Assembly (NCBI RefSeq): GCF_009363075.1
Contig: NZ_CP045293.1
Location: forward strand, 5,615,501-5,679,500
Reading direction: 5' to 3'
Origin: Paenibacillus guangzhouensis
Lineage (GTDB): Bacteria > Bacillota > Bacilli > Paenibacillales > Paenibacillaceae
Length of the DNA stretch: 64,000 bases
The position numbers and the translations under genes were made by a program. The notes under the pieces were generated by a model. It searched no databases, was not told the origin of the DNA, and was given only the letters and a program-made list of their open reading frames with translations. Shown in pieces: positions 1 to 64,000 of the stretch (position 1 is its first letter; the number at the start of each line of letters is the position of its first letter).

Positions 1-891
1 CGCGAACAAGCGATATTTGGGGCTTAGGATGGAGCATAGCGCATTGAATCGTTCGATCCGTTCGGTCCTAGGCTGCTGAGAATAAGCGGCGAAGTAGCGG
101 AAAAAATCTTCTTGGCTCGCCGATTGTCCTGCGTTGGCATACAGTAAAGCGGTGTCCTCGACAATCGCTTGGACGTAGGGGCTATCAGCAGCCCGCTTTT
201 GTTTTAGCGCCGTATTGAGCCGGTCGTGAATTTCATCTATTTTCTTGACCCATCTCGCGGCATCATAATGTGGCTGATGGACCATGTTGAAGAATAGAAA
301 TTCATCGTTCTTCAAGTCGGCAATAAACTGTGGATCGTTCAGCAGCTCCTGCAATTCCTGCCATGCGACGGTTTGTTGGGCTGATATTTTCGACTGATGG
401 ATAATGTGTTTATTAAAGTTATACAGGAACGAGCTTCTCCATTCTGCAGGAATACCCTCCAGCAATTTGGATTCTTCTACAATTTTAAGTATAAATTTAT
501 GGCGTTTCTCCGTATTGATAGCCCGTGTGGTCACCAGGTCATGGATATAATACAAGGAATCTGCTTCGTGATCCTTCGCTTGCCGCAAGATAGATAACAT
601 ATTCGCGAGTGTGCTCATCTGTGACTCGATGGATTCAATCTGCCAGTCCAGTGCTTTTCCTAACGGAACCTCCCCAGAGATCATCTGCTTGATCTCCTCA
701 ATCCCGAAATCCAGGTATCGCAGCGTTGTAATCAGCTCCAAGCGCCACAGATCTGAAGCCGTGTACAGCCGATGCCCGCCTTCGGTATATCCCGTCGGCC
801 GAAGCAATCCGATCGTGTCATAATAACGGACGGTTTTAATGGTGGTTCCGGTCATTTTTGCGGCTTCCCCAATCGAATATTTACGCTCCAC
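1..891 (-). CDS. MerR-family transcriptional regulator, C-terminus cut by window edge
   Basis: The reading frame is open from a GTG at 891 down to base 1 (297 codons, no stop), so the C-terminus lies outside the window. The first 70 residues are a MerR winged helix: YSIGEAAKMTGTTIKTVRYYD is followed by the wing motif GGHRLYTASDL. A helical stretch around residues 90-120 fits the MerR dimerisation coil. The remaining ~180 residues are a long C-terminal effector region that I cannot assign to a named ligand domain. The GTG start is preceded by an AAAGGGGGG ribosome binding site about 6 bases upstream; the ATG two bases further upstream is out of frame. MerR proteins of this build activate by distorting a promoter on effector binding. 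The effector and target are unknown. Confidence 0.85.
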   Translation of the reverse strand, partial: MERKYSIGEAAKMTGTTIKTVRYYDTIGLLRPTGYTEGGHRLYTASDLWRLELITTLRYLDFGIEEIKQMISGEVPLGKALDWQIESIESQMSTLANMLSILRQAKDHEADSLYYIHDLVTTRAINTEKRHKFILKIVEESKLLEGIPAEWRSSFLYNFNKHIIHQSKISAQQTVAWQELQELLNDPQFIADLKNDEFLFFNMVHQPHYDAARWVKKIDEIHDRLNTALKQKRAADSPYVQAIVEDTALLYANAGQSASQEDFFRYFAAYSQQPRTERIERFNALCSILSPKYRLFA

Positions 892-958
892 ATGTCATCC
901 CCCCTTTGGTTGCATTATACTACGTCTTTCGCGTGAAGGGGGGATGAAGACATGCAGG

Positions 959-1375
959 TCACGTATTGACGTCGCCGAGTGATCCCGCACCGGTCGGGTG
1001 ATCGACGATATACAGCCAGCTGCCGTCGGCTTGTTGCCGCACGATCTCGGATGTGTGACCACTAATCTGCAGCGGCTTGCCTTCTGCATCGACCGTGGTG
1101 AGGGTGAAGTGCGCGCGCAGCAAAGCGATATTCTCGAACGGTACGCAGTAGATGTTCTTCGACACCATGGTCCCTTGCAGACGGAGCAGATCGGTGAGCG
1201 TGTCTCGTCTTGCGGCTTCGTCTCGATCTTGGGCCCCGCTCGGATTAATCAACACCCCGTCCGGCTCGTAGAGCGCCAGCAGATGGTTGATATCGCCTGA
1301 ATTATAGGCGTTAGCGAATGCGGCGTTCATGTCTTCGGGTCGCAGGACGGGGCTTGGATGAAATAAGTCGTTCAT
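959..1375 (-). CDS. SnoaL-like / DUF4440 family protein
   Basis: A 138-residue protein of the NTF2-like SnoaL fold. It begins with helices containing EDMNAAFANAYNSGDINHL, followed by the typical strand LLALYEPDGVLINPSG and a C-terminal sheet ending in GSWLYIVDHP. Members are small cone-shaped proteins that act as isomerases, hydrolases or binding proteins; the substrate cannot be read from sequence. I chose the ATG at 1375 because AAAGGAGA lies about 11 bases upstream, although the frame stays open to 1402. The gene is divergent from an HxlR regulator at 1502, which probably controls it together with itself. Confidence 0.75.
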   Translation of the reverse strand: MNDLFHPSPVLRPEDMNAAFANAYNSGDINHLLALYEPDGVLINPSGAQDRDEAARRDTLTDLLRLQGTMVSKNIYCVPFENIALLRAHFTLTTVDAEGKPLQISGHTSEIVRQQADGSWLYIVDHPTGAGSLGDVNT

Positions 1376-1456
1376 AAGTTCGGATTCTCCTTTATAATAC
1401 ACGTATAAGAGTGATGTTAACGGAATTCTCGCGATGTGATAAGTACGCAGAAAATA

Positions 1457-1469
1457 ATGACTTAGTCAT
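1457..1469. promoter_or_regulatory. Palindrome between HxlR and SnoaL genes (candidate operator)
   Basis: ATGACTTAGTCAT is a perfect 6-1-6 palindrome in the short gap between the divergent SnoaL-like gene and the HxlR gene. A partial copy of one half (TGACT) recurs at 1477-1481. HxlR proteins usually bind such short dyads in the promoter they share with the neighbour. The assignment as operator is inference from position and symmetry. Confidence 0.45.
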
Positions 1470-1501
1470 ATAAACCTGACTATAGAATGGTGGAGGTAGA
1501 C

Positions 1502-1849
1502 ATGCCGTATCAGGATGGACAATTCGGCTGCCCGGTCGAGGTAGGCCTTCAAATGGTCAGCGGGAAATGGAAGCCTCGAATTCTCTACGCGCTGCAACAG
1601 CGAACGAAGCGCTTCGGCGAGCTTCAGCGGGAGGTTGCTGGCGTATCGAGACATGTGTTGACGACGCAGCTGCGGGAACTAGAAGCGAGCGGGTTGATCC
1701 ATCGGCAAGTCTATGGTCAGGTGCCGCCGAAGGTGGAATACAGCTTGACCGAACTTGGTAACAGCCTGACCCCGATTCTGGAGCAGATGATCAAGATCGG
1801 GGAGCACTACATCTCTACGCACAAAACGGATTCGGCAGTAGACGTATAG
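1502..1849 (+). CDS. HxlR-family transcriptional regulator
   Basis: A 115-residue winged-helix protein of the HxlR/DUF24 family. It has the family's N-terminal Cys (FGCPVEVGL), the signature SGKWKPRILYAL, the recognition helix region VSRHVLTTQLRELEASGLI and the wing PPKVEYSLTELG. HxlR-type repressors often sense electrophiles or oxidants through the N-terminal Cys, which is present at about residue 9. The start at 1502 is favoured over upstream in-frame codons because GGAGGT sits 5 bases before it. It is divergent from the SnoaL-like gene and is followed by a clear terminator, so it is probably monocistronic. Confidence 0.9.
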   Translation: MPYQDGQFGCPVEVGLQMVSGKWKPRILYALQQRTKRFGELQREVAGVSRHVLTTQLRELEASGLIHRQVYGQVPPKVEYSLTELGNSLTPILEQMIKIGEHYISTHKTDSAVDV

Positions 1850-1856
1850 CGCGAAG

Positions 1857-1882
1857 CACCCTTTTTCTAAGGGTGTTTTTTT
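1857..1882 (+). terminator. Rho-independent terminator after HxlR gene
   Basis: Stem CACCCTT / AAGGGTG with a 5-base loop, followed by seven T, immediately downstream of the HxlR stop codon. Confidence 0.85.
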
Positions 1883-1956
1883 ATATTGCGAAAATGATGT
1901 CACAAAACGGCTGGCGCTAATTGTTATATAGGCATAGATACAAAGGAGGTGAGCCT

Positions 1957-2532
1957 GTGAAGCCAACCATCCCCGGGGAAGTGGAAGAGAGAGCCAAGGC
2001 GATTGAAGCGGTCATCGACCGTGTCAAACATGGAGACAAGCAAGCGTATGCATCGATCATTCGGCAGTTCGAACGGCAAATGTATACCTATTGCTACTAT
2101 ATTCTGAGAAATCACGAGGAGACGGAGGACGCGGTACAGGATATTTTTATCCGGGCCTATGAGCATCTGGATCAATATAGCAGACAGGTGTCCTTCTCCG
2201 CGTGGCTCTATAAAATGGCCTACAACCACATGATGAATATGAAGAGGAAGCAGGGCCGCTGGTTAAAGCTAGTGAATGCAGTCCAGGAACAGCAGCCGAA
2301 GGTGGAGATTTCGCCGAAGGAGTCTGTGATTGAGGAGATGCTGACGTATCTCACACCGGAAGAACGCCATATTCTGCTGCTCAAAGCGGTTGAGCAATAC
2401 AGCTTTGAAGAGATCGGCAAGATTATGGGTATCAAGCCGGCCACGATCCGCAAGCGATATGAGCGGCTGCGCAGCAAGCTGCTCGAGTACAAGCTTCATA
2501 AAGGAGGAAACACCCATGGTACATTTGCCTGA
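1957..2532 (+). CDS. ECF-type RNA polymerase sigma factor
   Basis: A 191-residue sigma-70 family protein. Region 2 is near residues 15-85, with the core-binding motif EETEDAVQDIFIRAYEHL and the -10 recognition segment FSAWLYKMAYNHMMNMKRK. Region 4 is near residues 130-185, with TPEERHILLLKAVEQYSFEEIGK and the helix-turn-helix KPATIRKRYERLRSKL. The start is a GTG at 1957, placed 5 bases after AAAGGAGGTGA; the frame upstream of it lacks a ribosome site. The next gene begins inside its 3' end (17-base overlap), the usual layout for an ECF sigma factor and its membrane anti-sigma partner. The stress it responds to is not visible. Confidence 0.92.
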   Translation: MKPTIPGEVEERAKAIEAVIDRVKHGDKQAYASIIRQFERQMYTYCYYILRNHEETEDAVQDIFIRAYEHLDQYSRQVSFSAWLYKMAYNHMMNMKRKQGRWLKLVNAVQEQQPKVEISPKESVIEEMLTYLTPEERHILLLKAVEQYSFEEIGKIMGIKPATIRKRYERLRSKLLEYKLHKGGNTHGTFA

Positions 2533-3628
2533 ATCAACGAAGGAAATGGATACGATCGAGCAATGGATCCGTGATTCGGACATGCCGCGAGCGAGTATGA
2601 GTGATCAGATCATGGATAAGATTGGAGAGAATAGAATGCGTAACAAACATAAATCGAATGTGATGAAAAAAACAGCCATTGCCGTATCTGCGGCGGCTGT
2701 ACTAGGCGCCGGCATCATCGGAACGGGGTATGTCTCTCCTGTAATGGCCGCGACACTGAAGCAGATTCCGGTCATCGGCAGCCTCTTCTCGGGTACGAAT
2801 GAGGAGCGGCTTCAGACGGCAATGGAGCAAGGCATTGCGAGCATTCCTAACTTGAGCGTGACACATGACGGCGTGACTCTGAGAGTGACGGAGCTGTTAT
2901 ACGATGGAACCCGTCTGGCTCTGCAAATGGAGCGCACAGGCATAGACATGGCATCGGTCATGATGCCGTATCAAGGGGATGGCGGGAAGAAAGGCTACAT
3001 GAAGCAACCGACACTCCTCGCGGATGGCAAGGAAATTAAATTCAGTAAGGGCGCTTTCGGTGAAGTGCCGCAGAAAGATAACACCATTCTCGTGGATTTA
3101 TCCGAAGGGCTGTCTTTGCCAGATCAATTCGAGCTAACTGTTCAAACCGAGGTAACACAGGTGAAAGAGCCGTTTGTCTTCAAGATTCCCGTGAAAATTG
3201 ACAATCAGACATTAGCTTTGGAACCGAACGCAACGCAATCGAGCGGCGAGTTCAGCTATACGGTCAAGCAATTGGAGCTAACGCCGTTGTCGACGCGATT
3301 GGTATTGGATAGTACGGGCGCTGTTCCTGCAGCGCCAGAGCAATCGGGACAATACAGCCCATCGATGATGTATTATGACATTGTTGATGATCAAGGGAAC
3401 GTGTTGAATCAGAATCAGGTCGATTTTTTCCATCGCCTGCCAGATACTGCGTACCATATCGACCAGTTGTATTCCGGCCTCCGAGCGACACAGAAATCGA
3501 TTACGATCAAACCTTACACGTTCACGGTGAAGACGTCAGATTGGAGCATCGTCGGTGAGAGCAACGGCAAGCTTGGCGATAAGACCTATATTAAGGATCT
3601 GGAATTAACGATTCCCGTTCAGCCCTAA
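2516..3628 (+). CDS. DUF4179 membrane protein, probable anti-sigma factor
   Basis: A 370-residue protein with a ~50-residue basic N-terminal tail and one transmembrane segment at about residues 52-78 (AIAVSAAAVLGAGIIGTGYV). A ~290-residue extracellular part begins with the DUF4179 region (LKQIPVIGSLFSGTNEE). The start is the ATG at 2516 with GGAGGAAAC 5-9 bases upstream; the longer frame from 2390 lies inside the sigma gene and is not used. Overlap with the sigma factor and the single-pass layout match Bacillus RsiX/RsiV-like regulators, so a role in holding the sigma factor inactive at the membrane is inferred. I did not recognise a zinc-binding anti-sigma motif. Confidence 0.8.
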   Translation: MVHLPESTKEMDTIEQWIRDSDMPRASMSDQIMDKIGENRMRNKHKSNVMKKTAIAVSAAAVLGAGIIGTGYVSPVMAATLKQIPVIGSLFSGTNEERLQTAMEQGIASIPNLSVTHDGVTLRVTELLYDGTRLALQMERTGIDMASVMMPYQGDGGKKGYMKQPTLLADGKEIKFSKGAFGEVPQKDNTILVDLSEGLSLPDQFELTVQTEVTQVKEPFVFKIPVKIDNQTLALEPNATQSSGEFSYTVKQLELTPLSTRLVLDSTGAVPAAPEQSGQYSPSMMYYDIVDDQGNVLNQNQVDFFHRLPDTAYHIDQLYSGLRATQKSITIKPYTFTVKTSDWSIVGESNGKLGDKTYIKDLELTIPVQP

Positions 3629-3651
3629 TTCAACAAGATTTCATTCAATCG

Positions 3652-3678
3652 AGAACTCCTTCCTAACGAAGGAGTTCT
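3652..3678 (+). terminator. Hairpin after sigma/anti-sigma operon
   Basis: An 11-bp perfect stem, AGAACTCCTTC / GAAGGAGTTCT with loop CTAAC. The trailing T stretch is weak (TGGCGTTT), so termination efficiency is uncertain. Confidence 0.6.
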
Positions 3679-3775
3679 TGGCGTTTATCGGGAATAGTTA
3701 GAGATCAATCATGGCATGGAGGGGCATCCGCATAGGAGTAGAGAAAAGAGTAATATCGCGAATGGAGGAATGTGC

Positions 3776-4465
3776 GTGGTTCAAAGAGGGCTTATTCTCG
3801 CAATTCTAGTGTGTGGAGGCATTCATTTAGCCACCTTGCAGTTAGATGTTGCACTCATACACTGGGTGTTCAAGCTGCTGCCTATGCTGTTGATCCTTGT
3901 GTTGGCCGTTCGTTCGAAATCGATGGACCGCACCCGCGCGTATAAGGGCCTCATCGTAGCCGGGTTATTGTTCAGTATGGCGGGCGATACGTTCCTGCTT
4001 AATGCAGGGGATCGTTGGTTCATGCTCGGATTAGGGTCTTTTTTCATCGGCCACCTGCTCTACATTGCAGCCATGGTCAGAAGGTGGCAGTATACCTGGC
4101 TAGGGCTGCTGTGGATCCTGCCGATCGGCGCTTATTCAGGGTTCGTCGGTTCCCAATTGCATGAAGGCATTATGGGGGATCCTAGCCAGAATGGCTTATG
4201 GCTGCCCGTACTCGCCTATGTGTGCGTCATCTCGGTGATGTGCTGGCTCGCGTTGATGAGTCGTAATGCGTATGCAGCGGTCGGGTCAATCCTATTTGTG
4301 GCTTCCGACTCGATTCTGGCTTGGAACAAATTTATCGGGTCAGTGCCGGCATCGGGATTTCTCGTTATGCTCACGTATTTCGCAGCACAGGCGCTCATTG
4401 CGTGCAGCATTGCGAATGGATTAGCAGGGAAAAAGTCGACAGATGTGCGCGGGATGCGGATGTGA
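3776..4465 (+). CDS. YhhN/TMEM86-family membrane protein (lysoplasmalogenase-like)
   Basis: A 229-residue, very hydrophobic protein with about seven or eight membrane segments. It carries the conserved family acids in SMAGDTFLL (segment 3) and FVASDSILAWNKF (near the C-terminus). Known members hydrolyse the vinyl-ether bond of lysoplasmalogens, or act on other ether lipids; activity in this organism is inferred. I chose the GTG at 3776 because GGAGG lies 7 bases before it; an ATG at 3770 is too close to that site. It stands alone between two sigma-factor loci. Confidence 0.8.
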   Translation: MVQRGLILAILVCGGIHLATLQLDVALIHWVFKLLPMLLILVLAVRSKSMDRTRAYKGLIVAGLLFSMAGDTFLLNAGDRWFMLGLGSFFIGHLLYIAAMVRRWQYTWLGLLWILPIGAYSGFVGSQLHEGIMGDPSQNGLWLPVLAYVCVISVMCWLALMSRNAYAAVGSILFVASDSILAWNKFIGSVPASGFLVMLTYFAAQALIACSIANGLAGKKSTDVRGMRM

Positions 4466-4537
4466 AGCAAGGATCGATGTAACCTTTCGTGTCTAAGTTG
4501 GCACTAGGATATAGGACAGAAGAGAGGAGCGGGGTGC

Positions 4538-6103
4538 GTGCTTCAATACATCGAAGAAGTAAGACAAGGGAACGAGCGAGCCTTCGAACCGATCGTCAGG
4601 CATTTCGCAATGATGGCGCACGCGGTCGGCTATGAGAAGCTGCGGGACGTTCAACTTGCGGAGGATGCGGTGCAGGAGGCGTTCACGGAGGCATATCTGC
4701 ATATCGGCCAGCTGCAGACGCCGGAAGCATTCCCAGGCTGGTTCAAAGCGATCGTCGAACGACAGTGCTACAGGATGCTGCGGGGGAAAAAGCATCCGGT
4801 TGTGCCTTACGACGATGCGGCGCAATCGATCGCGTCCACGTTCAGCTTATCCGATTGGATGGAGCGCCGGGAGCTTAAGGAGGCGGTGCGACAATCGATC
4901 GCCTCCTTAAGCTCGAATCTGCGGATTGTTGTGCGCTTGTTCTATTTGCAAGGGTACTCGCTCGCTGAAATTTCGGGGTTCCTGGACGTCTCAGTACCGA
5001 CCTTGAAGAAGAGACTGTTCGACGCCCGCCAGAAGCTGAAGGACGCGCTGCCCGTTGCCGATCTGGTCTCAGTATTCCATCATTTGTACGAAGGGGGAGC
5101 AGGCATGCTGCATATTGTGAACGGCGATTTTGTCGCCGAGAAGCTGCGCCAAGGCGTCGTGAAGGGGGACATTCTCGTCTGGCGGGAGGTCTATCCGCAC
5201 GGCCCGGTCTTTACCGATCCTGTCGCAGGGGATCATCGCGCGCTGCGGGCCGACTATTTAGAGAAGACGATCGGGGTGCCTCGCATCGAATTCGTGCGGG
5301 GTAGCGAAGAGCAAGAGCGCACGCTCACCGCATGCGGTCAATATAGAGACATCGTGTTATGGTTCGAGCATGATCTGTTCGATCAGACGATGCTGGTGTA
5401 CTTGCTGGATTGGTTCGGAAGGCAATCGTTGCCGGAGACGAAGATCCACCTGCTCTGCATCGGGAGTTATCCGGGGATTCCGCTATTCCGCGGGCTTGGT
5501 CAGCTATCGACAGCGCAATTGAGCGAGCTCTCGGGTACGTGGAAGATGGTCAGTAAGGACGAACTGGCACTGGGCAGTGCCTTCTGGCAGGCGTACACGT
5601 CAGAAGATCCGGAGTCGCTGCAGCAGCTGCTTCGCACAGATACGAGCGCTCTGCCATTCGCAGCGGATGCGTTCATGACGCACCTTGCGCAGTTCCCATC
5701 GACATTGGACGGGCTGGGGATCGTGGAACGGGCGACGCTGAAGGTGCTGCAAGAAGGGGAGCATTCCGCCCACGGCCTTTTCAAGCAAGTCGGCGATCAG
5801 CTGCATCGGCTTGGCATGGGTGATTTGCAGTATGGCTATATATTGCGCCGCATGGCAGAAGGCTCGCATCCGTTGATTGAGCTTCGAGGCGACAGAGAGA
5901 TGCAGCGTCCTCCCGGTCAATATTTCTCTTTGCAGAATCAGGATGTCGCGATGACGCCATTCGCTGAGCGCGTATTGCAAGGTGAAGCAGATTGGGTCAC
6001 TCATAATGGCATCGACGCTTGGTATGGCGGTGTGCATCTGCAAGGGCACCGTCCAGCGTGGCGGTGGGATGCTGTAGAACGGCAAATCGTGCTCGGAGAA
6101 TAG
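4538..6103 (+). CDS. ECF-like sigma factor fused to DUF1835 domain
   Basis: A 521-residue two-part protein. Residues 1-175 are an ECF sigma factor: region 2 with LAEDAVQEAFTEAYLHIGQL and the segment AFPGWFKAIVERQCYRMLRG, and region 4 with SSNLRIVVRLFYLQGYSLAE and the helix-turn-helix PTLKKRLFDARQKLKDAL. From about residue 190 a DUF1835 domain begins (MLHIVNGDFVAEKLRQG, then GDILVWREVYPHGPV and IVLWFEHDLFDQ). The last ~120 residues have no domain I recognise. DUF1835 function is unknown. The start is a GTG at 4538, 8 bases after GAGGAG. No anti-sigma gene is adjacent, so the C-terminal part may act as the built-in regulator, as in other ECF groups with C-terminal extensions. Confidence 0.85.
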   Translation: MLQYIEEVRQGNERAFEPIVRHFAMMAHAVGYEKLRDVQLAEDAVQEAFTEAYLHIGQLQTPEAFPGWFKAIVERQCYRMLRGKKHPVVPYDDAAQSIASTFSLSDWMERRELKEAVRQSIASLSSNLRIVVRLFYLQGYSLAEISGFLDVSVPTLKKRLFDARQKLKDALPVADLVSVFHHLYEGGAGMLHIVNGDFVAEKLRQGVVKGDILVWREVYPHGPVFTDPVAGDHRALRADYLEKTIGVPRIEFVRGSEEQERTLTACGQYRDIVLWFEHDLFDQTMLVYLLDWFGRQSLPETKIHLLCIGSYPGIPLFRGLGQLSTAQLSELSGTWKMVSKDELALGSAFWQAYTSEDPESLQQLLRTDTSALPFAADAFMTHLAQFPSTLDGLGIVERATLKVLQEGEHSAHGLFKQVGDQLHRLGMGDLQYGYILRRMAEGSHPLIELRGDREMQRPPGQYFSLQNQDVAMTPFAERVLQGEADWVTHNGIDAWYGGVHLQGHRPAWRWDAVERQIVLGE

Positions 6104-6150
6104 CAAGAGCGGCAGCTCTGAACAGATATTCTGTTCAGGCTGCCGCTTGT
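6104..6150. terminator. Bidirectional terminator hairpin
   Basis: A long interrupted stem (arms 6104-6125 and 6131-6149, core CTGAACAG / CTGTTCAG plus GCGGCAG / CTGCCGC) lies between the convergent sigma-fusion and hydrolase genes. It is followed by TTTGTT on the plus strand. Confidence 0.75.
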
Positions 6151-6153
6151 TTG

Positions 6154-6990
6154 TTACAGATCCGTATGTGCGATGATCCTCGAAATGATCGAATCCCAGT
6201 CTTGAGGGTGAAGCTCATGCCCGGTACCTTCCAGCGTCACGAGCACCGCGCCTGGGATTGTGTTCGCCAGAAGAACCCCATGGGCATAAGGGATGATCGG
6301 ATCTTCCGTGCCATGGATGACCAGCGCCGGGATATTGATCTCTCTTGTTCGCAATAGATATGACTCGCCGCCTGCAGCCATGCCATGGTTGTTCATGCTG
6401 TCGAACCGCCGGGATCGACGGAGCTCCTCTTGCGCCAATTGGCGAATTCGATCTTCGTCGAACGGATGCCTTGACCCTGCGAGAACTCGCCATTTGCCGA
6501 CCGTGAACGAGGTGACTGCCTGTTCGTCGGTCCAGTCGATGGCCCCGGCATTCGCGAAGAACTGCATCACCTTCTCTTCCATTGGCGGAAGCTCGGGCGC
6601 GAAGTTCGAGGTTGCGAGGAGTGTGACGGTATGTACGCGCTCGGGATGTCTCAGTGCCAGAATCTGCGTCAGCATGCCGCCCATGGACATGCCGACGATG
6701 TGGGCGCGAGCGATGCCGTAGGCATCTAAGATACGAATTGCATCATCCGCCAAATCTTCGAACGTATATCCAGGTTGGCCCAGCTCGTAAGCGGTGGAAC
6801 GTCCAACATCCCGGTGATCGTAACGTATCACGTATCGCCCTGCATCCGCTAAGCGCTGACAGAAGCCGTCCTCCCACCACACCATCGAGGATTGCGCCCC
6901 CATGACCAGCAGAATCGCTGGATGTGAGGCATTTCCGAAGCTTTCGGTATATAATTCAATGTCATTGAATTGTAATAGTTGTTCGCTCAT
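6154..6990 (-). CDS. Alpha/beta-fold hydrolase
   Basis: A 278-residue single-domain alpha/beta hydrolase. The oxyanion/HG-like loop is LLVMGAQSSMVWW near residue 30. The nucleophile elbow is GMSMGG (Ser near residue 102), the acid Asp is in HGTEDPIIPYAHG and the His in EGTGHELHP, so the triad looks complete. The YDHRDVGRS motif resembles epoxide hydrolase and haloalkanoate-type esterases. The start at 6990 (MSEQLLQF) follows GGGGGAA by about 9 bases; the open frame extends to 7017 without a ribosome site. The substrate is unknown. Confidence 0.9.
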   Translation of the reverse strand: MSEQLLQFNDIELYTESFGNASHPAILLVMGAQSSMVWWEDGFCQRLADAGRYVIRYDHRDVGRSTAYELGQPGYTFEDLADDAIRILDAYGIARAHIVGMSMGGMLTQILALRHPERVHTVTLLATSNFAPELPPMEEKVMQFFANAGAIDWTDEQAVTSFTVGKWRVLAGSRHPFDEDRIRQLAQEELRRSRRFDSMNNHGMAAGGESYLLRTREINIPALVIHGTEDPIIPYAHGVLLANTIPGAVLVTLEGTGHELHPQDWDSIISRIIAHTDL

Positions 6991-7378
6991 TGCGAGATTC
7001 CCCCATTCGATATCCAATTAAAAAAACAAAGGCCGGCAGCCTGTGTCTATCGTCATCGAAGAAATAAGCGATTCGTAAGGAACCTTCAGGTGTCCGCTCG
7101 AGAAGAAGCTTAACGATATCATGGGACAATACGCCACAGATCGTTATTATCACCGAGCGAGATCGCAAGGTTCATTCATCATCAATCACCGATCTAGGTT
7201 ACCCAGTAGGCAGACCATTCTCCGATTACAATATACACAATATAGCTGTTAGCCGCTATTCCATTCATTGTGCACAAGAAAATCGAAAAATTAGTTAGCC
7301 ACACGTAACCCTCCATTGTGTTCAAGTGAGTCCATCCTACCATAGGAAAATTTTTACTGTCAATCTTATGTTTTCTGC

Positions 7379-7407
7379 TTGCAATTTTCAGCACGAACGA
7401 TTACATT
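7379..7407 (+). promoter_or_regulatory. SigA-type promoter of the MarR gene
   Basis: TTGCAA and TACATT are separated by exactly 17 bases, just upstream of the candidate operator at 7412, so a bound repressor would cover the transcription start. Confidence 0.55.
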
Positions 7408-7411
7408 GTAA

Positions 7412-7430
7412 TTAGCTAACCTAACTAGTT
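7412..7430. promoter_or_regulatory. MarR operator copy 1
   Basis: TTAGCTAACCTAACTAGTT. Its first 16 bases are the exact reverse complement of 8013-8028 in front of the MFS gene, and CTAACTAGTT is shared in direct orientation. Location directly after the -10 element of the MarR gene supports autorepression. Confidence 0.7.
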
Positions 7431-7448
7431 GTGCGGAAAGGTGATTGG

Positions 7449-7997
7449 ATGAGTAGATCAAAGAAAGAGTTAACGACAGACCATTTGCCCAAATTAGGCG
7501 TGACGCCGTATGTTGAATTGATGGACAGCACGGCGACGAGCGAGACGAATCGCCAATCTGCGTCGCTAGGACTGCTGATGATGTGGCTCGGGGATCATAT
7601 TTTGGATGCGATGGACTTGGATCTCGCACCGTTCGGTATTACTGAGAGTAAACTGGACCTCCTGCTACTCTTGACGCTGCATGAGAATAGAGAACGCGTG
7701 ACGCCTTCAGCCTTGGCAGATCGGCTTGGAATTCGGCGCGCTTCCGTTACAACCATGCTCGACTGGCTCGAGAAGAGGAACTGGGTGCTGCGCGAGCCTA
7801 GCGCGGGGGATGGACGCATGCTGCATGTCAAGATTACGGCGGAAGGACGCGCACTGATTGATCAAGTCCTGCCGATCTTCTGGGCCGCTTGTGCATCGTT
7901 CATGGCCGATTTGGAGCCGGAAGAGCAGCGCGTGCTCGAGAAGATTTTGTTGAAATTAAATCGTTCGATGGAGAATCGACTGGGGGTGGGAAGGTAA
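7449..7997 (+). CDS. MarR-family transcriptional regulator
   Basis: A 182-residue MarR protein with a ~45-residue N-terminal extension. The core holds the helix-turn-helix VTPSALADRLGIRRASVTTML and the wing EPSAGDGRMLHVKITAEGRAL with its conserved D-R pair. Start 7449 follows AAAGGTGAT at a normal distance. An MFS transporter lies 65 bases downstream, and the same unusual operator sequence precedes both genes. The regulator is therefore predicted to repress itself and the pump until a ligand, probably a pump substrate, binds. Confidence 0.9.
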   Translation: MSRSKKELTTDHLPKLGVTPYVELMDSTATSETNRQSASLGLLMMWLGDHILDAMDLDLAPFGITESKLDLLLLLTLHENRERVTPSALADRLGIRRASVTTMLDWLEKRNWVLREPSAGDGRMLHVKITAEGRALIDQVLPIFWAACASFMADLEPEEQRVLEKILLKLNRSMENRLGVGR

Positions 7998-8012
7998 TTT
8001 TTTTTGCGCATG

Positions 8013-8034
8013 TAGTTAGGTTAGCTAACTAGTT
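8013..8034. promoter_or_regulatory. MarR operator copy 2
   Basis: TAGTTAG-GTTAG-CTAACTA is a 7-5-7 inverted repeat in front of the MFS gene and contains the inner palindrome GTTAGCTAAC. It matches the operator at 7412 in opposite orientation. Confidence 0.7.
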
Positions 8035-8062
8035 ATAAGACAGATGATGAAAGAGGTGCGTT

Positions 8063-9274
8063 ATGGCACAGGTTATTCAAGCATCAACTCGAAAACGAAA
8101 TTATTCATTGATGACGATGGTCCTCTGTTGGGCAGGGATGGCGGTCATGTCCAGTTTGTACGTGACCTTGCCGCTGATCTCGCTATTCTCTGATCGATAC
8201 AGCATTACGTTGACGCAAGCGGCTTCAGCGGGAAGCATCTTCTCGCTGGGGTTCGCGATCGGATGTCTGATTTATGGGGCATTGTCAGACAAATATGGGC
8301 GTAAGAAAGTCATTTTTATCGGACTTATTGTACTGGCCATCATCTCTCTCCTGCTCGGCATGGCGGATCATTTCGCTTGGATTCTTATTCTCAGAGGCCT
8401 GCAGGGGGCTGCGGCCGCAACCTTCTCACCGGTTGCCCTTGCTTACGCGGTAGAGATGTTCCCTGCAGAGAAGCGGGTGACGACCATCGGCTTTATTAGT
8501 ACAGGATTTCTGGTTGCGGGCATTGTTGGTCAGGTCATCAGCAGCTTGATGAGTCAGGCGTATGGCTGGCATGCCGTATTTTATCTGCTGGCTGTGGTGT
8601 ATGCCGTCACTTCGCTGCTTGTTGTGTTGTTCTTGCCGAAAGGCGAGATTCAGCAGGCTCATGCGAATATATGGGCGCCGTTGAAGCAGATCGGCAAGGT
8701 GTTCACACAGAAAAATCTCGTGTTGGGTTATCTGGTTGCGTTGGTTCTGCTTATGTCCTTCGTCAGCATGTATACGGTTTTGGGCAATTACTTGAGTGGG
8801 CCGGATTTTGGTCTAAGCAAACAAGAAATTCTCTACGTTCGTCTGGCCGGTGTGCTGGGCATGATCATCTCTCCGTTCGCAGGGAAACTCGCGAGCAGGA
8901 TCGGAGTGCGTTCGGTATTGCGTGGGGGGCTCTTGCTAGCGGTGATCGGGCTGGCATCGTTAGGGATGATCGCTAGTCTGCCCGTGGTCGTCCTCATGAG
9001 TGTCATTTTCGTTGCAGGTATTGCATTGTCTGTTCCATCCTTGGTGTCCCTGATTGGTCAGTTGGGTGGAAAATCGCGAGGGATTGCAGTTTCAGTCTAT
9101 ACGTTTATTCTGTTCGCAGGCACAAGTCTCGGCCCGATTCTATCCATTTATTTGATGAAAATTAGCAGTTACCTCATGACGTTCATTTTGTTGGCACTTG
9201 TGCTGGGTATTGGGTTATTGGCGGCATGTCTGATTCGTCAGGAGACAGCTGAGGTGACAGCAGGAGGGAAATAA
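8063..9274 (+). CDS. Major facilitator superfamily transporter
   Basis: A 403-residue, 12-segment MFS permease. The loop 2-3 signature is GALSDKYGRKKVIF and the motif RGLQGAAAATFSPVALAY marks helix 4, as in the drug:H+ antiporter/sugar-efflux branch (YnfM/AraJ-like). It is a proton-coupled exporter at the cytoplasmic membrane; the substrate is not evident. AAAGAGGTG precedes the ATG at 8063. It is predicted to be controlled by the adjacent MarR protein through the operator at 8013. Confidence 0.9.
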   Translation: MAQVIQASTRKRNYSLMTMVLCWAGMAVMSSLYVTLPLISLFSDRYSITLTQAASAGSIFSLGFAIGCLIYGALSDKYGRKKVIFIGLIVLAIISLLLGMADHFAWILILRGLQGAAAATFSPVALAYAVEMFPAEKRVTTIGFISTGFLVAGIVGQVISSLMSQAYGWHAVFYLLAVVYAVTSLLVVLFLPKGEIQQAHANIWAPLKQIGKVFTQKNLVLGYLVALVLLMSFVSMYTVLGNYLSGPDFGLSKQEILYVRLAGVLGMIISPFAGKLASRIGVRSVLRGGLLLAVIGLASLGMIASLPVVVLMSVIFVAGIALSVPSLVSLIGQLGGKSRGIAVSVYTFILFAGTSLGPILSIYLMKISSYLMTFILLALVLGIGLLAACLIRQETAEVTAGGK

Positions 9275-9338
9275 GAGGTTGTGAAAAGGAGCTAAAATCG
9301 AATATGCAAGCCGAGGAAATGGTGCATTTCAAACTTAG

Positions 9339-9372
9339 GATCGTCTTCAGTCGGAAGGCGGTCTTTTCTTTT
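9339..9372 (+). terminator. Terminator after MFS gene
   Basis: Stem GATCGTCTTC / GAAGGCGGTC (two G-U pairs in RNA) with loop AGTCG, followed by TTTTCTTTT. Confidence 0.75.
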
Positions 9373-9424
9373 GAGTTTTTCATGCTTCATATGACATAAT
9401 TCGACAAAAATCAGATGCTAAGGT

Positions 9425-9433
9425 TGCTATAAT
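9425..9433 (+). promoter_or_regulatory. Extended -10 promoter element of SLH gene
   Basis: TGCTATAAT is a full TATAAT with the TG extension, about 65 bases before the SLH-protein start. The -35 region (TCGACA, about 21 bases away) is poor, as is common for extended -10 promoters. Confidence 0.5.
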
Positions 9434-9498
9434 AGTCTCATTGTACATATATCTATTTACCTATGTGCTAATCATTGGGGTCAGGAGTGGTGTGTAGC

Positions 9499-11607
9499 AT
9501 GAAGAAATGGTCAGGAATGATTTTAGGTGTATTGCTGGCAGTTAATTTGTCTTTTTCAAGCTCTTCATTTGCGGAAGAGGGAACGAAGTTCACAGATGTT
9601 AGCGGTACATTCTGGGCGCAGGATGAAATTAATAGCATGGCTCAGTTAGGGCTTGTGAAAGGTTATGCTGATAATACGTTTAAACCGAATAATACTGTGA
9701 CTCGTGAGGAGTTTGCAGCAATTATTACGCGTGCGTTTTATTTAGATTTGCCGGATGAGAGTAAACCTGAGACTTTCGTTGATGTTACCAAATCAAGATG
9801 GTCATATACAGCTGTAGAGGCGTCTAAAGAGTTTATTACAGGGTATTATCCACCCTCGGGTAAAGCTTTCTTCGACCCGACAGGGAAAGCGACTCGGGAA
9901 GATGTGGCTGTCGCGCTTGTAAAGACGATGGGTTATCAACCAGATGAACTGAAGGATAAGAATATTCTTAATCAGTTTTACGACGAAGACGATATTTCCC
10001 CAAATATGCGCACATATGTGGCTCTAGCTGTAGAGAAAAAGTTGATAAATGGATACAAAACGGGAACATTTAAACCGGCGCAAGCAGTTACGCGTGCAGA
10101 GTCAGCAGCTCTACTGTATCGTGTGATCAAGGGAGCGGCGGCAGATAGTCAGCAGGCATTAACATTGAATGTTGAAGTTCCAGAGACAGTATCGTCACCG
10201 ACATTTTATATTACCGGTGACGTAACCAAAGGCGCCGAAGTATTCATCAATAACCAGAAGGCAGAAGTCGATCAAGGCCAATTCCGTGTTGGGTTCCGGT
10301 TGAAAGAGGAAGGGAGCTACAAATACACGGTGTCCGCAAGATTGCCTGGCGGAAAAACACAATCCGTGACAAAGACGGTTAAGTTTGAGAAAGGAGCACC
10401 AACACTAGAAGTAAAAGGTGTACCCGAGAAAACAGATAAACAATCCATTACCGTGTCTTGGACGGTAAAGGATGAGAATGATTCATCTCCTGTCGTATTC
10501 TTAAACGATGAGAAGCAGTTCGGATCATCAGCAACAGTTAAACTCAAGGATGGAGACAACGAAATTACGGTGGTTGTTCAGAATAGCTTTGGCAAATCGG
10601 CCAAAGTCGTTAAACGTGTTGTTTTCCAAGGTAATGGTCCTGTATTGAATGTTTTGGACGTTCCGGCGACTACAGATAAAGAGACATTGAAACTAAATTG
10701 GACAGTCCAGGACAAGAACGATAGTTCTCCGAAGGTGTATCTGAACGGAGAGCAACAGTTCGGTACAAGTACGACATTTACGCTTAAAGAAGGTACAAAT
10801 ACACTATTATTCAAAGCGGTTAATAGCATGGGCAAAACAACAGAAGTGACGAAAACAGTCGTATTGACGGGAGGGGCTCCTGTACTGACAGTAGACACAT
10901 TACCGGAGTCGACCGTTAATAATTCTATTAAAGTCAGTTGGAATGTTAAAGATCAGAACGATAGCTCTCCCAAAGTATATGTAAATGATGAACAGGCCTA
11001 TGGCAGCAGTATGAGCGTGTCACTTAAGCCGGGGATTAATAAAATTACGATTAGAGCAGTAAATAAACTCGGAAAGGTCGCTGAAGTGACGAAAGAAGTT
11101 AACTTTACGAACAATGGCCCGACCTTAACATTGGCTGATATTCCTCAGACAACAGGCAAAAAATCATTGCGCATTAGTTGGACTGTATCAGATACTAATG
11201 ATAGTTCTCCTAGAGTATATGTGAATGATGAGCAGAGCTATGGTACAAGCACAACCATATCATTAACGCCAGGTTCGAATACGATCAAGATCAGAGCGGT
11301 GAATAATCTCGGTAAAGCAACGGAGGAGATGCGCACAGTTGTATTTGAACCGCAAGGTCCGAGTTTGGTTCTAGGATATATACCTGAAACAACAACATCA
11401 CAGACAATTACGCTTTCTTGGACGGTTAGCGATGAGAACGACGATTCGCCGAAATTATACGTGAATGATAAAATCGTATACTACAGCACTAGTATGGATG
11501 TGACGCTGACTCCTGGGGTGAATACGTTCAAAATCGTTGCCAGCAACAAGCTTGGAAAAACTACGGAAGCGATTTGTACGGTCAATTATACGCCAGTTCA
11601 ACAGTAA
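9499..11607 (+). CDS. S-layer-homology surface protein with five Ig-like repeats
   Basis: A 702-residue secreted protein. A signal peptide covers about residues 1-25 (cleavage near SFA-EE). Three SLH domains follow at about 30-82, 92-147 and 163-212, with the motifs FKPNNTVTREEFA, FDPTGKATRED and FKPAQAVTRAE; these normally anchor proteins to pyruvylated wall polymer. Residues ~220-298 form a beta-rich linker domain. Five tandem 80-residue units follow at 299-378, 379-458, 459-538, 539-618 and 619-698, each with the core SWTVxDxNDSSPxVYxND and ending NxxGKxxE. They look like beta-sandwich adhesion or spacer modules. The start at 9499 is chosen from GGAG 11 bases upstream and the signal peptide. 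The gene is more AT-rich than its neighbours. Confidence 0.92.
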   Translation: MKKWSGMILGVLLAVNLSFSSSSFAEEGTKFTDVSGTFWAQDEINSMAQLGLVKGYADNTFKPNNTVTREEFAAIITRAFYLDLPDESKPETFVDVTKSRWSYTAVEASKEFITGYYPPSGKAFFDPTGKATREDVAVALVKTMGYQPDELKDKNILNQFYDEDDISPNMRTYVALAVEKKLINGYKTGTFKPAQAVTRAESAALLYRVIKGAAADSQQALTLNVEVPETVSSPTFYITGDVTKGAEVFINNQKAEVDQGQFRVGFRLKEEGSYKYTVSARLPGGKTQSVTKTVKFEKGAPTLEVKGVPEKTDKQSITVSWTVKDENDSSPVVFLNDEKQFGSSATVKLKDGDNEITVVVQNSFGKSAKVVKRVVFQGNGPVLNVLDVPATTDKETLKLNWTVQDKNDSSPKVYLNGEQQFGTSTTFTLKEGTNTLLFKAVNSMGKTTEVTKTVVLTGGAPVLTVDTLPESTVNNSIKVSWNVKDQNDSSPKVYVNDEQAYGSSMSVSLKPGINKITIRAVNKLGKVAEVTKEVNFTNNGPTLTLADIPQTTGKKSLRISWTVSDTNDSSPRVYVNDEQSYGTSTTISLTPGSNTIKIRAVNNLGKATEEMRTVVFEPQGPSLVLGYIPETTTSQTITLSWTVSDENDDSPKLYVNDKIVYYSTSMDVTLTPGVNTFKIVASNKLGKTTEAICTVNYTPVQQ
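10393..11592 (+). repeat. Five in-frame tandem 240-bp coding repeats
   Basis: Units begin at 10393, 10633, 10873, 11113 and 11353, exactly 240 bases apart with no indels. They are diverged at DNA level but share the protein core NDSSPxVYxND. Confidence 0.9.
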
Positions 11608-11616
11608 TAAGGAAGG

Positions 11617-11646
11617 ACCGGGGCAGTGACGCTGCTCCGGTTTTTT
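11617..11646 (+). terminator. Terminator after SLH gene
   Basis: Stem ACCGGGGCAG / CTGCTCCGGT, loop TGACG, six T. Confidence 0.9.
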
Positions 11647-11673
11647 AACATTATATGAAAGCGAAGTGATATC

Positions 11674-12138
11674 ATGCATACCTATACACTTGTCCATAAG
11701 GATAACCTCACGGACAACGAATTGTCCCAAATTCTCCGCGTCTGGGAAGGATCGGTTCGAGCAACGCACCACTTCCTGAAGGAAGAAGACATTGTATCAC
11801 TCATTCCACTCGTGCGTGAGGGGGTCCCTCATGTGGAGCATCTGATATGTCTTGTGGATGAACAGCAGGAGATTCAAGCCTTCATGGGCATTCATGGCGA
11901 TAAAATTGAAATGCTGTTCGTATCGCCGGACCTGCGCGGGAAAGGCATGGGTAGGAAGCTCGTGACGTATGCACTGGAGGAAATGAACGTGCAATACGTG
12001 GATGTGAATGAACAGAATCCGCAAGCTGTAGGATTCTATGAACACGTCGGATTTGAAGTTTACGAACGTTCAGAGCTCGACGATCAGGGGAATCCTTTCC
12101 CAATCTTGCGGATGACAAAGGCTCGCGCTGCGCATTAA
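11674..12138 (+). CDS. GNAT acetyltransferase, YjaB-like
   Basis: A 154-residue single GNAT domain. It resembles E. coli YjaB along its length: RVWEGSVRATHHFL at the N-terminus, the acetyl-CoA loop FVSPDLRGKGMGRKLV (R-G-K-G-M-G), and VNEQNPQAVGFYEHVGF near the C-terminus. YjaB-type enzymes acetylate small molecules or proteins with unclear natural substrates. It stands alone between terminators; its own terminator overlaps the end of the gene. Confidence 0.88.
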   Translation: MHTYTLVHKDNLTDNELSQILRVWEGSVRATHHFLKEEDIVSLIPLVREGVPHVEHLICLVDEQQEIQAFMGIHGDKIEMLFVSPDLRGKGMGRKLVTYALEEMNVQYVDVNEQNPQAVGFYEHVGFEVYERSELDDQGNPFPILRMTKARAAH

Positions 12139-12156
12139 GCAGTGGCGAGCCTTTCG
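12118..12156. terminator. Terminator between convergent genes
   Basis: Stem AAGGCTCGC / GCGAGCCTT with an 18-base loop. It starts inside the last codons of the acetyltransferase gene and can serve both strands. Confidence 0.6.
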
Positions 12157-12168
12157 CTTGCTGAGGGA

Positions 12169-12858
12169 TTATCGATCCAATGTCAGCGGGAGAAATGCGT
12201 ACTCCTCTTGGCGCAGAATCTCGCCTTGGCGTACGGGGATCGGTTGCTTGAACAGCGGTCCATCGAGAACGGTGGTGTGGAATTCCCCGCCTTCACCGCA
12301 AGGGTCGATCCCTCGTGCTACGAGCTCCTTCACATAATCGAGCGTGAGTACGCGTCCTAGATCGTCTTCAGTCATGCCGAGCTTGCAATTGACCGTCACG
12401 ATGATCGTGACGAAGCCGAGCTGGATGAATGTCTCGACCGCTTCGCGGTGATCCATCTCCCATAGCGGCATGCCCAGCTTCATGCCGGCATTTTGCGTGA
12501 CTTTGTCATGCCAGCAACCATGCTCCGGCATGTCCAGATCACCGGTGACAAGCGCCTCGGCGCCATGCTGCTTCGCTGTTGCTAGCAGTTCCATGTAGTG
12601 CGCTTCATAGTCAGCCCAGCTGGAGGCTGCCGTAAATACCGGGAGACCAATTGCATCAGCCTGCGCTTGAATAACTTCCGGCGGCATCCCATGGGATCGC
12701 GAACGCTCCCCCTTTTCCTCCAGCATGACGATTAATCCAATGGCTTCTCCGACCTGCATCGCTTGGTGCAGCGCCAGGACGCTATCTTTCCCTCCGCTAA
12801 AAGATGCGATGAATTTACGTCCATTCGCGCCTGTTTTCCACTCTGTGGCTTTCGTCAT
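12169..12858 (-). CDS. Dph6/MJ0570-type PP-loop ATPase
   Basis: A 229-residue ATP pyrophosphatase of the diphthine-ammonia-ligase family. The PP-loop is SFSGGKDSVLALHQA near residue 20. The family signature GVTGD-like ALVTGDLDMPEH lies mid-protein and the C-terminal signature is GIDPCGEGGEFHT. In archaea and eukaryotes the family completes diphthamide on EF-2. Bacteria lack diphthamide, so the bacterial protein must use another substrate, which is not known. AAGGAG precedes the ATG at 12858. Confidence 0.88.
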   Translation of the reverse strand: MTKATEWKTGANGRKFIASFSGGKDSVLALHQAMQVGEAIGLIVMLEEKGERSRSHGMPPEVIQAQADAIGLPVFTAASSWADYEAHYMELLATAKQHGAEALVTGDLDMPEHGCWHDKVTQNAGMKLGMPLWEMDHREAVETFIQLGFVTIIVTVNCKLGMTEDDLGRVLTLDYVKELVARGIDPCGEGGEFHTTVLDGPLFKQPIPVRQGEILRQEEYAFLPLTLDR

Positions 12859-12997
12859 ACGTATCGTTCTCCTTCTATCGTCTCAGACTTCTATTCTATC
12901 ATTGTACTTGATTTATTTTGAATTGCGAGTTGGATATAATGAATGCATATGGAAGGATGACTACCGTAGCGGAATATGACTTAGGAGATGAATGTTG

Positions 12998-13684
12998 ATG
13001 TCCAAATCTATCGTAGAGAAGTTGAATTTACATAAATTCGAGCAGACAGCGGTCTTGTATAAGCCGGAAAGAAGTGACTATTTATCGGAATTGGCAGGGT
13101 ATGATACGTCGCTAACGGAGGGTGCCGCCTATGACCTTATTTTCGCCTTCGTGCTGGATATGGCGTCCTTGCGAACCTTGGTACACCGCGTCATTGAGCA
13201 GCGGCATCTGAAGCCGGGCGGTTATCTGTTCGCGGCATATCCGAAGAAGGGCAATAAGGTATATCCGACGTTCATTCATCGGGATGAGCTGTTAGATGGG
13301 CTAGGTAGTGACGAGAACGGCTATGTTGGGACAAGCTCCATTAAATTCGCGCGGATGGTGGGCCTCGATGATGTATTTACCGTTGTCGGGTTCAAAGAGG
13401 ATGCGAAGGGCAAGGTCAAGGCAGATCAGCCTTCTACGAAACCAAGCCAACGCGTAGACGATTACATTGCCTTGATCCCGGAGATCGAGCAGGATCTCGC
13501 GGATACGCCGGAGCTGCTCGCCGTGTATCAAGGGCTGACGCCAGGATACCGCAAGGATTGGGCGCGTTACGTCTACAGCGCGAAGCAGGACGAGACGAAG
13601 GCAGCACGTCGCGAGGAGATGAAGATGATTCTTCAGGCGGGGTACAAGAGCCGCGAGCTGTATCGCAAAGACCAATCCAAATAA
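12998..13684 (+). CDS. YdeI/OmpD-associated family protein with N-terminal DUF3052-like region
   Basis: A 228-residue cytoplasmic protein. The C-terminal third (LTPGYRKDWARYVYSAKQDETKAARREE) is the helical YdeI/OmpD-associated motif. The N-terminal half (AAYDLIFAFVLDMASL, then GGYLFAAYPKKGNK) resembles DUF3052-type proteins. Function is unknown; related proteins have been linked to resistance to antimicrobial peptides. Two ATGs (12992 and 12998) follow AGGAG; the second has the better spacing (10 bases). A strong terminator follows. Confidence 0.75.
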   Translation: MSKSIVEKLNLHKFEQTAVLYKPERSDYLSELAGYDTSLTEGAAYDLIFAFVLDMASLRTLVHRVIEQRHLKPGGYLFAAYPKKGNKVYPTFIHRDELLDGLGSDENGYVGTSSIKFARMVGLDDVFTVVGFKEDAKGKVKADQPSTKPSQRVDDYIALIPEIEQDLADTPELLAVYQGLTPGYRKDWARYVYSAKQDETKAARREEMKMILQAGYKSRELYRKDQSK

Positions 13685-13696
13685 TGCGCACACGAA

Positions 13697-13729
13697 AAAG
13701 ATCACGCTCCTAGGAGGTGATCTTTTCAT
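13697..13729 (+). terminator. Terminator after YdeI-like gene
   Basis: Perfect stem AAAGATCAC / GTGATCTTT with an 11-base inner section (GCTCCTAGGAG) that also folds, then a T-rich tail. Confidence 0.88.
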
Positions 13730-13747
13730 TTCTTTCTTTTCTATGGC

Positions 13748-14573
13748 TTAGATCGCGAACCAATAGACGTATTGCTTGCGAAGGAAGGTAAACCCGGCCT
13801 TCGAGGCGGTTCGCCATGAGCCGGTATTCGATTCCATGCAATTCCAATGTGCGATCAAGCCTCTACGTGCACAGGCCTCTGCATAATGAAGCGTCAGTTG
13901 ATGAGCCAGTCCTTGGCGCTGATGAACCGCTGCCGTCTCAATATCAATCGGGAGCAGTTGATTGTAATACGACGTACCCATAATAACGGCGACAACCTCA
14001 TCTCCGTGTAACGCGGCATAGGCTAGTCCTTTGCTTAGGAACGCTTCGTCGGATCCCCATGATCCCAAGATTCGCTTGCGAATCATCTCGCTATTCTTGC
14101 ATTGCCCCGTCTTGATCCTTTTCAGAAATACCTCATCAATACCGTGGATCGCATATGCTCCGTGAATTGTCGGCCGTTCCTCACTGAAAATTGTAGACCT
14201 TTGGTAAGTGTGCTCATATTCCCGATCAATGGACTTATCCGAGAATAGCGCAAGCATCGCTGCTTCGGTCTCAGGATCGGCAACGGAGAATTCGAAGTAA
14301 AACTGCCCACGTGCCTTGAGCCAAGGGAACAATTCAGTCTAAGAACGCTCTGAATCGCAGATAGGTTTCCTGTTCTTCAGGTCTGCCTAGTGTACAGAAG
14401 CCTCCTACAGCGGATGAATACACCACGGCAAGGGTGGGCTGTTCAAGATCATTCACCCATATATCGCCCTTGCATTCTCCGGCGACAATGCCTGAGAAGC
14501 TAGGGGTCTCGTCACTTACAATGGCTCCGATTTGTGCTGCGTCCAGCCTGTCTACACGGATCATTTCGTTCAC
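13748..14573 (-). pseudogene. GNAT acetyltransferase (GNAT_acetyltr_2 type), frameshifted
   Basis: Two minus-strand frames join into one acetyltransferase. The N-terminal part (14573-14334, ending FRAFLD-stop) carries the substrate-binding half with PSFSGIVAGECKGDIWVNDLEQPT. The C-terminal part (about 14338-13748) continues ELFPWLKARGQFYFEF and holds the GNAT core (AAVHQRQGLAHQLTLHYAEA, then NCMESNTGSWRTASKAGF). They meet at GACTGAA: removing one base there reads FLDELFPWLK without a gap, giving about 274 residues, the usual family length. The start is GTG at 14573 or ATG at 14564, after AAGGAG. Either a real one-base mutation or a sequencing error is possible. Confidence 0.8.
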
Positions 14574-14666
14574 AACTCCTTAGGCGATTATGAACCCATT
14601 ATAAGGGATGATGAAGTCGCTTGACAGCAGGTAGCGCAATTCAGTCGGATTCGACGGGGAATCCTG

Positions 14667-15713
14667 TTAGAATACGCGTCTCGCGGTGACGAACCGCTTC
14701 TTCCATTGTCCTTCGAACGCTTCGAAGTGTACGCCTTTTTCCTTCGAGTACGTATGCAGAATTTGATTGTTCCCGGCATAGATCGCCACGTGGCCGATGT
14801 CAAGCTTACGCGCAGTGAAGAAGAGCAAGTCGCCTACACGGAGATCGTCGAGCTTGACTTCTTTGCCGACTTTAGCTTGATCATACGACACGCGAGGGAG
14901 CTCGATCGACAACGTATCCCCGAATACACGCTTCACAAAAGAAGAGCAGTCGAACGTCTTCGTCTGGTCGCTTGTAGCGCCGAACTCGTACGGTGTGCCT
15001 AGATATTTCGAGCCGGCTGCGATTAACTCGCTGCCTTGCTTCTGAATTAAGGCAGGGCTGGAGTAATCGGTATATTTGGGTTTGGCTGATATGTACCCGG
15101 TTTGATTATTCTTCGTCTGAACTTCTAGCCAAAGCGCATTTACCTCACGGATGACATGGACTTTCTCTCCGACAGGCAGCAGGCCTAGTGAATTGGTATC
15201 ATTCTGAGAATCTGGCGTCGTTCGAAGATTAACACCTTGCGCGATCGAAGTCTCATATTCGACGGGAGAGGTGATCCAGATGGATTTGGTGTTTGGCTCC
15301 CACTTGACGGTGCTACCAAGCGCCTCGCTCACGAATCGCAGCGGAACTAAGGAGAACCCGTTCGTAATCTGACCTGGAACCGATAGGAGTAGGGTCTGGC
15401 CATCCAGAAGGGCTGTTGTATCTCCGAGCCTATAAGTAAGGGTCGTGCTTCCTTTCGTTGCTGTTACGGTCTTGCTGGCATCATTCCAGGATAGCTTGGC
15501 ACCTTGCGCTTCGAATATCCCGCGTATGGGTACCAAGGTTGAGCCATTGACGACGACTGGAGGCGTCTCCGATTGGAGCTGGCGACCATCCATGAACATG
15601 GATATAGGCTGCGCTGTCGCTTGTTCCAGCTGTGCCGCTGCTGCTTGCGCAGGAGCTGAAAAGAGCATCGATGCGGCTAGCAGTAAGAGGAGTGTATGTG
15701 GTTTCTTCTTCAT
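14667..15713 (-). CDS. Secreted NlpC/P60 cell-wall hydrolase with copper-amine-oxidase stalk domain
   Basis: A 348-residue exported protein. The signal peptide covers residues 1-25 (ending SAPAQA-A). A copper amine oxidase N-terminal (stalk) domain at about 35-150 has NGSTLVPIRGIFEAQGAKLSW and FSLVPLRFVSEALGSTVKW. A bacterial SH3 domain follows at about 160-220 (GVNLRTTPDS). The C-terminal NlpC/P60 peptidase has Cys in TFDCSSFVKRVF, His in DIGHVAIYAGN and a third residue in ILHTYSKEKG. The enzyme should cut peptide bonds in peptidoglycan stems. The start at 15713 (MKKKPH) follows AAGGTGATG; the upstream extension to 15761 lacks a ribosome site. Confidence 0.9.
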   Translation of the reverse strand: MKKKPHTLLLLLAASMLFSAPAQAAAAQLEQATAQPISMFMDGRQLQSETPPVVVNGSTLVPIRGIFEAQGAKLSWNDASKTVTATKGSTTLTYRLGDTTALLDGQTLLLSVPGQITNGFSLVPLRFVSEALGSTVKWEPNTKSIWITSPVEYETSIAQGVNLRTTPDSQNDTNSLGLLPVGEKVHVIREVNALWLEVQTKNNQTGYISAKPKYTDYSSPALIQKQGSELIAAGSKYLGTPYEFGATSDQTKTFDCSSFVKRVFGDTLSIELPRVSYDQAKVGKEVKLDDLRVGDLLFFTARKLDIGHVAIYAGNNQILHTYSKEKGVHFEAFEGQWKKRFVTARRVF

Positions 15714-15807
15714 GTTGTCATCACCTTGTTGATAGATTTGTACTCTATCATTGGACGACATTTAGACGAATTGGTTATGTGGTAAATATTGCAACCGATT
15801 GTTCGGG

Positions 15808-16158
15808 TTAGTGATGCGCGAGGATGTTGATGAGTTTGCCGAAGGGGTCTCGAACATAGAAGCGGCGTACACCCCAAGGTTCGTCCGCGGGACCATATTC
15901 GATCTGGAACCCGGATTCCTTCATGCGCACGTACGCTTCATCGACATCATCCACTTCAATGGACAGATCCGGGGTTGTCGTATTGGAGCCGCCTTGTGAT
16001 GCAAAGCTGATCTGGATTCCCATCTCATCCGGCGATCCATACGTGGCAATCCAGCCGTGATCCATGAGGAGTTCAAGCCCGAGTATATCGTGGTAGAAGG
16101 ATTTGGCGAGCGTAATGTCTGCTGTGGCAAAATTGGTAACAATTCGGCGGACCTTCAT
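15808..16158 (-). CDS. VOC-family (glyoxalase/bleomycin-resistance fold) protein
   Basis: A 116-residue VOC protein made of two beta-alpha-beta-beta-beta units. The first is VTNFATADITLAKSFYHDIL and the second DLSIEVDDVDEAYVRMKESG, followed by VRRFYVRDPFGKLINILAH. Such proteins bind a metal and act as lyases, dioxygenases or drug-binding proteins; the particular substrate is not evident. The real start is the ATG at 16158 with GGAGGAG 7 bases upstream; the open frame to 16278 has no ribosome site and would overlap the divergent gene's upstream region. Confidence 0.85.
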   Translation of the reverse strand: MKVRRIVTNFATADITLAKSFYHDILGLELLMDHGWIATYGSPDEMGIQISFASQGGSNTTTPDLSIEVDDVDEAYVRMKESGFQIEYGPADEPWGVRRFYVRDPFGKLINILAHH

Positions 16159-16304
16159 AGGAATCTCCTCCAGTGAATCGTAATTTTCCATAGTATACCA
16201 GAAGATAGTGTCCATACGACAGCGTTCTAGTGTTGCGAAATCCTGGCAAGATATAGAATAATAGATCACATATATCAATGCGTAGGGAAATGGAGACTGG
16301 AGAC

Positions 16305-17084
16305 ATGATTCGCAAGTTATCGCAGGAAGAGCTGGATACGCTATTGTACACGATAGAGAGAGAACAGCATTTTCTTTATTATTCTTATCTAACGAATCGC
16401 AGACAGCACACTGTTCATTATGGGCAGTTCACAGATGGAGGCGAGCTGCTTGGAGTTTTGGCATCCTTTACGGGATTACCATTCAACGCCTTTGCCGTAT
16501 ACGCTGTGCAGGAGTCCTTTCGAATGCAATCGATGTTGCCCTTCATGCAGCAGGAGCTTCAATTGCCAGAGGATGCCGTCGGCAACTTTATCCTCACGGA
16601 GGAGGAGATAGGGCTGCTCGCTCCTCAGCTCACTTTCGTTAGGCCTCCAAAGCCGCTGCTGCTTATGAAGCATACCGATAGCGAAGCGATACCGTCGGAG
16701 GATCAACGCGTTATACGACTTGGAGCAGGTGACTATGAGCGAATCGAGTCGAGGCTAGCAGCGCTGAACACGATGGCTTTCTCGCGTGAAGAGCTGAAGT
16801 ACCCATTCTTTGGCGTCATGGATGAGCAGGAATTGGTCGCTGTGGGCGGGTACCACGTCTACACCGGGGATTATATCGAGCTCGGGAATATCGGTACGGA
16901 CGTCTCGAAGCGAAGACAGGGGCTGGGCAGACGGATCTGTACCGAGCTGACAAGGCAGGGAAGAGCCATCTCGCCGCATGTGTATTTGAATGTGCTGGAG
17001 GACAATGCCGCCGCGATTCAGCTCTATCGCTCGCTTGGGTATGAAGTAGTCTGCAAGCAGTATATTACTGAATTTGTTATGTGA
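16305..17084 (+). CDS. GNAT-family acetyltransferase, two-domain
   Basis: A 259-residue protein with a ~125-residue N-terminal domain and a C-terminal GNAT fold. The GNAT part has YIELGNIGTDVSKRRQGLGRRICTEL (acetyl-CoA loop R-R-Q-G-L-G) and VYLNVLEDNAAAIQLYRSLGYE. The length and arrangement resemble the GNAT_acetyltr_2 group, like the broken gene at 13748-14573, though the two are not obviously recent duplicates. The start at 16305 has GGAG 9 bases upstream. The substrate is unknown. Confidence 0.85.
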   Translation: MIRKLSQEELDTLLYTIEREQHFLYYSYLTNRRQHTVHYGQFTDGGELLGVLASFTGLPFNAFAVYAVQESFRMQSMLPFMQQELQLPEDAVGNFILTEEEIGLLAPQLTFVRPPKPLLLMKHTDSEAIPSEDQRVIRLGAGDYERIESRLAALNTMAFSREELKYPFFGVMDEQELVAVGGYHVYTGDYIELGNIGTDVSKRRQGLGRRICTELTRQGRAISPHVYLNVLEDNAAAIQLYRSLGYEVVCKQYITEFVM

Positions 17085-17224
17085 TGGAGGACAAATAACT
17101 AGAGCCAATCATGATGATCGGCACCTCTCATCATTTACAGATTATATTCCCTTATTATGGGGTTTTATCATAGGCCTAATCATGCGTATCGTAGAAACGC
17201 GACATATACGACGCTAATCCCCAC

Positions 17225-17258
17225 CAAAAAACACCCCTTAGATTGTCTAAGGGGTGCG
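17225..17258 (-). terminator. Terminator of siderophore-binding-protein gene
   Basis: 11-bp perfect stem CACCCCTTAGA / TCTAAGGGGTG with loop TTG; T-run on the minus strand at 17225-17231. Confidence 0.9.
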
Positions 17259-17277
17259 CTTTATAGGGCTGTGCTAT

Positions 17278-18264
17278 TTATTTTTGTAACCCATAAATGT
17301 TGTAGAGTTCATCGACCATCAGGTTCGCCGCGCGAACGCCTCCTGCCGTGTTGAAGATCGCATCATCGACTTTGAATGCTTTCTTGTTCTTCACGACATT
17401 CAGGTTCTGCCACAATGGGTCTTTCATGAATTCTTCCGCTTGTTTGTTCCCTTTGTTGTCACCTGTCTCATACGTGAAGTAGAGCATCATATCGGCATCG
17501 ACTTCCGGGATACGTTCTTTTGTAATTTCCTCTACGAAAGTATCCTTGTAGTTCGTTTCTGGACGCGCAATTCCGATTTGTTTGAAAATGATGCCTGTGA
17601 ACGTATCGGAGAGGTAAATCCGTGTTTTGCCGCCCATGAAGCGTACAACCGATACTTTCTCTTTCAGCTTATCGCCAGCTTTGGCTTTGAAATCGTCGAT
17701 TTTCTTATCGAAATCCGCCAGCACTTGCTCGCCTTCGGCTTTTTTGCCTAATGCTTCGGCATATAAGGAGAAGTTCGCCTTCCATTCGCCGCGAAGCGTC
17801 TCGGAGAATACGGTTGGCGCGATCGCGCTTAGCTGTTGGTAGACTTTCTCTTGGCGCATTTTATTGCCCAGGATCAGGTCTGGTTTGAGGCTTGCGATCA
17901 TTTCGATGTTCGGCTGGGATTCTTCCCCGAGTACCGTGACGCCTTCCATGTCGGCTTTGATGTGATCATACCAAGGGTCGCCTGTAAAAGATTTCACCGC
18001 ACCCACTGGCTTGATACCGAGCGCTAGTACGGCTTCGGTTCCTTCGTTCGTAAGTACCACGATACGTTTCGGTGTTCCCTTAATCGTCGTCTCGCCCATG
18101 GCATGCTTAATTGTATATGATGTTGTGTCCGCTGCTTGCGCCTTGTCTTCCGCAGCCTTCGACTCGGAGCCAGATTGGCCGCCGCAAGCGGTAAGCACGA
18201 GAATTACTGCGCATAATAGGACAAACATTTTGGTTAACTGAGAAGTATGGCGTTTGGCACGCAT
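17278..18264 (-). CDS. Iron-siderophore ABC transporter substrate-binding lipoprotein
   Basis: A 328-residue FecB/FhuD-type (cluster A-II) binding protein. It has a lipobox LVLTAC near residues 22-27, a low-complexity tether, then two lobes: PKRIVVLTNEGTEAVLALGIKPVG in the first and WQNLNVVKNKKAFKVDDAIF in the second. It should sit on the outer face of the membrane and deliver a ferric siderophore to the permeases encoded divergently at 18450-20497. It resembles the B. subtilis YfiY (citrate-hydroxamate siderophore) type. GGGGGAT precedes the ATG. Its -10 element overlaps a Fur box, so iron repression is predicted. Confidence 0.92.
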   Translation of the reverse strand: MRAKRHTSQLTKMFVLLCAVILVLTACGGQSGSESKAAEDKAQAADTTSYTIKHAMGETTIKGTPKRIVVLTNEGTEAVLALGIKPVGAVKSFTGDPWYDHIKADMEGVTVLGEESQPNIEMIASLKPDLILGNKMRQEKVYQQLSAIAPTVFSETLRGEWKANFSLYAEALGKKAEGEQVLADFDKKIDDFKAKAGDKLKEKVSVVRFMGGKTRIYLSDTFTGIIFKQIGIARPETNYKDTFVEEITKERIPEVDADMMLYFTYETGDNKGNKQAEEFMKDPLWQNLNVVKNKKAFKVDDAIFNTAGGVRAANLMVDELYNIYGLQK

Positions 18265-18292
18265 AATGATATATCCCCCTAATATCTTTAAT

Positions 18293-18307
18293 TGATAATG
18301 ATTATCA
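18293..18307. promoter_or_regulatory. Fur box 1
   Basis: TGATAATGATTATCA is a perfect 7-1-7 Fur-type site (per-Fur consensus of Bacillus). It overlaps the minus-strand -10 element (18304-18309), so Fe-Fur would block the binding-protein promoter. Confidence 0.92.
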
Positions 18308-18332
18308 TAGGGGAAGGTAAGGAGGGTGTCAA
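18304..18332 (-). promoter_or_regulatory. SigA promoter of siderophore-binding-protein gene
   Basis: On the minus strand TTGACA (18332-18327) and TATGAT (18309-18304) are separated by exactly 17 bases. Confidence 0.85.
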
Positions 18333-18340
18333 CAATTAAT

Positions 18341-18355
18341 TGAAAATGATTCTCA
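18341..18355. promoter_or_regulatory. Fur box 2
   Basis: TGAAAATGATTCTCA is a 7-1-7 Fur-type site with one mismatch between arms. It lies 6 bases upstream of the -35 of the permease operon promoter. Confidence 0.8.
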
Positions 18356-18361
18356 AAACAA

Positions 18362-18390
18362 TTGACAGCGCTGACTCGGTCTCCTACAAT
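18362..18390 (+). promoter_or_regulatory. SigA promoter of permease-ATPase operon
   Basis: TTGACA and TACAAT separated by exactly 17 bases, 60 bases before the first permease start. Confidence 0.88.
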
Positions 18391-18449
18391 TTAACTTGGA
18401 TTAAAGCGCTAGAGTCTCGAATAAGCATAGGCAGACGGAGTCGATCATA

Positions 18450-19460
18450 ATGAATAGAGGAATTTTGACCACCCCTTATAAAATAGCAGGACTGTTCGTC
18501 TTAGTAGGACTCGTTGCTGTGGCGATGATTTGCAGTGTATTGTTCGGCGTAACGCAAATTTCGTTCCACACGGTGATCGAGTCTTATACAGCATTTAACG
18601 GCTCGAATGAGCATCTCATTATTCAGAATACTCGGGTGCCCCGGGCGCTCATTGCGGCTTCGGTCGGCGCTGCGCTTGCGGTTGCGGGCGCCTACATGCA
18701 AGGTCTGACACGAAACCCCTTGGCTTCGCCAAGTATTCTTGGGGTCAATTCGGGTGCAGCCTTTTTTATTATTGCGACCTATGCAATATTCTCGGACATC
18801 TCGTTGAATGTGCTGACGTGGGTAGCATTCTTGGGCGCTGCGGTTGCAGTCGTCATCGTCTATATTCTAGGTTCCCTCGGCAGGGACGGCATGACGCCGA
18901 TTAAGATTACGCTCGCAGGCTCAGCGATGACGGCCTTCTTCGCCTCTTTAACGCAAGGCATTCAATTAACGAGCGGCAAGGCGTTCGAGCAGACGTTGTT
19001 CTGGTTGGTCGGTTCGGTCGCAGACCGTGATCTGAATATGCTGACGGCTGTATTTCCTTATATGGCGATCGGCCTCATATTGGCGTTGTTCATGGCGGGA
19101 CAGATGAATGTGCTCAGCATGGGTGAGGATGTCGCGATTGGTCTTGGCCAACGTACGGCGGTCATTAAGGTGATAGCGGTCATCATTATTCTGCTGCTGG
19201 CAGGGGGATCTGTTGCGGTTGCGGGACCGATTGCTTTCGTAGGGATTATTATTCCTCATATTTCTCGCTATTTTGTGGGAACCGATTATAAATGGGTGAT
19301 TCCATATAGTATATTTTTGGGCGCACTCCTTCTGTTGGTGGGAGACATTGGCTCTAGATTTATTGTGATGCCGAAGGAAGTGCCTGTCGGTGTCATGACC
19401 GCGATCGTCGGCGTTCCTTTCTTTGTGTACATTGCGCGCAGAGGAGTGGATGCGAAATGA
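18450..19460 (+). CDS. FecCD-family siderophore permease (first subunit)
   Basis: A 336-residue BtuC/FecD-type permease with about ten membrane helices. It has the family signatures NTRVPRALIAASVGAALAVAG with GAYMQGLTRNPLASPSILGV, and the ATPase-coupling region PIAFVGIIIPHISRYFVG. It pairs with the next permease to form the channel for a ferric siderophore. The stop codon overlaps the following start by 4 bases, implying coupled translation. It belongs to the Fur-controlled operon 18450-21325, divergent from its binding protein. Confidence 0.93.
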   Translation: MNRGILTTPYKIAGLFVLVGLVAVAMICSVLFGVTQISFHTVIESYTAFNGSNEHLIIQNTRVPRALIAASVGAALAVAGAYMQGLTRNPLASPSILGVNSGAAFFIIATYAIFSDISLNVLTWVAFLGAAVAVVIVYILGSLGRDGMTPIKITLAGSAMTAFFASLTQGIQLTSGKAFEQTLFWLVGSVADRDLNMLTAVFPYMAIGLILALFMAGQMNVLSMGEDVAIGLGQRTAVIKVIAVIIILLLAGGSVAVAGPIAFVGIIIPHISRYFVGTDYKWVIPYSIFLGALLLLVGDIGSRFIVMPKEVPVGVMTAIVGVPFFVYIARRGVDAK

Positions 19461-20497
19461 AGAAGTTCATCACGGTTCGAGGTCCGTTCTATTCTTTTCT
19501 TATGAGCCGCAAAGTATTAGCGGTAAGCACGTTATTGTTCTTCGTGATGCTGGCTGTCATTGTCTTAAGTGTTGGGATGGGATCTGTGCGAATCGGTGTT
19601 ATGGATACGATCTCGGCCCTTTTCGGACAGGCGAAGGATAGCTCCCATCAGGTTATTATCGTCAATCTGCGCCTGCCGCGAATCGTTGTGGCGATGCTCG
19701 TCGGCGCTGCGCTAGCGGTATCTGGGGCCATTCTGCAAGGCATGATCCGCAATCCGCTTGCATCACCCGATATTATCGGTATTTCGGGCGGAGCAACGCT
19801 GGGTGCGGTCATCTATTTCTATTTCTTCGCGGAGACGACAAGCATTCATATGCTGCCGATTGGCGCCGTTCTCGGTGCGTTTATCTCTACATTTGTTATC
19901 TATTTGATGGCTTGGAAAAAAGGGGTGTCCCCGCTAAAGCTGGTATTGATCGGCATCGGAATGAATGCGGCATTTACGTCGATTACGTACATGCTCTTAA
20001 TCTCGGCGCCGTTCGTGCTGGCACAGAAATCATTGACGTTCATGACGGGAAGCATCTACGGCACCTCTTGGCAGAATGACGTGCTGCCGCTGCTGCCTTG
20101 GGTTCTGATCTTGATGCCGGCAGCGATGCTACATGCACGGCATGTTAATGTGCAGGAGCTCGGTGATGATGTCGCCGCAGGGGTCGGGAGTTCGGTTCAG
20201 AAGCATCGACTGGTGCTGCTGATTCTCGCCGTTGGCCTTGCAGGCGCTGCTGTTGCCATTGGCGGAGCGATCGCCTTCATCGGTCTGATGGCGCCGCATA
20301 TTGCGCGCCGGCTCGTCGGACCTGCCTTCGGTGGGGTACTCCCGGTATCGGCCTTGATCGGTGCGCTGCTGCTGCTGCTCGCCGATTTCGTCGGCAGAAC
20401 GATGTTCATCCCGCTTGATATTCCGGCAGGTGTATTCACCGCGATTATCGGTGCGCCGTTCTTCGTCTACTTACTTTATCGTCATCGCAAATCATAA
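19457..20497 (+). CDS. FecCD-family siderophore permease (second subunit)
   Basis: A 346-residue BtuC/FecD-type permease. It shares the same layout: LRLPRIVVAMLVGAALAVSGA, ILQGMIRNPLASPDIIGISGG and AIAFIGLMAPHIARRLVGP near the C-terminus. It forms a heterodimer with the product of 18450. It overlaps the preceding gene by 4 bases, and the ATPase gene follows after a 27-base gap. Confidence 0.93.
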   Translation: MKKFITVRGPFYSFLMSRKVLAVSTLLFFVMLAVIVLSVGMGSVRIGVMDTISALFGQAKDSSHQVIIVNLRLPRIVVAMLVGAALAVSGAILQGMIRNPLASPDIIGISGGATLGAVIYFYFFAETTSIHMLPIGAVLGAFISTFVIYLMAWKKGVSPLKLVLIGIGMNAAFTSITYMLLISAPFVLAQKSLTFMTGSIYGTSWQNDVLPLLPWVLILMPAAMLHARHVNVQELGDDVAAGVGSSVQKHRLVLLILAVGLAGAAVAIGGAIAFIGLMAPHIARRLVGPAFGGVLPVSALIGALLLLLADFVGRTMFIPLDIPAGVFTAIIGAPFFVYLLYRHRKS

Positions 20498-20524
20498 ATG
20501 TATACATCGAGGGGGGTTCGACCT

Positions 20525-21325
20525 ATGATCGCTATGGAAACGAAGGATCTGAGTCTTGCGTATGGTGAGGCGATAATATTTAACGAATTGAATTTTGCCA
20601 TTCCGAAAGGCGAGATCACGGTCTTCGTCGGCAGCAACGGCTGCGGGAAGTCAACGCTGCTGCGCTCCCTCGCTCGTCTAATAAAACCGAAAGACGGGGC
20701 GGTCCTGTTAGACGGCAGTGAGATTGCCAAACTGTCCACGAAGGAAGTGGCAAGGCGTCTAGCGATCCTGCCTCAAGGCCCGATTGCCCCGGAAGGGCTG
20801 ACGGTGCTGCAGCTGGTCAAGCAAGGGAGATACCCGTATCAATCCTGGCTGCGTCAATGGTCACAGGAAGATGAGGATATGGTAAGGCAGGCGCTGGATG
20901 CGACAAGTATGACGCCATTCGCGGAGCGGACGGTAGATTCTTTATCCGGGGGACAACGGCAGAGAGCATGGATTGCGCTTACCTTGGCACAGGGGACGGA
21001 TACCATTTTGCTGGACGAACCTACGACCTATTTGGATTTGACGCATCAGATTGATGTCTTGGATTTACTGTACGAATTGAATGAACGCGAGCACCGTACC
21101 ATCATTATGGTGCTGCATGATATTAATCTGGCCTGTCGCTATGCGCACCATATGGTCGCAATTAAGGATAATCGGATTTGGGCAGCCGGCAAGCCGGAGG
21201 AGATCGTGAATGCCGATCTGATGTCCTCGGTATTCGGCATGGAATGTGTGATATCGCAGGATCCGCTATTCGGCACACCGATGGTAATCCCGCATGGGCG
21301 AGGACGCAAACCTTTGGAAGTATAG
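20525..21325 (+). CDS. Iron-siderophore ABC transporter ATP-binding protein
   Basis: A 266-residue FecE/FhuC-type ATPase. The Walker A is VGSNGCGKSTLLRSLA, the Q-loop lies in AILPQGP, the signature is SLSGGQRQRAWIALTLA, the Walker B is ILLDEPTTYLDL and the H-loop VLHDINLACRYAH. All motifs are intact. The start at 20525 follows GGGGGG by 8 bases; the frame upstream to 20498 has no ribosome site. It is the only siderophore ATPase in the window and may also serve the ATPase-less locus at 44469-47420, as B. subtilis YusV serves several uptake systems (inference). Confidence 0.92.
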   Translation: MIAMETKDLSLAYGEAIIFNELNFAIPKGEITVFVGSNGCGKSTLLRSLARLIKPKDGAVLLDGSEIAKLSTKEVARRLAILPQGPIAPEGLTVLQLVKQGRYPYQSWLRQWSQEDEDMVRQALDATSMTPFAERTVDSLSGGQRQRAWIALTLAQGTDTILLDEPTTYLDLTHQIDVLDLLYELNEREHRTIIMVLHDINLACRYAHHMVAIKDNRIWAAGKPEEIVNADLMSSVFGMECVISQDPLFGTPMVIPHGRGRKPLEV

Positions 21326-21334
21326 AAGAGTAGA

Positions 21335-21376
21335 TGGCCTTTCACGGTGAAATGGACTGTGAAGGGTCATTTTTTA
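21335..21376 (+). terminator. Terminator after siderophore uptake operon
   Basis: Stem TGGCCTTTCAC / GTGAAGGGTCA (with G-U pairs) closing an inner 13-base section, followed by TTTTTTATTT. Confidence 0.85.
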
Positions 21377-21482
21377 TTTGTGAAGAGATCATAAAGCGAT
21401 TGAAGAAACCATAGTGGAATAATATACTAATTGTGCCATTTGGTGCTCGTGATTCTAGACTAAGGATGAGGTGATCCCTGTT

Positions 21483-22106
21483 TTGCAAAAAACAAAAACG
21501 TTTCTCGTGTTTTTATGCGCCATTCTAATTGTCCTTTATACGGTAATTCAGTATGGATTCTTCGATGTCAAGTTCGCAGGATTGGTGCAGTTCAAGCTCC
21601 AGAACCCAGATTTCCATGTGACGCCCTGGGTCTATTTCTTGTATGCCCACATCGTGACAGGGGCGCTAGCGCTGCTGATTGGTCCTTTCCAGATCTTCCG
21701 TAAGCAGCGGGACGTGAAGTCTCGCAACCTGCACCGCCGCCTCGGGATGGTGTATGTCATTTCGATTTTCATAAGCGGGATCGTTAATATTTATCTGTCC
21801 TTGTATGCCACGGCGGGTTGGGTTGCGCAGGTTGGGTTCATTGGGCTCGATCTCGCCTGGATGATGACGACGTATATGGCTGTCGCGAAGATTATGCGGC
21901 AAGACATTGCTGCCCATCGGAATTGGATGCTCCGCAGCTATGCGCTCACATTTGCTGCAGTGATGCTGCGGATATACTTAGGGCCGCTAAGTCTCGCCTT
22001 CGGGGATTTCGAGCTTGCTTATCGTGTTACCGCATGGCTGTGCTGGGTGCCGAACTTGATCATCATCGAGATGGTCATTCGGAAGCGAACGTTAAGGAAT
22101 GAGTAA
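21483..22106 (+). CDS. DUF2306 membrane protein
   Basis: A 207-residue protein with about six membrane segments and the DUF2306 pattern: FYLYAHIVTGALALLIGPFQ-like near residue 55, RNLHRRLGMVYV after it, then AAHRNWMLRSYALTFAAVMLR. Function is unknown. I favour the TTG at 21483, which sits 8 bases after GAGGTGAT; a GTG at 21471 lies inside that ribosome site. Its last 15 bases overlap the end of the convergent quinone oxidoreductase gene, and there is no hairpin between the two. Confidence 0.75.
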   Translation: MQKTKTFLVFLCAILIVLYTVIQYGFFDVKFAGLVQFKLQNPDFHVTPWVYFLYAHIVTGALALLIGPFQIFRKQRDVKSRNLHRRLGMVYVISIFISGIVNIYLSLYATAGWVAQVGFIGLDLAWMMTTYMAVAKIMRQDIAAHRNWMLRSYALTFAAVMLRIYLGPLSLAFGDFELAYRVTAWLCWVPNLIIIEMVIRKRTLRNE

Positions 22107-23093
22107 GATTCGTCCGCTAATCTTCCGCTGCTCGAACGTCTTATGAGCCTGGGCTGCGTCCGCGAGCGGGTAGATGCGGTCAATTTTGACGGATACCTGG
22201 CCTTGCTGAACCCATCTGACGAAATGCTCTGCATAATCGTGCCACGCATCTCTGAAGTATAGGAGCGAGAATCGATTAATGTAGAGCGAGCCCTTCTCCT
22301 GCAGAGTCATCAGATCGAGCGGAGGAACGAAGCCGCTCGCTTGCCCGAAGAGCTCCAGATATCCGCGTGGGGCCAGACTGTCGAGGCTTCCTTCGAACGT
22401 ATCCTTACCTACGCCGTCGTAGACGACATTCACGCCACGGCCTTCTGCGATCCGACGCGCTTCCTTCGCAAAATCCGCCTGTGTCGAGATAATAACCTCA
22501 TCAGCCCCTGCCTCTCTGACGGCTTGAGCCTTTTCTTCGGTCGACACGACCGCAATAACGCGGCCTCCGCGAATTTTGGCCATCTGTACGAGGAAGAGTC
22601 CGACACCGCCCGCCGCAGCATGCACTAGGCACCAGTCACCTGGCTTAATGGGGTACGCCTCATGTGTTAAGGCATAGGCCATGAAGCCTTGAACCAGCCC
22701 GGCTGTCGCTTGCTCCAGCGTTAGCTCTTCCGGAACAGGAATAAGGTGATTGGCAGGCGCTAGGACATGCGTCGCGTAAGTTCCGCCTCCACCTCCACAG
22801 ATGACACGATCTCCTATTTTTACGCGCGTATCGTCTGATCCGAGCGCTTCCACAATGCCCACACACTGGCTTCCGATCGTAGCAGGGAGGTTGTCGTTCA
22901 GGCCGCCCTTTTTCTTGTAAAAAGCTTGCTGGACAAGGTCGCCGCGCCGATGCTGCAGATCAAGGAAATTCACACTAGCTGCTTGCACGCGAATGAGGGC
23001 TTCGCCTGGTGCGGGCGTTGGTATTGGCAATTCCTCGAGTTGCATCACTTCAGGACCACCATAAGCATGGATACGAATAGCTTGCATGTTCAT
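22092..23093 (-). CDS. Zinc-independent medium-chain quinone oxidoreductase
   Basis: A 333-residue MDR-superfamily enzyme of the quinone reductase type. The N-terminal catalytic domain has GEALIRVQAASVNFLDLQHRRG, without the zinc-ligand cysteines. The NADP-binding Rossmann region is VHAAAGGVGLFLVQMAK, and the C-terminus returns to the catalytic fold. It should reduce quinones or enones with NADPH. The ATG at 23093 has GGAG 11 bases upstream. The gene is divergent from a MarR regulator with three copies of a 13-bp palindrome between them, so inducible expression by electrophiles is plausible. Confidence 0.9.
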   Translation of the reverse strand: MNMQAIRIHAYGGPEVMQLEELPIPTPAPGEALIRVQAASVNFLDLQHRRGDLVQQAFYKKKGGLNDNLPATIGSQCVGIVEALGSDDTRVKIGDRVICGGGGGTYATHVLAPANHLIPVPEELTLEQATAGLVQGFMAYALTHEAYPIKPGDWCLVHAAAGGVGLFLVQMAKIRGGRVIAVVSTEEKAQAVREAGADEVIISTQADFAKEARRIAEGRGVNVVYDGVGKDTFEGSLDSLAPRGYLELFGQASGFVPPLDLMTLQEKGSLYINRFSLLYFRDAWHDYAEHFVRWVQQGQVSVKIDRIYPLADAAQAHKTFEQRKISGRILLIP

Positions 23094-23112
23094 CGATTTA
23101 CACACTCCTTTT

Positions 23113-23192
23113 GTTTCTAAGATACTAAAAATGTTTCTGGGAAATTATATTATCGAGGTTATGCTACAATGTCAATATTGTTTCTGAGAAAC
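23113..23192. promoter_or_regulatory. Three 13-bp operator-like palindromes
   Basis: GTTTCTGAGAAAC (23180-23192, perfect 6-1-6) plus variants GTTTCTGGGAAAT (23133-23145) and GTTTCTAAGATAC (23113-23125) lie between the divergent quinone oxidoreductase and MarR genes. They are candidate binding sites for the MarR protein. Confidence 0.6.
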
Positions 23193-23255
23193 TTTAAAAT
23201 AAGATGCGTTCTTGATATACTGTGCGTAAGTCTATTTTGTTAAGGAGATTGTCGT

Positions 23256-23966
23256 ATGACGCAACCATTAGATTCGAATCGAAGCACAATCGAAGCATTC
23301 GATAAAACACAAATCATTCAGGAATTAATGGAGACGACGGCGAAGCTGCAGACCAAATTTCAGGAAGAAGATGATGAAGAAAAGCAGTGGCTTGTTGCCA
23401 ATAGCAGCAATCCAGAGGTCTTAAGCTTCTTGCAGGAATCGACGGTGATGATGCTGCATGTCATTGATGCCATCGGAGGGCTGGAGCCAGTGAATGGGAT
23501 CACCATTTCCAAGCAGTTCGGCATTCCAAAAGGCAGCGTCTCGAAGATCACACGGCGATTGGTGGAGAAGAAGATCATTCGTACCGAATATCTTCCCGGA
23601 AACAAAAAAGAGGTGCTGTTCTGCACGACATCACTAGGCAAAGAGATCTTCGATCTGCATCAAGCGCTGCATCGCCAGATCGATAAAGGTGTACATCGCT
23701 TCCTCCAGCGTTACAGTGAAGATGAGCTGAAGTTCATCATGCAATGTTTGCAAGATGTTCTCGAAGCCTCGTGGGTTCAAGTGGAGTCGGAAGAGGAAGA
23801 GGCCCTGCCTGAGTCTTCACAAGTCATGGCACAAGAGCAGCAAGTTTCGCAGGCTACCGAAGATCGGGATGACATCATGAAGATGATGAAATCGTTGAGT
23901 GGCCCTGAGTTGAAGAAGGCAAAGGCGATCCTGAAGGATGTCTTTTTCACTTCGTATGACGAATAA
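23256..23966 (+). CDS. MarR-type winged-helix regulator with long tails
   Basis: A 236-residue protein. The centre (residues ~75-150) is a MarR winged helix with NGITISKQFGIPKGSVSKITRRL and the wing LPGNKKEVLFCTTSLGKE. The ~70-residue N-terminal part and the C-terminal part (from ~175, rich in Glu and Gln) are longer than usual for the family. AAGGAG precedes the ATG. It heads a run of five same-strand genes (WYL, DinB, EVE, PhnA) with short gaps that may form an operon. The palindromes upstream suggest it controls itself and the divergent oxidoreductase. Confidence 0.8.
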   Translation: MTQPLDSNRSTIEAFDKTQIIQELMETTAKLQTKFQEEDDEEKQWLVANSSNPEVLSFLQESTVMMLHVIDAIGGLEPVNGITISKQFGIPKGSVSKITRRLVEKKIIRTEYLPGNKKEVLFCTTSLGKEIFDLHQALHRQIDKGVHRFLQRYSEDELKFIMQCLQDVLEASWVQVESEEEEALPESSQVMAQEQQVSQATEDRDDIMKMMKSLSGPELKKAKAILKDVFFTSYDE

Positions 23967-23984
23967 TAAGGAGCGTGCTGCTGC

Positions 23985-24935
23985 TTGAATAAGACAGACC
24001 GAATGCTTGCTATTGTATTGGAGCTGCAGCGAACGTCGGTGCTGCGCGCAGAGGATTTGGCGGCGATCTTCGAGACGAGTGTGCGGACCATTTACCGTGA
24101 CATTCAAGCATTAAGCGAAGCGGGTGTACCCGTCGTAGGAGAACCGGGGGTTGGCTATTCTTTGATGGAAGGGTATTTCTTGCCGCCGGTGACATTTACC
24201 GCTGAGGAGGCGGTCACCCTGATCATAGGGACGGACTTCATCGAACAGCGATTCGATCAAGATTATGGTCAGAAGGCACGTTCTTCGCGCGGAAAAATTG
24301 AAGCGATCCTGCCAGAACCTGTCCGGATGGAAGCCACACGAGTACGCAAGACGATGCGGCTGCTAACGACGAATGATGAGCGATATCGCGGACCAGAGAA
24401 GGCGTATGTCGAGAAGATCCGCCAAGCGATTCTACACGTACGGAAAGTTAAATTCGGTTACGCGAAGCGATTGCCGGAGGAGGATGGGAATCGCCATAGT
24501 GTACGGGTCGCAGCACCTTATGGACTCGTGTTCACCAATGGCTCTTGGGTTCTTGTAGCGAGATGCGAGCTGCGGCAGGATATTCGCCACTTTCGGTTAT
24601 CGCGGATGAACGAGCTGACGATGCTCGACGAGGCCTTCCAGCTGCCTTCGGACTTCAACCTGCAAGACTATGCGCCGCCAGATGATCGGAATGTTATTGT
24701 ACGTGTTCAGGTACATGCCGATATTGCGGATAAAGTGAAGGAATCCCCCAATTACTATCGTGAATCCATCGAGGAGCTAGAAGATGGATGTCTGCATATG
24801 ACCTTCCGTGTCCGTCTGCCGGAGGAGCTGCTCCAATGGGTGCTTGGGTGGGGTGCGGGTGTCGTTGTGGTCGAACCGGAATCCTTGCGAAGAAAGGTCC
24901 GTGAAGAAATTCTGCATATGCTTGAAGACTACTGA
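23985..24935 (+). CDS. YafY-type HTH and WYL-domain regulator
   Basis: A 316-residue DeoR-like protein. The N-terminal helix-turn-helix is LRAEDLAAIFETSVRTIYRDIQ, followed by GVPVVGEPGVGYSLMEGYFLPP. A WYL domain spans about residues 140-220 (VRVAAPYGLVFTNGSWVLVARC) and a WCX C-terminal region follows. WYL domains bind nucleotides or small ligands. The start is a TTG at 23985, 11 bases after AAGGAG; no ATG fits. It lies 18 bases after the MarR gene and probably shares its transcript. Confidence 0.88.
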   Translation: MNKTDRMLAIVLELQRTSVLRAEDLAAIFETSVRTIYRDIQALSEAGVPVVGEPGVGYSLMEGYFLPPVTFTAEEAVTLIIGTDFIEQRFDQDYGQKARSSRGKIEAILPEPVRMEATRVRKTMRLLTTNDERYRGPEKAYVEKIRQAILHVRKVKFGYAKRLPEEDGNRHSVRVAAPYGLVFTNGSWVLVARCELRQDIRHFRLSRMNELTMLDEAFQLPSDFNLQDYAPPDDRNVIVRVQVHADIADKVKESPNYYRESIEELEDGCLHMTFRVRLPEELLQWVLGWGAGVVVVEPESLRRKVREEILHMLEDY

Positions 24936-24995
24936 CATAAGGGTGTCAGGAGCGCTGTGATATCGTGGAATCAAATGACGATAAAGGAGCTGTTC

Positions 24996-25535
24996 ATGAG
25001 GATGAATACACGCGAATCTTTGTACAAATTGGAGGAAACGGCGAATCACTATATGCAAGTATTAGAACAATTCAGCATGGAGCAATTACAACGTCAGCCG
25101 AATGAGGAGGCATGGTCGCTGGGGCAAATGGTGCAGCATTTGATCAACTCGGCACTCTATATGCACTTACGGAACGTGGAACTGTGCATGGATGCGAGCG
25201 GAGGCAGCGCTGAGCCGGATGGCGTGAAGACCGAAGCCGGGATGGCGTTGTTCGAGCAAGGCAGCTTTCCGCCTGTGCGGATCCAAGTACCGCCATCACC
25301 GCAATATACGCCTGCACAGCCTACCAGCAAGGAACTGCTCGTACAGGGGCTGAACACGGTGATTCAGCGGATGCGGGAGGTCGAGCCGACACTTGAATCT
25401 GCGAATCGATCCAATACGGTCGCTCATCCGCGATTTGGCGGTATGAATGCAACTGAGTGGTTTTTGCTGATCGAGATGCACTATCGTCATCATCTGCTGC
25501 AACTCGGTCGGTTGAAGGAATTTCTATACGCATGA
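24996..25535 (+). CDS. DinB-superfamily protein
   Basis: A 179-residue four-helix-bundle protein of the DinB/YfiT group. It has EEAWSLGQMVQHLINSALYMH near the N-terminus and TEWFLLIEMHYRHHLLQLGRLKEF at the C-terminus, giving the family's three metal-ligand histidines (in VQHL, and two in MHYRHH). Members include metal-dependent thiol transferases; the substrate here is unknown. The start at 24996 sits 6 bases after AAAGGAG. Confidence 0.82.
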   Translation: MRMNTRESLYKLEETANHYMQVLEQFSMEQLQRQPNEEAWSLGQMVQHLINSALYMHLRNVELCMDASGGSAEPDGVKTEAGMALFEQGSFPPVRIQVPPSPQYTPAQPTSKELLVQGLNTVIQRMREVEPTLESANRSNTVAHPRFGGMNATEWFLLIEMHYRHHLLQLGRLKEFLYA

Positions 25536-25561
25536 ATATAGGGAACGAAGGAATGGAAACG

Positions 25562-26020
25562 ATGGCAGCCGATGTCCTAAGCGAGCCATGCCGATACTGG
25601 ATTGGTGTCGTATCTGCAGCACATGTGAAGCGCGGCGTGGCGGGTGGGTTCGCACAGCTCTGTCACGGCAAGTCAGCACCTTTGCGAAGAATGCGTCAGA
25701 ACGACTGGTTGGTCTACTATTCTCCACGAACAGATATGGCCCAAGGGGAGGCGCTCCAAGCATTCACAGCCATTGGACAGGTTGCAGATAACAGCGTCTA
25801 CGAATTTCAAATGACCGAATCCTTTGTGCCATTTCGCAGAAATATTCGCTATCGTCCGAGTAGGGAAGTGAAGATCGCCGATGTATTGGATCAGCTTAGC
25901 TTCACGCGCGGGAACCGCAATTGGGGATATTCTTTCCGTTTCGGTCATTTCGAGATCGGAGAGGAAGATTTTCAGATCATTTCCAGAGCCATGCTGGAAG
26001 ATGCGGATTTGTCTATATGA
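25562..26020 (+). CDS. EVE-domain protein (UPF0310 type)
   Basis: A 152-residue PUA-like EVE protein. It opens with CRYWIGVVSAAHVKRGVAGGF and continues with the typical RRMRQNDWLVYYSPRTDMAQGEALQAFTAIG. EVE domains read modified bases in DNA or RNA. The start at 25562 is chosen from AAGGA 9 bases upstream; an in-frame ATG at 25532 overlaps the DinB stop codon and cannot be excluded. It probably shares an operon with the genes before it. Confidence 0.85.
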   Translation: MAADVLSEPCRYWIGVVSAAHVKRGVAGGFAQLCHGKSAPLRRMRQNDWLVYYSPRTDMAQGEALQAFTAIGQVADNSVYEFQMTESFVPFRRNIRYRPSREVKIADVLDQLSFTRGNRNWGYSFRFGHFEIGEEDFQIISRAMLEDADLSI

Positions 26021-26082
26021 GGAGACTATGTTATCATTCACCCCTATAAGGACTCTTAACAAAGAATAGAGGAAATGAACAT

Positions 26083-26424
26083 ATGTCTAATTTGCCTAAC
26101 TGCCCTAAATGCCAATCCGAGTACACGTACGAAGATGGCAATCTATTAGTCTGCCCGGAATGTGCGCATGAGTGGACACTAGAATCGGAAGCTGCGAGCA
26201 GTGACGATACGAAAGTCTACAAAGATGCGAACGGAAATATTCTAAGTGATGGCGACACGGTGAGTGTCATCAAGGATTTGAAGGTCAAAGGAAGCTCTTC
26301 TGTGATTAAAATCGGAACCCGCGTAAAGAATATCCGTCTTGTCGATGGGGATCATGATATTGATTGCAAAATTGACGGTTTTGGTGCGATGAAGTTAAAG
26401 TCGGAATTCGTCAAGAAAATATAA
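26083..26424 (+). CDS. phnA: PhnA/YjdM zinc-ribbon protein
   Basis: A 113-residue protein with an N-terminal zinc ribbon (CPKC at residues 7-10, CPEC at 24-27) and a C-terminal PhnA domain ([23 protein letters not shown], then [11 protein letters not shown]). The family was first named from the E. coli phosphonate locus, but it is not required for phosphonate use and its role is unclear. AGAGGAAATG spacing supports the ATG at 26083. A bidirectional terminator follows. Confidence 0.9.
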
Positions 26425-26434
26425 TCTATATATG

Positions 26435-26467
26435 AAAAGGGCACTCCTCTTGCAGGAGTGCCCTTTT
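26435..26467. terminator. Bidirectional terminator
   Basis: Perfect 14-bp stem AAAAGGGCACTCCT / AGGAGTGCCCTTTT, loop CTTGC, between the convergent PhnA and MarR genes. Confidence 0.95.
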
Positions 26468-26469
26468 AT

Positions 26470-26910
26470 TCACGATCTATAGAATACGCTGCGTTGAAGC
26501 ACCTGCATCGCCTGTTGAACCTCTCTTAATTCCTCTTGCGATACGCCCTGCATGCGCTCTAAAAAACGTTCCCCAATGCGCTGGAAGGCATCATCCATCA
26601 TCGCTTGTCCTGACGCGGAGAGACGGATCATCTGCTTCCGCCGGTCGTCTGGGCTATCATATTTCTCACACAGATGTTTATCGCACAGCTTGCGGATTTC
26701 ACGGCTCGTATTCGGCATCGAGATATGCTTGCAATCACTGATCTCACTTAGTGTCACGGGCTGGCTAACCGCCAAATATTCCAGAATGCCATACTGAAGC
26801 GGTGTGATGTCGTCCTGCTTCATATCCTTTGTTAACGTATGGGTCACTTCATGAACGTCTGCCGTAAAGGCGACCAATTGATGAAAAAATGCTTCTTTTT
26901 CTTTATCCAC
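26470..26910 (-). CDS. MarR-family transcriptional regulator
   Basis: A 146-residue MarR protein with ITPLQYGILEYLAVSQPVTLSE, the recognition helix SMPNTSREIRKLCDKHL and the wing YDSPDDRRKQMIRLSASGQ. The start is GTG at 26910 with GAGGTGAG just upstream. A perfect 18-bp palindrome lies 23 bases before the start. The divergent gene encodes a flavodoxin-like NAD(P)H reductase, the usual partner of redox-sensing MarR proteins. Two cysteines (CKH and CDKHLC region) could act as a switch, but that is speculative. Confidence 0.9.
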   Translation of the reverse strand: MDKEKEAFFHQLVAFTADVHEVTHTLTKDMKQDDITPLQYGILEYLAVSQPVTLSEISDCKHISMPNTSREIRKLCDKHLCEKYDSPDDRRKQMIRLSASGQAMMDDAFQRIGERFLERMQGVSQEELREVQQAMQVLQRSVFYRS

Positions 26911-26932
26911 GTGAGCTCACCTCACCTTCCAC

Positions 26933-26950
26933 GATAACAAATTTGTTATC
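26933..26950. promoter_or_regulatory. 18-bp perfect palindrome (candidate MarR operator)
   Basis: GATAACAAATTTGTTATC lies between the divergent MarR and reductase genes and overlaps the region where the MarR transcript should start. Confidence 0.75.
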
Positions 26951-26959
26951 CACAAACAA

Positions 26960-27017
26960 TTATCATTTGACAACTAAATAATAGCATGATAGCATCTAGT
27001 TATCAAATGACAACTAA
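26960..27017. repeat. Two 18-bp direct repeats in divergent promoter region
   Basis: TTATCATTTGACAACTAA (26960-26977) recurs as TTATCAAATGACAACTAA (27000-27017), 40 bases apart and differing at two positions. They flank the reductase promoter region and may be further operator half-sites (TTATCA is also the arm of the palindrome at 26933). Confidence 0.6.
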
Positions 27018-27029
27018 TGAGGTGGGGAC

Positions 27030-27617
27030 ATGAACGTATTGGTGATTTATACGCATCCGAATCATGAGAGCTTAAGTTATGCGTTTTTGCAGCAAGTCAT
27101 CCAAGGCAGCCGTGAGAACGCGAAAATCGCGGAGATTCAGACGCTTGATTTGTATGAAGAGGGGTTTAATCCGGTGCTCGTCTTCAACAAGGGAAAGCGT
27201 AGACGGGATATGCATAGCGATCCGAACCTAGCGAAATATCGTGAACAATTGACCTGGGCGGACAAAATCGTCTTCGTCTATCCGATCTGGTGGGGACGGC
27301 CTCCGGCGATGCTCCTCGGTTATATTGACCAGATGTTCGCTTCGAATTTCGCTTATCGCGATCATGGCGGTCTTTTGCCGGAGGGGCTGCTGAAAGGCAA
27401 ATCGGCGGTGTGTATATCCGTCATGAAGGGGCCGCCGCTCTATCCGCTATACTGGCTGAACAATGCCCATAAAATATTAATGCGCAAAGCGCTGCTGAAT
27501 TATGTCGGGATCAAGCCTGTGAAGTTTTTCGAGTTCGGGAATATGGAGAGCCCGAAGGGCCGGCATTCGCAGAAGCTGCGTAAGGTATATCGATATTTCC
27601 AGACAGTAGCGAAGTAG
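27030..27617 (+). CDS. Flavodoxin-like NAD(P)H-dependent oxidoreductase
   Basis: A 195-residue enzyme of the MdaB/KefF/YwrO family. The FMN phosphate loop is IYTHPNHESLSYAFL at the N-terminus, followed by ADKIVFVYPIWWGRPPAMLLGYID and the family motif FASNFAYRD. It should reduce quinones or nitroaromatics by two electrons. GAGGTGGGG precedes the ATG. It is divergent from a MarR regulator and is the likely target of that repressor. Confidence 0.9.
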   Translation: MNVLVIYTHPNHESLSYAFLQQVIQGSRENAKIAEIQTLDLYEEGFNPVLVFNKGKRRRDMHSDPNLAKYREQLTWADKIVFVYPIWWGRPPAMLLGYIDQMFASNFAYRDHGGLLPEGLLKGKSAVCISVMKGPPLYPLYWLNNAHKILMRKALLNYVGIKPVKFFEFGNMESPKGRHSQKLRKVYRYFQTVAK

Positions 27618-27671
27618 ATGTTGGATGTTCATGGATTCAGGCGATAATCTGTGATAAGATTTACTCTTATA

Positions 27672-27848
27672 GTGCGTGGTTCAAAAGTCGGCATTTCAGC
27701 ACCGAGAAAGTTGCGAGAACCTGAAGAAGGAGGAACGGAGTTTAGGCGAAACCTAAATGAGTACCGGACTTCGAAGGTGAACGTAAGGTTCGATGTCGAT
27801 TATGCTTCTTGAATGACTTCGTGATCAAATGATGACTTTTTGAACAAC
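27672..27848. mobile_element. 177-bp MITE-like element with 8-bp target duplication
   Basis: A non-coding insert flanked by the direct repeat CTCTTATA (27664-27671 and 27849-27856). Its ends are imperfect inverted repeats: GGTTCAAAAGTCGGCATTTC on the left, and the reverse complement of the right end reads GTTGTTCAAAAAGTCATC. An internal hairpin TTTAGG-CGAAA-CCTAAA occurs at about 27751-27767. It encodes no protein, so it would need a transposase supplied elsewhere. An 8-bp duplication fits several IS families. It sits 30 bases before the GIY-YIG gene. Confidence 0.8.
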
Positions 27849-27878
27849 CTCTTATATTGAATGAGGAAGTGAACGTAG

Positions 27879-28235
27879 ATGATCAACATAACCATCCCAA
27901 CACCGGATGTTACAATTTTGAAGCAAGAGAACCCGCAGCTAAGCCACATTTTTGGATTCACGGATTTCCATCTGATCTCGAGAGAGGTAGGGGGAATCTA
28001 CATGTTCTACAATGCGAAGGATGAATTGTTATTCGTTGGGAAAGCAAGAAAGCTTAGACCACGGATCAAGAAGCACTTCGAAGATACGGTATCTCCAATC
28101 AAAGCACACCGGGAGGAAGTAACGAAGATTGAGGTATGCGTGGTAGAAGATGCGGTTCATCGTGAAATCTACGAGACATATATTATTAATGCATTGCAAG
28201 CCAAATACAATGTAGACAAAGTTTTCTACAAATAA
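27879..28235 (+). CDS. GIY-YIG nuclease-fold protein
   Basis: A 118-residue protein with a UvrC-type GIY-YIG motif: GGIYMFYNAKDELLFVGKARKLRPRIKKHF at about residues 38-68, and a later Glu in HREIYETYIINALQAKYN that could be the metal ligand. The canonical second motif YIG/YVG is FVG here. Such short proteins may be DNA endonucleases or degenerate scaffolds. GAGGAAGTG precedes the ATG. The MITE ends 30 bases upstream, so its native promoter may have been displaced. Confidence 0.78.
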   Translation: MINITIPTPDVTILKQENPQLSHIFGFTDFHLISREVGGIYMFYNAKDELLFVGKARKLRPRIKKHFEDTVSPIKAHREEVTKIEVCVVEDAVHREIYETYIINALQAKYNVDKVFYK

Positions 28236-28317
28236 AGGGAAGTTGTCCATTCCAAAACCTTTCTTCTGAATAAGATAGAGTAGATTCATATATTCTAATC
28301 GTATAAGAGGATCGGTG

Positions 28318-28593
28318 ATGGTCATGGCGGCGAAACGACAACCCAATCTTAGAGAAAACCAAGTTTATTCGAATCGGGTGGTAAGATCGGAGTTCGATAA
28401 TAACTGGAGAACTGTTGTGCTCCAGAGTGGCTACGTCAAATATATCGCACTGCGGAACAATGCAAAGGTCACGGTGATACTGACAACGGGACTAACGAAG
28501 CTGCTGACGTTCAATAAAGGCGGGTACGTCCTCGTCGGATCAGGCGGCGTAAGCCATTATAGTAAACCGCATTTTGCAAGAAACCTGAACTAG
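28318..28593 (+). CDS. Small hypothetical protein
   Basis: A 91-residue basic protein I do not recognise. It has no signal peptide or membrane segment. The middle (LQSGYVKYIALRNNAKVTVILTT) is predicted as beta strands and the end (KGGYVLVGSGGVSHYSKPHFAR) is Gly- and His-rich. The ATG at 28318 follows AGAGG by 7 bases, and a strong terminator follows the stop codon, so a real transcription unit is likely. Confidence 0.6.
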   Translation: MVMAAKRQPNLRENQVYSNRVVRSEFDNNWRTVVLQSGYVKYIALRNNAKVTVILTTGLTKLLTFNKGGYVLVGSGGVSHYSKPHFARNLN

Positions 28594-28607
28594 GCTATCG
28601 GAAGGAT

Positions 28608-28662
28608 AAAAAGAGGGACATTTCATGTCATCAAGCGATGATATGTGAATGTCCCTCTTTTA
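28608..28662. terminator. Bidirectional terminator
   Basis: Long stem with arms AAAAGAGGGACATT and AATGTCCCTCTTTT, lying between the small hypothetical gene and the convergent LLM oxidoreductase gene. Confidence 0.9.
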
Positions 28663-28673
28663 ATGAAAAACGG

Positions 28674-29741
28674 TTAATTCCCTTCCATACGGGCAATTTC
28701 CTTGTGCACGATAGGCGCGACCTTGGTGCCAAGGTACTCAATGGTCCGCAGCATCTCGCTATGCGGCAGGGAGCCGTAATCGACATGCAGGAAGAACCGA
28801 TCTAGGCCAAGATTTTTGCGCAGCAGAACGATTTTCTCTGCGACATACTCTGGATCGCCGACATACAATGCACCTCGCAGACTGCGAGCTGCATCGAACG
28901 AATCCCGGGTATATGGCGGCCATCCGCGTTCGCGCCCGAGTTTGTTCATTGCCGCATGCGTAGACGGGTAATACAGCTCCGCTGCCTGCTCGTTCGTATC
29001 CCCAATGAATCCGTGGGAATGCGATGCAATCTGGAGTTTGGATGGATCATGTCCGGCCCGTGCCGCTGCTTCTTTGTAGAGCGAGACTAAGGGTGCGAAC
29101 CGCTCCGGCATGCCGCCGATAATCGCGAAAGTGATCGGCAGGCCAAGTGTTCCCGCACGAACCGCGGATTCCGGCGTACCGCCGCTGGCAATCCATACAG
29201 GCAGCGGATCTTGCACCGCGCGCGGGTATACGCCGAGATTGTCGATGGCTGGACGATGTCCGCCGCGCCATGATACTTTTTCCGATGCGCGAACGGCTAG
29301 CAGTAACTCGAGATGTTCTTCGAATAACTCATCATAATCCTCCAGACTATAGCCGAAGAGTGGGAACGATTCAATAAATGAGCCACGGCCTGCCATAATC
29401 TCCGCTCGCCCGTTCGAGAGCCCGTCGAGGGTTGCGAAGTCCTGATAGACGCGGACCGGATCCGCGGAAGATAATACGGTAACGGCGCTGGATAGCCGGA
29501 TATGCTTCGTCATGGAAGCTGCTGCTGCGAGAATGACAGCCGGTGAAGAAGCCGCATAATTCGCGCGATGATGCTCGCCGATCCCATAGACATCGAGACC
29601 GACTTGATCCGCGAGGACAATCTCTTCGACGGAACGCCGCATCCGCTCTGCATGACTGATCGCGACGCCGGTCACTGGATCCGGACTTGCATCTAGAAAC
29701 GTGCTGATACCAATTTCCATTCGCTTGGTTGGTTGGGTCAT
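28674..29741 (-). CDS. LLM-class (luciferase-like) flavin-dependent oxidoreductase
   Basis: A 355-residue TIM-barrel protein of the bacterial luciferase superfamily. It has [60 protein letters not shown], and [22 protein letters not shown]. It should be an FMNH2-dependent monooxygenase; the substrate is unknown. The start at 29741 (MTQPTK) follows GGGAGGC; the frame to 29798 covers its own promoter and is not used. A strong SigA promoter lies 29 bases upstream. Confidence 0.9.
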
Positions 29742-29769
29742 GTTCTCTGCCTCCCTTGATTTTATGATT

Positions 29770-29798
29770 ATTATACTATAATTTTTATTGCCACTCAA
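29770..29798 (-). promoter_or_regulatory. SigA promoter of LLM oxidoreductase gene
   Basis: On the minus strand TTGAGT (29798-29793) and TATAAT (29775-29770) with a 17-base spacer. Confidence 0.85.
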
Positions 29799-29833
29799 GT
29801 AAAGTTAGTTATAAACAAAAAGAATAGTACCAC

Positions 29834-29870
29834 AAAAAACAGCCCCTTCAACCTTAATGGTCGAAGAGGC
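29834..29870 (-). terminator. Terminator of PhnB-like gene
   Basis: On the minus strand the arms GCCTCTTCGACC and GGTTGAAGGGGC (one mismatch, one G-U) with loop ATTAA are followed by TGTTTTTT. Confidence 0.85.
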
Positions 29871-29880
29871 GAAGTGCGGG

Positions 29881-30297
29881 TTAACGAGGTCTTTTCGTGA
29901 AGATCTGGAAGGTCACGCCGAATTTATCGGTCACGACACCGTAGGCAGGGCTGAAATAAATCTCTTGCAACGGCATCTCGACTGTACCGCCTTGCTGCAG
30001 CGCATCATAGATCTGACGTGATACGGATGCGTCGCTCGCCGAGAGGCAGATCCCGACATGGTTGCCTATCGCAACGGAATCGCCGGGGATACTGTCGGAG
30101 ACGAAGAACACCGTCTCATCCACGCTTAGTACCGAATGCGCAATACGCTCTTTGGCATCGGCAGGGAGCGTTCCTTCCGGCGCATCGCCAAAGGTTTGTT
30201 GGAAGAGCACCTTCGCGCCTAACGCTTGCTCGTAGAATTGAATCGCTTCTTTCGCGGTACCATCCAGCATAATAAATGGGTTAACTTGTGTAGACAT
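29881..30297 (-). CDS. PhnB-like VOC-superfamily protein
   Basis: A 138-residue protein of the PhnB/3-demethylubiquinone-methyltransferase-like VOC group: NPFIMLDGTAKEAIQFYEQALGAKV at the N-terminus, then HSVLSVDETVFFVSDS and the closing FSPAYGVVTDKFGVTFQIF. Its function is unknown. The start at 30297 follows AAGGAG by about 9 bases. It is divergent from a WYL regulator with a palindrome between. Confidence 0.85.
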   Translation of the reverse strand: MSTQVNPFIMLDGTAKEAIQFYEQALGAKVLFQQTFGDAPEGTLPADAKERIAHSVLSVDETVFFVSDSIPGDSVAIGNHVGICLSASDASVSRQIYDALQQGGTVEMPLQEIYFSPAYGVVTDKFGVTFQIFTKRPR

Positions 30298-30387
30298 GTT
30301 CAACAACTCCTTCAGATTTTTATGACCAATCAGCTCCAGCTCGAATGCGTCGCTGCTGGACTTTGACCCCATTGTACATGATAATAG

Positions 30388-30402
30388 TGACAACTATTGT
30401 CA
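30388..30402. promoter_or_regulatory. Palindrome between PhnB-like and WYL genes
   Basis: TGACAACTATTGTCA, a perfect 6-3-6 inverted repeat. It overlaps a second dyad (AATAGT-N4-ACTATT) starting at 30383. Candidate operator for the WYL regulator. Confidence 0.55.
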
Positions 30403-30454
30403 TAATCATAACGACGCAACATAAATATTGTGACGAGAAGGGAAGACCTTGAAC

Positions 30455-31408
30455 ATGCCGAAATCCAAACGACTGATGGAGATGATGATGGTCGTTAATC
30501 AGAAGCGACAATTTACGGTGAAGGAGCTGGCTCAAGAATTCGGCATATCCCAGCGGACCGTGCTGCGGGATTTGCAGGAGTTAAGCGAGCTTGGCGTCCC
30601 CCTATATTCGGAGGTAGGACCGCATGGTGGATATCGTGTGTTGAAAGAGAGGATTTTGCCGCCGATCGCTTTTACGGAGGAAGAGGCGATTGCTATTTTT
30701 TTCGCGACGCATGCTTTGCGACACTATACTTCGCTGCCGTTCGAGACCGAGTCTTCCTCCGCTTTGGGCAAATTCTATTACTACATGCCGGAGGATGTGC
30801 GGGCTCGCATTGATCAGATGAAGAATCGGGTTGACTTTGTCACGCCGATGCGAAAGACGGGTTCGCCATTTCTGGCGCAATTGCTGGACGCTGCTGTTCA
30901 CCAGAGAGTGATCCGCATGGACTATGAATCCCGCAGCAGCAGGTCGGAACGAGAGGTTCAACCGATTGGCATTTATACCAAGAACGGCTTCTGGTATTGT
31001 TCAGCTTACACATTTATGTATCAATCGATACGCCTATATCGTTGTGATCGCATTCTTGACGTGCTTCCATCCTCAACGGAGCCGCTGCAGTCGATTCGCT
31101 CGATGAATTTAGATACGAGGGATTTGGAACACGGGGCGGGTGTAGAAGAACCCAAGGCGGAGCTGCATGTTGACCTTAGTAAAGAAGGCGTGGAACGATG
31201 CGAAGCCGAGATCTGGTCTGCGCCCTATGTTAGGAAGCGGGAGGATGGAACGGGTTCGATGGAAGGTGAAGTCCCGCGCAGTGAAATCCCCTATTTCGCG
31301 AAATTCTTCATCGGGCTTGGTCAGGATGCAAGGGTGCAGCAGCCGCAGGAGCTAGTGGATCAGATCCGTCTGATGCTTCATGCGCTCGTAGAGCAATATG
31401 GGGGATGA
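30455..31408 (+). CDS. YafY-type HTH and WYL-domain regulator
   Basis: A 317-residue protein: the N-terminal helix-turn-helix FTVKELAQEFGISQRTVLRDLQ, then LGVPLYSEVGPHGGYRVLKERILPP; a WYL domain at about 150-215 (VQPIGIYTKNGFWYCSAYTF); and a C-terminal WCX region. The architecture matches the WYL protein at 23985, but sequence similarity is limited to family motifs. The ATG at 30455 follows a GAAGGGAAG site; a TTG two codons earlier is less likely. It probably regulates the divergent PhnB-like gene. Confidence 0.88.
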   Translation: MPKSKRLMEMMMVVNQKRQFTVKELAQEFGISQRTVLRDLQELSELGVPLYSEVGPHGGYRVLKERILPPIAFTEEEAIAIFFATHALRHYTSLPFETESSSALGKFYYYMPEDVRARIDQMKNRVDFVTPMRKTGSPFLAQLLDAAVHQRVIRMDYESRSSRSEREVQPIGIYTKNGFWYCSAYTFMYQSIRLYRCDRILDVLPSSTEPLQSIRSMNLDTRDLEHGAGVEEPKAELHVDLSKEGVERCEAEIWSAPYVRKREDGTGSMEGEVPRSEIPYFAKFFIGLGQDARVQQPQELVDQIRLMLHALVEQYGG

Positions 31409-31450
31409 TGAAAGTCTATATTATCGGAACGAGAAGAAGGAGAGATGTCA

Positions 31451-32398
31451 TTGATTAGAAGAGAGGCCCCTGCCATTCAGGATGTGCAACAAGTTCTAAC
31501 GGAATGTCTTCATTCAACTGATTTTACGGTTGAGAGAGAGCGGAGCGGCGTATCTACATATGTGTATCGTGTTCATGCTGCGGGTCAAGTGCTGTACCTT
31601 CGTGTTCTTCCCGAGCAAGGGATGAGCTTCGTAGTGGAAGTGCAGTTACATCAGCTGCTGCGGCTTAAGGGCGTTCAAGTTCCTGAAGTGCTCCATTTCG
31701 AGCATCGAAATGAAGTGCTTGGCATGTCCATGATGGTGGTTACCGAGATCGCGGGGAGCGATGCTAGCAGATGCGACTCTGCCGATCAATATAAGCATCT
31801 TCTGAGGGAGGCCGGACATCAACTGGCTCTTCTCAACCAGGTTGATGTTGACGGGTTCGGTTGGGTTGTCCGAGACAATACCTCTTTGGACAAGAAGCTT
31901 CATGGAGAGAAAAGAAGTCTGCACGAAGTCATCTTTGAAAATCTTGATGAGGATTTGTCTGGGCTAGCAGGACATGTATTTCATCCGGAGGAAGCTGCTC
32001 GGATCCGACAATTACTAGATTCGGGTACGGAGCTGATGACGCGTCATGCTCCGAAGCTGGCCCATGGAGATTTTGATGACTCTCACATTTTTCAGCAGGA
32101 TGGACAGTATAGCGGGATCATCGATTTTGGAGAAATCCAAGGAAGCAGCCCATTCTACGACTTGGGACATTTCAAACTGCATGATGGTCAGCGATATCAA
32201 GGTTTCGAAGCGCTGACAGCGGGATATCACGATGTAAGGATGCTAACGCGCGATGATCACGCTGAGATTGACCTCTGGGCATTATGGATTGGCGTTCGCA
32301 GGCTCGGCATGATCCATGGAAGGCCTTTGGGCGGCTACCACGAGCATCTCAGTCGTACGGTGAAGCAGCTGCTAACGCATATGAAACCTATGAAATAA
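31451..32398 (+). CDS. APH/choline-kinase-fold phosphotransferase-like protein
   Basis: A 315-residue protein of the aminoglycoside phosphotransferase fold. It has an N-lobe with VYRVHAAGQVLYLRVLPE, a hinge MVVTEIAGSD, the Brenner-like catalytic motif LAHGDFDDSHIF and the metal motif GIIDFGEIQGSSPFYDLGHF. The Asn that normally ends HGDxxxxN is His here, a variant seen in a subgroup of the family; the catalytic Asp is present. The substrate is unknown and antibiotic resistance should not be assumed. I favour the TTG at 31451 (8 bases after AAGGAG) over the ATG at 31445, which is only 2 bases from it. Confidence 0.8.
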   Translation: MIRREAPAIQDVQQVLTECLHSTDFTVERERSGVSTYVYRVHAAGQVLYLRVLPEQGMSFVVEVQLHQLLRLKGVQVPEVLHFEHRNEVLGMSMMVVTEIAGSDASRCDSADQYKHLLREAGHQLALLNQVDVDGFGWVVRDNTSLDKKLHGEKRSLHEVIFENLDEDLSGLAGHVFHPEEAARIRQLLDSGTELMTRHAPKLAHGDFDDSHIFQQDGQYSGIIDFGEIQGSSPFYDLGHFKLHDGQRYQGFEALTAGYHDVRMLTRDDHAEIDLWALWIGVRRLGMIHGRPLGGYHEHLSRTVKQLLTHMKPMK

Positions 32399-32500
32399 AT
32401 TTTGTTCGGAGCATATAATTTCCATTTATTTCATGGTAAGTTAAAGGAGACCTCATAGATTTACATCACACATTTTGATGTCTATAGGAGGCAACGAACC

Positions 32501-32986
32501 GTGGAAAAATGGATAGTGAGCTTAACGTATTTCTCCGCACTTGGTGCTGGGCTGATGGCTGGGTTATTTTTTGCATTTTCGACCTTTGTGATGACAGCGC
32601 TTGAACGAATCCCGAAGTCGCATGGCATTAGCGCGATGCAATCGATCAACCAGACTATTTTAAATCCCTTGTTCGGGCTTGTATTTGGCGGCACAGCCTT
32701 AGCCTGTCTTGTCCTCGCGATTATCTCCTTCTTCCGTTTAGGCACCGTGAGTGCCAATCTGGTGCTGGCAGCCAGTCTGCTCTATTTGATCGGGGTCATC
32801 TTGATCACGATGGTATGCAACGTACCGTTAAATGACGCGCTTGCTGTTGTGGATCCGAATAGCGCAGCTGGCGCCGACGTATGGCGTACCTATTTGGACC
32901 GATGGCTGCCTTGGAATCATGTGCGTACCATCGCATCGATTGGATCGCTTGTTTTGTTTATTCTCGCACTTCGCTTTAAGTCCTAA
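32501..32986 (+). CDS. DUF1772 membrane protein
   Basis: A 161-residue protein with four membrane segments and the DUF1772 pattern: GAGLMAGLFFAFSTFVMTAL in the first, INQTILNPLFGLVFGG in the second, and the end motif WNHVRTIASIGSLVLFILAL. Related fungal proteins are anthrone oxygenases, but bacterial function is unknown. The GTG start at 32501 follows AGGAGG by about 10 bases. DUF1772 genes often accompany ECF42/DGPF clusters such as the one that follows; I saw no TGTCGA promoter in front of this gene. Confidence 0.8.
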   Translation: MEKWIVSLTYFSALGAGLMAGLFFAFSTFVMTALERIPKSHGISAMQSINQTILNPLFGLVFGGTALACLVLAIISFFRLGTVSANLVLAASLLYLIGVILITMVCNVPLNDALAVVDPNSAAGADVWRTYLDRWLPWNHVRTIASIGSLVLFILALRFKS

Positions 32987-33012
32987 AAAAATATTATTTT
33001 TATTAGCAAACA

Positions 33013-33041
33013 TGTCGATTTCGGATGTTTCCGTTCGTCGT
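33013..33041 (+). promoter_or_regulatory. ECF42-type promoter 1
   Basis: TGTCGA, 17 bases, CGTCGT; upstream of the alpha/beta hydrolase gene. The same elements with the same spacing recur at 33903 and 35707. Confidence 0.85.
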
Positions 33042-33085
33042 CTTCATAGAAGCAACGATAATTTCATCGAAAAGGGGACATTTCC

Positions 33086-33886
33086 ATGTACACCACAACA
33101 TCGAAGGACGGAACGAAAATTGCATATGACAAATCGGGCCGCGGGCCATCGCTTATTCTGGTAGCGGGCGCATTCAGCTATCGTAAATTTCCGGGTCAGG
33201 TGCAGCTCGCAAATCTGTTATCGGAGCAATTTACCGTATACAACTATGATCGCCGCGGTCGCGGGGATAGCGGCGATGCTTCCGTATACGATGTTGCGCA
33301 TGAGATCGAAGACCTTGAAGCGTTGATCGAGGAAGCCGGCGGCTCGGCTTATGTGTGGGGGCTATCGTCTGGTGCGGTGCTTGCACTGCAGGCGGCAGCG
33401 CGTGGGGCGAAGATTACGAAGCTGGCGCTGCATGAACCGCCATTCATCGTGGATTCCGCGGGCCACAAGCCGCCGAGCGATTTCGCGCAGCACGTTACGG
33501 AGCTGATCGCTGCGGACCGCCGGGCGGATGCGATCAAATATTTCATGACACAAGGTATGGGAGCTCCTTCGTTCGTCGTCGCATTGATGCGGTTGATGCC
33601 GGGGGTATGGACGAAACTGATGGCGGTTGCGCATACGCTTCCTTATGATGCAGCGCTGCTGAACGGCTATATGGATGGGAAGCCGCTCCCTGCGGATCTG
33701 TGGAGGACGGCTGTAATGCCAACGATCATCCTCGAAGGAACAGAGAGTCCGATCCAGTTGCGCAACGGGGCTAAGGCGCTGGCAGGTGTTCTGCCGAATG
33801 CGCAGCTGCGGAGCAAGAAAGGGCTTGGACATACCAAGAAACTCAACGCTCAGATAATCGCTGCGGAGCTGAACGCATTTTTCTAG
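33086..33886 (+). CDS. Alpha/beta hydrolase in ECF42 cluster
   Basis: A 266-residue hydrolase. The oxyanion region is LILVAGAFSYRKF, followed by YNYDRRGRGDSGD, the nucleophile elbow WGLSSGAVLA (Ser near residue 95), a Glu in ILEGTESPIQ at the acid position and a His in KKGLGHTKKL. The acid is Glu rather than Asp. The substrate is unknown. The promoter at 33013 has the signature TGTCGA-N17-CGTCGT, so expression should depend on the sigma factor encoded at 34423. Confidence 0.88.
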   Translation: MYTTTSKDGTKIAYDKSGRGPSLILVAGAFSYRKFPGQVQLANLLSEQFTVYNYDRRGRGDSGDASVYDVAHEIEDLEALIEEAGGSAYVWGLSSGAVLALQAAARGAKITKLALHEPPFIVDSAGHKPPSDFAQHVTELIAADRRADAIKYFMTQGMGAPSFVVALMRLMPGVWTKLMAVAHTLPYDAALLNGYMDGKPLPADLWRTAVMPTIILEGTESPIQLRNGAKALAGVLPNAQLRSKKGLGHTKKLNAQIIAAELNAFF

Positions 33887-33902
33887 AGAAATGTATCGAA
33901 AA

Positions 33903-33931
33903 TGTCGATTTCGACGAATCGCATTCGTCGT
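33903..33931 (+). promoter_or_regulatory. ECF42-type promoter 2
   Basis: TGTCGA-N17-CGTCGT in front of the DGPF-sigma gene pair, implying autoregulation of the sigma factor. Confidence 0.85.
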
Positions 33932-33991
33932 ATGAATAGAAGCGCCAGAAATGAAGCTTCAACAACCTAATTTCAAGGAGGCATGTTCATC

Positions 33992-34426
33992 ATGAGATTT
34001 ATGATGATTGTCAAAGCAACAACAGATTCGGAAGCAGGGGTTATGCCAAGCCAGGAGCTTATTGATGCGATGCAGAAATACAACGAGGAACTGGTGAAGG
34101 CCGGCGTCCTGCTCGCGGCAGATGGCCTCATGCCAAGCGCAAACGGAATTCGGATTTCCTATCCTGAACCTGGCGGCAAACCCAAAGTGATCGACGGTCC
34201 ATTTACCGAGGCGAAGGAGATGATTGCAGGGTATACGCTGATCGAAGTGAAATCCCGGGAAGAAGCAATCGAATGGGCGATGCGTATGCCGGACCCGCAT
34301 GGCTTCGGTCAGGGGGAGATTGAGCTAAGGCAGGTATTTGAGGTCGAAGATTTGATGGCCGACCCCGAGACATTGGCAAGGGAAACGCTGCTGCGTAAGC
34401 AGCTTGAGGAGCAGAAGCAAGCGTGA
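33992..34426 (+). CDS. DGPF/YCII-domain protein
   Basis: A 144-residue protein of the YCII-related DGPF family: FMMIVKATTDSEAG at the start, the name-giving IDGPFTEAKEMIAGYTLIEVKS in the middle, and AIEWAMRMPDPHG. Function is unknown, but members are strongly linked to ECF42 sigma factors. The ATG at 33992 lies 10 bases after AAGGAGG; the ATG at 33983 is too close. The stop codon overlaps the GTG start of the sigma gene (GTGA), indicating coupled translation. It has an ECF42-type promoter. Confidence 0.9.
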   Translation: MRFMMIVKATTDSEAGVMPSQELIDAMQKYNEELVKAGVLLAADGLMPSANGIRISYPEPGGKPKVIDGPFTEAKEMIAGYTLIEVKSREEAIEWAMRMPDPHGFGQGEIELRQVFEVEDLMADPETLARETLLRKQLEEQKQA

Positions 34427-35688
34427 CGGTAGCAAATACACAGCGAACCATAGATGCTATATGGCGCATCGAGTCGCCTAAGCTAATCGCCGGATTAACT
34501 CGCATGGTGCGAGACGTGGGGCTGGCAGAGGATTTGGCACAGGATGCGTTGGTCATTGCGCTAGAGCGTTGGCCGGAGATCGGGATCCCGGATAATCCGG
34601 GCGCCTGGTTAATGACCGCTGCCAAGCGGCGTGCGATCGATCTGCTGCGCAGGAATAAGGTACGGGATCAGAAGTATGATGAGATTGCCAGGCATGCAGA
34701 ACTGTATACGGAAGATGATGTGGATGCGAGGCTTGACGGGGAGATTAACGATGATCTTCTCCGTCTGATCTTCATGACCTGCCACCCGCTATTATCGCAG
34801 GATGCTAGAGTTGCCTTGACATTGCGTTTGTTGTGCGGGCTAACGACGGATGAGATTGCACGCTCATTCCTGGCAGCGGAGTCAACCATTGCGCAGCGCA
34901 TTGTACGGGCGAAGAAGACGCTTAATGCGGAGAAGGTGCCTTTCGAGGTGCCGATGGGGGACGAGCTGAAGGAACGTCTGGCCGCCGTACTCGAAGTCAT
35001 CTATCTGATGTTCAATGAGGGATATGCGGCGACTTCAGGCGATCATTGGGTTAAGCCGCTGCTCTGTCAGGAAGCGCTGCGGCTTGGGCGCGTTCTCGCA
35101 GAGATTGCGCCGCAGGAATCGGAGGTGCATGGGCTGGTTGCCTTGATGGAGATTCAATCCTCACGCTTCAGAACGCGGGTGAATGCCGCAGGTGAACCTG
35201 TGCTTCTGATGGATCAGAACCGAGCACAGTGGGATCGGTTGTTGATTCGACGGGGGCTTGCGGCATTGGAACGCTGCCAGAAGCTTGGTCGACCGCTTGG
35301 GCCGTATGCGCTGCAAGCAGCCATATCGGCATGCCATGCGGAGGCGAAATCAGCTGAGGAGACGAATTGGATTCGAATTGCAGCGCTATACGAAGGGTTG
35401 TCTCGATTGATGCCGTCGCCGGTCGTTGAGCTGAACCGGGCGGTTGCGATCGCCATGGCGTTCGGCCCGGAATTCGGTTTGCAGATTGTCGATGAGCTGA
35501 GCGTCGAGCCTGCCATGAGAGGATACCATCTGCTGCCGAGCGTGCGCGGTGACCTGCTGGTGAAGCTGGGACGGCTTGAAGAAGCTCGTGCAGAGTTCGA
35601 GCGCGCAGCCGCCATGACGCGGAATGTCCGCGAGCAGGCGTTGCTGCGTAGTCGGGCAGCCGAGTGTATGTCTGATGCATCGCAATAA
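34423..35688 (+). CDS. ECF42-group sigma factor with C-terminal TPR-like extension
   Basis: A 421-residue sigma factor. Region 2 includes GLAEDLAQDALVIALERWPE and PGAWLMTAAKRRAIDLLRR. Region 4 includes ARVALTLRLLCGLTTDEIARSFLAAESTIAQRIVRAKK. A ~220-residue helical C-terminal extension of TPR-like repeats begins near residue 185 (YLMFNEGYAATSGD, WDRLLIRRGLAALERC, GPYALQAAISACHAEA, PVVELNRAVAIAM). That layout defines the ECF42 group, which has no anti-sigma factor and whose extension controls activity. GTG start at 34423. Three promoters in this cluster carry the ECF42-like TGTCGA signature, including its own. Confidence 0.93.
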   Translation: MTVANTQRTIDAIWRIESPKLIAGLTRMVRDVGLAEDLAQDALVIALERWPEIGIPDNPGAWLMTAAKRRAIDLLRRNKVRDQKYDEIARHAELYTEDDVDARLDGEINDDLLRLIFMTCHPLLSQDARVALTLRLLCGLTTDEIARSFLAAESTIAQRIVRAKKTLNAEKVPFEVPMGDELKERLAAVLEVIYLMFNEGYAATSGDHWVKPLLCQEALRLGRVLAEIAPQESEVHGLVALMEIQSSRFRTRVNAAGEPVLLMDQNRAQWDRLLIRRGLAALERCQKLGRPLGPYALQAAISACHAEAKSAEETNWIRIAALYEGLSRLMPSPVVELNRAVAIAMAFGPEFGLQIVDELSVEPAMRGYHLLPSVRGDLLVKLGRLEEARAEFERAAAMTRNVREQALLRSRAAECMSDASQ

Positions 35689-35706
35689 TAATTTTTTTGA
35701 CCATGA

Positions 35707-35735
35707 TGTCGATAATGCCGTTGTCCGTTCGTCGT
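35707..35735 (+). promoter_or_regulatory. ECF42-type promoter 3
   Basis: TGTCGA-N17-CGTCGT upstream of the second DGPF gene. The match to promoter 1 extends through TCCGTTCGTCGTCTTCATAG. Confidence 0.85.
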
Positions 35736-35805
35736 CTTCATAGAGGGAGAACCTTGGCAGCTCGCCGCTGCTGCAGGCGGATCTTCCGAATAGGAGGGAA
35801 CGACA

Positions 35806-36237
35806 ATGCGATATATGTTGATTGCGAAGGCAACAGAGTACACGGAGGCAGGTGTGAAGTACAGCAGGGAATACGATGCGGCGAGGGCCGCGTATAAGGA
35901 ATCGCTCGTGAGAGCTGGCGTGCTCCTAGCCGATGAAGCGCTGCATCCTAGTGCGACGGGGCTTCGTATCGGGTATCCGGTCCATGGCGGAGAGCCGGAG
36001 GTCACCGTAGGGCCTTTCCCGGTAGACCAAGAGCTTATTGCCGGCTACATGGTGATTGAAGTGCGGTTGGAAGAAGAAGCGATTGATTGGGCGCGTCGTA
36101 TGCCGGTTCCAAGCGGGCCAATGGCCTTTGGGGTTGAGCTGCGCAAGCTCGAAGAGGATGTGGCTCTCGCAAGAGATCCCCACATTCTGGCGATGGAAGT
36201 GGATTTAGAAGAGCAGCGGAACATGTTGAACCAATGA
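35806..36237 (+). CDS. Second DGPF/YCII-domain protein
   Basis: A 143-residue paralogue of the protein at 33992: YMLIAKATEYTEAG, LVRAGVLLADEALHPSATGLRI, then VTVGPFPVDQELIAGYMVIEVR where DGPF has changed to VGPF, and AIDWARRMPVPSG. AGGAGGGAACGACA precedes the ATG. It has its own ECF42-type promoter at 35707. The two copies may have different partners or form a heteromer (inference). Confidence 0.88.
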   Translation: MRYMLIAKATEYTEAGVKYSREYDAARAAYKESLVRAGVLLADEALHPSATGLRIGYPVHGGEPEVTVGPFPVDQELIAGYMVIEVRLEEEAIDWARRMPVPSGPMAFGVELRKLEEDVALARDPHILAMEVDLEEQRNMLNQ

Positions 36238-36260
36238 TAATCAAAGGAGCGAATACGTCA

Positions 36261-36602
36261 ATGAATCAAGAAGTTACTGAATTTATCGAAACATTAAAGG
36301 AACCATGGCAAGGAGAGCTGTCCACAAATTTGCGCGAGGTTGTTCGCCAAGCCATACCGGACGTACAGGAGCGGATGCAGTACAAGAAGCCGCATTTTCT
36401 GAAAAACGGCAAATATGCTGCAGTGATCTCGACTTCGAAGGATGCGGTGAGCTTTACGATCTTCCATGCGACGAACCTTACACTTCCGGAAGGGATGTTC
36501 GATGGGCCGCCGGAGAGAAAGACGTTGAAGCTGCGTAAAGGGGATACGGTAGATGCTGAGCAGCTCGTGGCTTGGGTTAGTGAGGCATCGAGTGCAATTT
36601 AG
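36261..36602 (+). CDS. DUF1801 protein
   Basis: A 113-residue YdhG/DUF1801-type protein: QEVTEFIETLKEPWQGELSTNLREVV, then ERMQYKKPHFLKNGKYAAVISTSKDAVSFTIFHA. Its fold is related to YdeI and to iron-sulfur-cofactor-type small proteins, but its function is unknown. The start at 36261 follows AAAGGAG by 11 bases. It lies 23 bases after the second DGPF gene and probably shares its ECF42-dependent transcript, which ends at the terminator at 36637. Confidence 0.82.
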   Translation: MNQEVTEFIETLKEPWQGELSTNLREVVRQAIPDVQERMQYKKPHFLKNGKYAAVISTSKDAVSFTIFHATNLTLPEGMFDGPPERKTLKLRKGDTVDAEQLVAWVSEASSAI

Positions 36603-36636
36603 TTGTGGAGTTGAGATGTACGTTGCAAATTCGAAG

Positions 36637-36683
36637 AAGGACTGCTCTCTATGGCACCCGTGTGCTTAGGGCGGTCCTTTTTT
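36637..36683 (+). terminator. Terminator of ECF42 cluster
   Basis: Stem AAGGACTGC / GCGGTCCTT with an inner stem (CCC / GGG), followed by six T. Confidence 0.8.
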
Positions 36684-36782
36684 GGCGTAGAGACTTAGTG
36701 AAATATGGACGAATTCAAGGGCTGGTAAAGGCATAAGGATAAGAAGGTAAGATATTGAGTTTGTAGAAGAGGTTGGTGGAAC

Positions 36783-37739
36783 ATGCCGACACGACGTACG
36801 AACCGGACGCCCCTTGTCTTTGTCCCAGGGGTGTTCGGATCCATGAGCAGCAGCATTATACGAGGGACGGGGCACTGGAGCTTCGGCGTGGCGGGCGTGT
36901 TCTACGAGCCGTTCATAGATATGCTGAAGCAGATGGGCTACCGTTTACACATGGATTTGTTCATCGCTTACTATGATTGGCGGCAGCGTATTCCAGACAT
37001 TGTCGAGAACTACTTGAAGCCTGTCATTCAGGAGGCCAAGCGTGTATCGGGGGCATCCCGGGTGAATCTCGTCTGCCATAGCATGGGGGGCTTGGTTGCA
37101 CGAGGATACGTGCAGAGCCTGCCTTATTGGAATGATGTCGATCAGCTCATCATGTTGTGTACGCCGAATGCAGGATCGCCTTCCAATTATGTCTACTGGA
37201 CGGGCGGGGCGCTAGCGCCGGGGGCGGAGACACCGGAGAATATCGTGACGATCGCAATGAACAGCTATCTGGACAATGTGAAGCATGATCATCCGGATGA
37301 TCCGATCGAAGCTGTCCATACAGTATTCCCGAGCTTGCTGGAGCTTGTGCCGGCAAGAGAATACGGGAATTACTTGATCGTCGGACCGAAGGAGGAGATG
37401 CGGTTCGTTCCTTATTCTGCGATGCGGGTACAGAACGCCTTTCTTGACCGGCTGAATGCAGGACGCGCGATCATACAACATCGCGGGATTCAGGTGACTG
37501 TCATTGCGGGGATCGAGACTCGTACTGTGCAGATGCTTCGTAGGGTCCAAGGGGATATCCGTTCGGAAGATAGCGGAGCCGTCTGGCAGGCGATCCTCAG
37601 TGATACCGGCGATGGCAATGTATTGGTGAGCAGCGTTTTTGTTGTCGAAGGCGATCAATATCTCGTTGAAGGCAATCATATGCAGGTGCTCTTGCGGAGC
37701 GAATCTATTCTTCGTTCGAAGTTGACTCGCGATAAGTGA
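36783..37739 (+). CDS. LCAT/PGAP1-like lipase
   Basis: A 318-residue alpha/beta hydrolase of the lecithin:cholesterol acyltransferase-like type. The oxyanion loop is VFVPGVFGSMSS, followed by FIAYYDWRQRIPD. The nucleophile elbow is VCHSMGGLVARGYVQ (Ser near residue 104), a candidate Asp lies in SDTGDGNVLVSS and a His in EGNHMQVLL. No signal peptide is visible, so it is predicted to be cytoplasmic. It should cleave acyl esters. The gene is flanked by terminators on both sides. Confidence 0.87.
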   Translation: MPTRRTNRTPLVFVPGVFGSMSSSIIRGTGHWSFGVAGVFYEPFIDMLKQMGYRLHMDLFIAYYDWRQRIPDIVENYLKPVIQEAKRVSGASRVNLVCHSMGGLVARGYVQSLPYWNDVDQLIMLCTPNAGSPSNYVYWTGGALAPGAETPENIVTIAMNSYLDNVKHDHPDDPIEAVHTVFPSLLELVPAREYGNYLIVGPKEEMRFVPYSAMRVQNAFLDRLNAGRAIIQHRGIQVTVIAGIETRTVQMLRRVQGDIRSEDSGAVWQAILSDTGDGNVLVSSVFVVEGDQYLVEGNHMQVLLRSESILRSKLTRDK

Positions 37740-37748
37740 TTGAAGCGC

Positions 37749-37788
37749 AAAGACACTAGTGCCATTAGGCGCTAGTGTCTTTCTTTTC
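37749..37788 (+). terminator. Terminator after lipase gene
   Basis: 15-bp stem AAAGACACTAGTGCC / GGCGCTAGTGTCTTT, loop of 4, then CTTTTCTT. Confidence 0.92.
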
Positions 37789-37812
37789 TTGTGCCCGTGT
37801 CTTGATCTTGAT

Positions 37813-38817
37813 CTATTGTAATGTGCAGGCGAGGACGGTATCCCCGAAGGCTTGAATATCCTCTAAATAATCGTATCCATGTGGATTGGCGCCGGTTTGA
37901 TTATACATTCGCACTGCGACCAGTTGATACTGTGGAATGACGAGACAGGCGCAGCCTGTTTTGCCGAGAATTTGATAGGATCCTGTCGGCAACGAATGCC
38001 CAAGCTCCGAGAGAGGTCTTGGCTTGTCCTGGACCCACCACGCAAATCCGTTCCTTGGCAAAGAATCATCTAAGCGTGATGGGCTCTGTATGATCGTTGC
38101 ACGTTCTGTGACTTCTCTCGGAATCACTTGTTTGCCATTTACGAGGCCATGTTGCAGATGCAGATATCCCCAATGCGCTAGTTCTCGTGCACTAACAAAT
38201 AGGTTCACTTCTCCGCCTTGTTCCGCAGCATACGATTCCCCTAGCCACACGAGATGTTCATTCGGTTCCTTCTGCCATCCCGTCTCTGTCAACCCGCATG
38301 GACCGAACACATAGTGACGCATGACATCGGCAAGAGGTGCCTCGAACACCTTACGAATCACACGAATCAGCATATTAATTCCGACGTTGTTATACATCCA
38401 ACCTGTCCCGGCAGGAAAGGCTCTCTCGTGGTTGTTCTTGAGCCCGTGGGTATGCGTTAACAGATGTCTGAGGGTGGTTCCTTGCACGGCTTTAACGTTC
38501 AAATCATCCAAGTAACCGGTAATGGGGTCGTCAAGAGAGGAGATCCGCTTCTGGTGAAGCGCCAGACTGACGGCCAGACCCAGGTACGATTTCCTGACGG
38601 AAGCTACATTGAAGCGTGTAGAGGCTGTGACGGGAAGTGTTTGAGCTTCATAATCATAAGATCCCATGTAGGATTCATGGACAACGGTATCGCGGTGAAT
38701 GACATATACGGCTGCGGCGGTACAAGAGAGTTGTTCTTTAACCCGGAGAATTCGATCGGTCAATGGTGTAAATTGCTCACGCTGCACCGGTTGTGCACGT
38801 TCAGGCATGTTCATCAC
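37813..38817 (-). CDS. Serine hydrolase of the beta-lactamase / class C family
   Basis: A 334-residue penicillin-binding-protein-like hydrolase. The nucleophile motif S-x-x-K is in FNVASVRKSYLGLAVSLAL, the Y-x-N motif in GWMYNNVGINMLI, and a third motif position lies near HSLPTGSYQILGKTG. No signal peptide, so it is a cytoplasmic esterase or peptidase rather than a classic beta-lactamase. GTG at 38817 has GGAGG 10 bases upstream. It follows an HxlR gene on the same strand with a 44-base gap and may be co-transcribed. Confidence 0.85.
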   Translation of the reverse strand: MMNMPERAQPVQREQFTPLTDRILRVKEQLSCTAAAVYVIHRDTVVHESYMGSYDYEAQTLPVTASTRFNVASVRKSYLGLAVSLALHQKRISSLDDPITGYLDDLNVKAVQGTTLRHLLTHTHGLKNNHERAFPAGTGWMYNNVGINMLIRVIRKVFEAPLADVMRHYVFGPCGLTETGWQKEPNEHLVWLGESYAAEQGGEVNLFVSARELAHWGYLHLQHGLVNGKQVIPREVTERATIIQSPSRLDDSLPRNGFAWWVQDKPRPLSELGHSLPTGSYQILGKTGCACLVIPQYQLVAVRMYNQTGANPHGYDYLEDIQAFGDTVLACTLQ

Positions 38818-38861
38818 GCTGCCATCGCCTCCAATATTTTGATTTGAAAAGCTTGTGTTCA

Positions 38862-39224
38862 CTAGCCCTCTGCGTCTCTCGCAGGTCCCCACTTGATGGC
38901 CCATTTCTCCATCTCCTTCAGGGAGGTCTGGAAGTCCATACCTTTCTCCGTTAAGGAATATTCCACGCTAATCGGAACAGTAGGAAACACCTGACGCCGG
39001 ACGATCTCATTCTTCTCCAAGAGCCTGAGGACGTTAGTCAGCGATTGTGTCTTTACGACGGCAAGGTCTCGGTGAAGCTGCTGGAACCGTTTGGGCCCTT
39101 GCGAGAGCTCGGCGATGATGAGGAACGCCCATTTGGCGTTCAGAATTTGCAATACGGAACAAATATGCGAGTACCGTTGTTCATTTGGACCTTGCACGTG
39201 ATCTTCCAATTCGACCATCTCCAT
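38862..39224 (-). CDS. HxlR-family transcriptional regulator
   Basis: A 120-residue HxlR protein: ICSVLQILNAKWAFLIIAELSQGPKRFQQL, VVKTQSLTNVLRLLEKNEIV and the wing VPISVEYSLTEKGMDF. A Cys at about residue 22 is at the position used for redox sensing. The ribosome binding site before 39224 is poor (AATAAGTAAG), so the start is less sure than in neighbours. It is divergent from a frameshifted MFS pump, with a palindrome over the pump's -35 element. Confidence 0.88.
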   Translation of the reverse strand: MEMVELEDHVQGPNEQRYSHICSVLQILNAKWAFLIIAELSQGPKRFQQLHRDLAVVKTQSLTNVLRLLEKNEIVRRQVFPTVPISVEYSLTEKGMDFQTSLKEMEKWAIKWGPARDAEG

Positions 39225-39282
39225 AACTTACTTATTGTTAGGTAGTCAAAAGTTTTGGATAATGTCCATTCATTTTGCCTTC

Positions 39283-39311
39283 TTACATAAAGAATGTAAC
39301 CTCATTATAAT
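39283..39311 (+). promoter_or_regulatory. MFS promoter with operator over its -35
   Basis: TTACAT and TATAAT are separated by exactly 17 bases. The -35 is the left arm of the 6-5-6 inverted repeat TTACAT-AAAGA-ATGTAA (39283-39299), a likely HxlR binding site. Confidence 0.7.
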
Positions 39312-39353
39312 TCCAATTACAGGGAATGGAAAGATGAGAAAGGGATGATCGAT

Positions 39354-40525
39354 ATGCATCGATTAACAATTTATTTATTAGCACTGGGGGTCTTCTTCAC
39401 TGCGACGGCAGAGATTGTGGTCTCCGGGATTCTTCCAATGATCGCGCGGGATTTGGGCATCTCCATCGCGCTTGCAGGTCAGCTCATCACGGCGTATTCG
39501 CTTGCGTTCGCAATCGGAACGCCGATTGTCGTCGCGCTTACAGCGCGATTGGAACGCAGGCTAGTGCTCGTCAGTGCATTGATCGCGTTCATGCTAGGGA
39601 GTGCCGTCGCCGTGTCGGGTACGGATATAACCATCCTCATGGTGTCGCGAGTCATTCTTGGCGTAAGTGCCGGGGTATATCTTGTTGTTGCTCTCGGCGT
39701 GGTGGCGAAGCTCGTCTCTGCGGAACGGATTGGAGGCTCGATCGGTACGATTATTCTCGGATTCAGTGCGGCGATGATCTTGGGCGTCCCGATGGGGATT
39801 GCGATCGCGTCATGGCTGAACTGGCAGGCGATATTCATCGTGCTCGGCGTTCTCAGTTTATTCGTTACGTTGGCGCTCTATCGTCTTCTGCCACAGCTGG
39901 ATGGAGAGGCGCCGATACCTTGGCAGCAGCAAGTGAAGGTATTGGGTAGTACCGTTATTGTCAGCGGTTTGCTGCTGACGTTCTTCCGCGAGTCAGGCAA
40001 TTCCGTGTTCTTCACGTATGTTGCACCGTTTATGACAGACATGCTGCAGATGGATATACGACGAGCATTAGCGTGACGATGCTGATGCTTGGCATTTTCG
40101 GGGCGATAGGATCGAGACTAGGCGGCTACGGCGTGGATCGGTGGGGTGCCTCCCGCGTCATTACGGCGAGTGTGGCATTGCATGTGGTTGCTCTCGCCCT
40201 GCTGCCCCTGTTCTCGGGGATGAAGTTCATGGGACTGTTCCTCATTGTTATTATTGTGTTCGCGATGTTCTTGGCGGGGCCAGCGATCCAGACCTATTTC
40301 ATCCAGCAGGCACCGCATTCCTCGAATTTGGTACTGAGTCTGAACACTTCCATTATCCATTTTGGGTTGGCAGCAGGGGCGGGCGCCGGAGGGGCATTGG
40401 TGAGTTCGACGTCTACCGTGCTCTATAACCCATGGTTGGCCAGCATTGTTGTCTCTCTAGGTCTTGCAGCAGCAATCGTCAGCTTCTATGTGCGTGGCAA
40501 ACGCGAGGTACAGACGACATCATAG
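39354..40525 (+). pseudogene. MFS transporter (YdhP/AraJ-like), frameshifted
   Basis: Two overlapping frames make one 12-helix MFS exporter. The first (39354-40076) carries helices 1-6 and part of 7, with ARDLGISIALAGQLITAYSLAF and SRVILGVSAGVYLVVALGVVAK. The second (readable from about 40055 to 40525) carries the rest, with GIFGAIGSRLGGYGVDRWG. They meet at ATGGATATACG: one missing base there turns YTTSISVTMLML into the stop-containing IRRALA. The restored protein would be about 390 residues. The second half has a GTG at 40073 but no clear ribosome site. The ATG at 39354 follows AAAGGG by 9 bases. Confidence 0.82.
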
Positions 40526-40550
40526 CGTTAATCGGTTCAAGGATTGTAAG

Positions 40551-40586
40551 CTCCAATCTTATCTATGCGGTAAGATTGGAGTTTTT
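40551..40586 (+). terminator. Terminator after MFS gene
   Basis: Stem CTCCAATCTTA / TAAGATTGGAG with a 9-base loop, then five T. Confidence 0.9.
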
Positions 40587-40630
40587 GCGTTAAAATGGAA
40601 GGTGAGAGGGAAATGAAGGGAGCGGAGGGT

Positions 40631-41329
40631 ATGACTGTATTAGAAGTAGATATTGTGGAAGCGGGTTATGAAGTCCATGAGCCGAAAATCCATGCGATTC
40701 AATTTCAAGTGAAACCGGGTGAATTGGTCGGGCTGATCGGGCCGAACGGTGCAGGCAAAAGTACGACGATGAAGAGCTTGATGGGCTTATTGAAACATTG
40801 CAAAGGTGAGATTCGATTCACCGGGCCGCAGCAGTCCTACGGCTATATTCCGGAGAAGCCGATCATGTATGATGCGATGACGCTGTGGGAGCATCTGGAG
40901 CTGGCGGCGGCAGCCTACGATCTGCCGGTCGAAGTCTTCGAACAGCGAGCGAATGAGCTGCTGCGGCAATTCCGGCTGCAGGATGTTAAGCATCAGCTCC
41001 CAGCGAGCTTCTCCAAAGGCATGCAGCAGAAAATGATGCTCGTCATCGGCTTCTTGACCGAACCGGACGTCTACATCGTGGACGAGCCTTTCGTCGGGCT
41101 GGACCCGAGAGCGACGAAGGACTTCTTACGCATGCTCGATCTGGAACGGAAACGCGGCGCGGGCGTGCTGATGTCGACGCATGTGCTGGATACAGCAGAG
41201 CGAATCTGCAGTTCCTTCGTCATGGTCGACCAAGGGAGAGTCGTGGCGAGCGGGACTCTTGCGGAGATCCAAGCGCAGAGCGGATTGCCGGAGGGTACAC
41301 TGCTCGATTGTTTTGATGCTTTAACTTGA
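40631..41329 (+). CDS. ecsA: EcsA-type ABC transporter ATP-binding protein
   Basis: A 232-residue ATPase. Walker A is IGPNGAGKSTTMKSLMG, the signature SFSKGMQQKMMLVIG (S-K-G-M-Q form typical of EcsA), Walker B VYIVDEPFVGLDP, and the H-loop is LMSTHVLD. The next gene encodes an EcsB-like membrane protein, so the pair is the Ecs transporter that in Bacillus affects protein secretion and intramembrane proteolysis. The ATG at 40631 follows AAGGGAG by 8 bases; earlier in-frame starts (40595, 40613) have weaker sites. Confidence 0.88.
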   Translation: MTVLEVDIVEAGYEVHEPKIHAIQFQVKPGELVGLIGPNGAGKSTTMKSLMGLLKHCKGEIRFTGPQQSYGYIPEKPIMYDAMTLWEHLELAAAAYDLPVEVFEQRANELLRQFRLQDVKHQLPASFSKGMQQKMMLVIGFLTEPDVYIVDEPFVGLDPRATKDFLRMLDLERKRGAGVLMSTHVLDTAERICSSFVMVDQGRVVASGTLAEIQAQSGLPEGTLLDCFDALT

Positions 41330-41353
41330 AGGAGAGAGTAGAGGTGAACCGTC

Positions 41354-42589
41354 ATGCGCATCCATGCGAAGCAATTAGCAAGGAGAAGACTGAAGGAGGA
41401 TGCCGTTTATCAATATAAGGCGCTGCGCAGCGCAGTAGACTGGACCGTTATGCTGTATTTCATCGTACCTGGCATTTTTTTCGCGGTGATTGGATATCGG
41501 TCGTTGTGGACAGACGATTTTCCCGCATGGATCGAATATATGCCTGCATCCGTTGTAGCAGCGCTGTTGTTCCTCTGTGCGCGGAGAGGGAATGTTCGAG
41601 TGCTGGTACAAGAAGCAGACGTGTTATTTCTGCGGCAGAAAGAAAGCTGGGTGCACGCCCTGACTCAGGTGGGTTGTCTCTATAGTATGACGCTTGATGT
41701 ACTTATAAGTGTTTTGGCGTACGTAGCGGTACTGCCGATCGGGATGCGATCTTTCGGATGGATATGGGGTGAGTGGACGGGATTGCTCCTGTTCCATTTG
41801 TGCTATTCGATGTTATGGTCCTTACTCAATAATCGTATTCAGATATCGCTCTCCGGTTGGCGGCGTTGGGTGATAAAATGGGGCGTGACCGCGGCTGGAG
41901 GCGTGCTGTATGTAGCAATAGTGCTCCGTTATAGTCAACTTACATGGCTGCTGGTCGGGGGTGCGGTGTTATGGATGGCACTCCTTGTGCTCCTTATGCG
42001 GTCGCGGATACGTTGTGTGGATGCTTTTGAGCAGGATATCCTCGTGGAGGGCAAGCAGCGGATGCGACTAACCGGGTTGCTGCTGCACAATACACTAGAT
42101 CGGTCACCGTGGTTCCGCATGCGCAGACCGATGTTGTTTCGCCACTCGAATCATTTGTTCTCGTCTCGTCAACCACACCTTGTCGTAGCTGAACTCGCGA
42201 TCAAATCGGTCTACCGCTCGAATCTGCAATTGAAGACCATGCTGCAGCTGCTCGGGGCGGGGATTGCTGCCGTCCTGTTGACGCCGACGATGATTAAGAT
42301 TATCGTATTCGTCTTATTAACGTTGTTAGTCTGGTATTGGATGCAGGGCGTCTGGCACGATTTCGTGAAATCCGCTTATGTGAAAATGTTCCGCTGGCGC
42401 GAGGAGGATCTCCGTGCTGCGAAGCCAATTGCTGTCTATGGCCTGATGCTGCCGATCACTGTGGTGCTTGGGTTAGTCATGGGTTTGTTGATTCAAGGGA
42501 TATGGGGCGGTCTGATCGCAATTCCGGTGAGCGCGTTGTTCGGCTGGATTATCGTACATACGATCGGTGCAGTCGATATTCGTAAGTGA
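41354..42589 (+). CDS. ecsB: EcsB-type ABC transporter membrane protein
   Basis: A 411-residue membrane protein with about 8-10 hydrophobic segments. It begins with the EcsB-like RIHAKQLARRRLKEDAVYQYKALRSAVDWTV and has the conserved block LFLRQKESWVHALTQ. It lies 24 bases after ecsA with GAGGTGAAC before its ATG, so the two form an operon. The pair likely exports peptides or lipopeptide-like substrates; the substrate is not known. Confidence 0.88.
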   Translation: MRIHAKQLARRRLKEDAVYQYKALRSAVDWTVMLYFIVPGIFFAVIGYRSLWTDDFPAWIEYMPASVVAALLFLCARRGNVRVLVQEADVLFLRQKESWVHALTQVGCLYSMTLDVLISVLAYVAVLPIGMRSFGWIWGEWTGLLLFHLCYSMLWSLLNNRIQISLSGWRRWVIKWGVTAAGGVLYVAIVLRYSQLTWLLVGGAVLWMALLVLLMRSRIRCVDAFEQDILVEGKQRMRLTGLLLHNTLDRSPWFRMRRPMLFRHSNHLFSSRQPHLVVAELAIKSVYRSNLQLKTMLQLLGAGIAAVLLTPTMIKIIVFVLLTLLVWYWMQGVWHDFVKSAYVKMFRWREEDLRAAKPIAVYGLMLPITVVLGLVMGLLIQGIWGGLIAIPVSALFGWIIVHTIGAVDIRK

Positions 42590-42644
42590 TGTTGGGCAGG
42601 ATAGTACCCGTAACCACCTTCAATACAGAAAGAAGTGAGCTATT

Positions 42645-43376
42645 ATGAAAATTGTACTTATCCGCCATGGGCAGAGCGTATGGAATGTAGAGAATCGGTT
42701 TACAGGTTGGACTGATGTGGATCTATCCGAGAATGGTCTGAATGAGGCGCGGGAAGCCGGGCAGATCTTGAAGAAGCATGGGTATGTATTCGATGTGGCG
42801 TATACGTCTGTGCTTAAGCGGGCGATTCGTACGTTATGGATCGTGCTGCATGAGATGGATTTAATGTGGATTCCTGTACATAAATCATGGATGCTGAACG
42901 AACGGCATTACGGTGCACTGCAAGGGCTGAACAAAGCAGAGACAGCGAAGCAATATGGTGAGGAGCAAGTCATGAAGTGGCGTCGATCCGTGGAAATTCG
43001 GCCTCCTGCGTTAGATAAGCAGGATGAGCGGTATGAAGCTTCGAATCCGAAATATAAAGCCTTAGCCGAAGGGGAATTTCCACTAACGGAAAACTTGGAG
43101 GATACGGAACGTCGGGTGCTGCACTATTGGACGGAAGAGATCGCGCCTGCCATTCGCAAGGGAGAGAAGGTCATTATCTCGGCGCATGGCAACACGCTGC
43201 GGGCGCTGGTGCAATATCTGGACGATATTCCGGCGGATGGGATCGTGGATCTCAACATTCCGACAGGGGTACCCCTCGTGTATGAGCTTGATGAAGATTT
43301 GAAGCCGATCCGGCACTATTATCTCGATATGGATGGTGAAGTGGCGGATGGCGTAATTCCAAAGCATATGGGATAG
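42645..43376 (+). CDS. gpmA: 2,3-bisphosphoglycerate-dependent phosphoglycerate mutase
   Basis: A 243-residue glycolytic enzyme interconverting 3- and 2-phosphoglycerate. It carries the phosphohistidine motif [11 protein letters not shown] at residues 4-14, [16 protein letters not shown] around 80-95, and the second active-site histidine in [17 protein letters not shown]. Length and motifs match the family fully. GpmA coexists in some Bacillales with the cofactor-independent enzyme. A strong terminator follows. Confidence 0.95.
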
Positions 43377-43400
43377 ATTGAATAGCTGTTGTGAACATAG

Positions 43401-43438
43401 ACGAAGACCCCTCGAACGGAGGGGTCTTCGTGTGTTTT
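43401..43438 (+). terminator. Terminator after gpmA
   Basis: Stem ACGAAGACCCCTC / GAGGGGTCTTCGT with loop GAACG, then GTGTTTT. Confidence 0.9.
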
Positions 43439-43475
43439 GCGGCTTACGATCAGCCGCAGTGCAGTCCATTTGGCA

Positions 43476-44252
43476 CTAGAACGGTATCCGTTCTTCCGAG
43501 TGTATCGCATAGCCGTGTTCTGCGGCCCAGACATGTAGACCATGCCAGAAGGTCTCACAGACGGCAATCAGCTGCTCCGAATCGGCTAGATTGCCGGACA
43601 TGACGAGTTCGGCAACGGCATCGTAGCCCGCTGGCCGATCCGGCAGGGATACGGCTTCAGACAAGACCATGGCGCCGGTGGAATAGAGCTTCCGGTGATG
43701 TAATCCAATCAGCATCGCACCGTACTGCGCGAACTGCATGGTGAGATACGGTAGGTATGTGCGCGGACCATGGTGCGCAATGTTGCGAAGCTTCCCCGCG
43801 AATTCCATCATCTCCCCGACGAGAATGCCCTCGACGGCTTCTTGGTACGCGGAAGCATCCGGCGACTGAGCGGTTTGTCTCAGGGCGACGAAGAAGTTCT
43901 CGGGGTCATAGAGGGCCTTCGCGTGATGGTACGGCCCATGGGTCAGCGACCATTCGCCTTCGATGTCGTAAGCCTCGCTGTGCAGCACGTCTTCGCTCAC
44001 GACGTTCACTTCGGCTTTCCAAGGGCCTGCAGACCATTCATGGCTGAATCGAACCTTCTCCTCAGAACGTCGTAATACGCAGAACATCTCAATATCAGAA
44101 TAAGGCCCGTCGGTGCCGCGAGACAGCGATCCGTATAGCCCGATGGCCAGAAGCCTCTCGCGATACGTGTCATGCAATCGGTCAGCCATTTCGTGCGCTA
44201 ATATCATTCGGTCCTCGTGGGACATGGTTTGTGGTCCATTCATCAAGTTCAT
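43476..44252 (-). CDS. ANT(4')-like aminoglycoside nucleotidyltransferase homologue
   Basis: A 258-residue protein that aligns end to end with Gram-positive kanamycin nucleotidyltransferase ANT(4')-I. The start MNGPQTMSHEDRM, catalytic block GLYGSLSRGTDGPYSDIEM (the two Asp/Glu metal ligands present), FSHEWSAGPWKAEVN, GAMLIGLHHRKLYST and the ending RIPF are all recognisable. The known enzyme adds AMP from ATP to the 4'-OH of aminoglycosides. Many substitutions separate it from the plasmid-borne gene, so it may be a chromosomal ancestor or have another substrate. ATG at 44252 lies 9 bases after AAAGGAG. No mobile element is adjacent. Confidence 0.85.
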   Translation of the reverse strand: MNLMNGPQTMSHEDRMILAHEMADRLHDTYRERLLAIGLYGSLSRGTDGPYSDIEMFCVLRRSEEKVRFSHEWSAGPWKAEVNVVSEDVLHSEAYDIEGEWSLTHGPYHHAKALYDPENFFVALRQTAQSPDASAYQEAVEGILVGEMMEFAGKLRNIAHHGPRTYLPYLTMQFAQYGAMLIGLHHRKLYSTGAMVLSEAVSLPDRPAGYDAVAELVMSGNLADSEQLIAVCETFWHGLHVWAAEHGYAIHSEERIPF

Positions 44253-44429
44253 CGTGTGCATCTCCTTTAATATCGTTATAGGCGGATTGCTGTAGTGTGA
44301 ACTTGTGTATGGTGGACCACGCGCTTAACGGGGGATTTTATCTCGAAGCAAGATCCTCATATCCGGTTCCTCCTAATATGCTATATTATAGAAATTTTAC
44401 CCAATCCATGGATTCGAAGTCAAATGAAT

Positions 44430-44462
44430 AAGCCTTCGACACCTAACAGGGATCGAAGGCTT
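44430..44462 (-). terminator. Terminator of second siderophore locus
   Basis: Stem AAGCCTTCGA / TCGAAGGCTT with a 13-base loop, directly after the permease stop codon; the T tail on the minus strand is short. Confidence 0.7.
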
Positions 44463-44468
44463 TATGAA

Positions 44469-45476
44469 TTAACGTTTGAGCAGTAAATAGATGAAATACG
44501 GAGCGCCGATCATGGCGACCATAATTCCCGCAGGAATCCCGTCCGGTCCTATGATCTGGCGGCCGATCGTATCGGCCAGCAAAAGCAGCCACCCGCCCGT
44601 GAAGATGGCGATCGGAATGAACAGCTGGTTCCGCGGTCCGACGAGCGCCTTCGCGATATGCGGCGCCATCAATCCGATGAAGGCGATGCCGCCGGTCACG
44701 GATACGGCCGACGCCGCGAGCGCTACAGCGACGAGGAGCAGGATGAGTCGCTCCTTGTTGATCGAGACGCCGACGCCAATCGTCACCGGTTCATTCATGG
44801 CGAGCAGGTTCAATCGGTTCGCCCGGTAGAGCGTGAACGGCGCGAGGATGGCGATCCAAGGGAGAATCGCCAAGACGAACGGCCAATCGGTTCCCCAGAT
44901 GTTCCCCGCGAGCCATTTGGAGATGAAATCGACCTTGGAGCGTTCGGCGGACGAGATCAACACGATCATGATGCCCGACAGCGCCATGGAGAACCCGACC
45001 CCGGTGAGGACGAGCTTCACTGGCTGTAATCCGGTGTTTTTGTTATAAGCGAATACATAGATGAGAAGGGCCGTGATGACCGCTCCGATAAAAGCGATGA
45101 TCGGCAGCATGTAGACGAAATTGCTTGCATCGATCGGGAAGAACAGGAAGAAGACGGCGATTCCGACGCCGGCCCCAGAGTTGATTCCGATGATGCCCGG
45201 ATCTGCGAGATCATTGCGTGTAATCCCTTGAAGAATGGAACCCGACAACGCGAGCGCCATCCCGGCCAGTAGGGTGATGACAATACGCGGCAAGCGTATC
45301 GAGAAGAGCACGAAATTCTCCTTGAAGGTCCCTTGCCCGAGAATCGTAGGCAGAAGCCGGTCGTAAGACAATTTCGAATACCCTAGTCCCATGCTAATAA
45401 TGACGGTAAGTATAATGAGTGCGAACAAACTAAGTAGAATAAGCCGCTGCTTGCGGATCAGTGCAGGTTGAATCAT
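44469..45476 (-). CDS. FecCD-family siderophore permease (FeuC-like)
   Basis: A 335-residue BtuC/FecD-type permease: SIRLPRIVITLLAGMALALSGS, ILQGITRNDLADPGIIGINSG (with the Feu-type DLADPG variant) and GIAFIGLMAPHIAKALVGP. It overlaps the preceding permease gene by 4 bases. It is the last gene of the locus; no ATPase gene follows, and the next feature is a terminator. Confidence 0.92.
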   Translation of the reverse strand: MIQPALIRKQRLILLSLFALIILTVIISMGLGYSKLSYDRLLPTILGQGTFKENFVLFSIRLPRIVITLLAGMALALSGSILQGITRNDLADPGIIGINSGAGVGIAVFFLFFPIDASNFVYMLPIIAFIGAVITALLIYVFAYNKNTGLQPVKLVLTGVGFSMALSGIMIVLISSAERSKVDFISKWLAGNIWGTDWPFVLAILPWIAILAPFTLYRANRLNLLAMNEPVTIGVGVSINKERLILLLVAVALAASAVSVTGGIAFIGLMAPHIAKALVGPRNQLFIPIAIFTGGWLLLLADTIGRQIIGPDGIPAGIMVAMIGAPYFIYLLLKR

Positions 45477-46480
45477 GAGAAATGCTTCCCTCCTTTACGC
45501 ACGATGTAGAGGAAGAATGGCAAGCCGAGCATGGCGACGATTGCCGCGACCGGCGTCTCATAAGGCGCGTTGATGGTACGTCCAAGCGTATCGGCGAACA
45601 GCATGAATGCGGCGCCGGTAATCGCGGACATCGGAATGGAATACCGGTAGTCGGTGCCGACGAAGCCGCGCACGATATGCGGAATCATCAACCCGATGAA
45701 CGTCATGTTGCCGACGAGTGCCACGGAGGCGCCGGCGAGAAGTACCGTAGCGAAGATGAGCAGCATCTTTAGCTTCTGGATCTTCTGTCCTAAGCCCATC
45801 GCGACCTCTTCGCTGAGGCTTAGGATGGTCAGCTGCTTGGATAGCGCCATTGCGATCAACAGCCCGGCGATAATGAATGGTACGATGACCTGGAGCTGAT
45901 CCCAGGACGCCCCGATCAATCCGCCGGCAGTCCACATAGATACGTCTTTGGAAATTTTGAAATAGATGCCGATGCCTTCCGCAATCGCATACAAGAAGGC
46001 CGAGATGGCCGTTCCGGCGAGCACGATCCGAAGCGGCGAGAAACCGCCTTTCTTCACCGTACCGATGCCGAAGACAAGGATGGATCCAAGTGCTGCTCCT
46101 ATGAAGCAAGCAATCATGATATAGAAATAATTCGCACCCGGAATGAAGGCGAGCGTAATCGCCAGCGCTGCATTGGCGCCTGCGGTCAACCCGAGCAGGC
46201 CGGGATCGGCCAGTGGGTTGCGCGTCATGCCCTGCATCATCGCGCCGGAGACGGCAAGCGCCGCTCCGACGAAGATGGCTGCAACTTCACGAGGTAAGCG
46301 AATTTCACGAATCAACGATATTTTATCTCCCGTAGCGTCTGGCGAGGTCAGCGCGAGCCACACATCCTTGATAGATGTGTCGGCTGCTCCGAATACCATC
46401 GCGACCATGAACATCGCTACGAACAGGAGAATTCCTGCGATCAGTTTGTAGACGAATGGGATGGAACGTCGATTCGTCAT
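45473..46480 (-). CDS. FecCD-family siderophore permease (FeuB-like)
   Basis: A 335-residue BtuC/FecD-type permease: REIRLPREVAAIFVGAALAVSGA, MMQGMTRNPLADPGLLGLTAG and MTFIGLMIPHIVRGFVGTDYR. It starts 4 bases after the binding-protein gene stop codon and overlaps the next permease by 4 bases. Its partner is the product of 44469. Confidence 0.92.
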   Translation of the reverse strand: MTNRRSIPFVYKLIAGILLFVAMFMVAMVFGAADTSIKDVWLALTSPDATGDKISLIREIRLPREVAAIFVGAALAVSGAMMQGMTRNPLADPGLLGLTAGANAALAITLAFIPGANYFYIMIACFIGAALGSILVFGIGTVKKGGFSPLRIVLAGTAISAFLYAIAEGIGIYFKISKDVSMWTAGGLIGASWDQLQVIVPFIIAGLLIAMALSKQLTILSLSEEVAMGLGQKIQKLKMLLIFATVLLAGASVALVGNMTFIGLMIPHIVRGFVGTDYRYSIPMSAITGAAFMLFADTLGRTINAPYETPVAAIVAMLGLPFFLYIVRKGGKHFS

Positions 46481-46484
46481 CGGC

Positions 46485-47420
46485 TTAGTTTCCTAGAAAT
46501 TTCTCGATAAAGAATTCAAGTTGGAAATCAAGTGTCAGTGGGTCATTGAAGTAGAACGATTTGGCATCCGTTTCGTAGACACGATTGTTTTTCACCGCAG
46601 GGACGTTTTTGTACGTATTGGTGTTTTGGAACGAATTGTCGGTATCGCTGCTCTTGCTGAAAATGATGTAGTCGCCGGCGAACTCTGGCAATACTTCGGC
46701 AGACAAGGCGTAATAGCCAGGCGCCATCGCCATTTCCTTCACTTTCTCAGGCATTTTCAATTTCATCTCTTGGTAGAGGATCTCCGTACCGCGCCCCCAG
46801 TGATCACCGAAGACATAGAGCTGCTTGTCGAAATTCTCAATGACGGACACGGTAGCATTCTCGCCGATTTTTGCTTTGATGTCAGCACCAGCTTTAGCAG
46901 CGCGCTGTTTGAAATCATCGACCCAAGCTTGCGCCTCTTTCTCTTTGTTCAGCAGCTTACCAATTTCGATATGCTGCGTTAAGTAGTCTAATTTTCCGTA
47001 AGTATACGTAACGGTAGGAGCGATTTCTTTTAATTTATCCGCGTTCTTAATCGTGGTCAGTCCGATGATCAGATCCGGATCGAGCTCAATGATCTTCTCG
47101 AGATTCTCATCCGATACTTCCTGGACGTCTTTCAATTTATCCTGGAACTTCGGATTCATCTTCGACCAGGAATCGACGCCGACGAGATGAACGCCAAGCG
47201 ACATCACGTTGCCAGCATACGTCGAGAGGACGACGACGCGTTCCGGATGGCTAGGAACCTCGATCGGACCAGCCTCGGATTGGTACGTGAAGGTTGCATG
47301 TTGTTCTGTCTTCGCCGGTTCTTTCGCAGCGGACTCATCCGCTGGCTTGGCTGCTTGGCTGTTGCATGCGCTCATCAAGATGAGGAGTACAGCAAGGGCG
47401 GGGAGCAATAGTTTTTTCAT
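46485..47420 (-). CDS. FeuA-like siderophore-binding lipoprotein
   Basis: A 311-residue binding protein. The lipobox ILMSAC lies near residues 14-19. The two lobes begin HPERVVVLSTYAGNVMSLGVHLVGVDSW and AGDYIIFSKSSDTDNSF; the overall pattern is that of FeuA, the binding protein for bacillibactin-type catecholates in Bacillus (substrate is inferred). The start at 47420 (MKKLLLP) follows AAAGGAG by about 11 bases. Its promoter is followed by a perfect Fur box. Confidence 0.9.
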   Translation of the reverse strand: MKKLLLPALAVLLILMSACNSQAAKPADESAAKEPAKTEQHATFTYQSEAGPIEVPSHPERVVVLSTYAGNVMSLGVHLVGVDSWSKMNPKFQDKLKDVQEVSDENLEKIIELDPDLIIGLTTIKNADKLKEIAPTVTYTYGKLDYLTQHIEIGKLLNKEKEAQAWVDDFKQRAAKAGADIKAKIGENATVSVIENFDKQLYVFGDHWGRGTEILYQEMKLKMPEKVKEMAMAPGYYALSAEVLPEFAGDYIIFSKSSDTDNSFQNTNTYKNVPAVKNNRVYETDAKSFYFNDPLTLDFQLEFFIEKFLGN

Positions 47421-47481
47421 GTTCTGTTCTTCTCCTTTAAGCAAAGTATGGTTATATGCTGTTTAATCTTTCATTTACAAT

Positions 47482-47496
47482 TGATAATGATTATCA
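47482..47496. promoter_or_regulatory. Fur box 3
   Basis: TGATAATGATTATCA, identical to Fur box 1. It lies about 17 bases downstream of the minus-strand -10 element, so it would block early transcription of the second siderophore locus. Confidence 0.92.
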
Positions 47497-47512
47497 CTAT
47501 CGATCTTTTAAT

Positions 47513-47541
47513 AAGATAGCCGTATTCACGCCTATTGTCAA
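47513..47541 (-). promoter_or_regulatory. SigA promoter of second siderophore locus
   Basis: On the minus strand TTGACA (47541-47536) and TATCTT (47518-47513) with a 17-base spacer. Confidence 0.8.
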
Positions 47542-47628
47542 CAAATTTTATATATATTTTCGCGGATCAATATGGTACGAATAGATATACTAACTGGATT
47601 ATGGAAAAGAAAGGAGAAAGTGATTGTA

Positions 47629-49668
47629 ATGGAGTTCGTCATCCCTCTATTAGCCTTGATCGGTGTCATCGTGGTGGCAACGGTCTTGAATAAGAAGTTC
47701 CCTCGTATCCCTCTCGCCTTATTTCAAATTCTGCTCGGTGCGATGGTGTCTTGGCTGCCCTTCATTCCGATTACGCTGGAGTTCGAACCGGAAGTGTTCA
47801 TGGTCTGCCTCATCGCGCCGCTGCTGTTCGGAGATGCCCGCGCGACGTCGCGCAAGGAGCTGTGGGACTTCCGAAAGCCGATCCTGTACATGGCTTTGGG
47901 CTTGGTGTTGATTACGGTGCTTGGTCTCGGTTACGTGATCCATTTGCTCATTCCGTCGATGCCGCTCGCCGCGGCCTTTGCACTCGCGGCGGTGCTATCG
48001 CCGACAGATGCGGTGGCCGTGAAGTCGATTACGCAGGGACTTCCGCTGCCTTCAAGCTTAATGCCCATCTTAGAGGGGGAGTCGCTGCTGAATGACGCGG
48101 CGGGCATCGTGAGCTTCAAGGTCGCGCTCGCTGTCGTATTGACGGGGGTATTCTCCGTGCAGTCGGCGACATTCAACTTTATCATCGTCTCGTTGGGCGG
48201 AATTTTGGCGGGACTGATCTGCGGGTTCTTATTCGTCAAATTAAGGCTGTCCCTCCGGCAGAACGGGTTCGAAGAGGTGAACTCACTCGTTGCGATACAG
48301 TTCATTACGCCTTTCGTCATCTTCATTATTGCTGAGGAATTGGCGGTCTCCGGCATTCTGGCGGTTGTCGCTGCGGGGATTATTCATGGGATCGAGCGGG
48401 ACAGGCTTCAACAGACGTCCACGAAGATTCAGATGACTTCGAGTACGACATGGTCCGTATTGAGTTATCTCTTTAATGGCTTCGTATTCGTGCTGCTGGG
48501 TTTCTTGCTGCCAGAAGTCGTGCGAGGGCTGCTCGAGAGCCAGGAAATCTCGATAGCTGTCGTGCTCGGGTTCACGCTGCTTATTAGCGTCGGGCTATTC
48601 TTGATCCGCTATATCTGGGTGTATGCGCTGTATCGCAATTTCGTCGCTATCGAAGGGCATGAGCCGCATGGTGAAGCCGATAACGTCTCCAGAGGCAGAT
48701 ATGCGTTGTTGACCGCCACCTGCGGGATCCATGGAACGATTACGCTTGCGACGGCGATGTCGATTCCATTCTTGTTGTCGAACGGTTCGTTGTTCCCTTA
48801 TCGGAACACGATCCTATTTATCTCCGCGGGCGTCATTCTGCTTAGCTTGCTCTTCGCCACGATTGTGCTGCCCCTCTTGCTGCGGCACGCGGCCGAGCAG
48901 GAAGTAGAGGAGAAGGACTTCATGTCGATGCAGGAAGCGACGCAATATATTCTGCAGCGGACGATCCAGCTCTTGGATGCCGAATCAGACAATGATCATA
49001 AACGAGCGACCTTCCGGGTCATTCGCGAACTGGAAGAGCAGCGGCGGATGATGGAGGAAGGCAAGGCGTCGAAGCTATCGAGCAGCGTCCTGCGCAAACT
49101 TCAGGAGATCGGCCGCGAAGCCGAGATGAAGAAGCTGACGCAGATGATCGAACAGGGAGAAGTGTCACCGCAACTGATGACGCATTATCCGGTCATCAAC
49201 GAGCCGCAAGAGCTCTATACCGTACGGTCGAATCTACGTCGCATATGGTTCCGCTACAAGATGTATTGGATGAAGAAAAAATTGAAGAAGCTTAGCGGGG
49301 CGCAGCTGCCGCCTAAAATGGCTTCGCGAACGAAGGAACTCACGGCGTTCGTCGAGGAGATGCATCGCGTGAAAGGGGAGCTGCGACAAGCGGCGATTCA
49401 AGCGATCAAGCAGCATATGACGCCGGATAATCACTATGAAGCCCTCTTTATGATTCAATATTACGCACGGAAGCAGCAATCATCGCTTAGTGAGGAAGAA
49501 GAAGCGAACTTCATGGATATGGTCGGTGAAGTGCGGCTGCGGAGCATTCAATTGAAGCGGGATTTGGTACAGAATTTAGAAGAATCAGAACAAATTACGG
49601 CAGCAACGCGGCTAAAACTGCTGCAGAATATGAATTATGAAGAGATGCTGCTGCTCGATCCGGCGTAA
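47629..49668 (+). CDS. CPA1-type Na+(K+)/H+ antiporter (NhaK/YvgP-like)
   Basis: A 679-residue protein. Residues 1-420 form about 12 membrane helices of the CPA1 family, with VLSPTDAVAVKSITQG and the catalytic-type motif LEGESLLNDAAGIVSFKVAL (N-D-A pair), and CGIHGTITLATAMSIPF. The ~240-residue cytoplasmic tail is helical and charged (QEATQYILQRTIQLL, EELEEQRRMMEEGK). Length matches B. subtilis NhaK, which exchanges monovalent cations for protons. The ATG at 47629 follows AAAGGAG by about 12 bases. Confidence 0.9.
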   Translation: MEFVIPLLALIGVIVVATVLNKKFPRIPLALFQILLGAMVSWLPFIPITLEFEPEVFMVCLIAPLLFGDARATSRKELWDFRKPILYMALGLVLITVLGLGYVIHLLIPSMPLAAAFALAAVLSPTDAVAVKSITQGLPLPSSLMPILEGESLLNDAAGIVSFKVALAVVLTGVFSVQSATFNFIIVSLGGILAGLICGFLFVKLRLSLRQNGFEEVNSLVAIQFITPFVIFIIAEELAVSGILAVVAAGIIHGIERDRLQQTSTKIQMTSSTTWSVLSYLFNGFVFVLLGFLLPEVVRGLLESQEISIAVVLGFTLLISVGLFLIRYIWVYALYRNFVAIEGHEPHGEADNVSRGRYALLTATCGIHGTITLATAMSIPFLLSNGSLFPYRNTILFISAGVILLSLLFATIVLPLLLRHAAEQEVEEKDFMSMQEATQYILQRTIQLLDAESDNDHKRATFRVIRELEEQRRMMEEGKASKLSSSVLRKLQEIGREAEMKKLTQMIEQGEVSPQLMTHYPVINEPQELYTVRSNLRRIWFRYKMYWMKKKLKKLSGAQLPPKMASRTKELTAFVEEMHRVKGELRQAAIQAIKQHMTPDNHYEALFMIQYYARKQQSSLSEEEEANFMDMVGEVRLRSIQLKRDLVQNLEESEQITAATRLKLLQNMNYEEMLLLDPA

Positions 49669-49685
49669 GGTAAGCAGGCAGCAGC

Positions 49686-49734
49686 AAAAGAGCCATTCCA
49701 TGGCTGGTGGATAACCAGTTGGAATGGCTCTTTT
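49686..49734. terminator. Bidirectional terminator
   Basis: 15-bp perfect stem AAAAGAGCCATTCCA / TGGAATGGCTCTTTT with an inner hairpin, between the convergent antiporter and thrC genes. Confidence 0.95.
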
Positions 49735-49757
49735 ATGATGTCCTAAGCGTTGATCGA

Positions 49758-51146
49758 TTAGAAGAACTTCACGAGTTGATCTTTGATTGCTTCGTTTGTT
49801 CCGCTGACAACCGTGCGGATTTGCGGTTTGTTGAACAAGGCCTGAATCTGTGCAGGATATTCCTGAGCGATCTCACGAAGGCGGATAGATTCGTCGAACT
49901 TCGCCGGATGCGCTGTGGAGAGAATGATGGTCACATCGTCCGCTGTCGCCAGCTTGTCTGCTGCCGCTGCGCCGCATGCTGTATGCGGATCCATCAGGTA
50001 GTCGTACTTCGCATAGTAGTCGCTCAATGTGTCGAGGCATTCTTCGTTCGACACGCTGTACGCGGAGAAATCGGACTGCACGTGGCTAAGCGTATCCGCA
50101 TCGACGGCGATGCGCCCTTCGGCTTTGAACTCAGCCATGAGCGTGGATACAACGTCACTATTCCCATTATTCAAGTAGTAGAGGTAACGCTCGAAGTTGC
50201 TCGCCACTTGGATATCCATTGAAGGGCTGTACGTACCGCGGAATTCGCCTGGTTGGTACAAGCCTTCACTTACGAAGCGCTCGAGAATGTTGTTCGCATT
50301 CGTCGCCAAGATGAGCTTATGAATCGGCAATCCCATTTGCTGCGCAAGGTAACCAGCGAAGATATCGCCGAAGTTGCCTGTCGGCACGCTGAAGCTGATC
50401 TTACGGTCAACGCCTTGCTTCGCCAATTGGAAGTAAGCATAGAAATAGTACACCGTCTGAGCCAGAATCCGCGCAATGTTGATGGAGTTGATCGCGCGCA
50501 AATGGTACTCATGCTTGAAGTCCACGTCGGCGAACAGCTCCTTGATAATGCGCTGGCAATCATCGAAAGTGCCTTCCACGGCTAGATTCAAGACGTTGGC
50601 ATCGTCAACGGTCGTCATTTGCAGGGCTTGTACCTCACTGACCTTCTGGTGCGGATGTAGGATACAGATGCGGATGCCTTCTTTGCCGCGTACCCCTTCG
50701 ATGGCCGAAGCGCCCGTATCCCCTGAAGTTGCACCGAGGATATGGATAATCGAATTGGTTTTTTTGGATACATAGGAATAGAGGTTACCGAGGAATTGCA
50801 GTGCGACATCTTTGAATGCAAAGGTCGGGCCATGGAACAACTCCAGGATATAGCGTTGGTCGTCCAGCTTATGGACCGGTGTCACTTCGTCATGACGGAA
50901 GGTGCCGTAGCTGTCATCCACCAACTTCTTCAGATCGGCTCTTGGAATCTCATCGTTCACGAACAAGGAGAACACTTCGAGCGCAAGTTCGGGATAGGTG
51001 AGCTCTTGCCATTGACGCAGCGTCTCTTCAGATAATTGCGGCAGGTGTTCAGGGACGAGCAGTCCACCGTCATTTGCCAGTCCCATCAGGATAGCGTCGA
51101 TGAACCCGATCGGGGCGACTTGCCCCCGTGTGCTGATATACTTCAT
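49758..51146 (-). CDS. thrC: Threonine synthase
   Basis: A 462-residue PLP enzyme converting O-phosphohomoserine to threonine. It starts with the family opening KYISTRGQVAPIGFIDAILMGLANDGGLLVP. The PLP lysine lies in FHGPTFAFKDVALQ near residue 110, the phosphate loop in GATSGDTGASAIEG, and NSINIARILAQTVYYFYAY follows. The length fits the long (E. coli/yeast-like) class rather than the ~350-residue class usual in Bacillus. GAGGAGATTAAAT precedes the ATG. It is monocistronic here, apart from other threonine genes. Confidence 0.95.
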   Translation of the reverse strand: MKYISTRGQVAPIGFIDAILMGLANDGGLLVPEHLPQLSEETLRQWQELTYPELALEVFSLFVNDEIPRADLKKLVDDSYGTFRHDEVTPVHKLDDQRYILELFHGPTFAFKDVALQFLGNLYSYVSKKTNSIIHILGATSGDTGASAIEGVRGKEGIRICILHPHQKVSEVQALQMTTVDDANVLNLAVEGTFDDCQRIIKELFADVDFKHEYHLRAINSINIARILAQTVYYFYAYFQLAKQGVDRKISFSVPTGNFGDIFAGYLAQQMGLPIHKLILATNANNILERFVSEGLYQPGEFRGTYSPSMDIQVASNFERYLYYLNNGNSDVVSTLMAEFKAEGRIAVDADTLSHVQSDFSAYSVSNEECLDTLSDYYAKYDYLMDPHTACGAAAADKLATADDVTIILSTAHPAKFDESIRLREIAQEYPAQIQALFNKPQIRTVVSGTNEAIKDQLVKFF

Positions 51147-51317
51147 ATTTAATCTCCTCGTTAAATAAAATTACATCCATTGTACATGATCTCTCTGTCG
51201 AGGTCGATATGGAAGTTGAAGTCGGCTCAAACGTTGAAATCTACCGCTCGAACTGGTTAAATGAGGGATAAGTGTGAAATGGAAATTGAATTGGATAAGG
51301 AGAAGTGACGTACAGCC

Positions 51318-53108
51318 ATGGCGAATAGCAGAAGATTCAAGCTTACAGAGGTAGCAAGACAATTAGCGAACGTTGCGATGGGACAAGCCCATGCAGATTT
51401 GGTCATTAAGAATGGTACTTTGGTGAACGTATTATCCGGCGAACTCATCGAGCAAGTGGATGTCGCTGTCGCGGCAGGGAGAATTGCGTTCGTGGGCAAC
51501 GCAGATCACACCATTGGAGAGCAGACGCAGGTGATTGATGCCGCAGGCAGATTTATTTCCCCGGGGCTATTGGATGGCCATATGCACGTGGAGAGCACGA
51601 TGCTGTCGGTGACTGAGTTCGCAAGAGCGGCATTGTCGACAGGCACGACCGGAATTTTCATGGATCCGCATGAAATCGCGAATGTATTCGGCAGCGAGGG
51701 CGTACGCTTGATGCATGAGGAAGGACAGCAGCTTCCGCTCAAAGTCTACACGACCTTCCCATCCTGCGTTCCGGCAACCATGGATTTGGAGGATGCCGGA
51801 GCGAGCTTATCCGTCGAGGATATTCGAGCCGGGATGCAGTGGAACAACGTTGTCGGTTTGGGTGAAGTGATGAACTTCCCGGGCGTCGTGTTCGGAGATC
51901 CGCAGATGTGCGGCGAGATTGAAGCGACAATTGCAGCAGGTAAGGCGGTGACAGGGCATTTCCCAAGTGATGATAATCGCATGCTGCAAGCTTACCTGAA
52001 TGCCGGGGTGACGTCGGATCATGAGACGGTTACGCGGGAGCAAGGGCTTGAGAAGGTACGCCTCGGCATGCATTTGATGATCCGGGAAGGCTCTGCATGG
52101 CATGATGTGAAGGAAGTCATCAAGATCGTAACGGAAGATAAAGTGAATACGAGCAACATCTCGCTCGTAACCGACGATGTGAACCCGCAGACACTCGTCG
52201 AGCTGGGACATCTAAACCATGTGATTCGCCGCGCGATTGAAGAAGGGGTCGACCCGGTGACGGCGATTCAGATGGCGACGATTAACGTCGCGCGTTATTA
52301 CCGGATGGACGAAGATCTCGGCAGCATCGCCCCAGGCAAGTGCGCGGACATTCTGCTCATCGATGACCTTCGCCGTGTCGTGCCATCGACCGTCATCACG
52401 GATGGTGAGGTGATCTATGATCAGGGGCAATATACGGTGGAGTTCCCGAAATTCACCTATCCGGAGCGAATCCTGAACTCGATGAATGTGCACAGAACGC
52501 TCACGGCGGATGATTTCAAGCTGGCAAGCCGAGGAACGGCGGCGAAGACGGAAGTGAACGTGATCGGCGCGATCGAGAATAGTGCGCGGACCGAGAAGCG
52601 GAAGGCGGTTCTTCCCGTAGTCGATGGCATCATTCAGCCAGACCTGGCGCAGGATGTCATTCGTCTTGCTTGTATCGAACGTCACCATGCGACGGGCCAG
52701 ATCTCGAACGCGTTCACCCATGGCTTCCAGATCCAATCGGGTGCAGTCGCCTCAACCGTGGCGCATGACAGCCACAACTTGATCGTCATGGGCGTGAGCG
52801 AGGAAGATATGGCCTTTGCAGCGAATGAACTGGTTCGGATCGGCGGGGGGACGATCGTCGTTCGTGACGGCAAGGTACTCGCATCCGTGCTCGCGATTGC
52901 CGGGCTCATGTCCGAGAAGTCTTTGCAAGAGGTTGTAGAAGAAGTCGCACAGCTGGATGAGGCTTGGAAAACGATCGGATGTCCGTTGAATGCGCCATTC
53001 ATGACGTTCTCGCTCATTGCGCTGCCGGTGATTCCGGAGATTCGTATCACGAATCGCGGTCTGGCCGATGTGATGGAGTTCAAGCTGATTGATGTCGAAA
53101 TAGGATAA
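51318..53108 (+). CDS. adeC: Adenine deaminase
   Basis: A 596-residue metal-dependent deaminase that converts adenine to hypoxanthine in purine salvage. It has the amidohydrolase metal motif PGLLDGHMHVESTML, the family-specific MDPHEIANVFG, GHFPSDDNRMLQAYLNAGVTSDHE and DDVNPQTLVELGHLNHVIRR. The C-terminal domain carries QIQSGAVASTVAHDSHNL. Length and motifs match the family in full. I saw no purine riboswitch in the 170 bases upstream. An aldo/keto reductase gene follows after 28 bases. Confidence 0.95.
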   Translation: MANSRRFKLTEVARQLANVAMGQAHADLVIKNGTLVNVLSGELIEQVDVAVAAGRIAFVGNADHTIGEQTQVIDAAGRFISPGLLDGHMHVESTMLSVTEFARAALSTGTTGIFMDPHEIANVFGSEGVRLMHEEGQQLPLKVYTTFPSCVPATMDLEDAGASLSVEDIRAGMQWNNVVGLGEVMNFPGVVFGDPQMCGEIEATIAAGKAVTGHFPSDDNRMLQAYLNAGVTSDHETVTREQGLEKVRLGMHLMIREGSAWHDVKEVIKIVTEDKVNTSNISLVTDDVNPQTLVELGHLNHVIRRAIEEGVDPVTAIQMATINVARYYRMDEDLGSIAPGKCADILLIDDLRRVVPSTVITDGEVIYDQGQYTVEFPKFTYPERILNSMNVHRTLTADDFKLASRGTAAKTEVNVIGAIENSARTEKRKAVLPVVDGIIQPDLAQDVIRLACIERHHATGQISNAFTHGFQIQSGAVASTVAHDSHNLIVMGVSEEDMAFAANELVRIGGGTIVVRDGKVLASVLAIAGLMSEKSLQEVVEEVAQLDEAWKTIGCPLNAPFMTFSLIALPVIPEIRITNRGLADVMEFKLIDVEIG

Positions 53109-53136
53109 TGATTGAACGTAGAGAGGTGGAGGAGCT

Positions 53137-54111
53137 ATGAAATATCGTCGGCTCGGTAGAAGCGGACTCGAAGTATCGCTATTAGGACTCGGAACCAATG
53201 CCTTCGGCAAACGCGCGGATGAGGACACGTCCATTCGGATTATCCATCATGCCATCGATCGTGGCATCAACTTCATTGATACGGCCAATATTTACGCGGG
53301 TACGGAATCCGAGCGCATCATCGGCGAAGCGCTGGCAGGCAAGCGGCAGCACGTTGTGCTGGCGACGAAGGCCGGGCTCCCGACCGGGACGGGCCCGCAT
53401 TCGCGCGGCTCATCGCGGTATCACCTACAGCAGGAGCTGGAGCAGAGTCTTCGGCGTCTAAAGACGGATTATATCGACCTGTACCAGATCCATACGTTCG
53501 ACCCGAACACGCCGATCGAAGAGACGCTGCGCACGCTGGATGACTTCGTAAGCGCCGGGAAGGTGCGCTACATTGGCGCTTCCAATTATGCGGCTTGGGA
53601 GTTCATGAAGGCGCTGGGTATCAGCGATCACCAAGGTTTCGCGCGGTATGTGTCCAGTCAGACGTGTTATTCGCTGGCTGACCGTACGCCTGAGCAAGAG
53701 TTGATCCCGATGTGCCTTGATCAAGGCGTGGGATTGATTCCTTACTTCCCGCTCGCTGGCGGTATCTTAAGCGGCAAGTACCTTGCAGCGGAGCAAGCGC
53801 CGCAAGGCTCTAGAGCAGAGACGGATCCGAGCTTCAACCGATTCCTGAACGATCAGACAATTGCGTTAGGGCAGCAGGTCAGCAAGTTGGCTGCAGATCG
53901 AGGCTGTACGCCTAGCGCGCTATCGCTCGCATGGCTGATGGATCAACCGGTCGTCTCGACGGTCATTGTGGGTGCGACGAAGGTCCAACAGCTTGAGGAT
54001 AACCTGCAGAGTCTAGAAGTTAGGCTTACGCCTGAACTCACGCAATCTCTACAGGAGGTTAGCGAACCATTCCGCGAGGGCAAGCCTTTTGCCTTGTATC
54101 GCCTTTCTTAA
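53137..54111 (+). CDS. Aldo/keto reductase
   Basis: A 324-residue NADPH-dependent TIM-barrel reductase. The catalytic residues are visible: Asp in NFIDTANIYAGTESE, Tyr in the same motif, Lys in VLATKAGLP and a position equivalent to His in IDLYQIHTFDP. The phosphate-binding C-terminus is VSTVIVGATKVQQLEDN. It belongs to the YajO/YghZ-like group that reduces a range of aldehydes and ketones. AGAGGTGGAGGA precedes the ATG. It probably shares a transcript with adeC, ending at the terminator at 54134. Confidence 0.92.
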   Translation: MKYRRLGRSGLEVSLLGLGTNAFGKRADEDTSIRIIHHAIDRGINFIDTANIYAGTESERIIGEALAGKRQHVVLATKAGLPTGTGPHSRGSSRYHLQQELEQSLRRLKTDYIDLYQIHTFDPNTPIEETLRTLDDFVSAGKVRYIGASNYAAWEFMKALGISDHQGFARYVSSQTCYSLADRTPEQELIPMCLDQGVGLIPYFPLAGGILSGKYLAAEQAPQGSRAETDPSFNRFLNDQTIALGQQVSKLAADRGCTPSALSLAWLMDQPVVSTVIVGATKVQQLEDNLQSLEVRLTPELTQSLQEVSEPFREGKPFALYRLS

Positions 54112-54133
54112 TAAGCTGCGAGTTGATCGCTTC

Positions 54134-54167
54134 AAATCCCCATCTTCCAAGAGATGGGGATTTTTTT
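54134..54167 (+). terminator. Terminator after aldo/keto reductase gene
   Basis: Stem AAATCCCCATCT / AGATGGGGATTT with loop TCCAAG, T-run. Confidence 0.95.
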
Positions 54168-54178
54168 GCATCCAGGTG

Positions 54179-54220
54179 TTGACATATTGCGAATATTGTA
54201 TATAGTATATATATACACTA
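54179..54220 (+). promoter_or_regulatory. Promoter and operator of YtrA-type operon
   Basis: TTGACA (54179-54184) and TATAGT (54201-54206) with a 16-base spacer. The -10 overlaps an 18-bp near-palindrome TAGTATATATATACACTA (54203-54220, one mismatched pair). GntR/YtrA regulators bind such AT-rich dyads. Confidence 0.75.
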
Positions 54221-54259
54221 TTTACTTGATGAACACACATCAATGATCGGAGGTAGATA

Positions 54260-54643
54260 ATGAACATCATCATATCTCACGCATCTGAAGATCCGATTTA
54301 CATCCAGATTGTAAATCAGATTCGACATAGTATATTGAACGGCGAGATGAAGGCCGGAGATAGTCTCCCGTCCATCCGTCAGCTTGCCAAGGATTTGCAA
54401 GTGAGTGTGATTACGACGAAGCGCGTGTACGAAGAGCTGGAGAAGGAGAAGTTGATCGACTCGGTCGTCGGCAAAGGCTCATTCGTCTCGGGCGCCAACA
54501 TGGAGTTCATCCGGGAACAGCGCATGAAGCTGCTCGAGGACAAGATGCTCGAAGTGATCCGGGAGAGCCGTGATCTGAACATGAGCGAGGAAGACGTTAT
54601 CAATCATTTGAAGTTGTTGTTCGAGGAGGAACAGACATCATGA
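54260..54643 (+). CDS. GntR/YtrA-subfamily transcriptional regulator
   Basis: A 127-residue regulator with an N-terminal GntR winged helix (DPIYIQIVNQIRHSILNGEMKAGDSLPSIRQLAKDLQVSVITTKRVYEEL) and a short ~45-residue helical tail for dimerisation, as in the YtrA subfamily. These repress ABC transporter operons and respond to wall-active antibiotics in B. subtilis. GGAGG precedes the ATG. The stop overlaps the next start by 4 bases. The near-palindrome over the -10 is the likely operator. Confidence 0.92.
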   Translation: MNIIISHASEDPIYIQIVNQIRHSILNGEMKAGDSLPSIRQLAKDLQVSVITTKRVYEELEKEKLIDSVVGKGSFVSGANMEFIREQRMKLLEDKMLEVIRESRDLNMSEEDVINHLKLLFEEEQTS

Positions 54644-55506
54644 ATGCCATAGAAGTACGTAACTTAAGCAAGTCCTATTCCCAATTTTCCGTTGATAATA
54701 TATCTCTTGATATCAAGAAAGGTTATATCACGGGTCTGATCGGACCGAACGGCGCAGGGAAGAGCACGCTGATCAAGATGATGCTCGGCATCGTTCGTCC
54801 GTCGGCGGGAAGTATCCGCATGCTCGGCGCTGAGATGCCAAGCGAGGAGATTACGATTAAGCAAAGCGTAGGGATTGTCTCCGATGATTGTTTCTATTAC
54901 GAGCACTTATCTCTGAAGGATATGAAGAAAGTGATCGCACCTTTCTACACGAAATGGAATGAAGCGAAATTCAACCGATATATGGAGCAGTTCGAGTTGT
55001 CTCCGATGAAGAAGATCAAAGAGTTGTCCAAAGGGATGAAGATCAAGTTCGCCCTGGCGATTGCCTTGTCGCATGAGGCTGAGCTGCTCATTATGGATGA
55101 GCCTACCTCGGGACTTGATCCCGTATTCCGCAGAGAGCTATTGGATCTGCTGGCTGAAATCATGCAGGATGAGCGGAATACGATTCTATTCTCGACGCAT
55201 ATCACGACTGATCTGGATCGTATTGCAGATTACATTGCCTTCGTTAACCGCGGCAAGCTTGTGTTCAACGATGTGAAAGACGATGTATTGGACCGTTATG
55301 CGATCGTCAAAGGCAGCCAAGACCTGCTCGATGCAGATATTCGGGCCAAATTCATCGGTCTTCGCGAGACATCGGTAGGGTTCGAAGGACTTGTTGACGA
55401 TCGCAAGCAAGCCCAAGAGCTGTTCGGCAGTTATGCCATCCTTGAAACACCGTCGTTAGAAGACATCATGTACTACACCGCTAAGGGAGGTCCTATCTAT
55501 GCTTAA
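54640..55506 (+). CDS. ABC transporter ATP-binding protein
   Basis: A 288-residue ATPase of the YtrB/BcrA-like group: Walker A is IGPNGAGKSTLIKMML, the signature ELSKGMKIKFALAIALS, Walker B LLIMDEPTSGLDP, and the switch is FSTHITTDLD. The ~70-residue C-terminal part (VKGSQDLLDADIRAKFIGLRE) is typical of the group. It overlaps the regulator gene by 4 bases and the permease gene by 8, so the three are translationally coupled. Confidence 0.93.
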   Translation: MNAIEVRNLSKSYSQFSVDNISLDIKKGYITGLIGPNGAGKSTLIKMMLGIVRPSAGSIRMLGAEMPSEEITIKQSVGIVSDDCFYYEHLSLKDMKKVIAPFYTKWNEAKFNRYMEQFELSPMKKIKELSKGMKIKFALAIALSHEAELLIMDEPTSGLDPVFRRELLDLLAEIMQDERNTILFSTHITTDLDRIADYIAFVNRGKLVFNDVKDDVLDRYAIVKGSQDLLDADIRAKFIGLRETSVGFEGLVDDRKQAQELFGSYAILETPSLEDIMYYTAKGGPIYA

Positions 55507-56131
55507 CCTGATTCGTAAAGATTTCATCGTCATGAAGAGTTCGTTAGGACTTATCCCTCTCTATTTCGTGATTTTTAGCATGGTTCTCATATCCAATACG
55601 ATGTCAGCTTACTTCCTGGTCGCTGTCTATACGGCTTTCACCACGTTGATGATGAGCACGGGTGCGGATGTGAAGAACGATAATCATGCATTTCTCATTA
55701 CGATGCCGATGAACCGGGCGCAAATGGTGAAGTCAAAGTATGTCACAGCGGTTCTGTATACGGGAGTTGCAGCGATTGCTTGCTATATTTTCTACACTAT
55801 AGTTCGTTACGTGAAGCCAAGTCTGGGCATGCCCGCTTATTCGATGGGACAATTCCTGGCATCGATCGGAATTTCATTGGTGTTCGTCTCCATCTACTTG
55901 CCGCTGTTCTACTGGCTTAGCAAAAAAGGCATGGCGATCATCAACATGGTCTTCATGATTATACTGATTGGACTAACGCCATTTATAAACATTGGGACGT
56001 ACCTGATGCATAAACAGAATGCCGGTTCAATCGACAATATGAGCGTTGTGCTTATCGGATTAGGCGTCGTGCTTCTATTCATTGCTTCCTACTTCTTAGC
56101 TAAATACTTGTTCAACAGAAAGGATTTATAA
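55499..56131 (+). CDS. ABC-2 type membrane permease
   Basis: A 210-residue protein with six predicted membrane helices and the ABC2_membrane_5 start NLIRKDFIVMKSSLG. It carries the short block NDNHAFLITMPMNRAQMVKSKYV, common to YtrC/YtrD-like and BcrB-like permeases. With the preceding ATPase it forms an export or sensing complex. The esterase-family gene starts 5 bases after its stop codon. Confidence 0.88.
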   Translation: MLNLIRKDFIVMKSSLGLIPLYFVIFSMVLISNTMSAYFLVAVYTAFTTLMMSTGADVKNDNHAFLITMPMNRAQMVKSKYVTAVLYTGVAAIACYIFYTIVRYVKPSLGMPAYSMGQFLASIGISLVFVSIYLPLFYWLSKKGMAIINMVFMIILIGLTPFINIGTYLMHKQNAGSIDNMSVVLIGLGVVLLFIASYFLAKYLFNRKDL

Positions 56132-56136
56132 TTACG

Positions 56137-57513
56137 ATGAAAACATCATTTGCAAACATCATGAAATTTACGGCGATTTGCGCCATGGTTACATCGATTG
56201 GTCTTACTTCCACGTTCGGTTCAGCATCCGCAGCTCCAGCAGCGAAGCCGCTGCCTGTGAAGGCCAATGCCATTCAGACAATTGAATTTAAGACGGATGA
56301 CAAGTTCGAAGACCTGAAATTTCTCAAGAAAGCAATTGGCGATAAACGAATCGTCATGCTCGGCGAGAGTTCGCACGGTGCGGCGGAGTTCAATAAGTCA
56401 AAAGCGAGAATGGTGCAATTTTTACATAAAGAAATGGGCTTTAACGTCCTTGCCTTCGAATCGGGACTCGGGGACGCGAGCGGTACTTATGCAGGGATCT
56501 CGAAGCTGACAGCTGAAGAAACACTGCGCAAATCGATCTATCCGGTATGGCATGCGAAGGAAATGGTACCGCTGTACGATTATATTAAGCAGCAATCGAC
56601 GACGAAGCAGCCTTTGATCCTGACGGGATTCGATATGCAGCCAAATGGTGCTTTCGGCCGGTTCATGGAAACATGGTTCGCGCCAATCGATAAAGCATTT
56701 GCGGAAGAAGCAAAGACGCTTGAGAACAAGCTAACCGATATCTATTTCAACATCGATTGGGATCAAAAGGATTGGGATAAAGACTATGCATATGTGCTGG
56801 ACGGTTATACGAAAATCCAGAAGTTTATAGCAGCGCACGAAGCGGAATTGCAGAAAGATTTCCCGAATGATAAGACGATTCTGCCAATTATGAAACGTGT
56901 CATCTCGGATCGCATCTATATGATTCAGAATGTACTTAAGGCACAAGTAGCTTACAACAATCTCACGGTGGAGAATTATGTGGTCTCGACGAGCCTGCGC
57001 GAGAATGTCGCTTACCTGCGTGATGAGATGATGGCGAACACGTTAACATGGCTGGTGGACCATGTCTACAAGGATCAGAAAGTCATCGTATGGGGCCATA
57101 ACTATCACCTTCGGAAGAACAATTCCGTGATGGCTTCGCCGGTTCAGCTTCACCTGTACGAAGGCGGTTCGGTACCGAACATGGGGGAACTGATGTCTTC
57201 GCGCTTGAAACAGCAATCATACACGATCGGTCTATTCATGTACGGAGGGGCAACAGGAGCGAATAATGATGGGTCAGCAATGCCAGTGAACGCGGAGATG
57301 GGTCCGAATAGCTTGGAGACGATCTTGAAAGGCGCAGGGAAACCGTACGCATTCTTTGATCTAACTTCAGCAGACAACAAGGAATGGAAGAATAGTATGC
57401 ATACCGGCCTGTATTGGGGCATGCTCGAAGAGCCGTTCGTGCCAAGCGAGCAGTATGATGGGATATTATTTATCGAGAAGACGACACCGTCGGCATATTT
57501 ACCGAAGAAATAA
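56137..57513 (+). CDS. Secreted erythromycin-esterase-family protein
   Basis: A 458-residue exported protein. The signal peptide covers residues ~1-32 (ends GSASA-AP). The EreA/EreB fold has the catalytic region RIVMLGESSHGAAEFNKSKARMVQFLHKEMGFNVLAFE, a second motif VIVWGHNYHLRKN with the conserved His, and EEPFVPSEQYDGILFIE at the end. Known Ere enzymes hydrolyse the macrolactone of erythromycin inside the cell; homologues such as B. subtilis YbfO are exported and of unknown substrate. It is the last gene of the YtrA-type operon, with 5 bases between it and the permease. Confidence 0.88.
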   Translation: MKTSFANIMKFTAICAMVTSIGLTSTFGSASAAPAAKPLPVKANAIQTIEFKTDDKFEDLKFLKKAIGDKRIVMLGESSHGAAEFNKSKARMVQFLHKEMGFNVLAFESGLGDASGTYAGISKLTAEETLRKSIYPVWHAKEMVPLYDYIKQQSTTKQPLILTGFDMQPNGAFGRFMETWFAPIDKAFAEEAKTLENKLTDIYFNIDWDQKDWDKDYAYVLDGYTKIQKFIAAHEAELQKDFPNDKTILPIMKRVISDRIYMIQNVLKAQVAYNNLTVENYVVSTSLRENVAYLRDEMMANTLTWLVDHVYKDQKVIVWGHNYHLRKNNSVMASPVQLHLYEGGSVPNMGELMSSRLKQQSYTIGLFMYGGATGANNDGSAMPVNAEMGPNSLETILKGAGKPYAFFDLTSADNKEWKNSMHTGLYWGMLEEPFVPSEQYDGILFIEKTTPSAYLPKK

Positions 57514-57520
57514 TACAAGG

Positions 57521-57550
57521 AGCCCCGCTTCGTTACGAAGTCGGGGCTTT
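57521..57550 (+). terminator. Terminator of YtrA-type operon
   Basis: Stem AGCCCCG-CTTCG / CGAAG-T-CGGGGCT with loop TTA, then TTTCAT; the T-run is short. Confidence 0.8.
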
Positions 57551-57573
57551 CATATGTCATGCTGCATGGTAAT

Positions 57574-58053
57574 CTACTTCATGATCGCGTCCATGGCTTC
57601 TTTATATTGTTCGTACAGCGGCTTCCATACTTTCTCACGTGACCCGAAGTTTCGTCCATCCAGCAGGGATGCAATGACGTCGAGGCAGACATGCCATCCG
57701 GCGAGGTCTCTCGGCGTATGTGGCGTTGGCCGTTGAATCGTCTCCTTCATCACGAGCAGGCAGCCTTCCTGCGCAGGATACAATTCGAATCGAACAGCAT
57801 CTTCACCCCACGTGAACGCTAGTACGGCGTTATGCTCGAGTGAGGTAATTGTCATTTCCTCAAATGTACCGTTCTGCATGTCGAATAGGATTCGCCCGCC
57901 TTCGCGAAGGGAGTCTACGCGCAGCTCAGAGAACCATTGCTGCAACTTCTCGTTGTCGGTCAAATAAGCCCATACGGCTTCAACGGGATGCAGTAAATGG
58001 CGGCGGAATTCTGCAATGTAGCCTTCTCCAGCGGGTTTAATGATTGCTAGCAT
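57574..58053 (-). CDS. AHSA1/SRPBCC-family protein
   Basis: A 159-residue helix-grip protein of the activator-of-Hsp90-homologue group: AEFRRHLLHPVEAVWAYLTDNEKLQQWFSE, the strand LREGGRILFDM, and a C-terminal helix DLAGWHVCLDVIASLLDG. These bind hydrophobic ligands in a central cavity; function is unknown. AAGGAGG lies 6 bases before the ATG at 58053. It probably follows the histidyl-tRNA synthetase gene on the same transcript, since no terminator lies between them. Confidence 0.88.
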   Translation of the reverse strand: MLAIIKPAGEGYIAEFRRHLLHPVEAVWAYLTDNEKLQQWFSELRVDSLREGGRILFDMQNGTFEEMTITSLEHNAVLAFTWGEDAVRFELYPAQEGCLLVMKETIQRPTPHTPRDLAGWHVCLDVIASLLDGRNFGSREKVWKPLYEQYKEAMDAIMK

Positions 58054-58109
58054 GTCTCATTCCTCCTTCATAACATTCCTATGATTGATTGTATACTACG
58101 CTAAGATGA

Positions 58110-59420
58110 TCATGCCATACCGAAAATTCGAGCGTCTAGATTGTGTTCGATGCGGTAGAGGGCTTCGTCTGGCGTGACGACGGATTCGGTCATTTCCTGC
58201 ATGTCTTTGAGGCGCACCTTCCCGGCACGTGCTTCATCTTCACCCATCAATAGGACGTAGCGAATGCCTTGGGATGAAGCCGACGCGAGTGATTTCTTCA
58301 ACTTGCGCTTCATGAACTCAGTTCGAGTACGAATGCCGTTCGATCGAAGCTCGGCTGCGATTTTTAATGCCTCATGAGCGGTATCCCCAATGGGGATGAT
58401 GAGCACGGCGGCGGTCGGTACAACGGGATTCACGCGATGCTGAATCAGCTCCATGATCGATTCCATCCCAAAAGAAAGCCCCACCGTAGGATAGTCCATG
58501 TCATTCTGCCCGATGAGCTGACCGATGATCGCATCGTACCTCCCTCCAGCACCTAAGCTTGAGGGGTATGACAGGGTTGCGTCGTAAATCTCATAGACCG
58601 TGCCGGTGTAGAACGATAGGCCCCGGGAAAGGAAAGGGTCGAAAGGGCATTCTTGCGATAGTCCCAGCGATTGGATGAGGGATTGTAGAGCTTGGACTTC
58701 CATCGTCCCAGGGCGTTCTTCAAGTCCTTCGTACCTCGAACATACTTCGTCAAAGGTGCTGTTCTTCATCGCAGCGAATGCAAGGATCGCATCGATCACC
58801 TGTGAGTTCAGTCCCTTGGTATTCAGCTCTTCCTGTATGCCGGTCAGGCCGATTTTCTCGATTTTGTCGAGCGTCAGCATCACCGAGAGCATTTCCTGGG
58901 AGGGCACGCCTATGGATTCAAGTAGTTCCCCTAGAAACCGCCGATTATTCCATCGTATCTTCACCGGGATATCCAACCTGCGGAACGCTTCAATCGCAAG
59001 CTGCATCAATTCTGCCTCAGCCTCGGGGCCTTGAATGCCCACCACATCGACATCGCACTGTTGAAACTCACGCAGACGTCCACGTTTTACCGGGCCATCG
59101 CGGAAGACTTTACCCATTTCATATCGTTTGATCGGCAGACTAATACTTGGATTCATGGCGATCAGCTTCGCAAAAGGGATGGTTAAATCATATCGTAGTC
59201 CCAGCTGCCGCATCCCTTGGTCTGTGAGTTGATACATTTCCTTGATGATTTCATTCCCGCCTGCATATTTCGATGTCAATAGCTCGAGTTCATTCAGAAT
59301 GGTCGTATTCGTGCCTTCGAAATCATACAGTTCAAACACGTCCTGAAGTGTGACTTGAATGTTGTGCCGAAGCGCTTGCTCTTGTCCCCAGAAATCATAA
59401 GTTCCTTTTACGTTTTGCAT
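58110..59420 (-). CDS. hisS: Histidyl-tRNA synthetase
   Basis: A 436-residue class II synthetase that charges tRNA-His. The catalytic domain has KGTYDFWGQEQALRHNI, motif 2 YEMGKVFRDGPVKRGRLREFQQCDVDVVG, the histidine-binding motif FLSRGLSFYTGTVYE, and motif 3 PTVGLSFGMESIMEL. The anticodon-binding domain at about 335-430 has VLIIPIGDTAHEALKIAAELRSNGIRTR. Because that domain is present it is not HisZ. Motifs differ from the usual Bacillus enzyme (for example FRDGPVKRGRLREF), so this may be a second, alternative HisRS. The start at 59420 follows GAAGGGA by about 11 bases. A leader-peptide attenuator precedes it. Confidence 0.9.
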   Translation of the reverse strand: MQNVKGTYDFWGQEQALRHNIQVTLQDVFELYDFEGTNTTILNELELLTSKYAGGNEIIKEMYQLTDQGMRQLGLRYDLTIPFAKLIAMNPSISLPIKRYEMGKVFRDGPVKRGRLREFQQCDVDVVGIQGPEAEAELMQLAIEAFRRLDIPVKIRWNNRRFLGELLESIGVPSQEMLSVMLTLDKIEKIGLTGIQEELNTKGLNSQVIDAILAFAAMKNSTFDEVCSRYEGLEERPGTMEVQALQSLIQSLGLSQECPFDPFLSRGLSFYTGTVYEIYDATLSYPSSLGAGGRYDAIIGQLIGQNDMDYPTVGLSFGMESIMELIQHRVNPVVPTAAVLIIPIGDTAHEALKIAAELRSNGIRTRTEFMKRKLKKSLASASSQGIRYVLLMGEDEARAGKVRLKDMQEMTESVVTPDEALYRIEHNLDARIFGMA

Positions 59421-59451
59421 GATCTTCAATCCCTTCTCTGATCGATAAAAT

Positions 59452-59557
59452 AAAAAACGCGCCGGACCCATAGGTCCTGCGCGCTTCGATATGCCGCAGG
59501 TGGGCCAACGCGAATAGCGTTAGCCCACCCTGAAATTTCGATCAGGTGTGCTAACGC
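59452..59557 (-). promoter_or_regulatory. Transcription attenuator of hisS: mutually exclusive hairpins and terminator
   Basis: Read on the minus strand. Segment 1 (59557-59542: GCGTTAGC-A-CACCTGA) can pair with segment 2 (59533-59517: TCAGGGTG-G-GCTAACGC). Segment 2 can instead pair with segment 3 (59511-59498: GCGTTGGCCCACCT), because segments 1 and 3 are near copies. The last part of segment 3 (CCTGCG, 59500-59495) can pair with CGCAGG (59481-59476) inside the terminator's left arm. The terminator (59483-59458, core GGACC / GGTCC and CGCGC / GGCGCG) ends in six T at 59457-59452, 30 bases before hisS. Confidence 0.82.
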
Positions 59558-59601
59558 CGTTTGTAATGATGAAGTTGACTATTCCATTGGATCGTAACCA
59601 T
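59551..59601 (-). CDS. hisS leader peptide (16 residues, two adjacent His)
   Basis: A short frame MVTIQWNSQLHHYKRR with a strong ribosome site (GAAGGAG, 59617-59611) at ideal spacing (9 bases) and a start about 28 bases after the predicted transcription start. Two consecutive His codons (59571-59566) lie four codons before the stop. The stop codon is inside segment 1 of the attenuator. A ribosome held at the His codons would leave segment 1 largely free; a ribosome at the stop would cover it. Confidence 0.8.
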   Translation of the reverse strand: MVTIQWNSQLHHYKRR

Positions 59602-59635
59602 GGTGATGATCTCCTTCAGAACGTGATTTAGAACG

Positions 59636-59664
59636 ATTATAGAGGATTCGCCACAGACATTCAA
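59636..59664 (-). promoter_or_regulatory. SigA promoter of hisS leader
   Basis: On the minus strand TTGAAT (59664-59659) and TATAAT (59641-59636) with a 17-base spacer; predicted start near 59629. Confidence 0.85.
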
Positions 59665-59708
59665 GGGCTGTTTTCATCGTCCGCTAACCCGGCAATGAGA
59701 ACAGCCCT
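59664..59708 (-). terminator. Inverted repeat between chemoreceptor gene and hisS promoter
   Basis: Arms AGGGCTGTTTTCAT and ATGAGAACAGCCCT (one mismatch) with a 17-base loop. It lies after the chemoreceptor stop codon and is probably its terminator, although no T-run follows. Confidence 0.55.
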
Positions 59709-59771
59709 CTGATTCTAACCTTATTATCTCTTTAGTTTATATTTTATATAGATGTTCTCCTCAAAAGAAAG

Positions 59772-61532
59772 TTATTCTTCCAGCTTGAACTTCTTCACTT
59801 CCTGATCCAGCTCAATGACCATATCGCGCAGGGTAGAAGCGGAGCTCGAGATCTCTTGCATCATGGCCATCTGTTCCTCGGAGGAAGCGGCTACGCTTTG
59901 CGAGTTCTGTGACGCGTTCTGGCCGATGCGGGCAAGCTCATCAAGGGATGCAGCCACCTGCTCACTGCTCGCCGACATCTGCTCTGCGGCTGCGGACACC
60001 TCGTGCACCTGCTCATTGACGCTCTGCAAGGCACCGACGATGCCTTCGAAAGTCTCGCCTGCGCTATTCACCGCGCGTGCGCCGTGTTCGACCTGTTCCA
60101 TACTGGTGTTCATGGCCGCCGATGCTTGATCAATGTTCGACGCAATGTCGTTCAACAAGACAGATATCTGCTGCGATGAGTTGTGTGATAAATCTGCGAG
60201 CTTACGTACCTCTAGCGCAACGACAGCGAAGCCTTTGCCATGCTCCCCGACTCTAGCCGCTTCAATCGAAGCATTCAGTGCCAAGAGGTTCGTCTGGCCC
60301 GCAATGTTCGTAATGGTCGATAGGATGTGTTCTATCTCCTGGGACTGCTGCTGTAAGTTCGCGAGCATGTCCACCGTATGGGAGACGGATTGGTGAATTT
60401 CTTTCATTTCATGAACGGATTGGCGGATGATCGTATTCCCTTGCTCGGCATTTCCGCTGACTTCGCGCGCATAATCGGACAACCGGGAAGACGATTCCGC
60501 GATGCGCTGAATGCCCGTGGCCATTTCCTCCATCGCGATCTGGCTCTCCATTGCGGATTGCATTTGCGTCTCGGAGCCCGAAGCCACCTCTTGAATGGAG
60601 CCGGCAATCTCTTCAGTCGCGCGAGAGGTCTGCTCTGCACTCATCGTTAATACCTTAGAAGACGTCGCGACGTTCTCTGCCGTCACCTGGACATTCTGAA
60701 TCAGCTGTCTGATATTGTGAATCATGGTATTAAAGTTGGCGGACAGAATCCCAACTTCGTCTTGATTGTGGACCGGTATGTTTACGGCAAGATCTCCGTC
60801 CGCGACGCGCATGCTCAGCTCGGACAGTTTTCGAATCGGCCGCAAGGTAGCGCGCACCAAGAAGATCATCAAGATGATGAAGGCGAACACAACAGATAAG
60901 GCAATGGACAACGTCTGAACGAGCATATTGCTCTGACGTTCTTTGAGCACGGTATATTTGAAATCGACGCCGAAGATCGCAACCCGTTTCCCGTTCGCAT
61001 CGGTTATAGCGCTGATAATACTAACCCATTCGCCATTTTCATCTTCGTATACTTCGGACATGGCGTAGCCTTCCTTTTCCAACTTGTCAAGGGCTTCGGC
61101 AAATGCACCCTTAGCTTCATAAGGATCGCCTGGCTTGAGATTCATATCATATAGCGCTTGATTCCCAAGAAGCATCGTGATCTTCTTGTTATCTCCGTTC
61201 TTCGCTATATCAGGCAAATAAATGTAGCTGTTCGATATCAATTGATTCTGGTCCATGCTGTTCAACTGCCGCTGAAGACTTTGGATGCCGGCGTCTGTAT
61301 TGAATGCCTCGGTACCGACTAATTTTTTGGCTTTCTCGATTGCTCCGATATTCTGAGAAACCACATTATGCAGCGTCCATTCCATCGTGAGAATCTCATC
61401 CGTCTGCTGACCCCTTAATTGGAAGTAGGAGGTGACGGTAAGAATGCTCTCTAATAGGAAAAATAGCACCGCAAGCACCACACTTGATTTGAACACTAGA
61501 CTTTTTCTGTTGACCCAATTTTTCCTTTTCAC
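59772..61532 (-). CDS. Methyl-accepting chemotaxis protein
   Basis: A 586-residue membrane chemoreceptor. It has TM1 at about 12-34, an extracellular sensor of ~165 residues (Cache-like, with [30 protein letters not shown] and [23 protein letters not shown]), and TM2 at about 204-226. A HAMP domain follows at about 228-281 ([23 protein letters not shown]), then a coiled-coil signalling domain with the conserved tip [38 protein letters not shown]. It should signal to CheA and CheW. The GTG at 61532 follows GGGGGG by about 6 bases. The ligand is unknown. It is monocistronic. Confidence 0.93.
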
Positions 61533-61721
61533 ACGAAGCCCCCCAATACATGCTAAGAAGTTCAAGACGTCATTTCAGGTGAAGCCAAATCGCAAAAATG
61601 TGATTATTTATTTATCGTCATTTATCCTATCGAACTTTAAGGATTTTTTGTAAAAACCGGAGTTATGTACGAGGGCGGATCAACAATGTGGAAGGCGTGG
61701 AAAATCATGAGATTACGCACA

Positions 61722-61750
61722 AAAAAACAGGACGTTAACGTCCTGTTTTC
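61722..61750 (-). terminator. Terminator of GNAT gene at 61772
   Basis: Perfect palindrome AAAACAGGACGTT / AACGTCCTGTTTT (61725-61750) with a T-run on the minus strand. Confidence 0.9.
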
Positions 61751-61771
61751 TGCTTGTTGTTAAGGTTCTGG

Positions 61772-62356
61772 CTATGCTGTGGTGTGGTTCAAATACCGCT
61801 CACTATACTCATGCTCCAGCATGCTCATCAAGATCGCATCATGGTACTGGTGATTGTAGAATACCGCATCCCGTTGAATACCTTCCTGCTGGAAGCCAAG
61901 TTTCCGATACACATGCTGAGCGCGTTCATTATAGGCATACACATTCAGCTCAATGCGGTGCAAATTCTGGACGCCAAAGCCGTAATCGAGGAGAAGGCGG
62001 ATCGCTTCGGATCCATAGCCTCGTCCTTGATGACGCGCTGCACTGATCGCAATGCGAAGATTGGCGCTGCGGTTCGTGCTTGAGATGTCTTGTAGAGCGA
62101 TATCGCCAACAATCTCATCGGTGTCCGTTTCCGCAATGAGAAGTAGAATGCTGGATGAATCTTGGGATTTGCTATCGATATATCGCTCAATCTGTTCTCT
62201 TGTGAAATGCTGCTGTGTTCCGGTTAGTCGCAGCATATCCGCATCGTGCAGCAATTGATAGTATACTTCCGTATCTTCATTATTCAGCGGACGTAAGTAG
62301 ACCTGTTGGCCTGTTAGAAATCGGACAGGGCGATTGGCCGGGGTGTTATGGCTCAT
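61772..62356 (-). CDS. RimJ/RimL-type GNAT acetyltransferase
   Basis: A 194-residue GNAT protein: VYLRPLNNEDTEVYYQLLHDADMLRLTG at the N-terminus, LRIAISAARHQGRGYGSEAIRLLLDYGFGVQNLHRIELNVYAYNERAQHVYRKLGF as the acetyl-CoA and substrate core (Q-G-R-G-Y-G). The family N-acetylates ribosomal proteins, spermidine or small molecules; the target is unknown. AGGAGGAACATCTC precedes the ATG. It is divergent from the MocR gene with a ~118-base gap. Confidence 0.9.
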   Translation of the reverse strand: MSHNTPANRPVRFLTGQQVYLRPLNNEDTEVYYQLLHDADMLRLTGTQQHFTREQIERYIDSKSQDSSSILLLIAETDTDEIVGDIALQDISSTNRSANLRIAISAARHQGRGYGSEAIRLLLDYGFGVQNLHRIELNVYAYNERAQHVYRKLGFQQEGIQRDAVFYNHQYHDAILMSMLEHEYSERYLNHTTA

Positions 62357-62474
62357 GAGATGTTCCTCCTGATTCGCTTCATCGTGTTATGGTGATGTAC
62401 ATAACGTATCGTAAATCTGTATACTTGAGAATATGCAGATTTGAATAATTTTGAAGGACAGATTGAGGTGCAAG

Positions 62475-63944
62475 ATGTATAAGGTCACCCTATCTCTATC
62501 GAAGCTGGACCCCGATGCGAAGGCTCCACAGTATGCGCAATTATATGAACAATTGAAGTTAGCCATCACCGATGGAGAATTGGCGGAGCATATGCGGATG
62601 CCGTCCATTCGCTCTTTCGCTGGAACACTTGGTGTCAGTACGACGACGGTTGAGCTAGCCTATAGTCAGCTGGTTGCCGAAGGGTTCTTGGATAGTCGGC
62701 CCAAACGCGGATATTACGTACAGAAGCTCCCAGAACCTTACTGGCAAACGGGAGGTAGTGAGCAGGATGGAGAGGCAGCCACCATCACGTCTATTCCCCG
62801 AGCTGCGCCGATGAGAGACAATCTGGCGTATCGGTATGATTTCCATCTCTCGAAGAATGATCTCGAGGTATTTCCGTTTGCGTTATGGCGCCGGCTATCC
62901 AATCAAGTGCTCCGACAGGACCATCAGGACCTGCTGTTCTATGGCGACCCGCAAGGAGAATACGGGCTTCGCGTTCAGATTAGTCAATATCTCCGTCAGT
63001 TCCGCGGCTGCGTGTGTACGCCGGAACAGGTGGTCATTGGTTCAAGCCAGCATCAGCTTTTAACATTAATATGCCATCTGTTGAAAGGGCAGTTGCTGCA
63101 TATTGGGGTGGAAAATCCGGGTTATCTGCTGCATGCGGAGACATTTCGGCAGCAAGGGCTTCACGTGTGCCCGATCCCGGTGCAGGATAACGGCATTCAA
63201 GTGGAAGAAGTCTATGCCGCTCATGTGCAGGCGGTCTGCGTGTCCCCCTCTCATCAATATCCGAGGGGGATCGTCATGCCGATCGCGAAGCGTCTTCAGC
63301 TGCTGGAATGGGCAGAGCGTGTGAAGGGATATATTATTGAAGATGACTACGATGGAGAATTCCGGTATCATGGCCGTGTGATTCCATCTCTCCAGGGCCT
63401 GCAGGGCGGGCATCGCGTGATCTATTTAGGCGGCTTCTCGCAGGTGCTGGCCCCGTCGCTCTGCATCCATTACATGGTGCTTCCGCCCGATTTGATCGGC
63501 GTCTATCAGCAGATGGAGCATCAGATGCTGCTCGAGCAGTCTGCTTCGCGCATTCACCAATGCACCTTGCAGTTGTTTATGGAGCGTGGGCACTTGGAGA
63601 AACATATCCGCAAAATGCGTAAACGATACGGCCTGAAGCATGATCTCTTAATTCAATCCATTCAGGCTGTGTTCGGGGAGAAGGCGGTCATCATCGGCAA
63701 GGATGCGGGGTTCCACATCCTGTTGCGTATCGAGCATCCACTATCGGAGCATGAACTTGTCCTGCGCGCGAGAGAAGCGGGGGTACGTGTCGCTTCTGCT
63801 GCCCATACGTGGCTCACGCCTACATCGTATTCGTACCGGGAATTTTTTATCGGCTTCGGGGGTATTGAGCAGGAGCGGATTGAGCCTGGAATCAAGCGTT
63901 TATACGATATATGGTATTCCGATCAAGGGGAAGCGAGGGCGTAG
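62475..63944 (+). CDS. MocR-type regulator lacking the PLP lysine
   Basis: A 489-residue fusion of a GntR winged helix (residues ~18-85: LYEQLKLAITDGELAEHMRMPSIRSFAGTLGVSTTTVELAY) with an aminotransferase fold I domain (~120-470). Most PLP-site motifs are kept: SSQHQL, VSPSHQYPRGIVMP and IIEDDYDGEF. At the Schiff-base position the family motif S-K-x-L-x-P-x-L-R-x-G-Y reads SQVLAPSLCIHY: Lys is Gln at residue 323 (CAG at 63441-63443), Arg is Cys at 330 and Gly is His at 332. PLP could not be bound covalently. It may be a ligand-independent or differently sensing regulator. ATG at 62475 follows GAGGTG. Confidence 0.88.
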   Translation: MYKVTLSLSKLDPDAKAPQYAQLYEQLKLAITDGELAEHMRMPSIRSFAGTLGVSTTTVELAYSQLVAEGFLDSRPKRGYYVQKLPEPYWQTGGSEQDGEAATITSIPRAAPMRDNLAYRYDFHLSKNDLEVFPFALWRRLSNQVLRQDHQDLLFYGDPQGEYGLRVQISQYLRQFRGCVCTPEQVVIGSSQHQLLTLICHLLKGQLLHIGVENPGYLLHAETFRQQGLHVCPIPVQDNGIQVEEVYAAHVQAVCVSPSHQYPRGIVMPIAKRLQLLEWAERVKGYIIEDDYDGEFRYHGRVIPSLQGLQGGHRVIYLGGFSQVLAPSLCIHYMVLPPDLIGVYQQMEHQMLLEQSASRIHQCTLQLFMERGHLEKHIRKMRKRYGLKHDLLIQSIQAVFGEKAVIIGKDAGFHILLRIEHPLSEHELVLRAREAGVRVASAAHTWLTPTSYSYREFFIGFGGIEQERIEPGIKRLYDIWYSDQGEARA

Positions 63945-64000
63945 CGGTGAGAAAATTCATTTCCATTTCGCATATTGCCCACATATAGGGTAGAATTGAT
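63945..64000. other. Window end after MocR gene
   Basis: 56 bases with no gene or terminator I can support; the sequence TAGGGTAGAATT near the edge could be the start of a promoter region. Confidence 0.4.

Follow-up and report, generated by a model that had tools for sequence, protein, structure and literature searches.

A conserved leader with histidine codons before a second histidyl-tRNA synthetase gene in the Paenibacillus order, a probable ribosome-controlled attenuator

On the minus strand of the window (the whole stretch of 64,000 nucleotides analysed here), a short reading frame with two adjacent histidine codons and a transcription terminator stand before a gene for histidyl-tRNA synthetase (HisRS). 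The question raised by this locus is whether the supply of charged tRNA-His controls that gene through translation of the frame.

The second synthetase gene and its leader

The product of the gene, designated hisS2, scores 574.3 bits against NCBIfam NF009085 (PRK12420 type), whose cut-off is 540; it carries the Pfam domains tRNA-synt_His and HGTP_anticodon and matches solved HisRS structures by sequence. A better match to TIGR00442 is found elsewhere in the genome, at C1:166795 (the main hisS), and a T-box match at C1:166451-166728 ends 66 nt before it, with 69.3 bits, under the Rfam gathering score of 93. Therefore, judging from these sequence matches, hisS2 encodes a second paralog of HisRS, and the main hisS is the one with a T-box. 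An earlier reading made from the letters of the window (hereafter the sequence-only reading) had correctly named a histidyl-tRNA synthetase, but had placed the leader before hisS, which lies elsewhere. HisRS2 presumably serves as a backup for HisRS1. The closest named relative by HisRS2 is Paenibacillus terrigena DSM 21567 (86%). Directly downstream of hisS2, at 57574-58053 on the minus strand of the window, is a gene for an AHSA1-like (SRPBCC) protein.

The features of the locus, in window positions, are as follows.

59636..59664, minus strand: SigA-type promoter TTGAAT-N17-TATAAT, 10/12 consensus bases (-35 TTGAAT at 59664-59659, 17 nt spacer, -10 TATAAT at 59641-59636); from sequence reading
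Before the leader ATG, minus strand: ribosome site AAGGAG; from sequence reading
59551..59601, minus strand: leader peptide frame MVTIQWNSQLHHYKRR, 16 codons, ATG 59601 to TAG 59551, the stop UAG lying within segment 1
59566..59571, minus strand: tandem His codons CAU CAU, codons -6/-5 from the stop; from sequence reading
59543..59557, minus strand: segment 1, GCGTTAGCACACCTG; from sequence and covariation of helix 1:2
59517..59532, minus strand: segment 2, CAGGGTGGGCTAACGC, partner of segment 1 or 3; from sequence, folding and pair counts
59493..59512, minus strand: segment 3, CGCGTTGGCCCACCTGCGGC, partner of segment 2 or of the terminator (left arm, loop, right arm); from folding and pair counts
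59473..59486, minus strand: segment 4, terminator left arm; from sequence, folding and pair counts
59452..59468, minus strand: segment 5, terminator right arm and six-T run (the six T at 59457-59452 from sequence reading); from sequence, folding and pair counts
58110..59420, minus strand: hisS2, second histidyl-tRNA synthetase, 436 aa, PRK12420 type, ATG at 59420

The promoter and the 16-codon frame with its ribosome site can be read directly on the minus strand, and the five segments and the six-T terminator before the gene, also described in the sequence-only reading, are borne out by sequence and folding. The leader RNA (201 nt) folds to -70.4 kcal/mol (z = -5.5), with none of 200 shuffles equally good. 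The terminator was missed by a pattern scan, whose single match was another hairpin, and is shown by folding. The pairing of segment 3 with the terminator left arm (CCUGCG:CGCAGG), as first proposed, is recovered, but it is not exclusive; the terminator loop and right arm pair with segment 3 too. Two general features of leader-peptide attenuators appear to be present: the gene is preceded by a short frame that contains codons for the amino acid concerned, and folding and pair counts indicate helices that exclude each other, an intrinsic terminator among them.

A scan of the window against Rfam gave no family at gathering score. At the leader site there are four matches at E<=1, all far under their own gathering scores and taken as chance; the His leader RF00514 is not among them and has no window match at gathering score, so the hisS2 leader does not match this family. 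A search of the genome itself with the leader model described below gave one strong hit only, which is the window leader. As candidates for a second copy, a 25.9-bit hit at C1:6430031 (L155) was rejected for having no such frame or arrangement, and a 17.6-bit hit for overlapping the window leader on the opposite strand.

We propose that the leader is probably a transcription attenuator in which the translating ribosome senses the charging of tRNA-His and thereby controls the gene of a backup histidyl-tRNA synthetase. With ample charged tRNA-His, the leader ribosome would get to the UAG in segment 1 and mask this segment; segments 2 and 3 would then pair, the terminator 4:5 would form, and transcription would stop. 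With charged tRNA-His in short supply, the ribosome would pause when the first His codon enters the A site. In the window the first base of this codon is 14 nt ahead of segment 1, which would be just far enough away to leave segment 1 free for pairing with segment 2; segment 3, thereby freed, would pair with the terminator left arm and loop, and transcription would read through into hisS2. The frame is presumably translated, with ribosomes stalling at His, and the direction of control, in which a stall turns the gene on, we infer mainly from the geometry and from the need of the gene.

Attenuation by a leader peptide is known for an aminoacyl-tRNA synthetase operon in pheST of Escherichia coli; the two leaders share this kind of target and differ in amino acid, phylum and RNA. 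In the enterobacterial his and trp leaders, the stalled ribosome masks segment 1, and 2:3 is the antiterminator. The hisS2 leader has a different geometry: the first His codon is upstream of segment 1, 2:3 accompanies the terminator, a stall would leave segment 1 free, and a ribosome at the stop would mask it. Since it is the ribosome at the stop that would mask segment 1, lack of translation should lead to read-through, not to termination. What the hisS2 leader would share with the enterobacterial attenuators is that control codons in a leader peptide choose between terminator and antiterminator (outlined for his in PMC9413887). If the proposal is right, ribosome position, and not the binding of tRNA to a T-box, would report tRNA-His charging in a conserved RNA family that has no Rfam match in the window; HisRS2 would stand under this leader while the main hisS of the same genome keeps its T-box.

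Conservation of the frame, the histidine codons and the helices

A leader model was built from 30 leaders. In 29 of these homologues, segment 1 is preceded at a distance of 70-98 nt by TATAAT or TATACT; in the thirtieth (L042), for which the first script had been anchored on segment 3, the distance is 85 nt. The terms Paenibacillus family and order, as used here, are taken from named relatives such as Paenibacillus terrigena. HisRS2 was found at E<=1e-70 in 70 of 245 family genomes, and in every one of these 70 the leader is matched on the same strand, 28-141 nt ahead of the gene. In genome G228, which carries a fragment of HisRS2 (E 1e-33), the leader is not matched. The model itself matches 91 of the 245 family genomes at E<=0.1, and 127 of 296 order genomes, in 24 of 48 genera, at E<=0.001.

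We examined 140 leaders, a part of all model matches: 88 before HisRS2, each with a HisRS2 sequence next (88/88), and 52 others. Duplicates of one place were excluded beforehand, and so were leaders judged by eye to be weak or decayed (L142, L143, L147, L152-L156, L245-L247), some of them high-scoring (L143, 68.6 bits; L147, 64.8 bits). Leaders with an unplaced segment, frame or U-run were omitted from the folding counts, namely 3 of the 140 from fold prediction and from the test in which segment 2 is kept from segment 3, 5 from the footprint scan, and 4 from the folding of U-run and stem base.

In 136 of the 140 leaders there is a frame whose stop codon, TAG or TAA, falls within segment 1; none was placed in L198, L215, L136 and L149. 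An ATG with a ribosome-site match of at least 4 bases begins 132 of the 136 frames, and 134 end in CGT. Each frame contains a run of aromatic codons (His or Tyr), whose first position is His in 128 of 136 cases (83/86 HisRS2 leaders, 45/50 others). The second position is His in 72/86 and 34/50, respectively, and the third in 63/86 and 36/50. Among the HisRS2 leaders this first position is codon -6 in 71/86 and -7 in 15/86, with 14 nt from codon -6 to segment 1. Tyr comes first in 3/86 HisRS2 leaders and 5/50 others, and L230 is without any His. Two His codons among 16 in the single window sequence are weak evidence; it is the comparison of homologous sequences that shows more than chance to be at work. 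Since Tyr replaces His later in the run, sensing of both His and Tyr, or of queuosine tRNA, was also considered; it was judged less simple, as position 1 stays His.

The same frames bear on a first alternative, in which a small molecule, for example free histidine or an antibiotic, would cause a nascent peptide of the form ..Q-x-H-H-H.. to arrest the ribosome; the RNA switch downstream would be the same, but the signal would not be tRNA-His charging. A Gln two codons ahead of the first His/Tyr is found in 78/86 HisRS2 leaders, in which both CAA and CAG encode it and it is thus kept as an amino acid, and in 44/50 others; the simple attenuator model leaves it unexplained, and peptide arrest would account for it. 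Also in favour of arrest, some targets described below (a NUDIX hydrolase, an arylamine N-acetyltransferase and an uncharacterised protein) are not His genes. However, the peptide part ahead of the His run is, Gln apart, variable in sequence and length, the run drifts to Tyr or Phe at positions 2 and 3 and hardly at position 1, and HisRS is the most common target. We therefore regard arrest by the peptide as unlikely, and the sensing of charged tRNA-His as the better reading of the conserved run.

Covariation was assessed after 137 distinct leaders had been aligned with MAFFT. For the read-through structure, 189 cells with changes on both sides were counted (72 in shuffles), and the covariation score was 0.170 (0.126 in shuffles); the structures tested were taken from the folding of the window itself, and slid controls favour them for this reason also. 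In helix 1:2, 8 of 15 pairs show changes on both sides. In the terminating structure, changes on both sides affect 11 pairs, compared with 5.6 in shuffles, but this structure does not stand above the shuffles in percentage paired, in cells changed on both sides (26 versus 24.6) or in covariation score. Frame, His codons, segments, terminator, conservation and covariation are thus apparent at the level of sequence. The sequence-only reading had named as a check the search of relatives for conserved leader peptides with paired His codons and covarying segments; its interpretation is in this way supported, by the leader in all 70 genomes with HisRS2 at E<=1e-70, by its frame and first His codon, and by the covariation of helix 1:2, which is one of the mutually exclusive helices.

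The predicted switch

A translating ribosome was taken to leave the RNA free from 13 nt after the first base in its A site, a general value. This footprint was slid along the frame and the remaining RNA was folded; an error of 2-3 bases in the footprint would shift the resulting step by one codon. Masking of segment 1 destroys helix 1:2 by construction; the position of the His codons is not built in. Averaged over 86 HisRS2 leaders, the read-through fold has a probability of 0.38 when codon -6 occupies the A site, which drops to 0.09 for codon -5, to 0.003 for codon -4 and to 0.002 for the stop codon. The corresponding means of 49 other leaders are 0.66, 0.43, 0.13 and 0.007. In the window leader the probability falls from 0.73 at codon -6 to 0.001 at -5. 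That is, with the assumed footprint, the alternative folds are computed to switch between these two codons, and the first His codon would be the last position to leave segment 1 free, a rule that is checkable codon by codon. His codons 2 and 3 are conserved too, although the model predicts the OFF state there.

More distant HisRS2 genes (L108-L125, L157-L159) have His-rich leader frames but a different RNA. When the footprint was slid along these 21 leaders, the folds switched clearly in L113 and partially in L119-L122; L157-L159 showed no switch, and most of the remaining leaders showed hardly any or none. The idea of one geometry for all Bacilli was dropped, since these distant leaders switch only in some cases.

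The step by which segment 3 would break the terminator is suggested by the layout, and some folding results speak against it. With segment 1 free, the read-through fold is favoured at equilibrium in just 41% of the 86 HisRS2 leaders. When segment 2 is kept from segment 3, the 3:(4,5) fold wins in 41/88 HisRS2 leaders and 33/49 others, with a probability of 0.998 in the window; the 4:5 terminator is favoured at equilibrium even then in 47/88 and 16/49. In these remaining leaders the order of folding would have to decide, with the read-through fold arising before the terminator and persisting for a sufficient time. Reliance on folding order is also a feature of other attenuators.

These figures give some weight to a second alternative, namely that switching is weak or absent, that both folds terminate, and that the leader is mainly a constitutive terminator modestly tuned by translation. 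The read-through hairpin 3:(4,5) adjoins the U-run too; the median number of unbroken pairs there is 6, the window leader has 8, and 86/88 HisRS2 leaders and 43/48 others have 5-8, so that this hairpin might itself terminate. Yet the stem base at the U-run is stronger in the terminating fold by more than 2 kcal/mol in 87/88 HisRS2 leaders and 48/48 others (in the window, -19.9 kcal/mol, compared with -15.1 in the read-through fold). Because its base is weaker, the read-through hairpin should terminate less well, though maybe still somewhat. In addition, segment 3 and bases of the terminator loop show both-side changes at columns 92:129 and 93:128, in 7 and 8 sequences, and these pairs exist in the read-through fold only. 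Under weak switching, moreover, the conserved frame and His position would serve no purpose. Thus, a mostly constitutive terminator is quite improbable, and we retain the attenuator controlled by the leader ribosome: the conserved His-codon leader of the second HisRS is an observation, and its interpretation as an attenuator largely holds. Of the attenuation model as first put forward, the frame, the His codons and the competing helices agree with comparison and folding, and the breaking of the terminator by segment 3 keeps the more tentative standing given above.

Direct sensing of tRNA-His by a T-box riboswitch, the usual control of Bacillus hisS (PMC2965389) and the one carried by the main hisS of this genome, can be dismissed almost entirely for hisS2. 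The 25 T-box (RF00230) hits of the genome, from 150 scored out of 177 candidates, include none at this site; the Rfam scan of the window gave no T-box that reached gathering score, and 59400-59700 has none even at E<=1.

Related leaders and other target genes

According to the sequence-only reading, no such attenuator was known for hisS in this order. That view has to be corrected: a His leader peptide had been predicted in Bacillus by Naville and Gautheret in 2010, ahead of hisS*, a paralog of hisS, and ahead of hisZ (PMC2965389). As described there, their leader likewise places a His-codon leader peptide and a terminator before a hisS paralog in Bacilli, and hisS* may be the same type of HisRS paralog as HisRS2. 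By that description the two cases also differ; the His-leader section of their paper presents no segment model and names hisS* and hisZ as the only targets, and Paenibacillus has no occurrences in the main text (PMC2965389). For the his operon, Ashniev et al. (2022) predicted RNA attenuators in the Bacillus cereus group, in Peptostreptococcaceae with Lutispora, and in Erysipelotrichales (PMC9413887). These Firmicutes attenuators have three to five His codons directly upstream of the terminator/antiterminator, so that their geometry may be similar; unlike the hisS2 leader they control the his operon, and in the parts of that work considered here no hisS and no Paenibacillus attenuator is named, the Paenibacillus his operons being placed under HisR control. 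No other paper on such a hisS leader appeared among titles and abstract beginnings of the open-access literature, from which subscription papers are mostly absent. What is new here is an RNA family spanning the order (the 127 genomes given above), with a geometry unlike that of the trp/his leaders and with several target genes.

The 52 leaders that do not precede HisRS2 are followed by a NUDIX hydrolase sequence in 26 cases, by a protein consisting of the HisRS anticodon domain only in 8, by an uncharacterised protein in 7, and by a diverged HisRS-like protein in 3. A HAD hydrolase, an arylamine N-acetyltransferase, a tyrosyl-tRNA synthetase (TyrRS) and a shortened HisRS2 follow in one case each. 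In 4 cases none of these genes was found by the same test, and two of these (L127, L128) look like HisRS2 remnants. The family assignments were tested on examples: L137 and L141 for NUDIX, L149 for the acetyltransferase and L248 for TyrRS.

The NUDIX-type loci (L137, L141, L226, L234 and 22 more) have a gene of about 156 aa, which looks broken in at least two of them (L135, L235), and this type of leader also occurs in some genomes without HisRS2 (e.g., G006, G079). A match of the L137 protein to the candidate PADLOC model PDC-S07 (E 1.4e-10, over 38 NUDIX-box residues) was read as a shared fold, and 5 further proteins, L126 and L223 among them, had no PADLOC match. The proteins with the anticodon domain only are about 110-127 aa long and keep the full leader (L216, L218-L221, L239, L241, L242). 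In all 8 of these loci, the next frame looks like a PIG-L-type deacetylase; the one tested, that of L219, has BshB2 as its best NCBIfam match, with 80.5 bits, under the cut-off. The uncharacterised protein, marked by the sequence 'YIRFHGNYSSP...', is conserved behind the leaders L126, L133, L150, L223, L225, L228 and L229, and gave no Pfam match (L126, L133, L150) and no NCBIfam match (those three and L223).

It is conceivable, as a tentative extension of the proposal, that the leader is a portable sensor of tRNA-His charging, with a geometry opposite to that of the trp/his leaders, which is widespread in the Paenibacillus order and has been reused for the second HisRS, the HisRS anticodon-domain proteins, the NUDIX hydrolase, the uncharacterised protein, the arylamine N-acetyltransferase and TyrRS. 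Such reuse before non-histidine genes would link tRNA-His charging to functions with no obvious connection to it, and would offer a way to find the stress that HisRS2 answers. If this were so, we suggest that the set of targets would fit a protection programme induced by inhibition of HisRS or by uncharged tRNA-His.

The case of TyrRS is found at L248:501-1976, where a tyrosyl-tRNA synthetase gene (405.9 bits) follows a leader whose frame reads ..NQLHYYKRR and so contains a single His codon and two for Tyr. Between this leader and the TyrRS gene lies an apparent remnant of the start of HisRS2.
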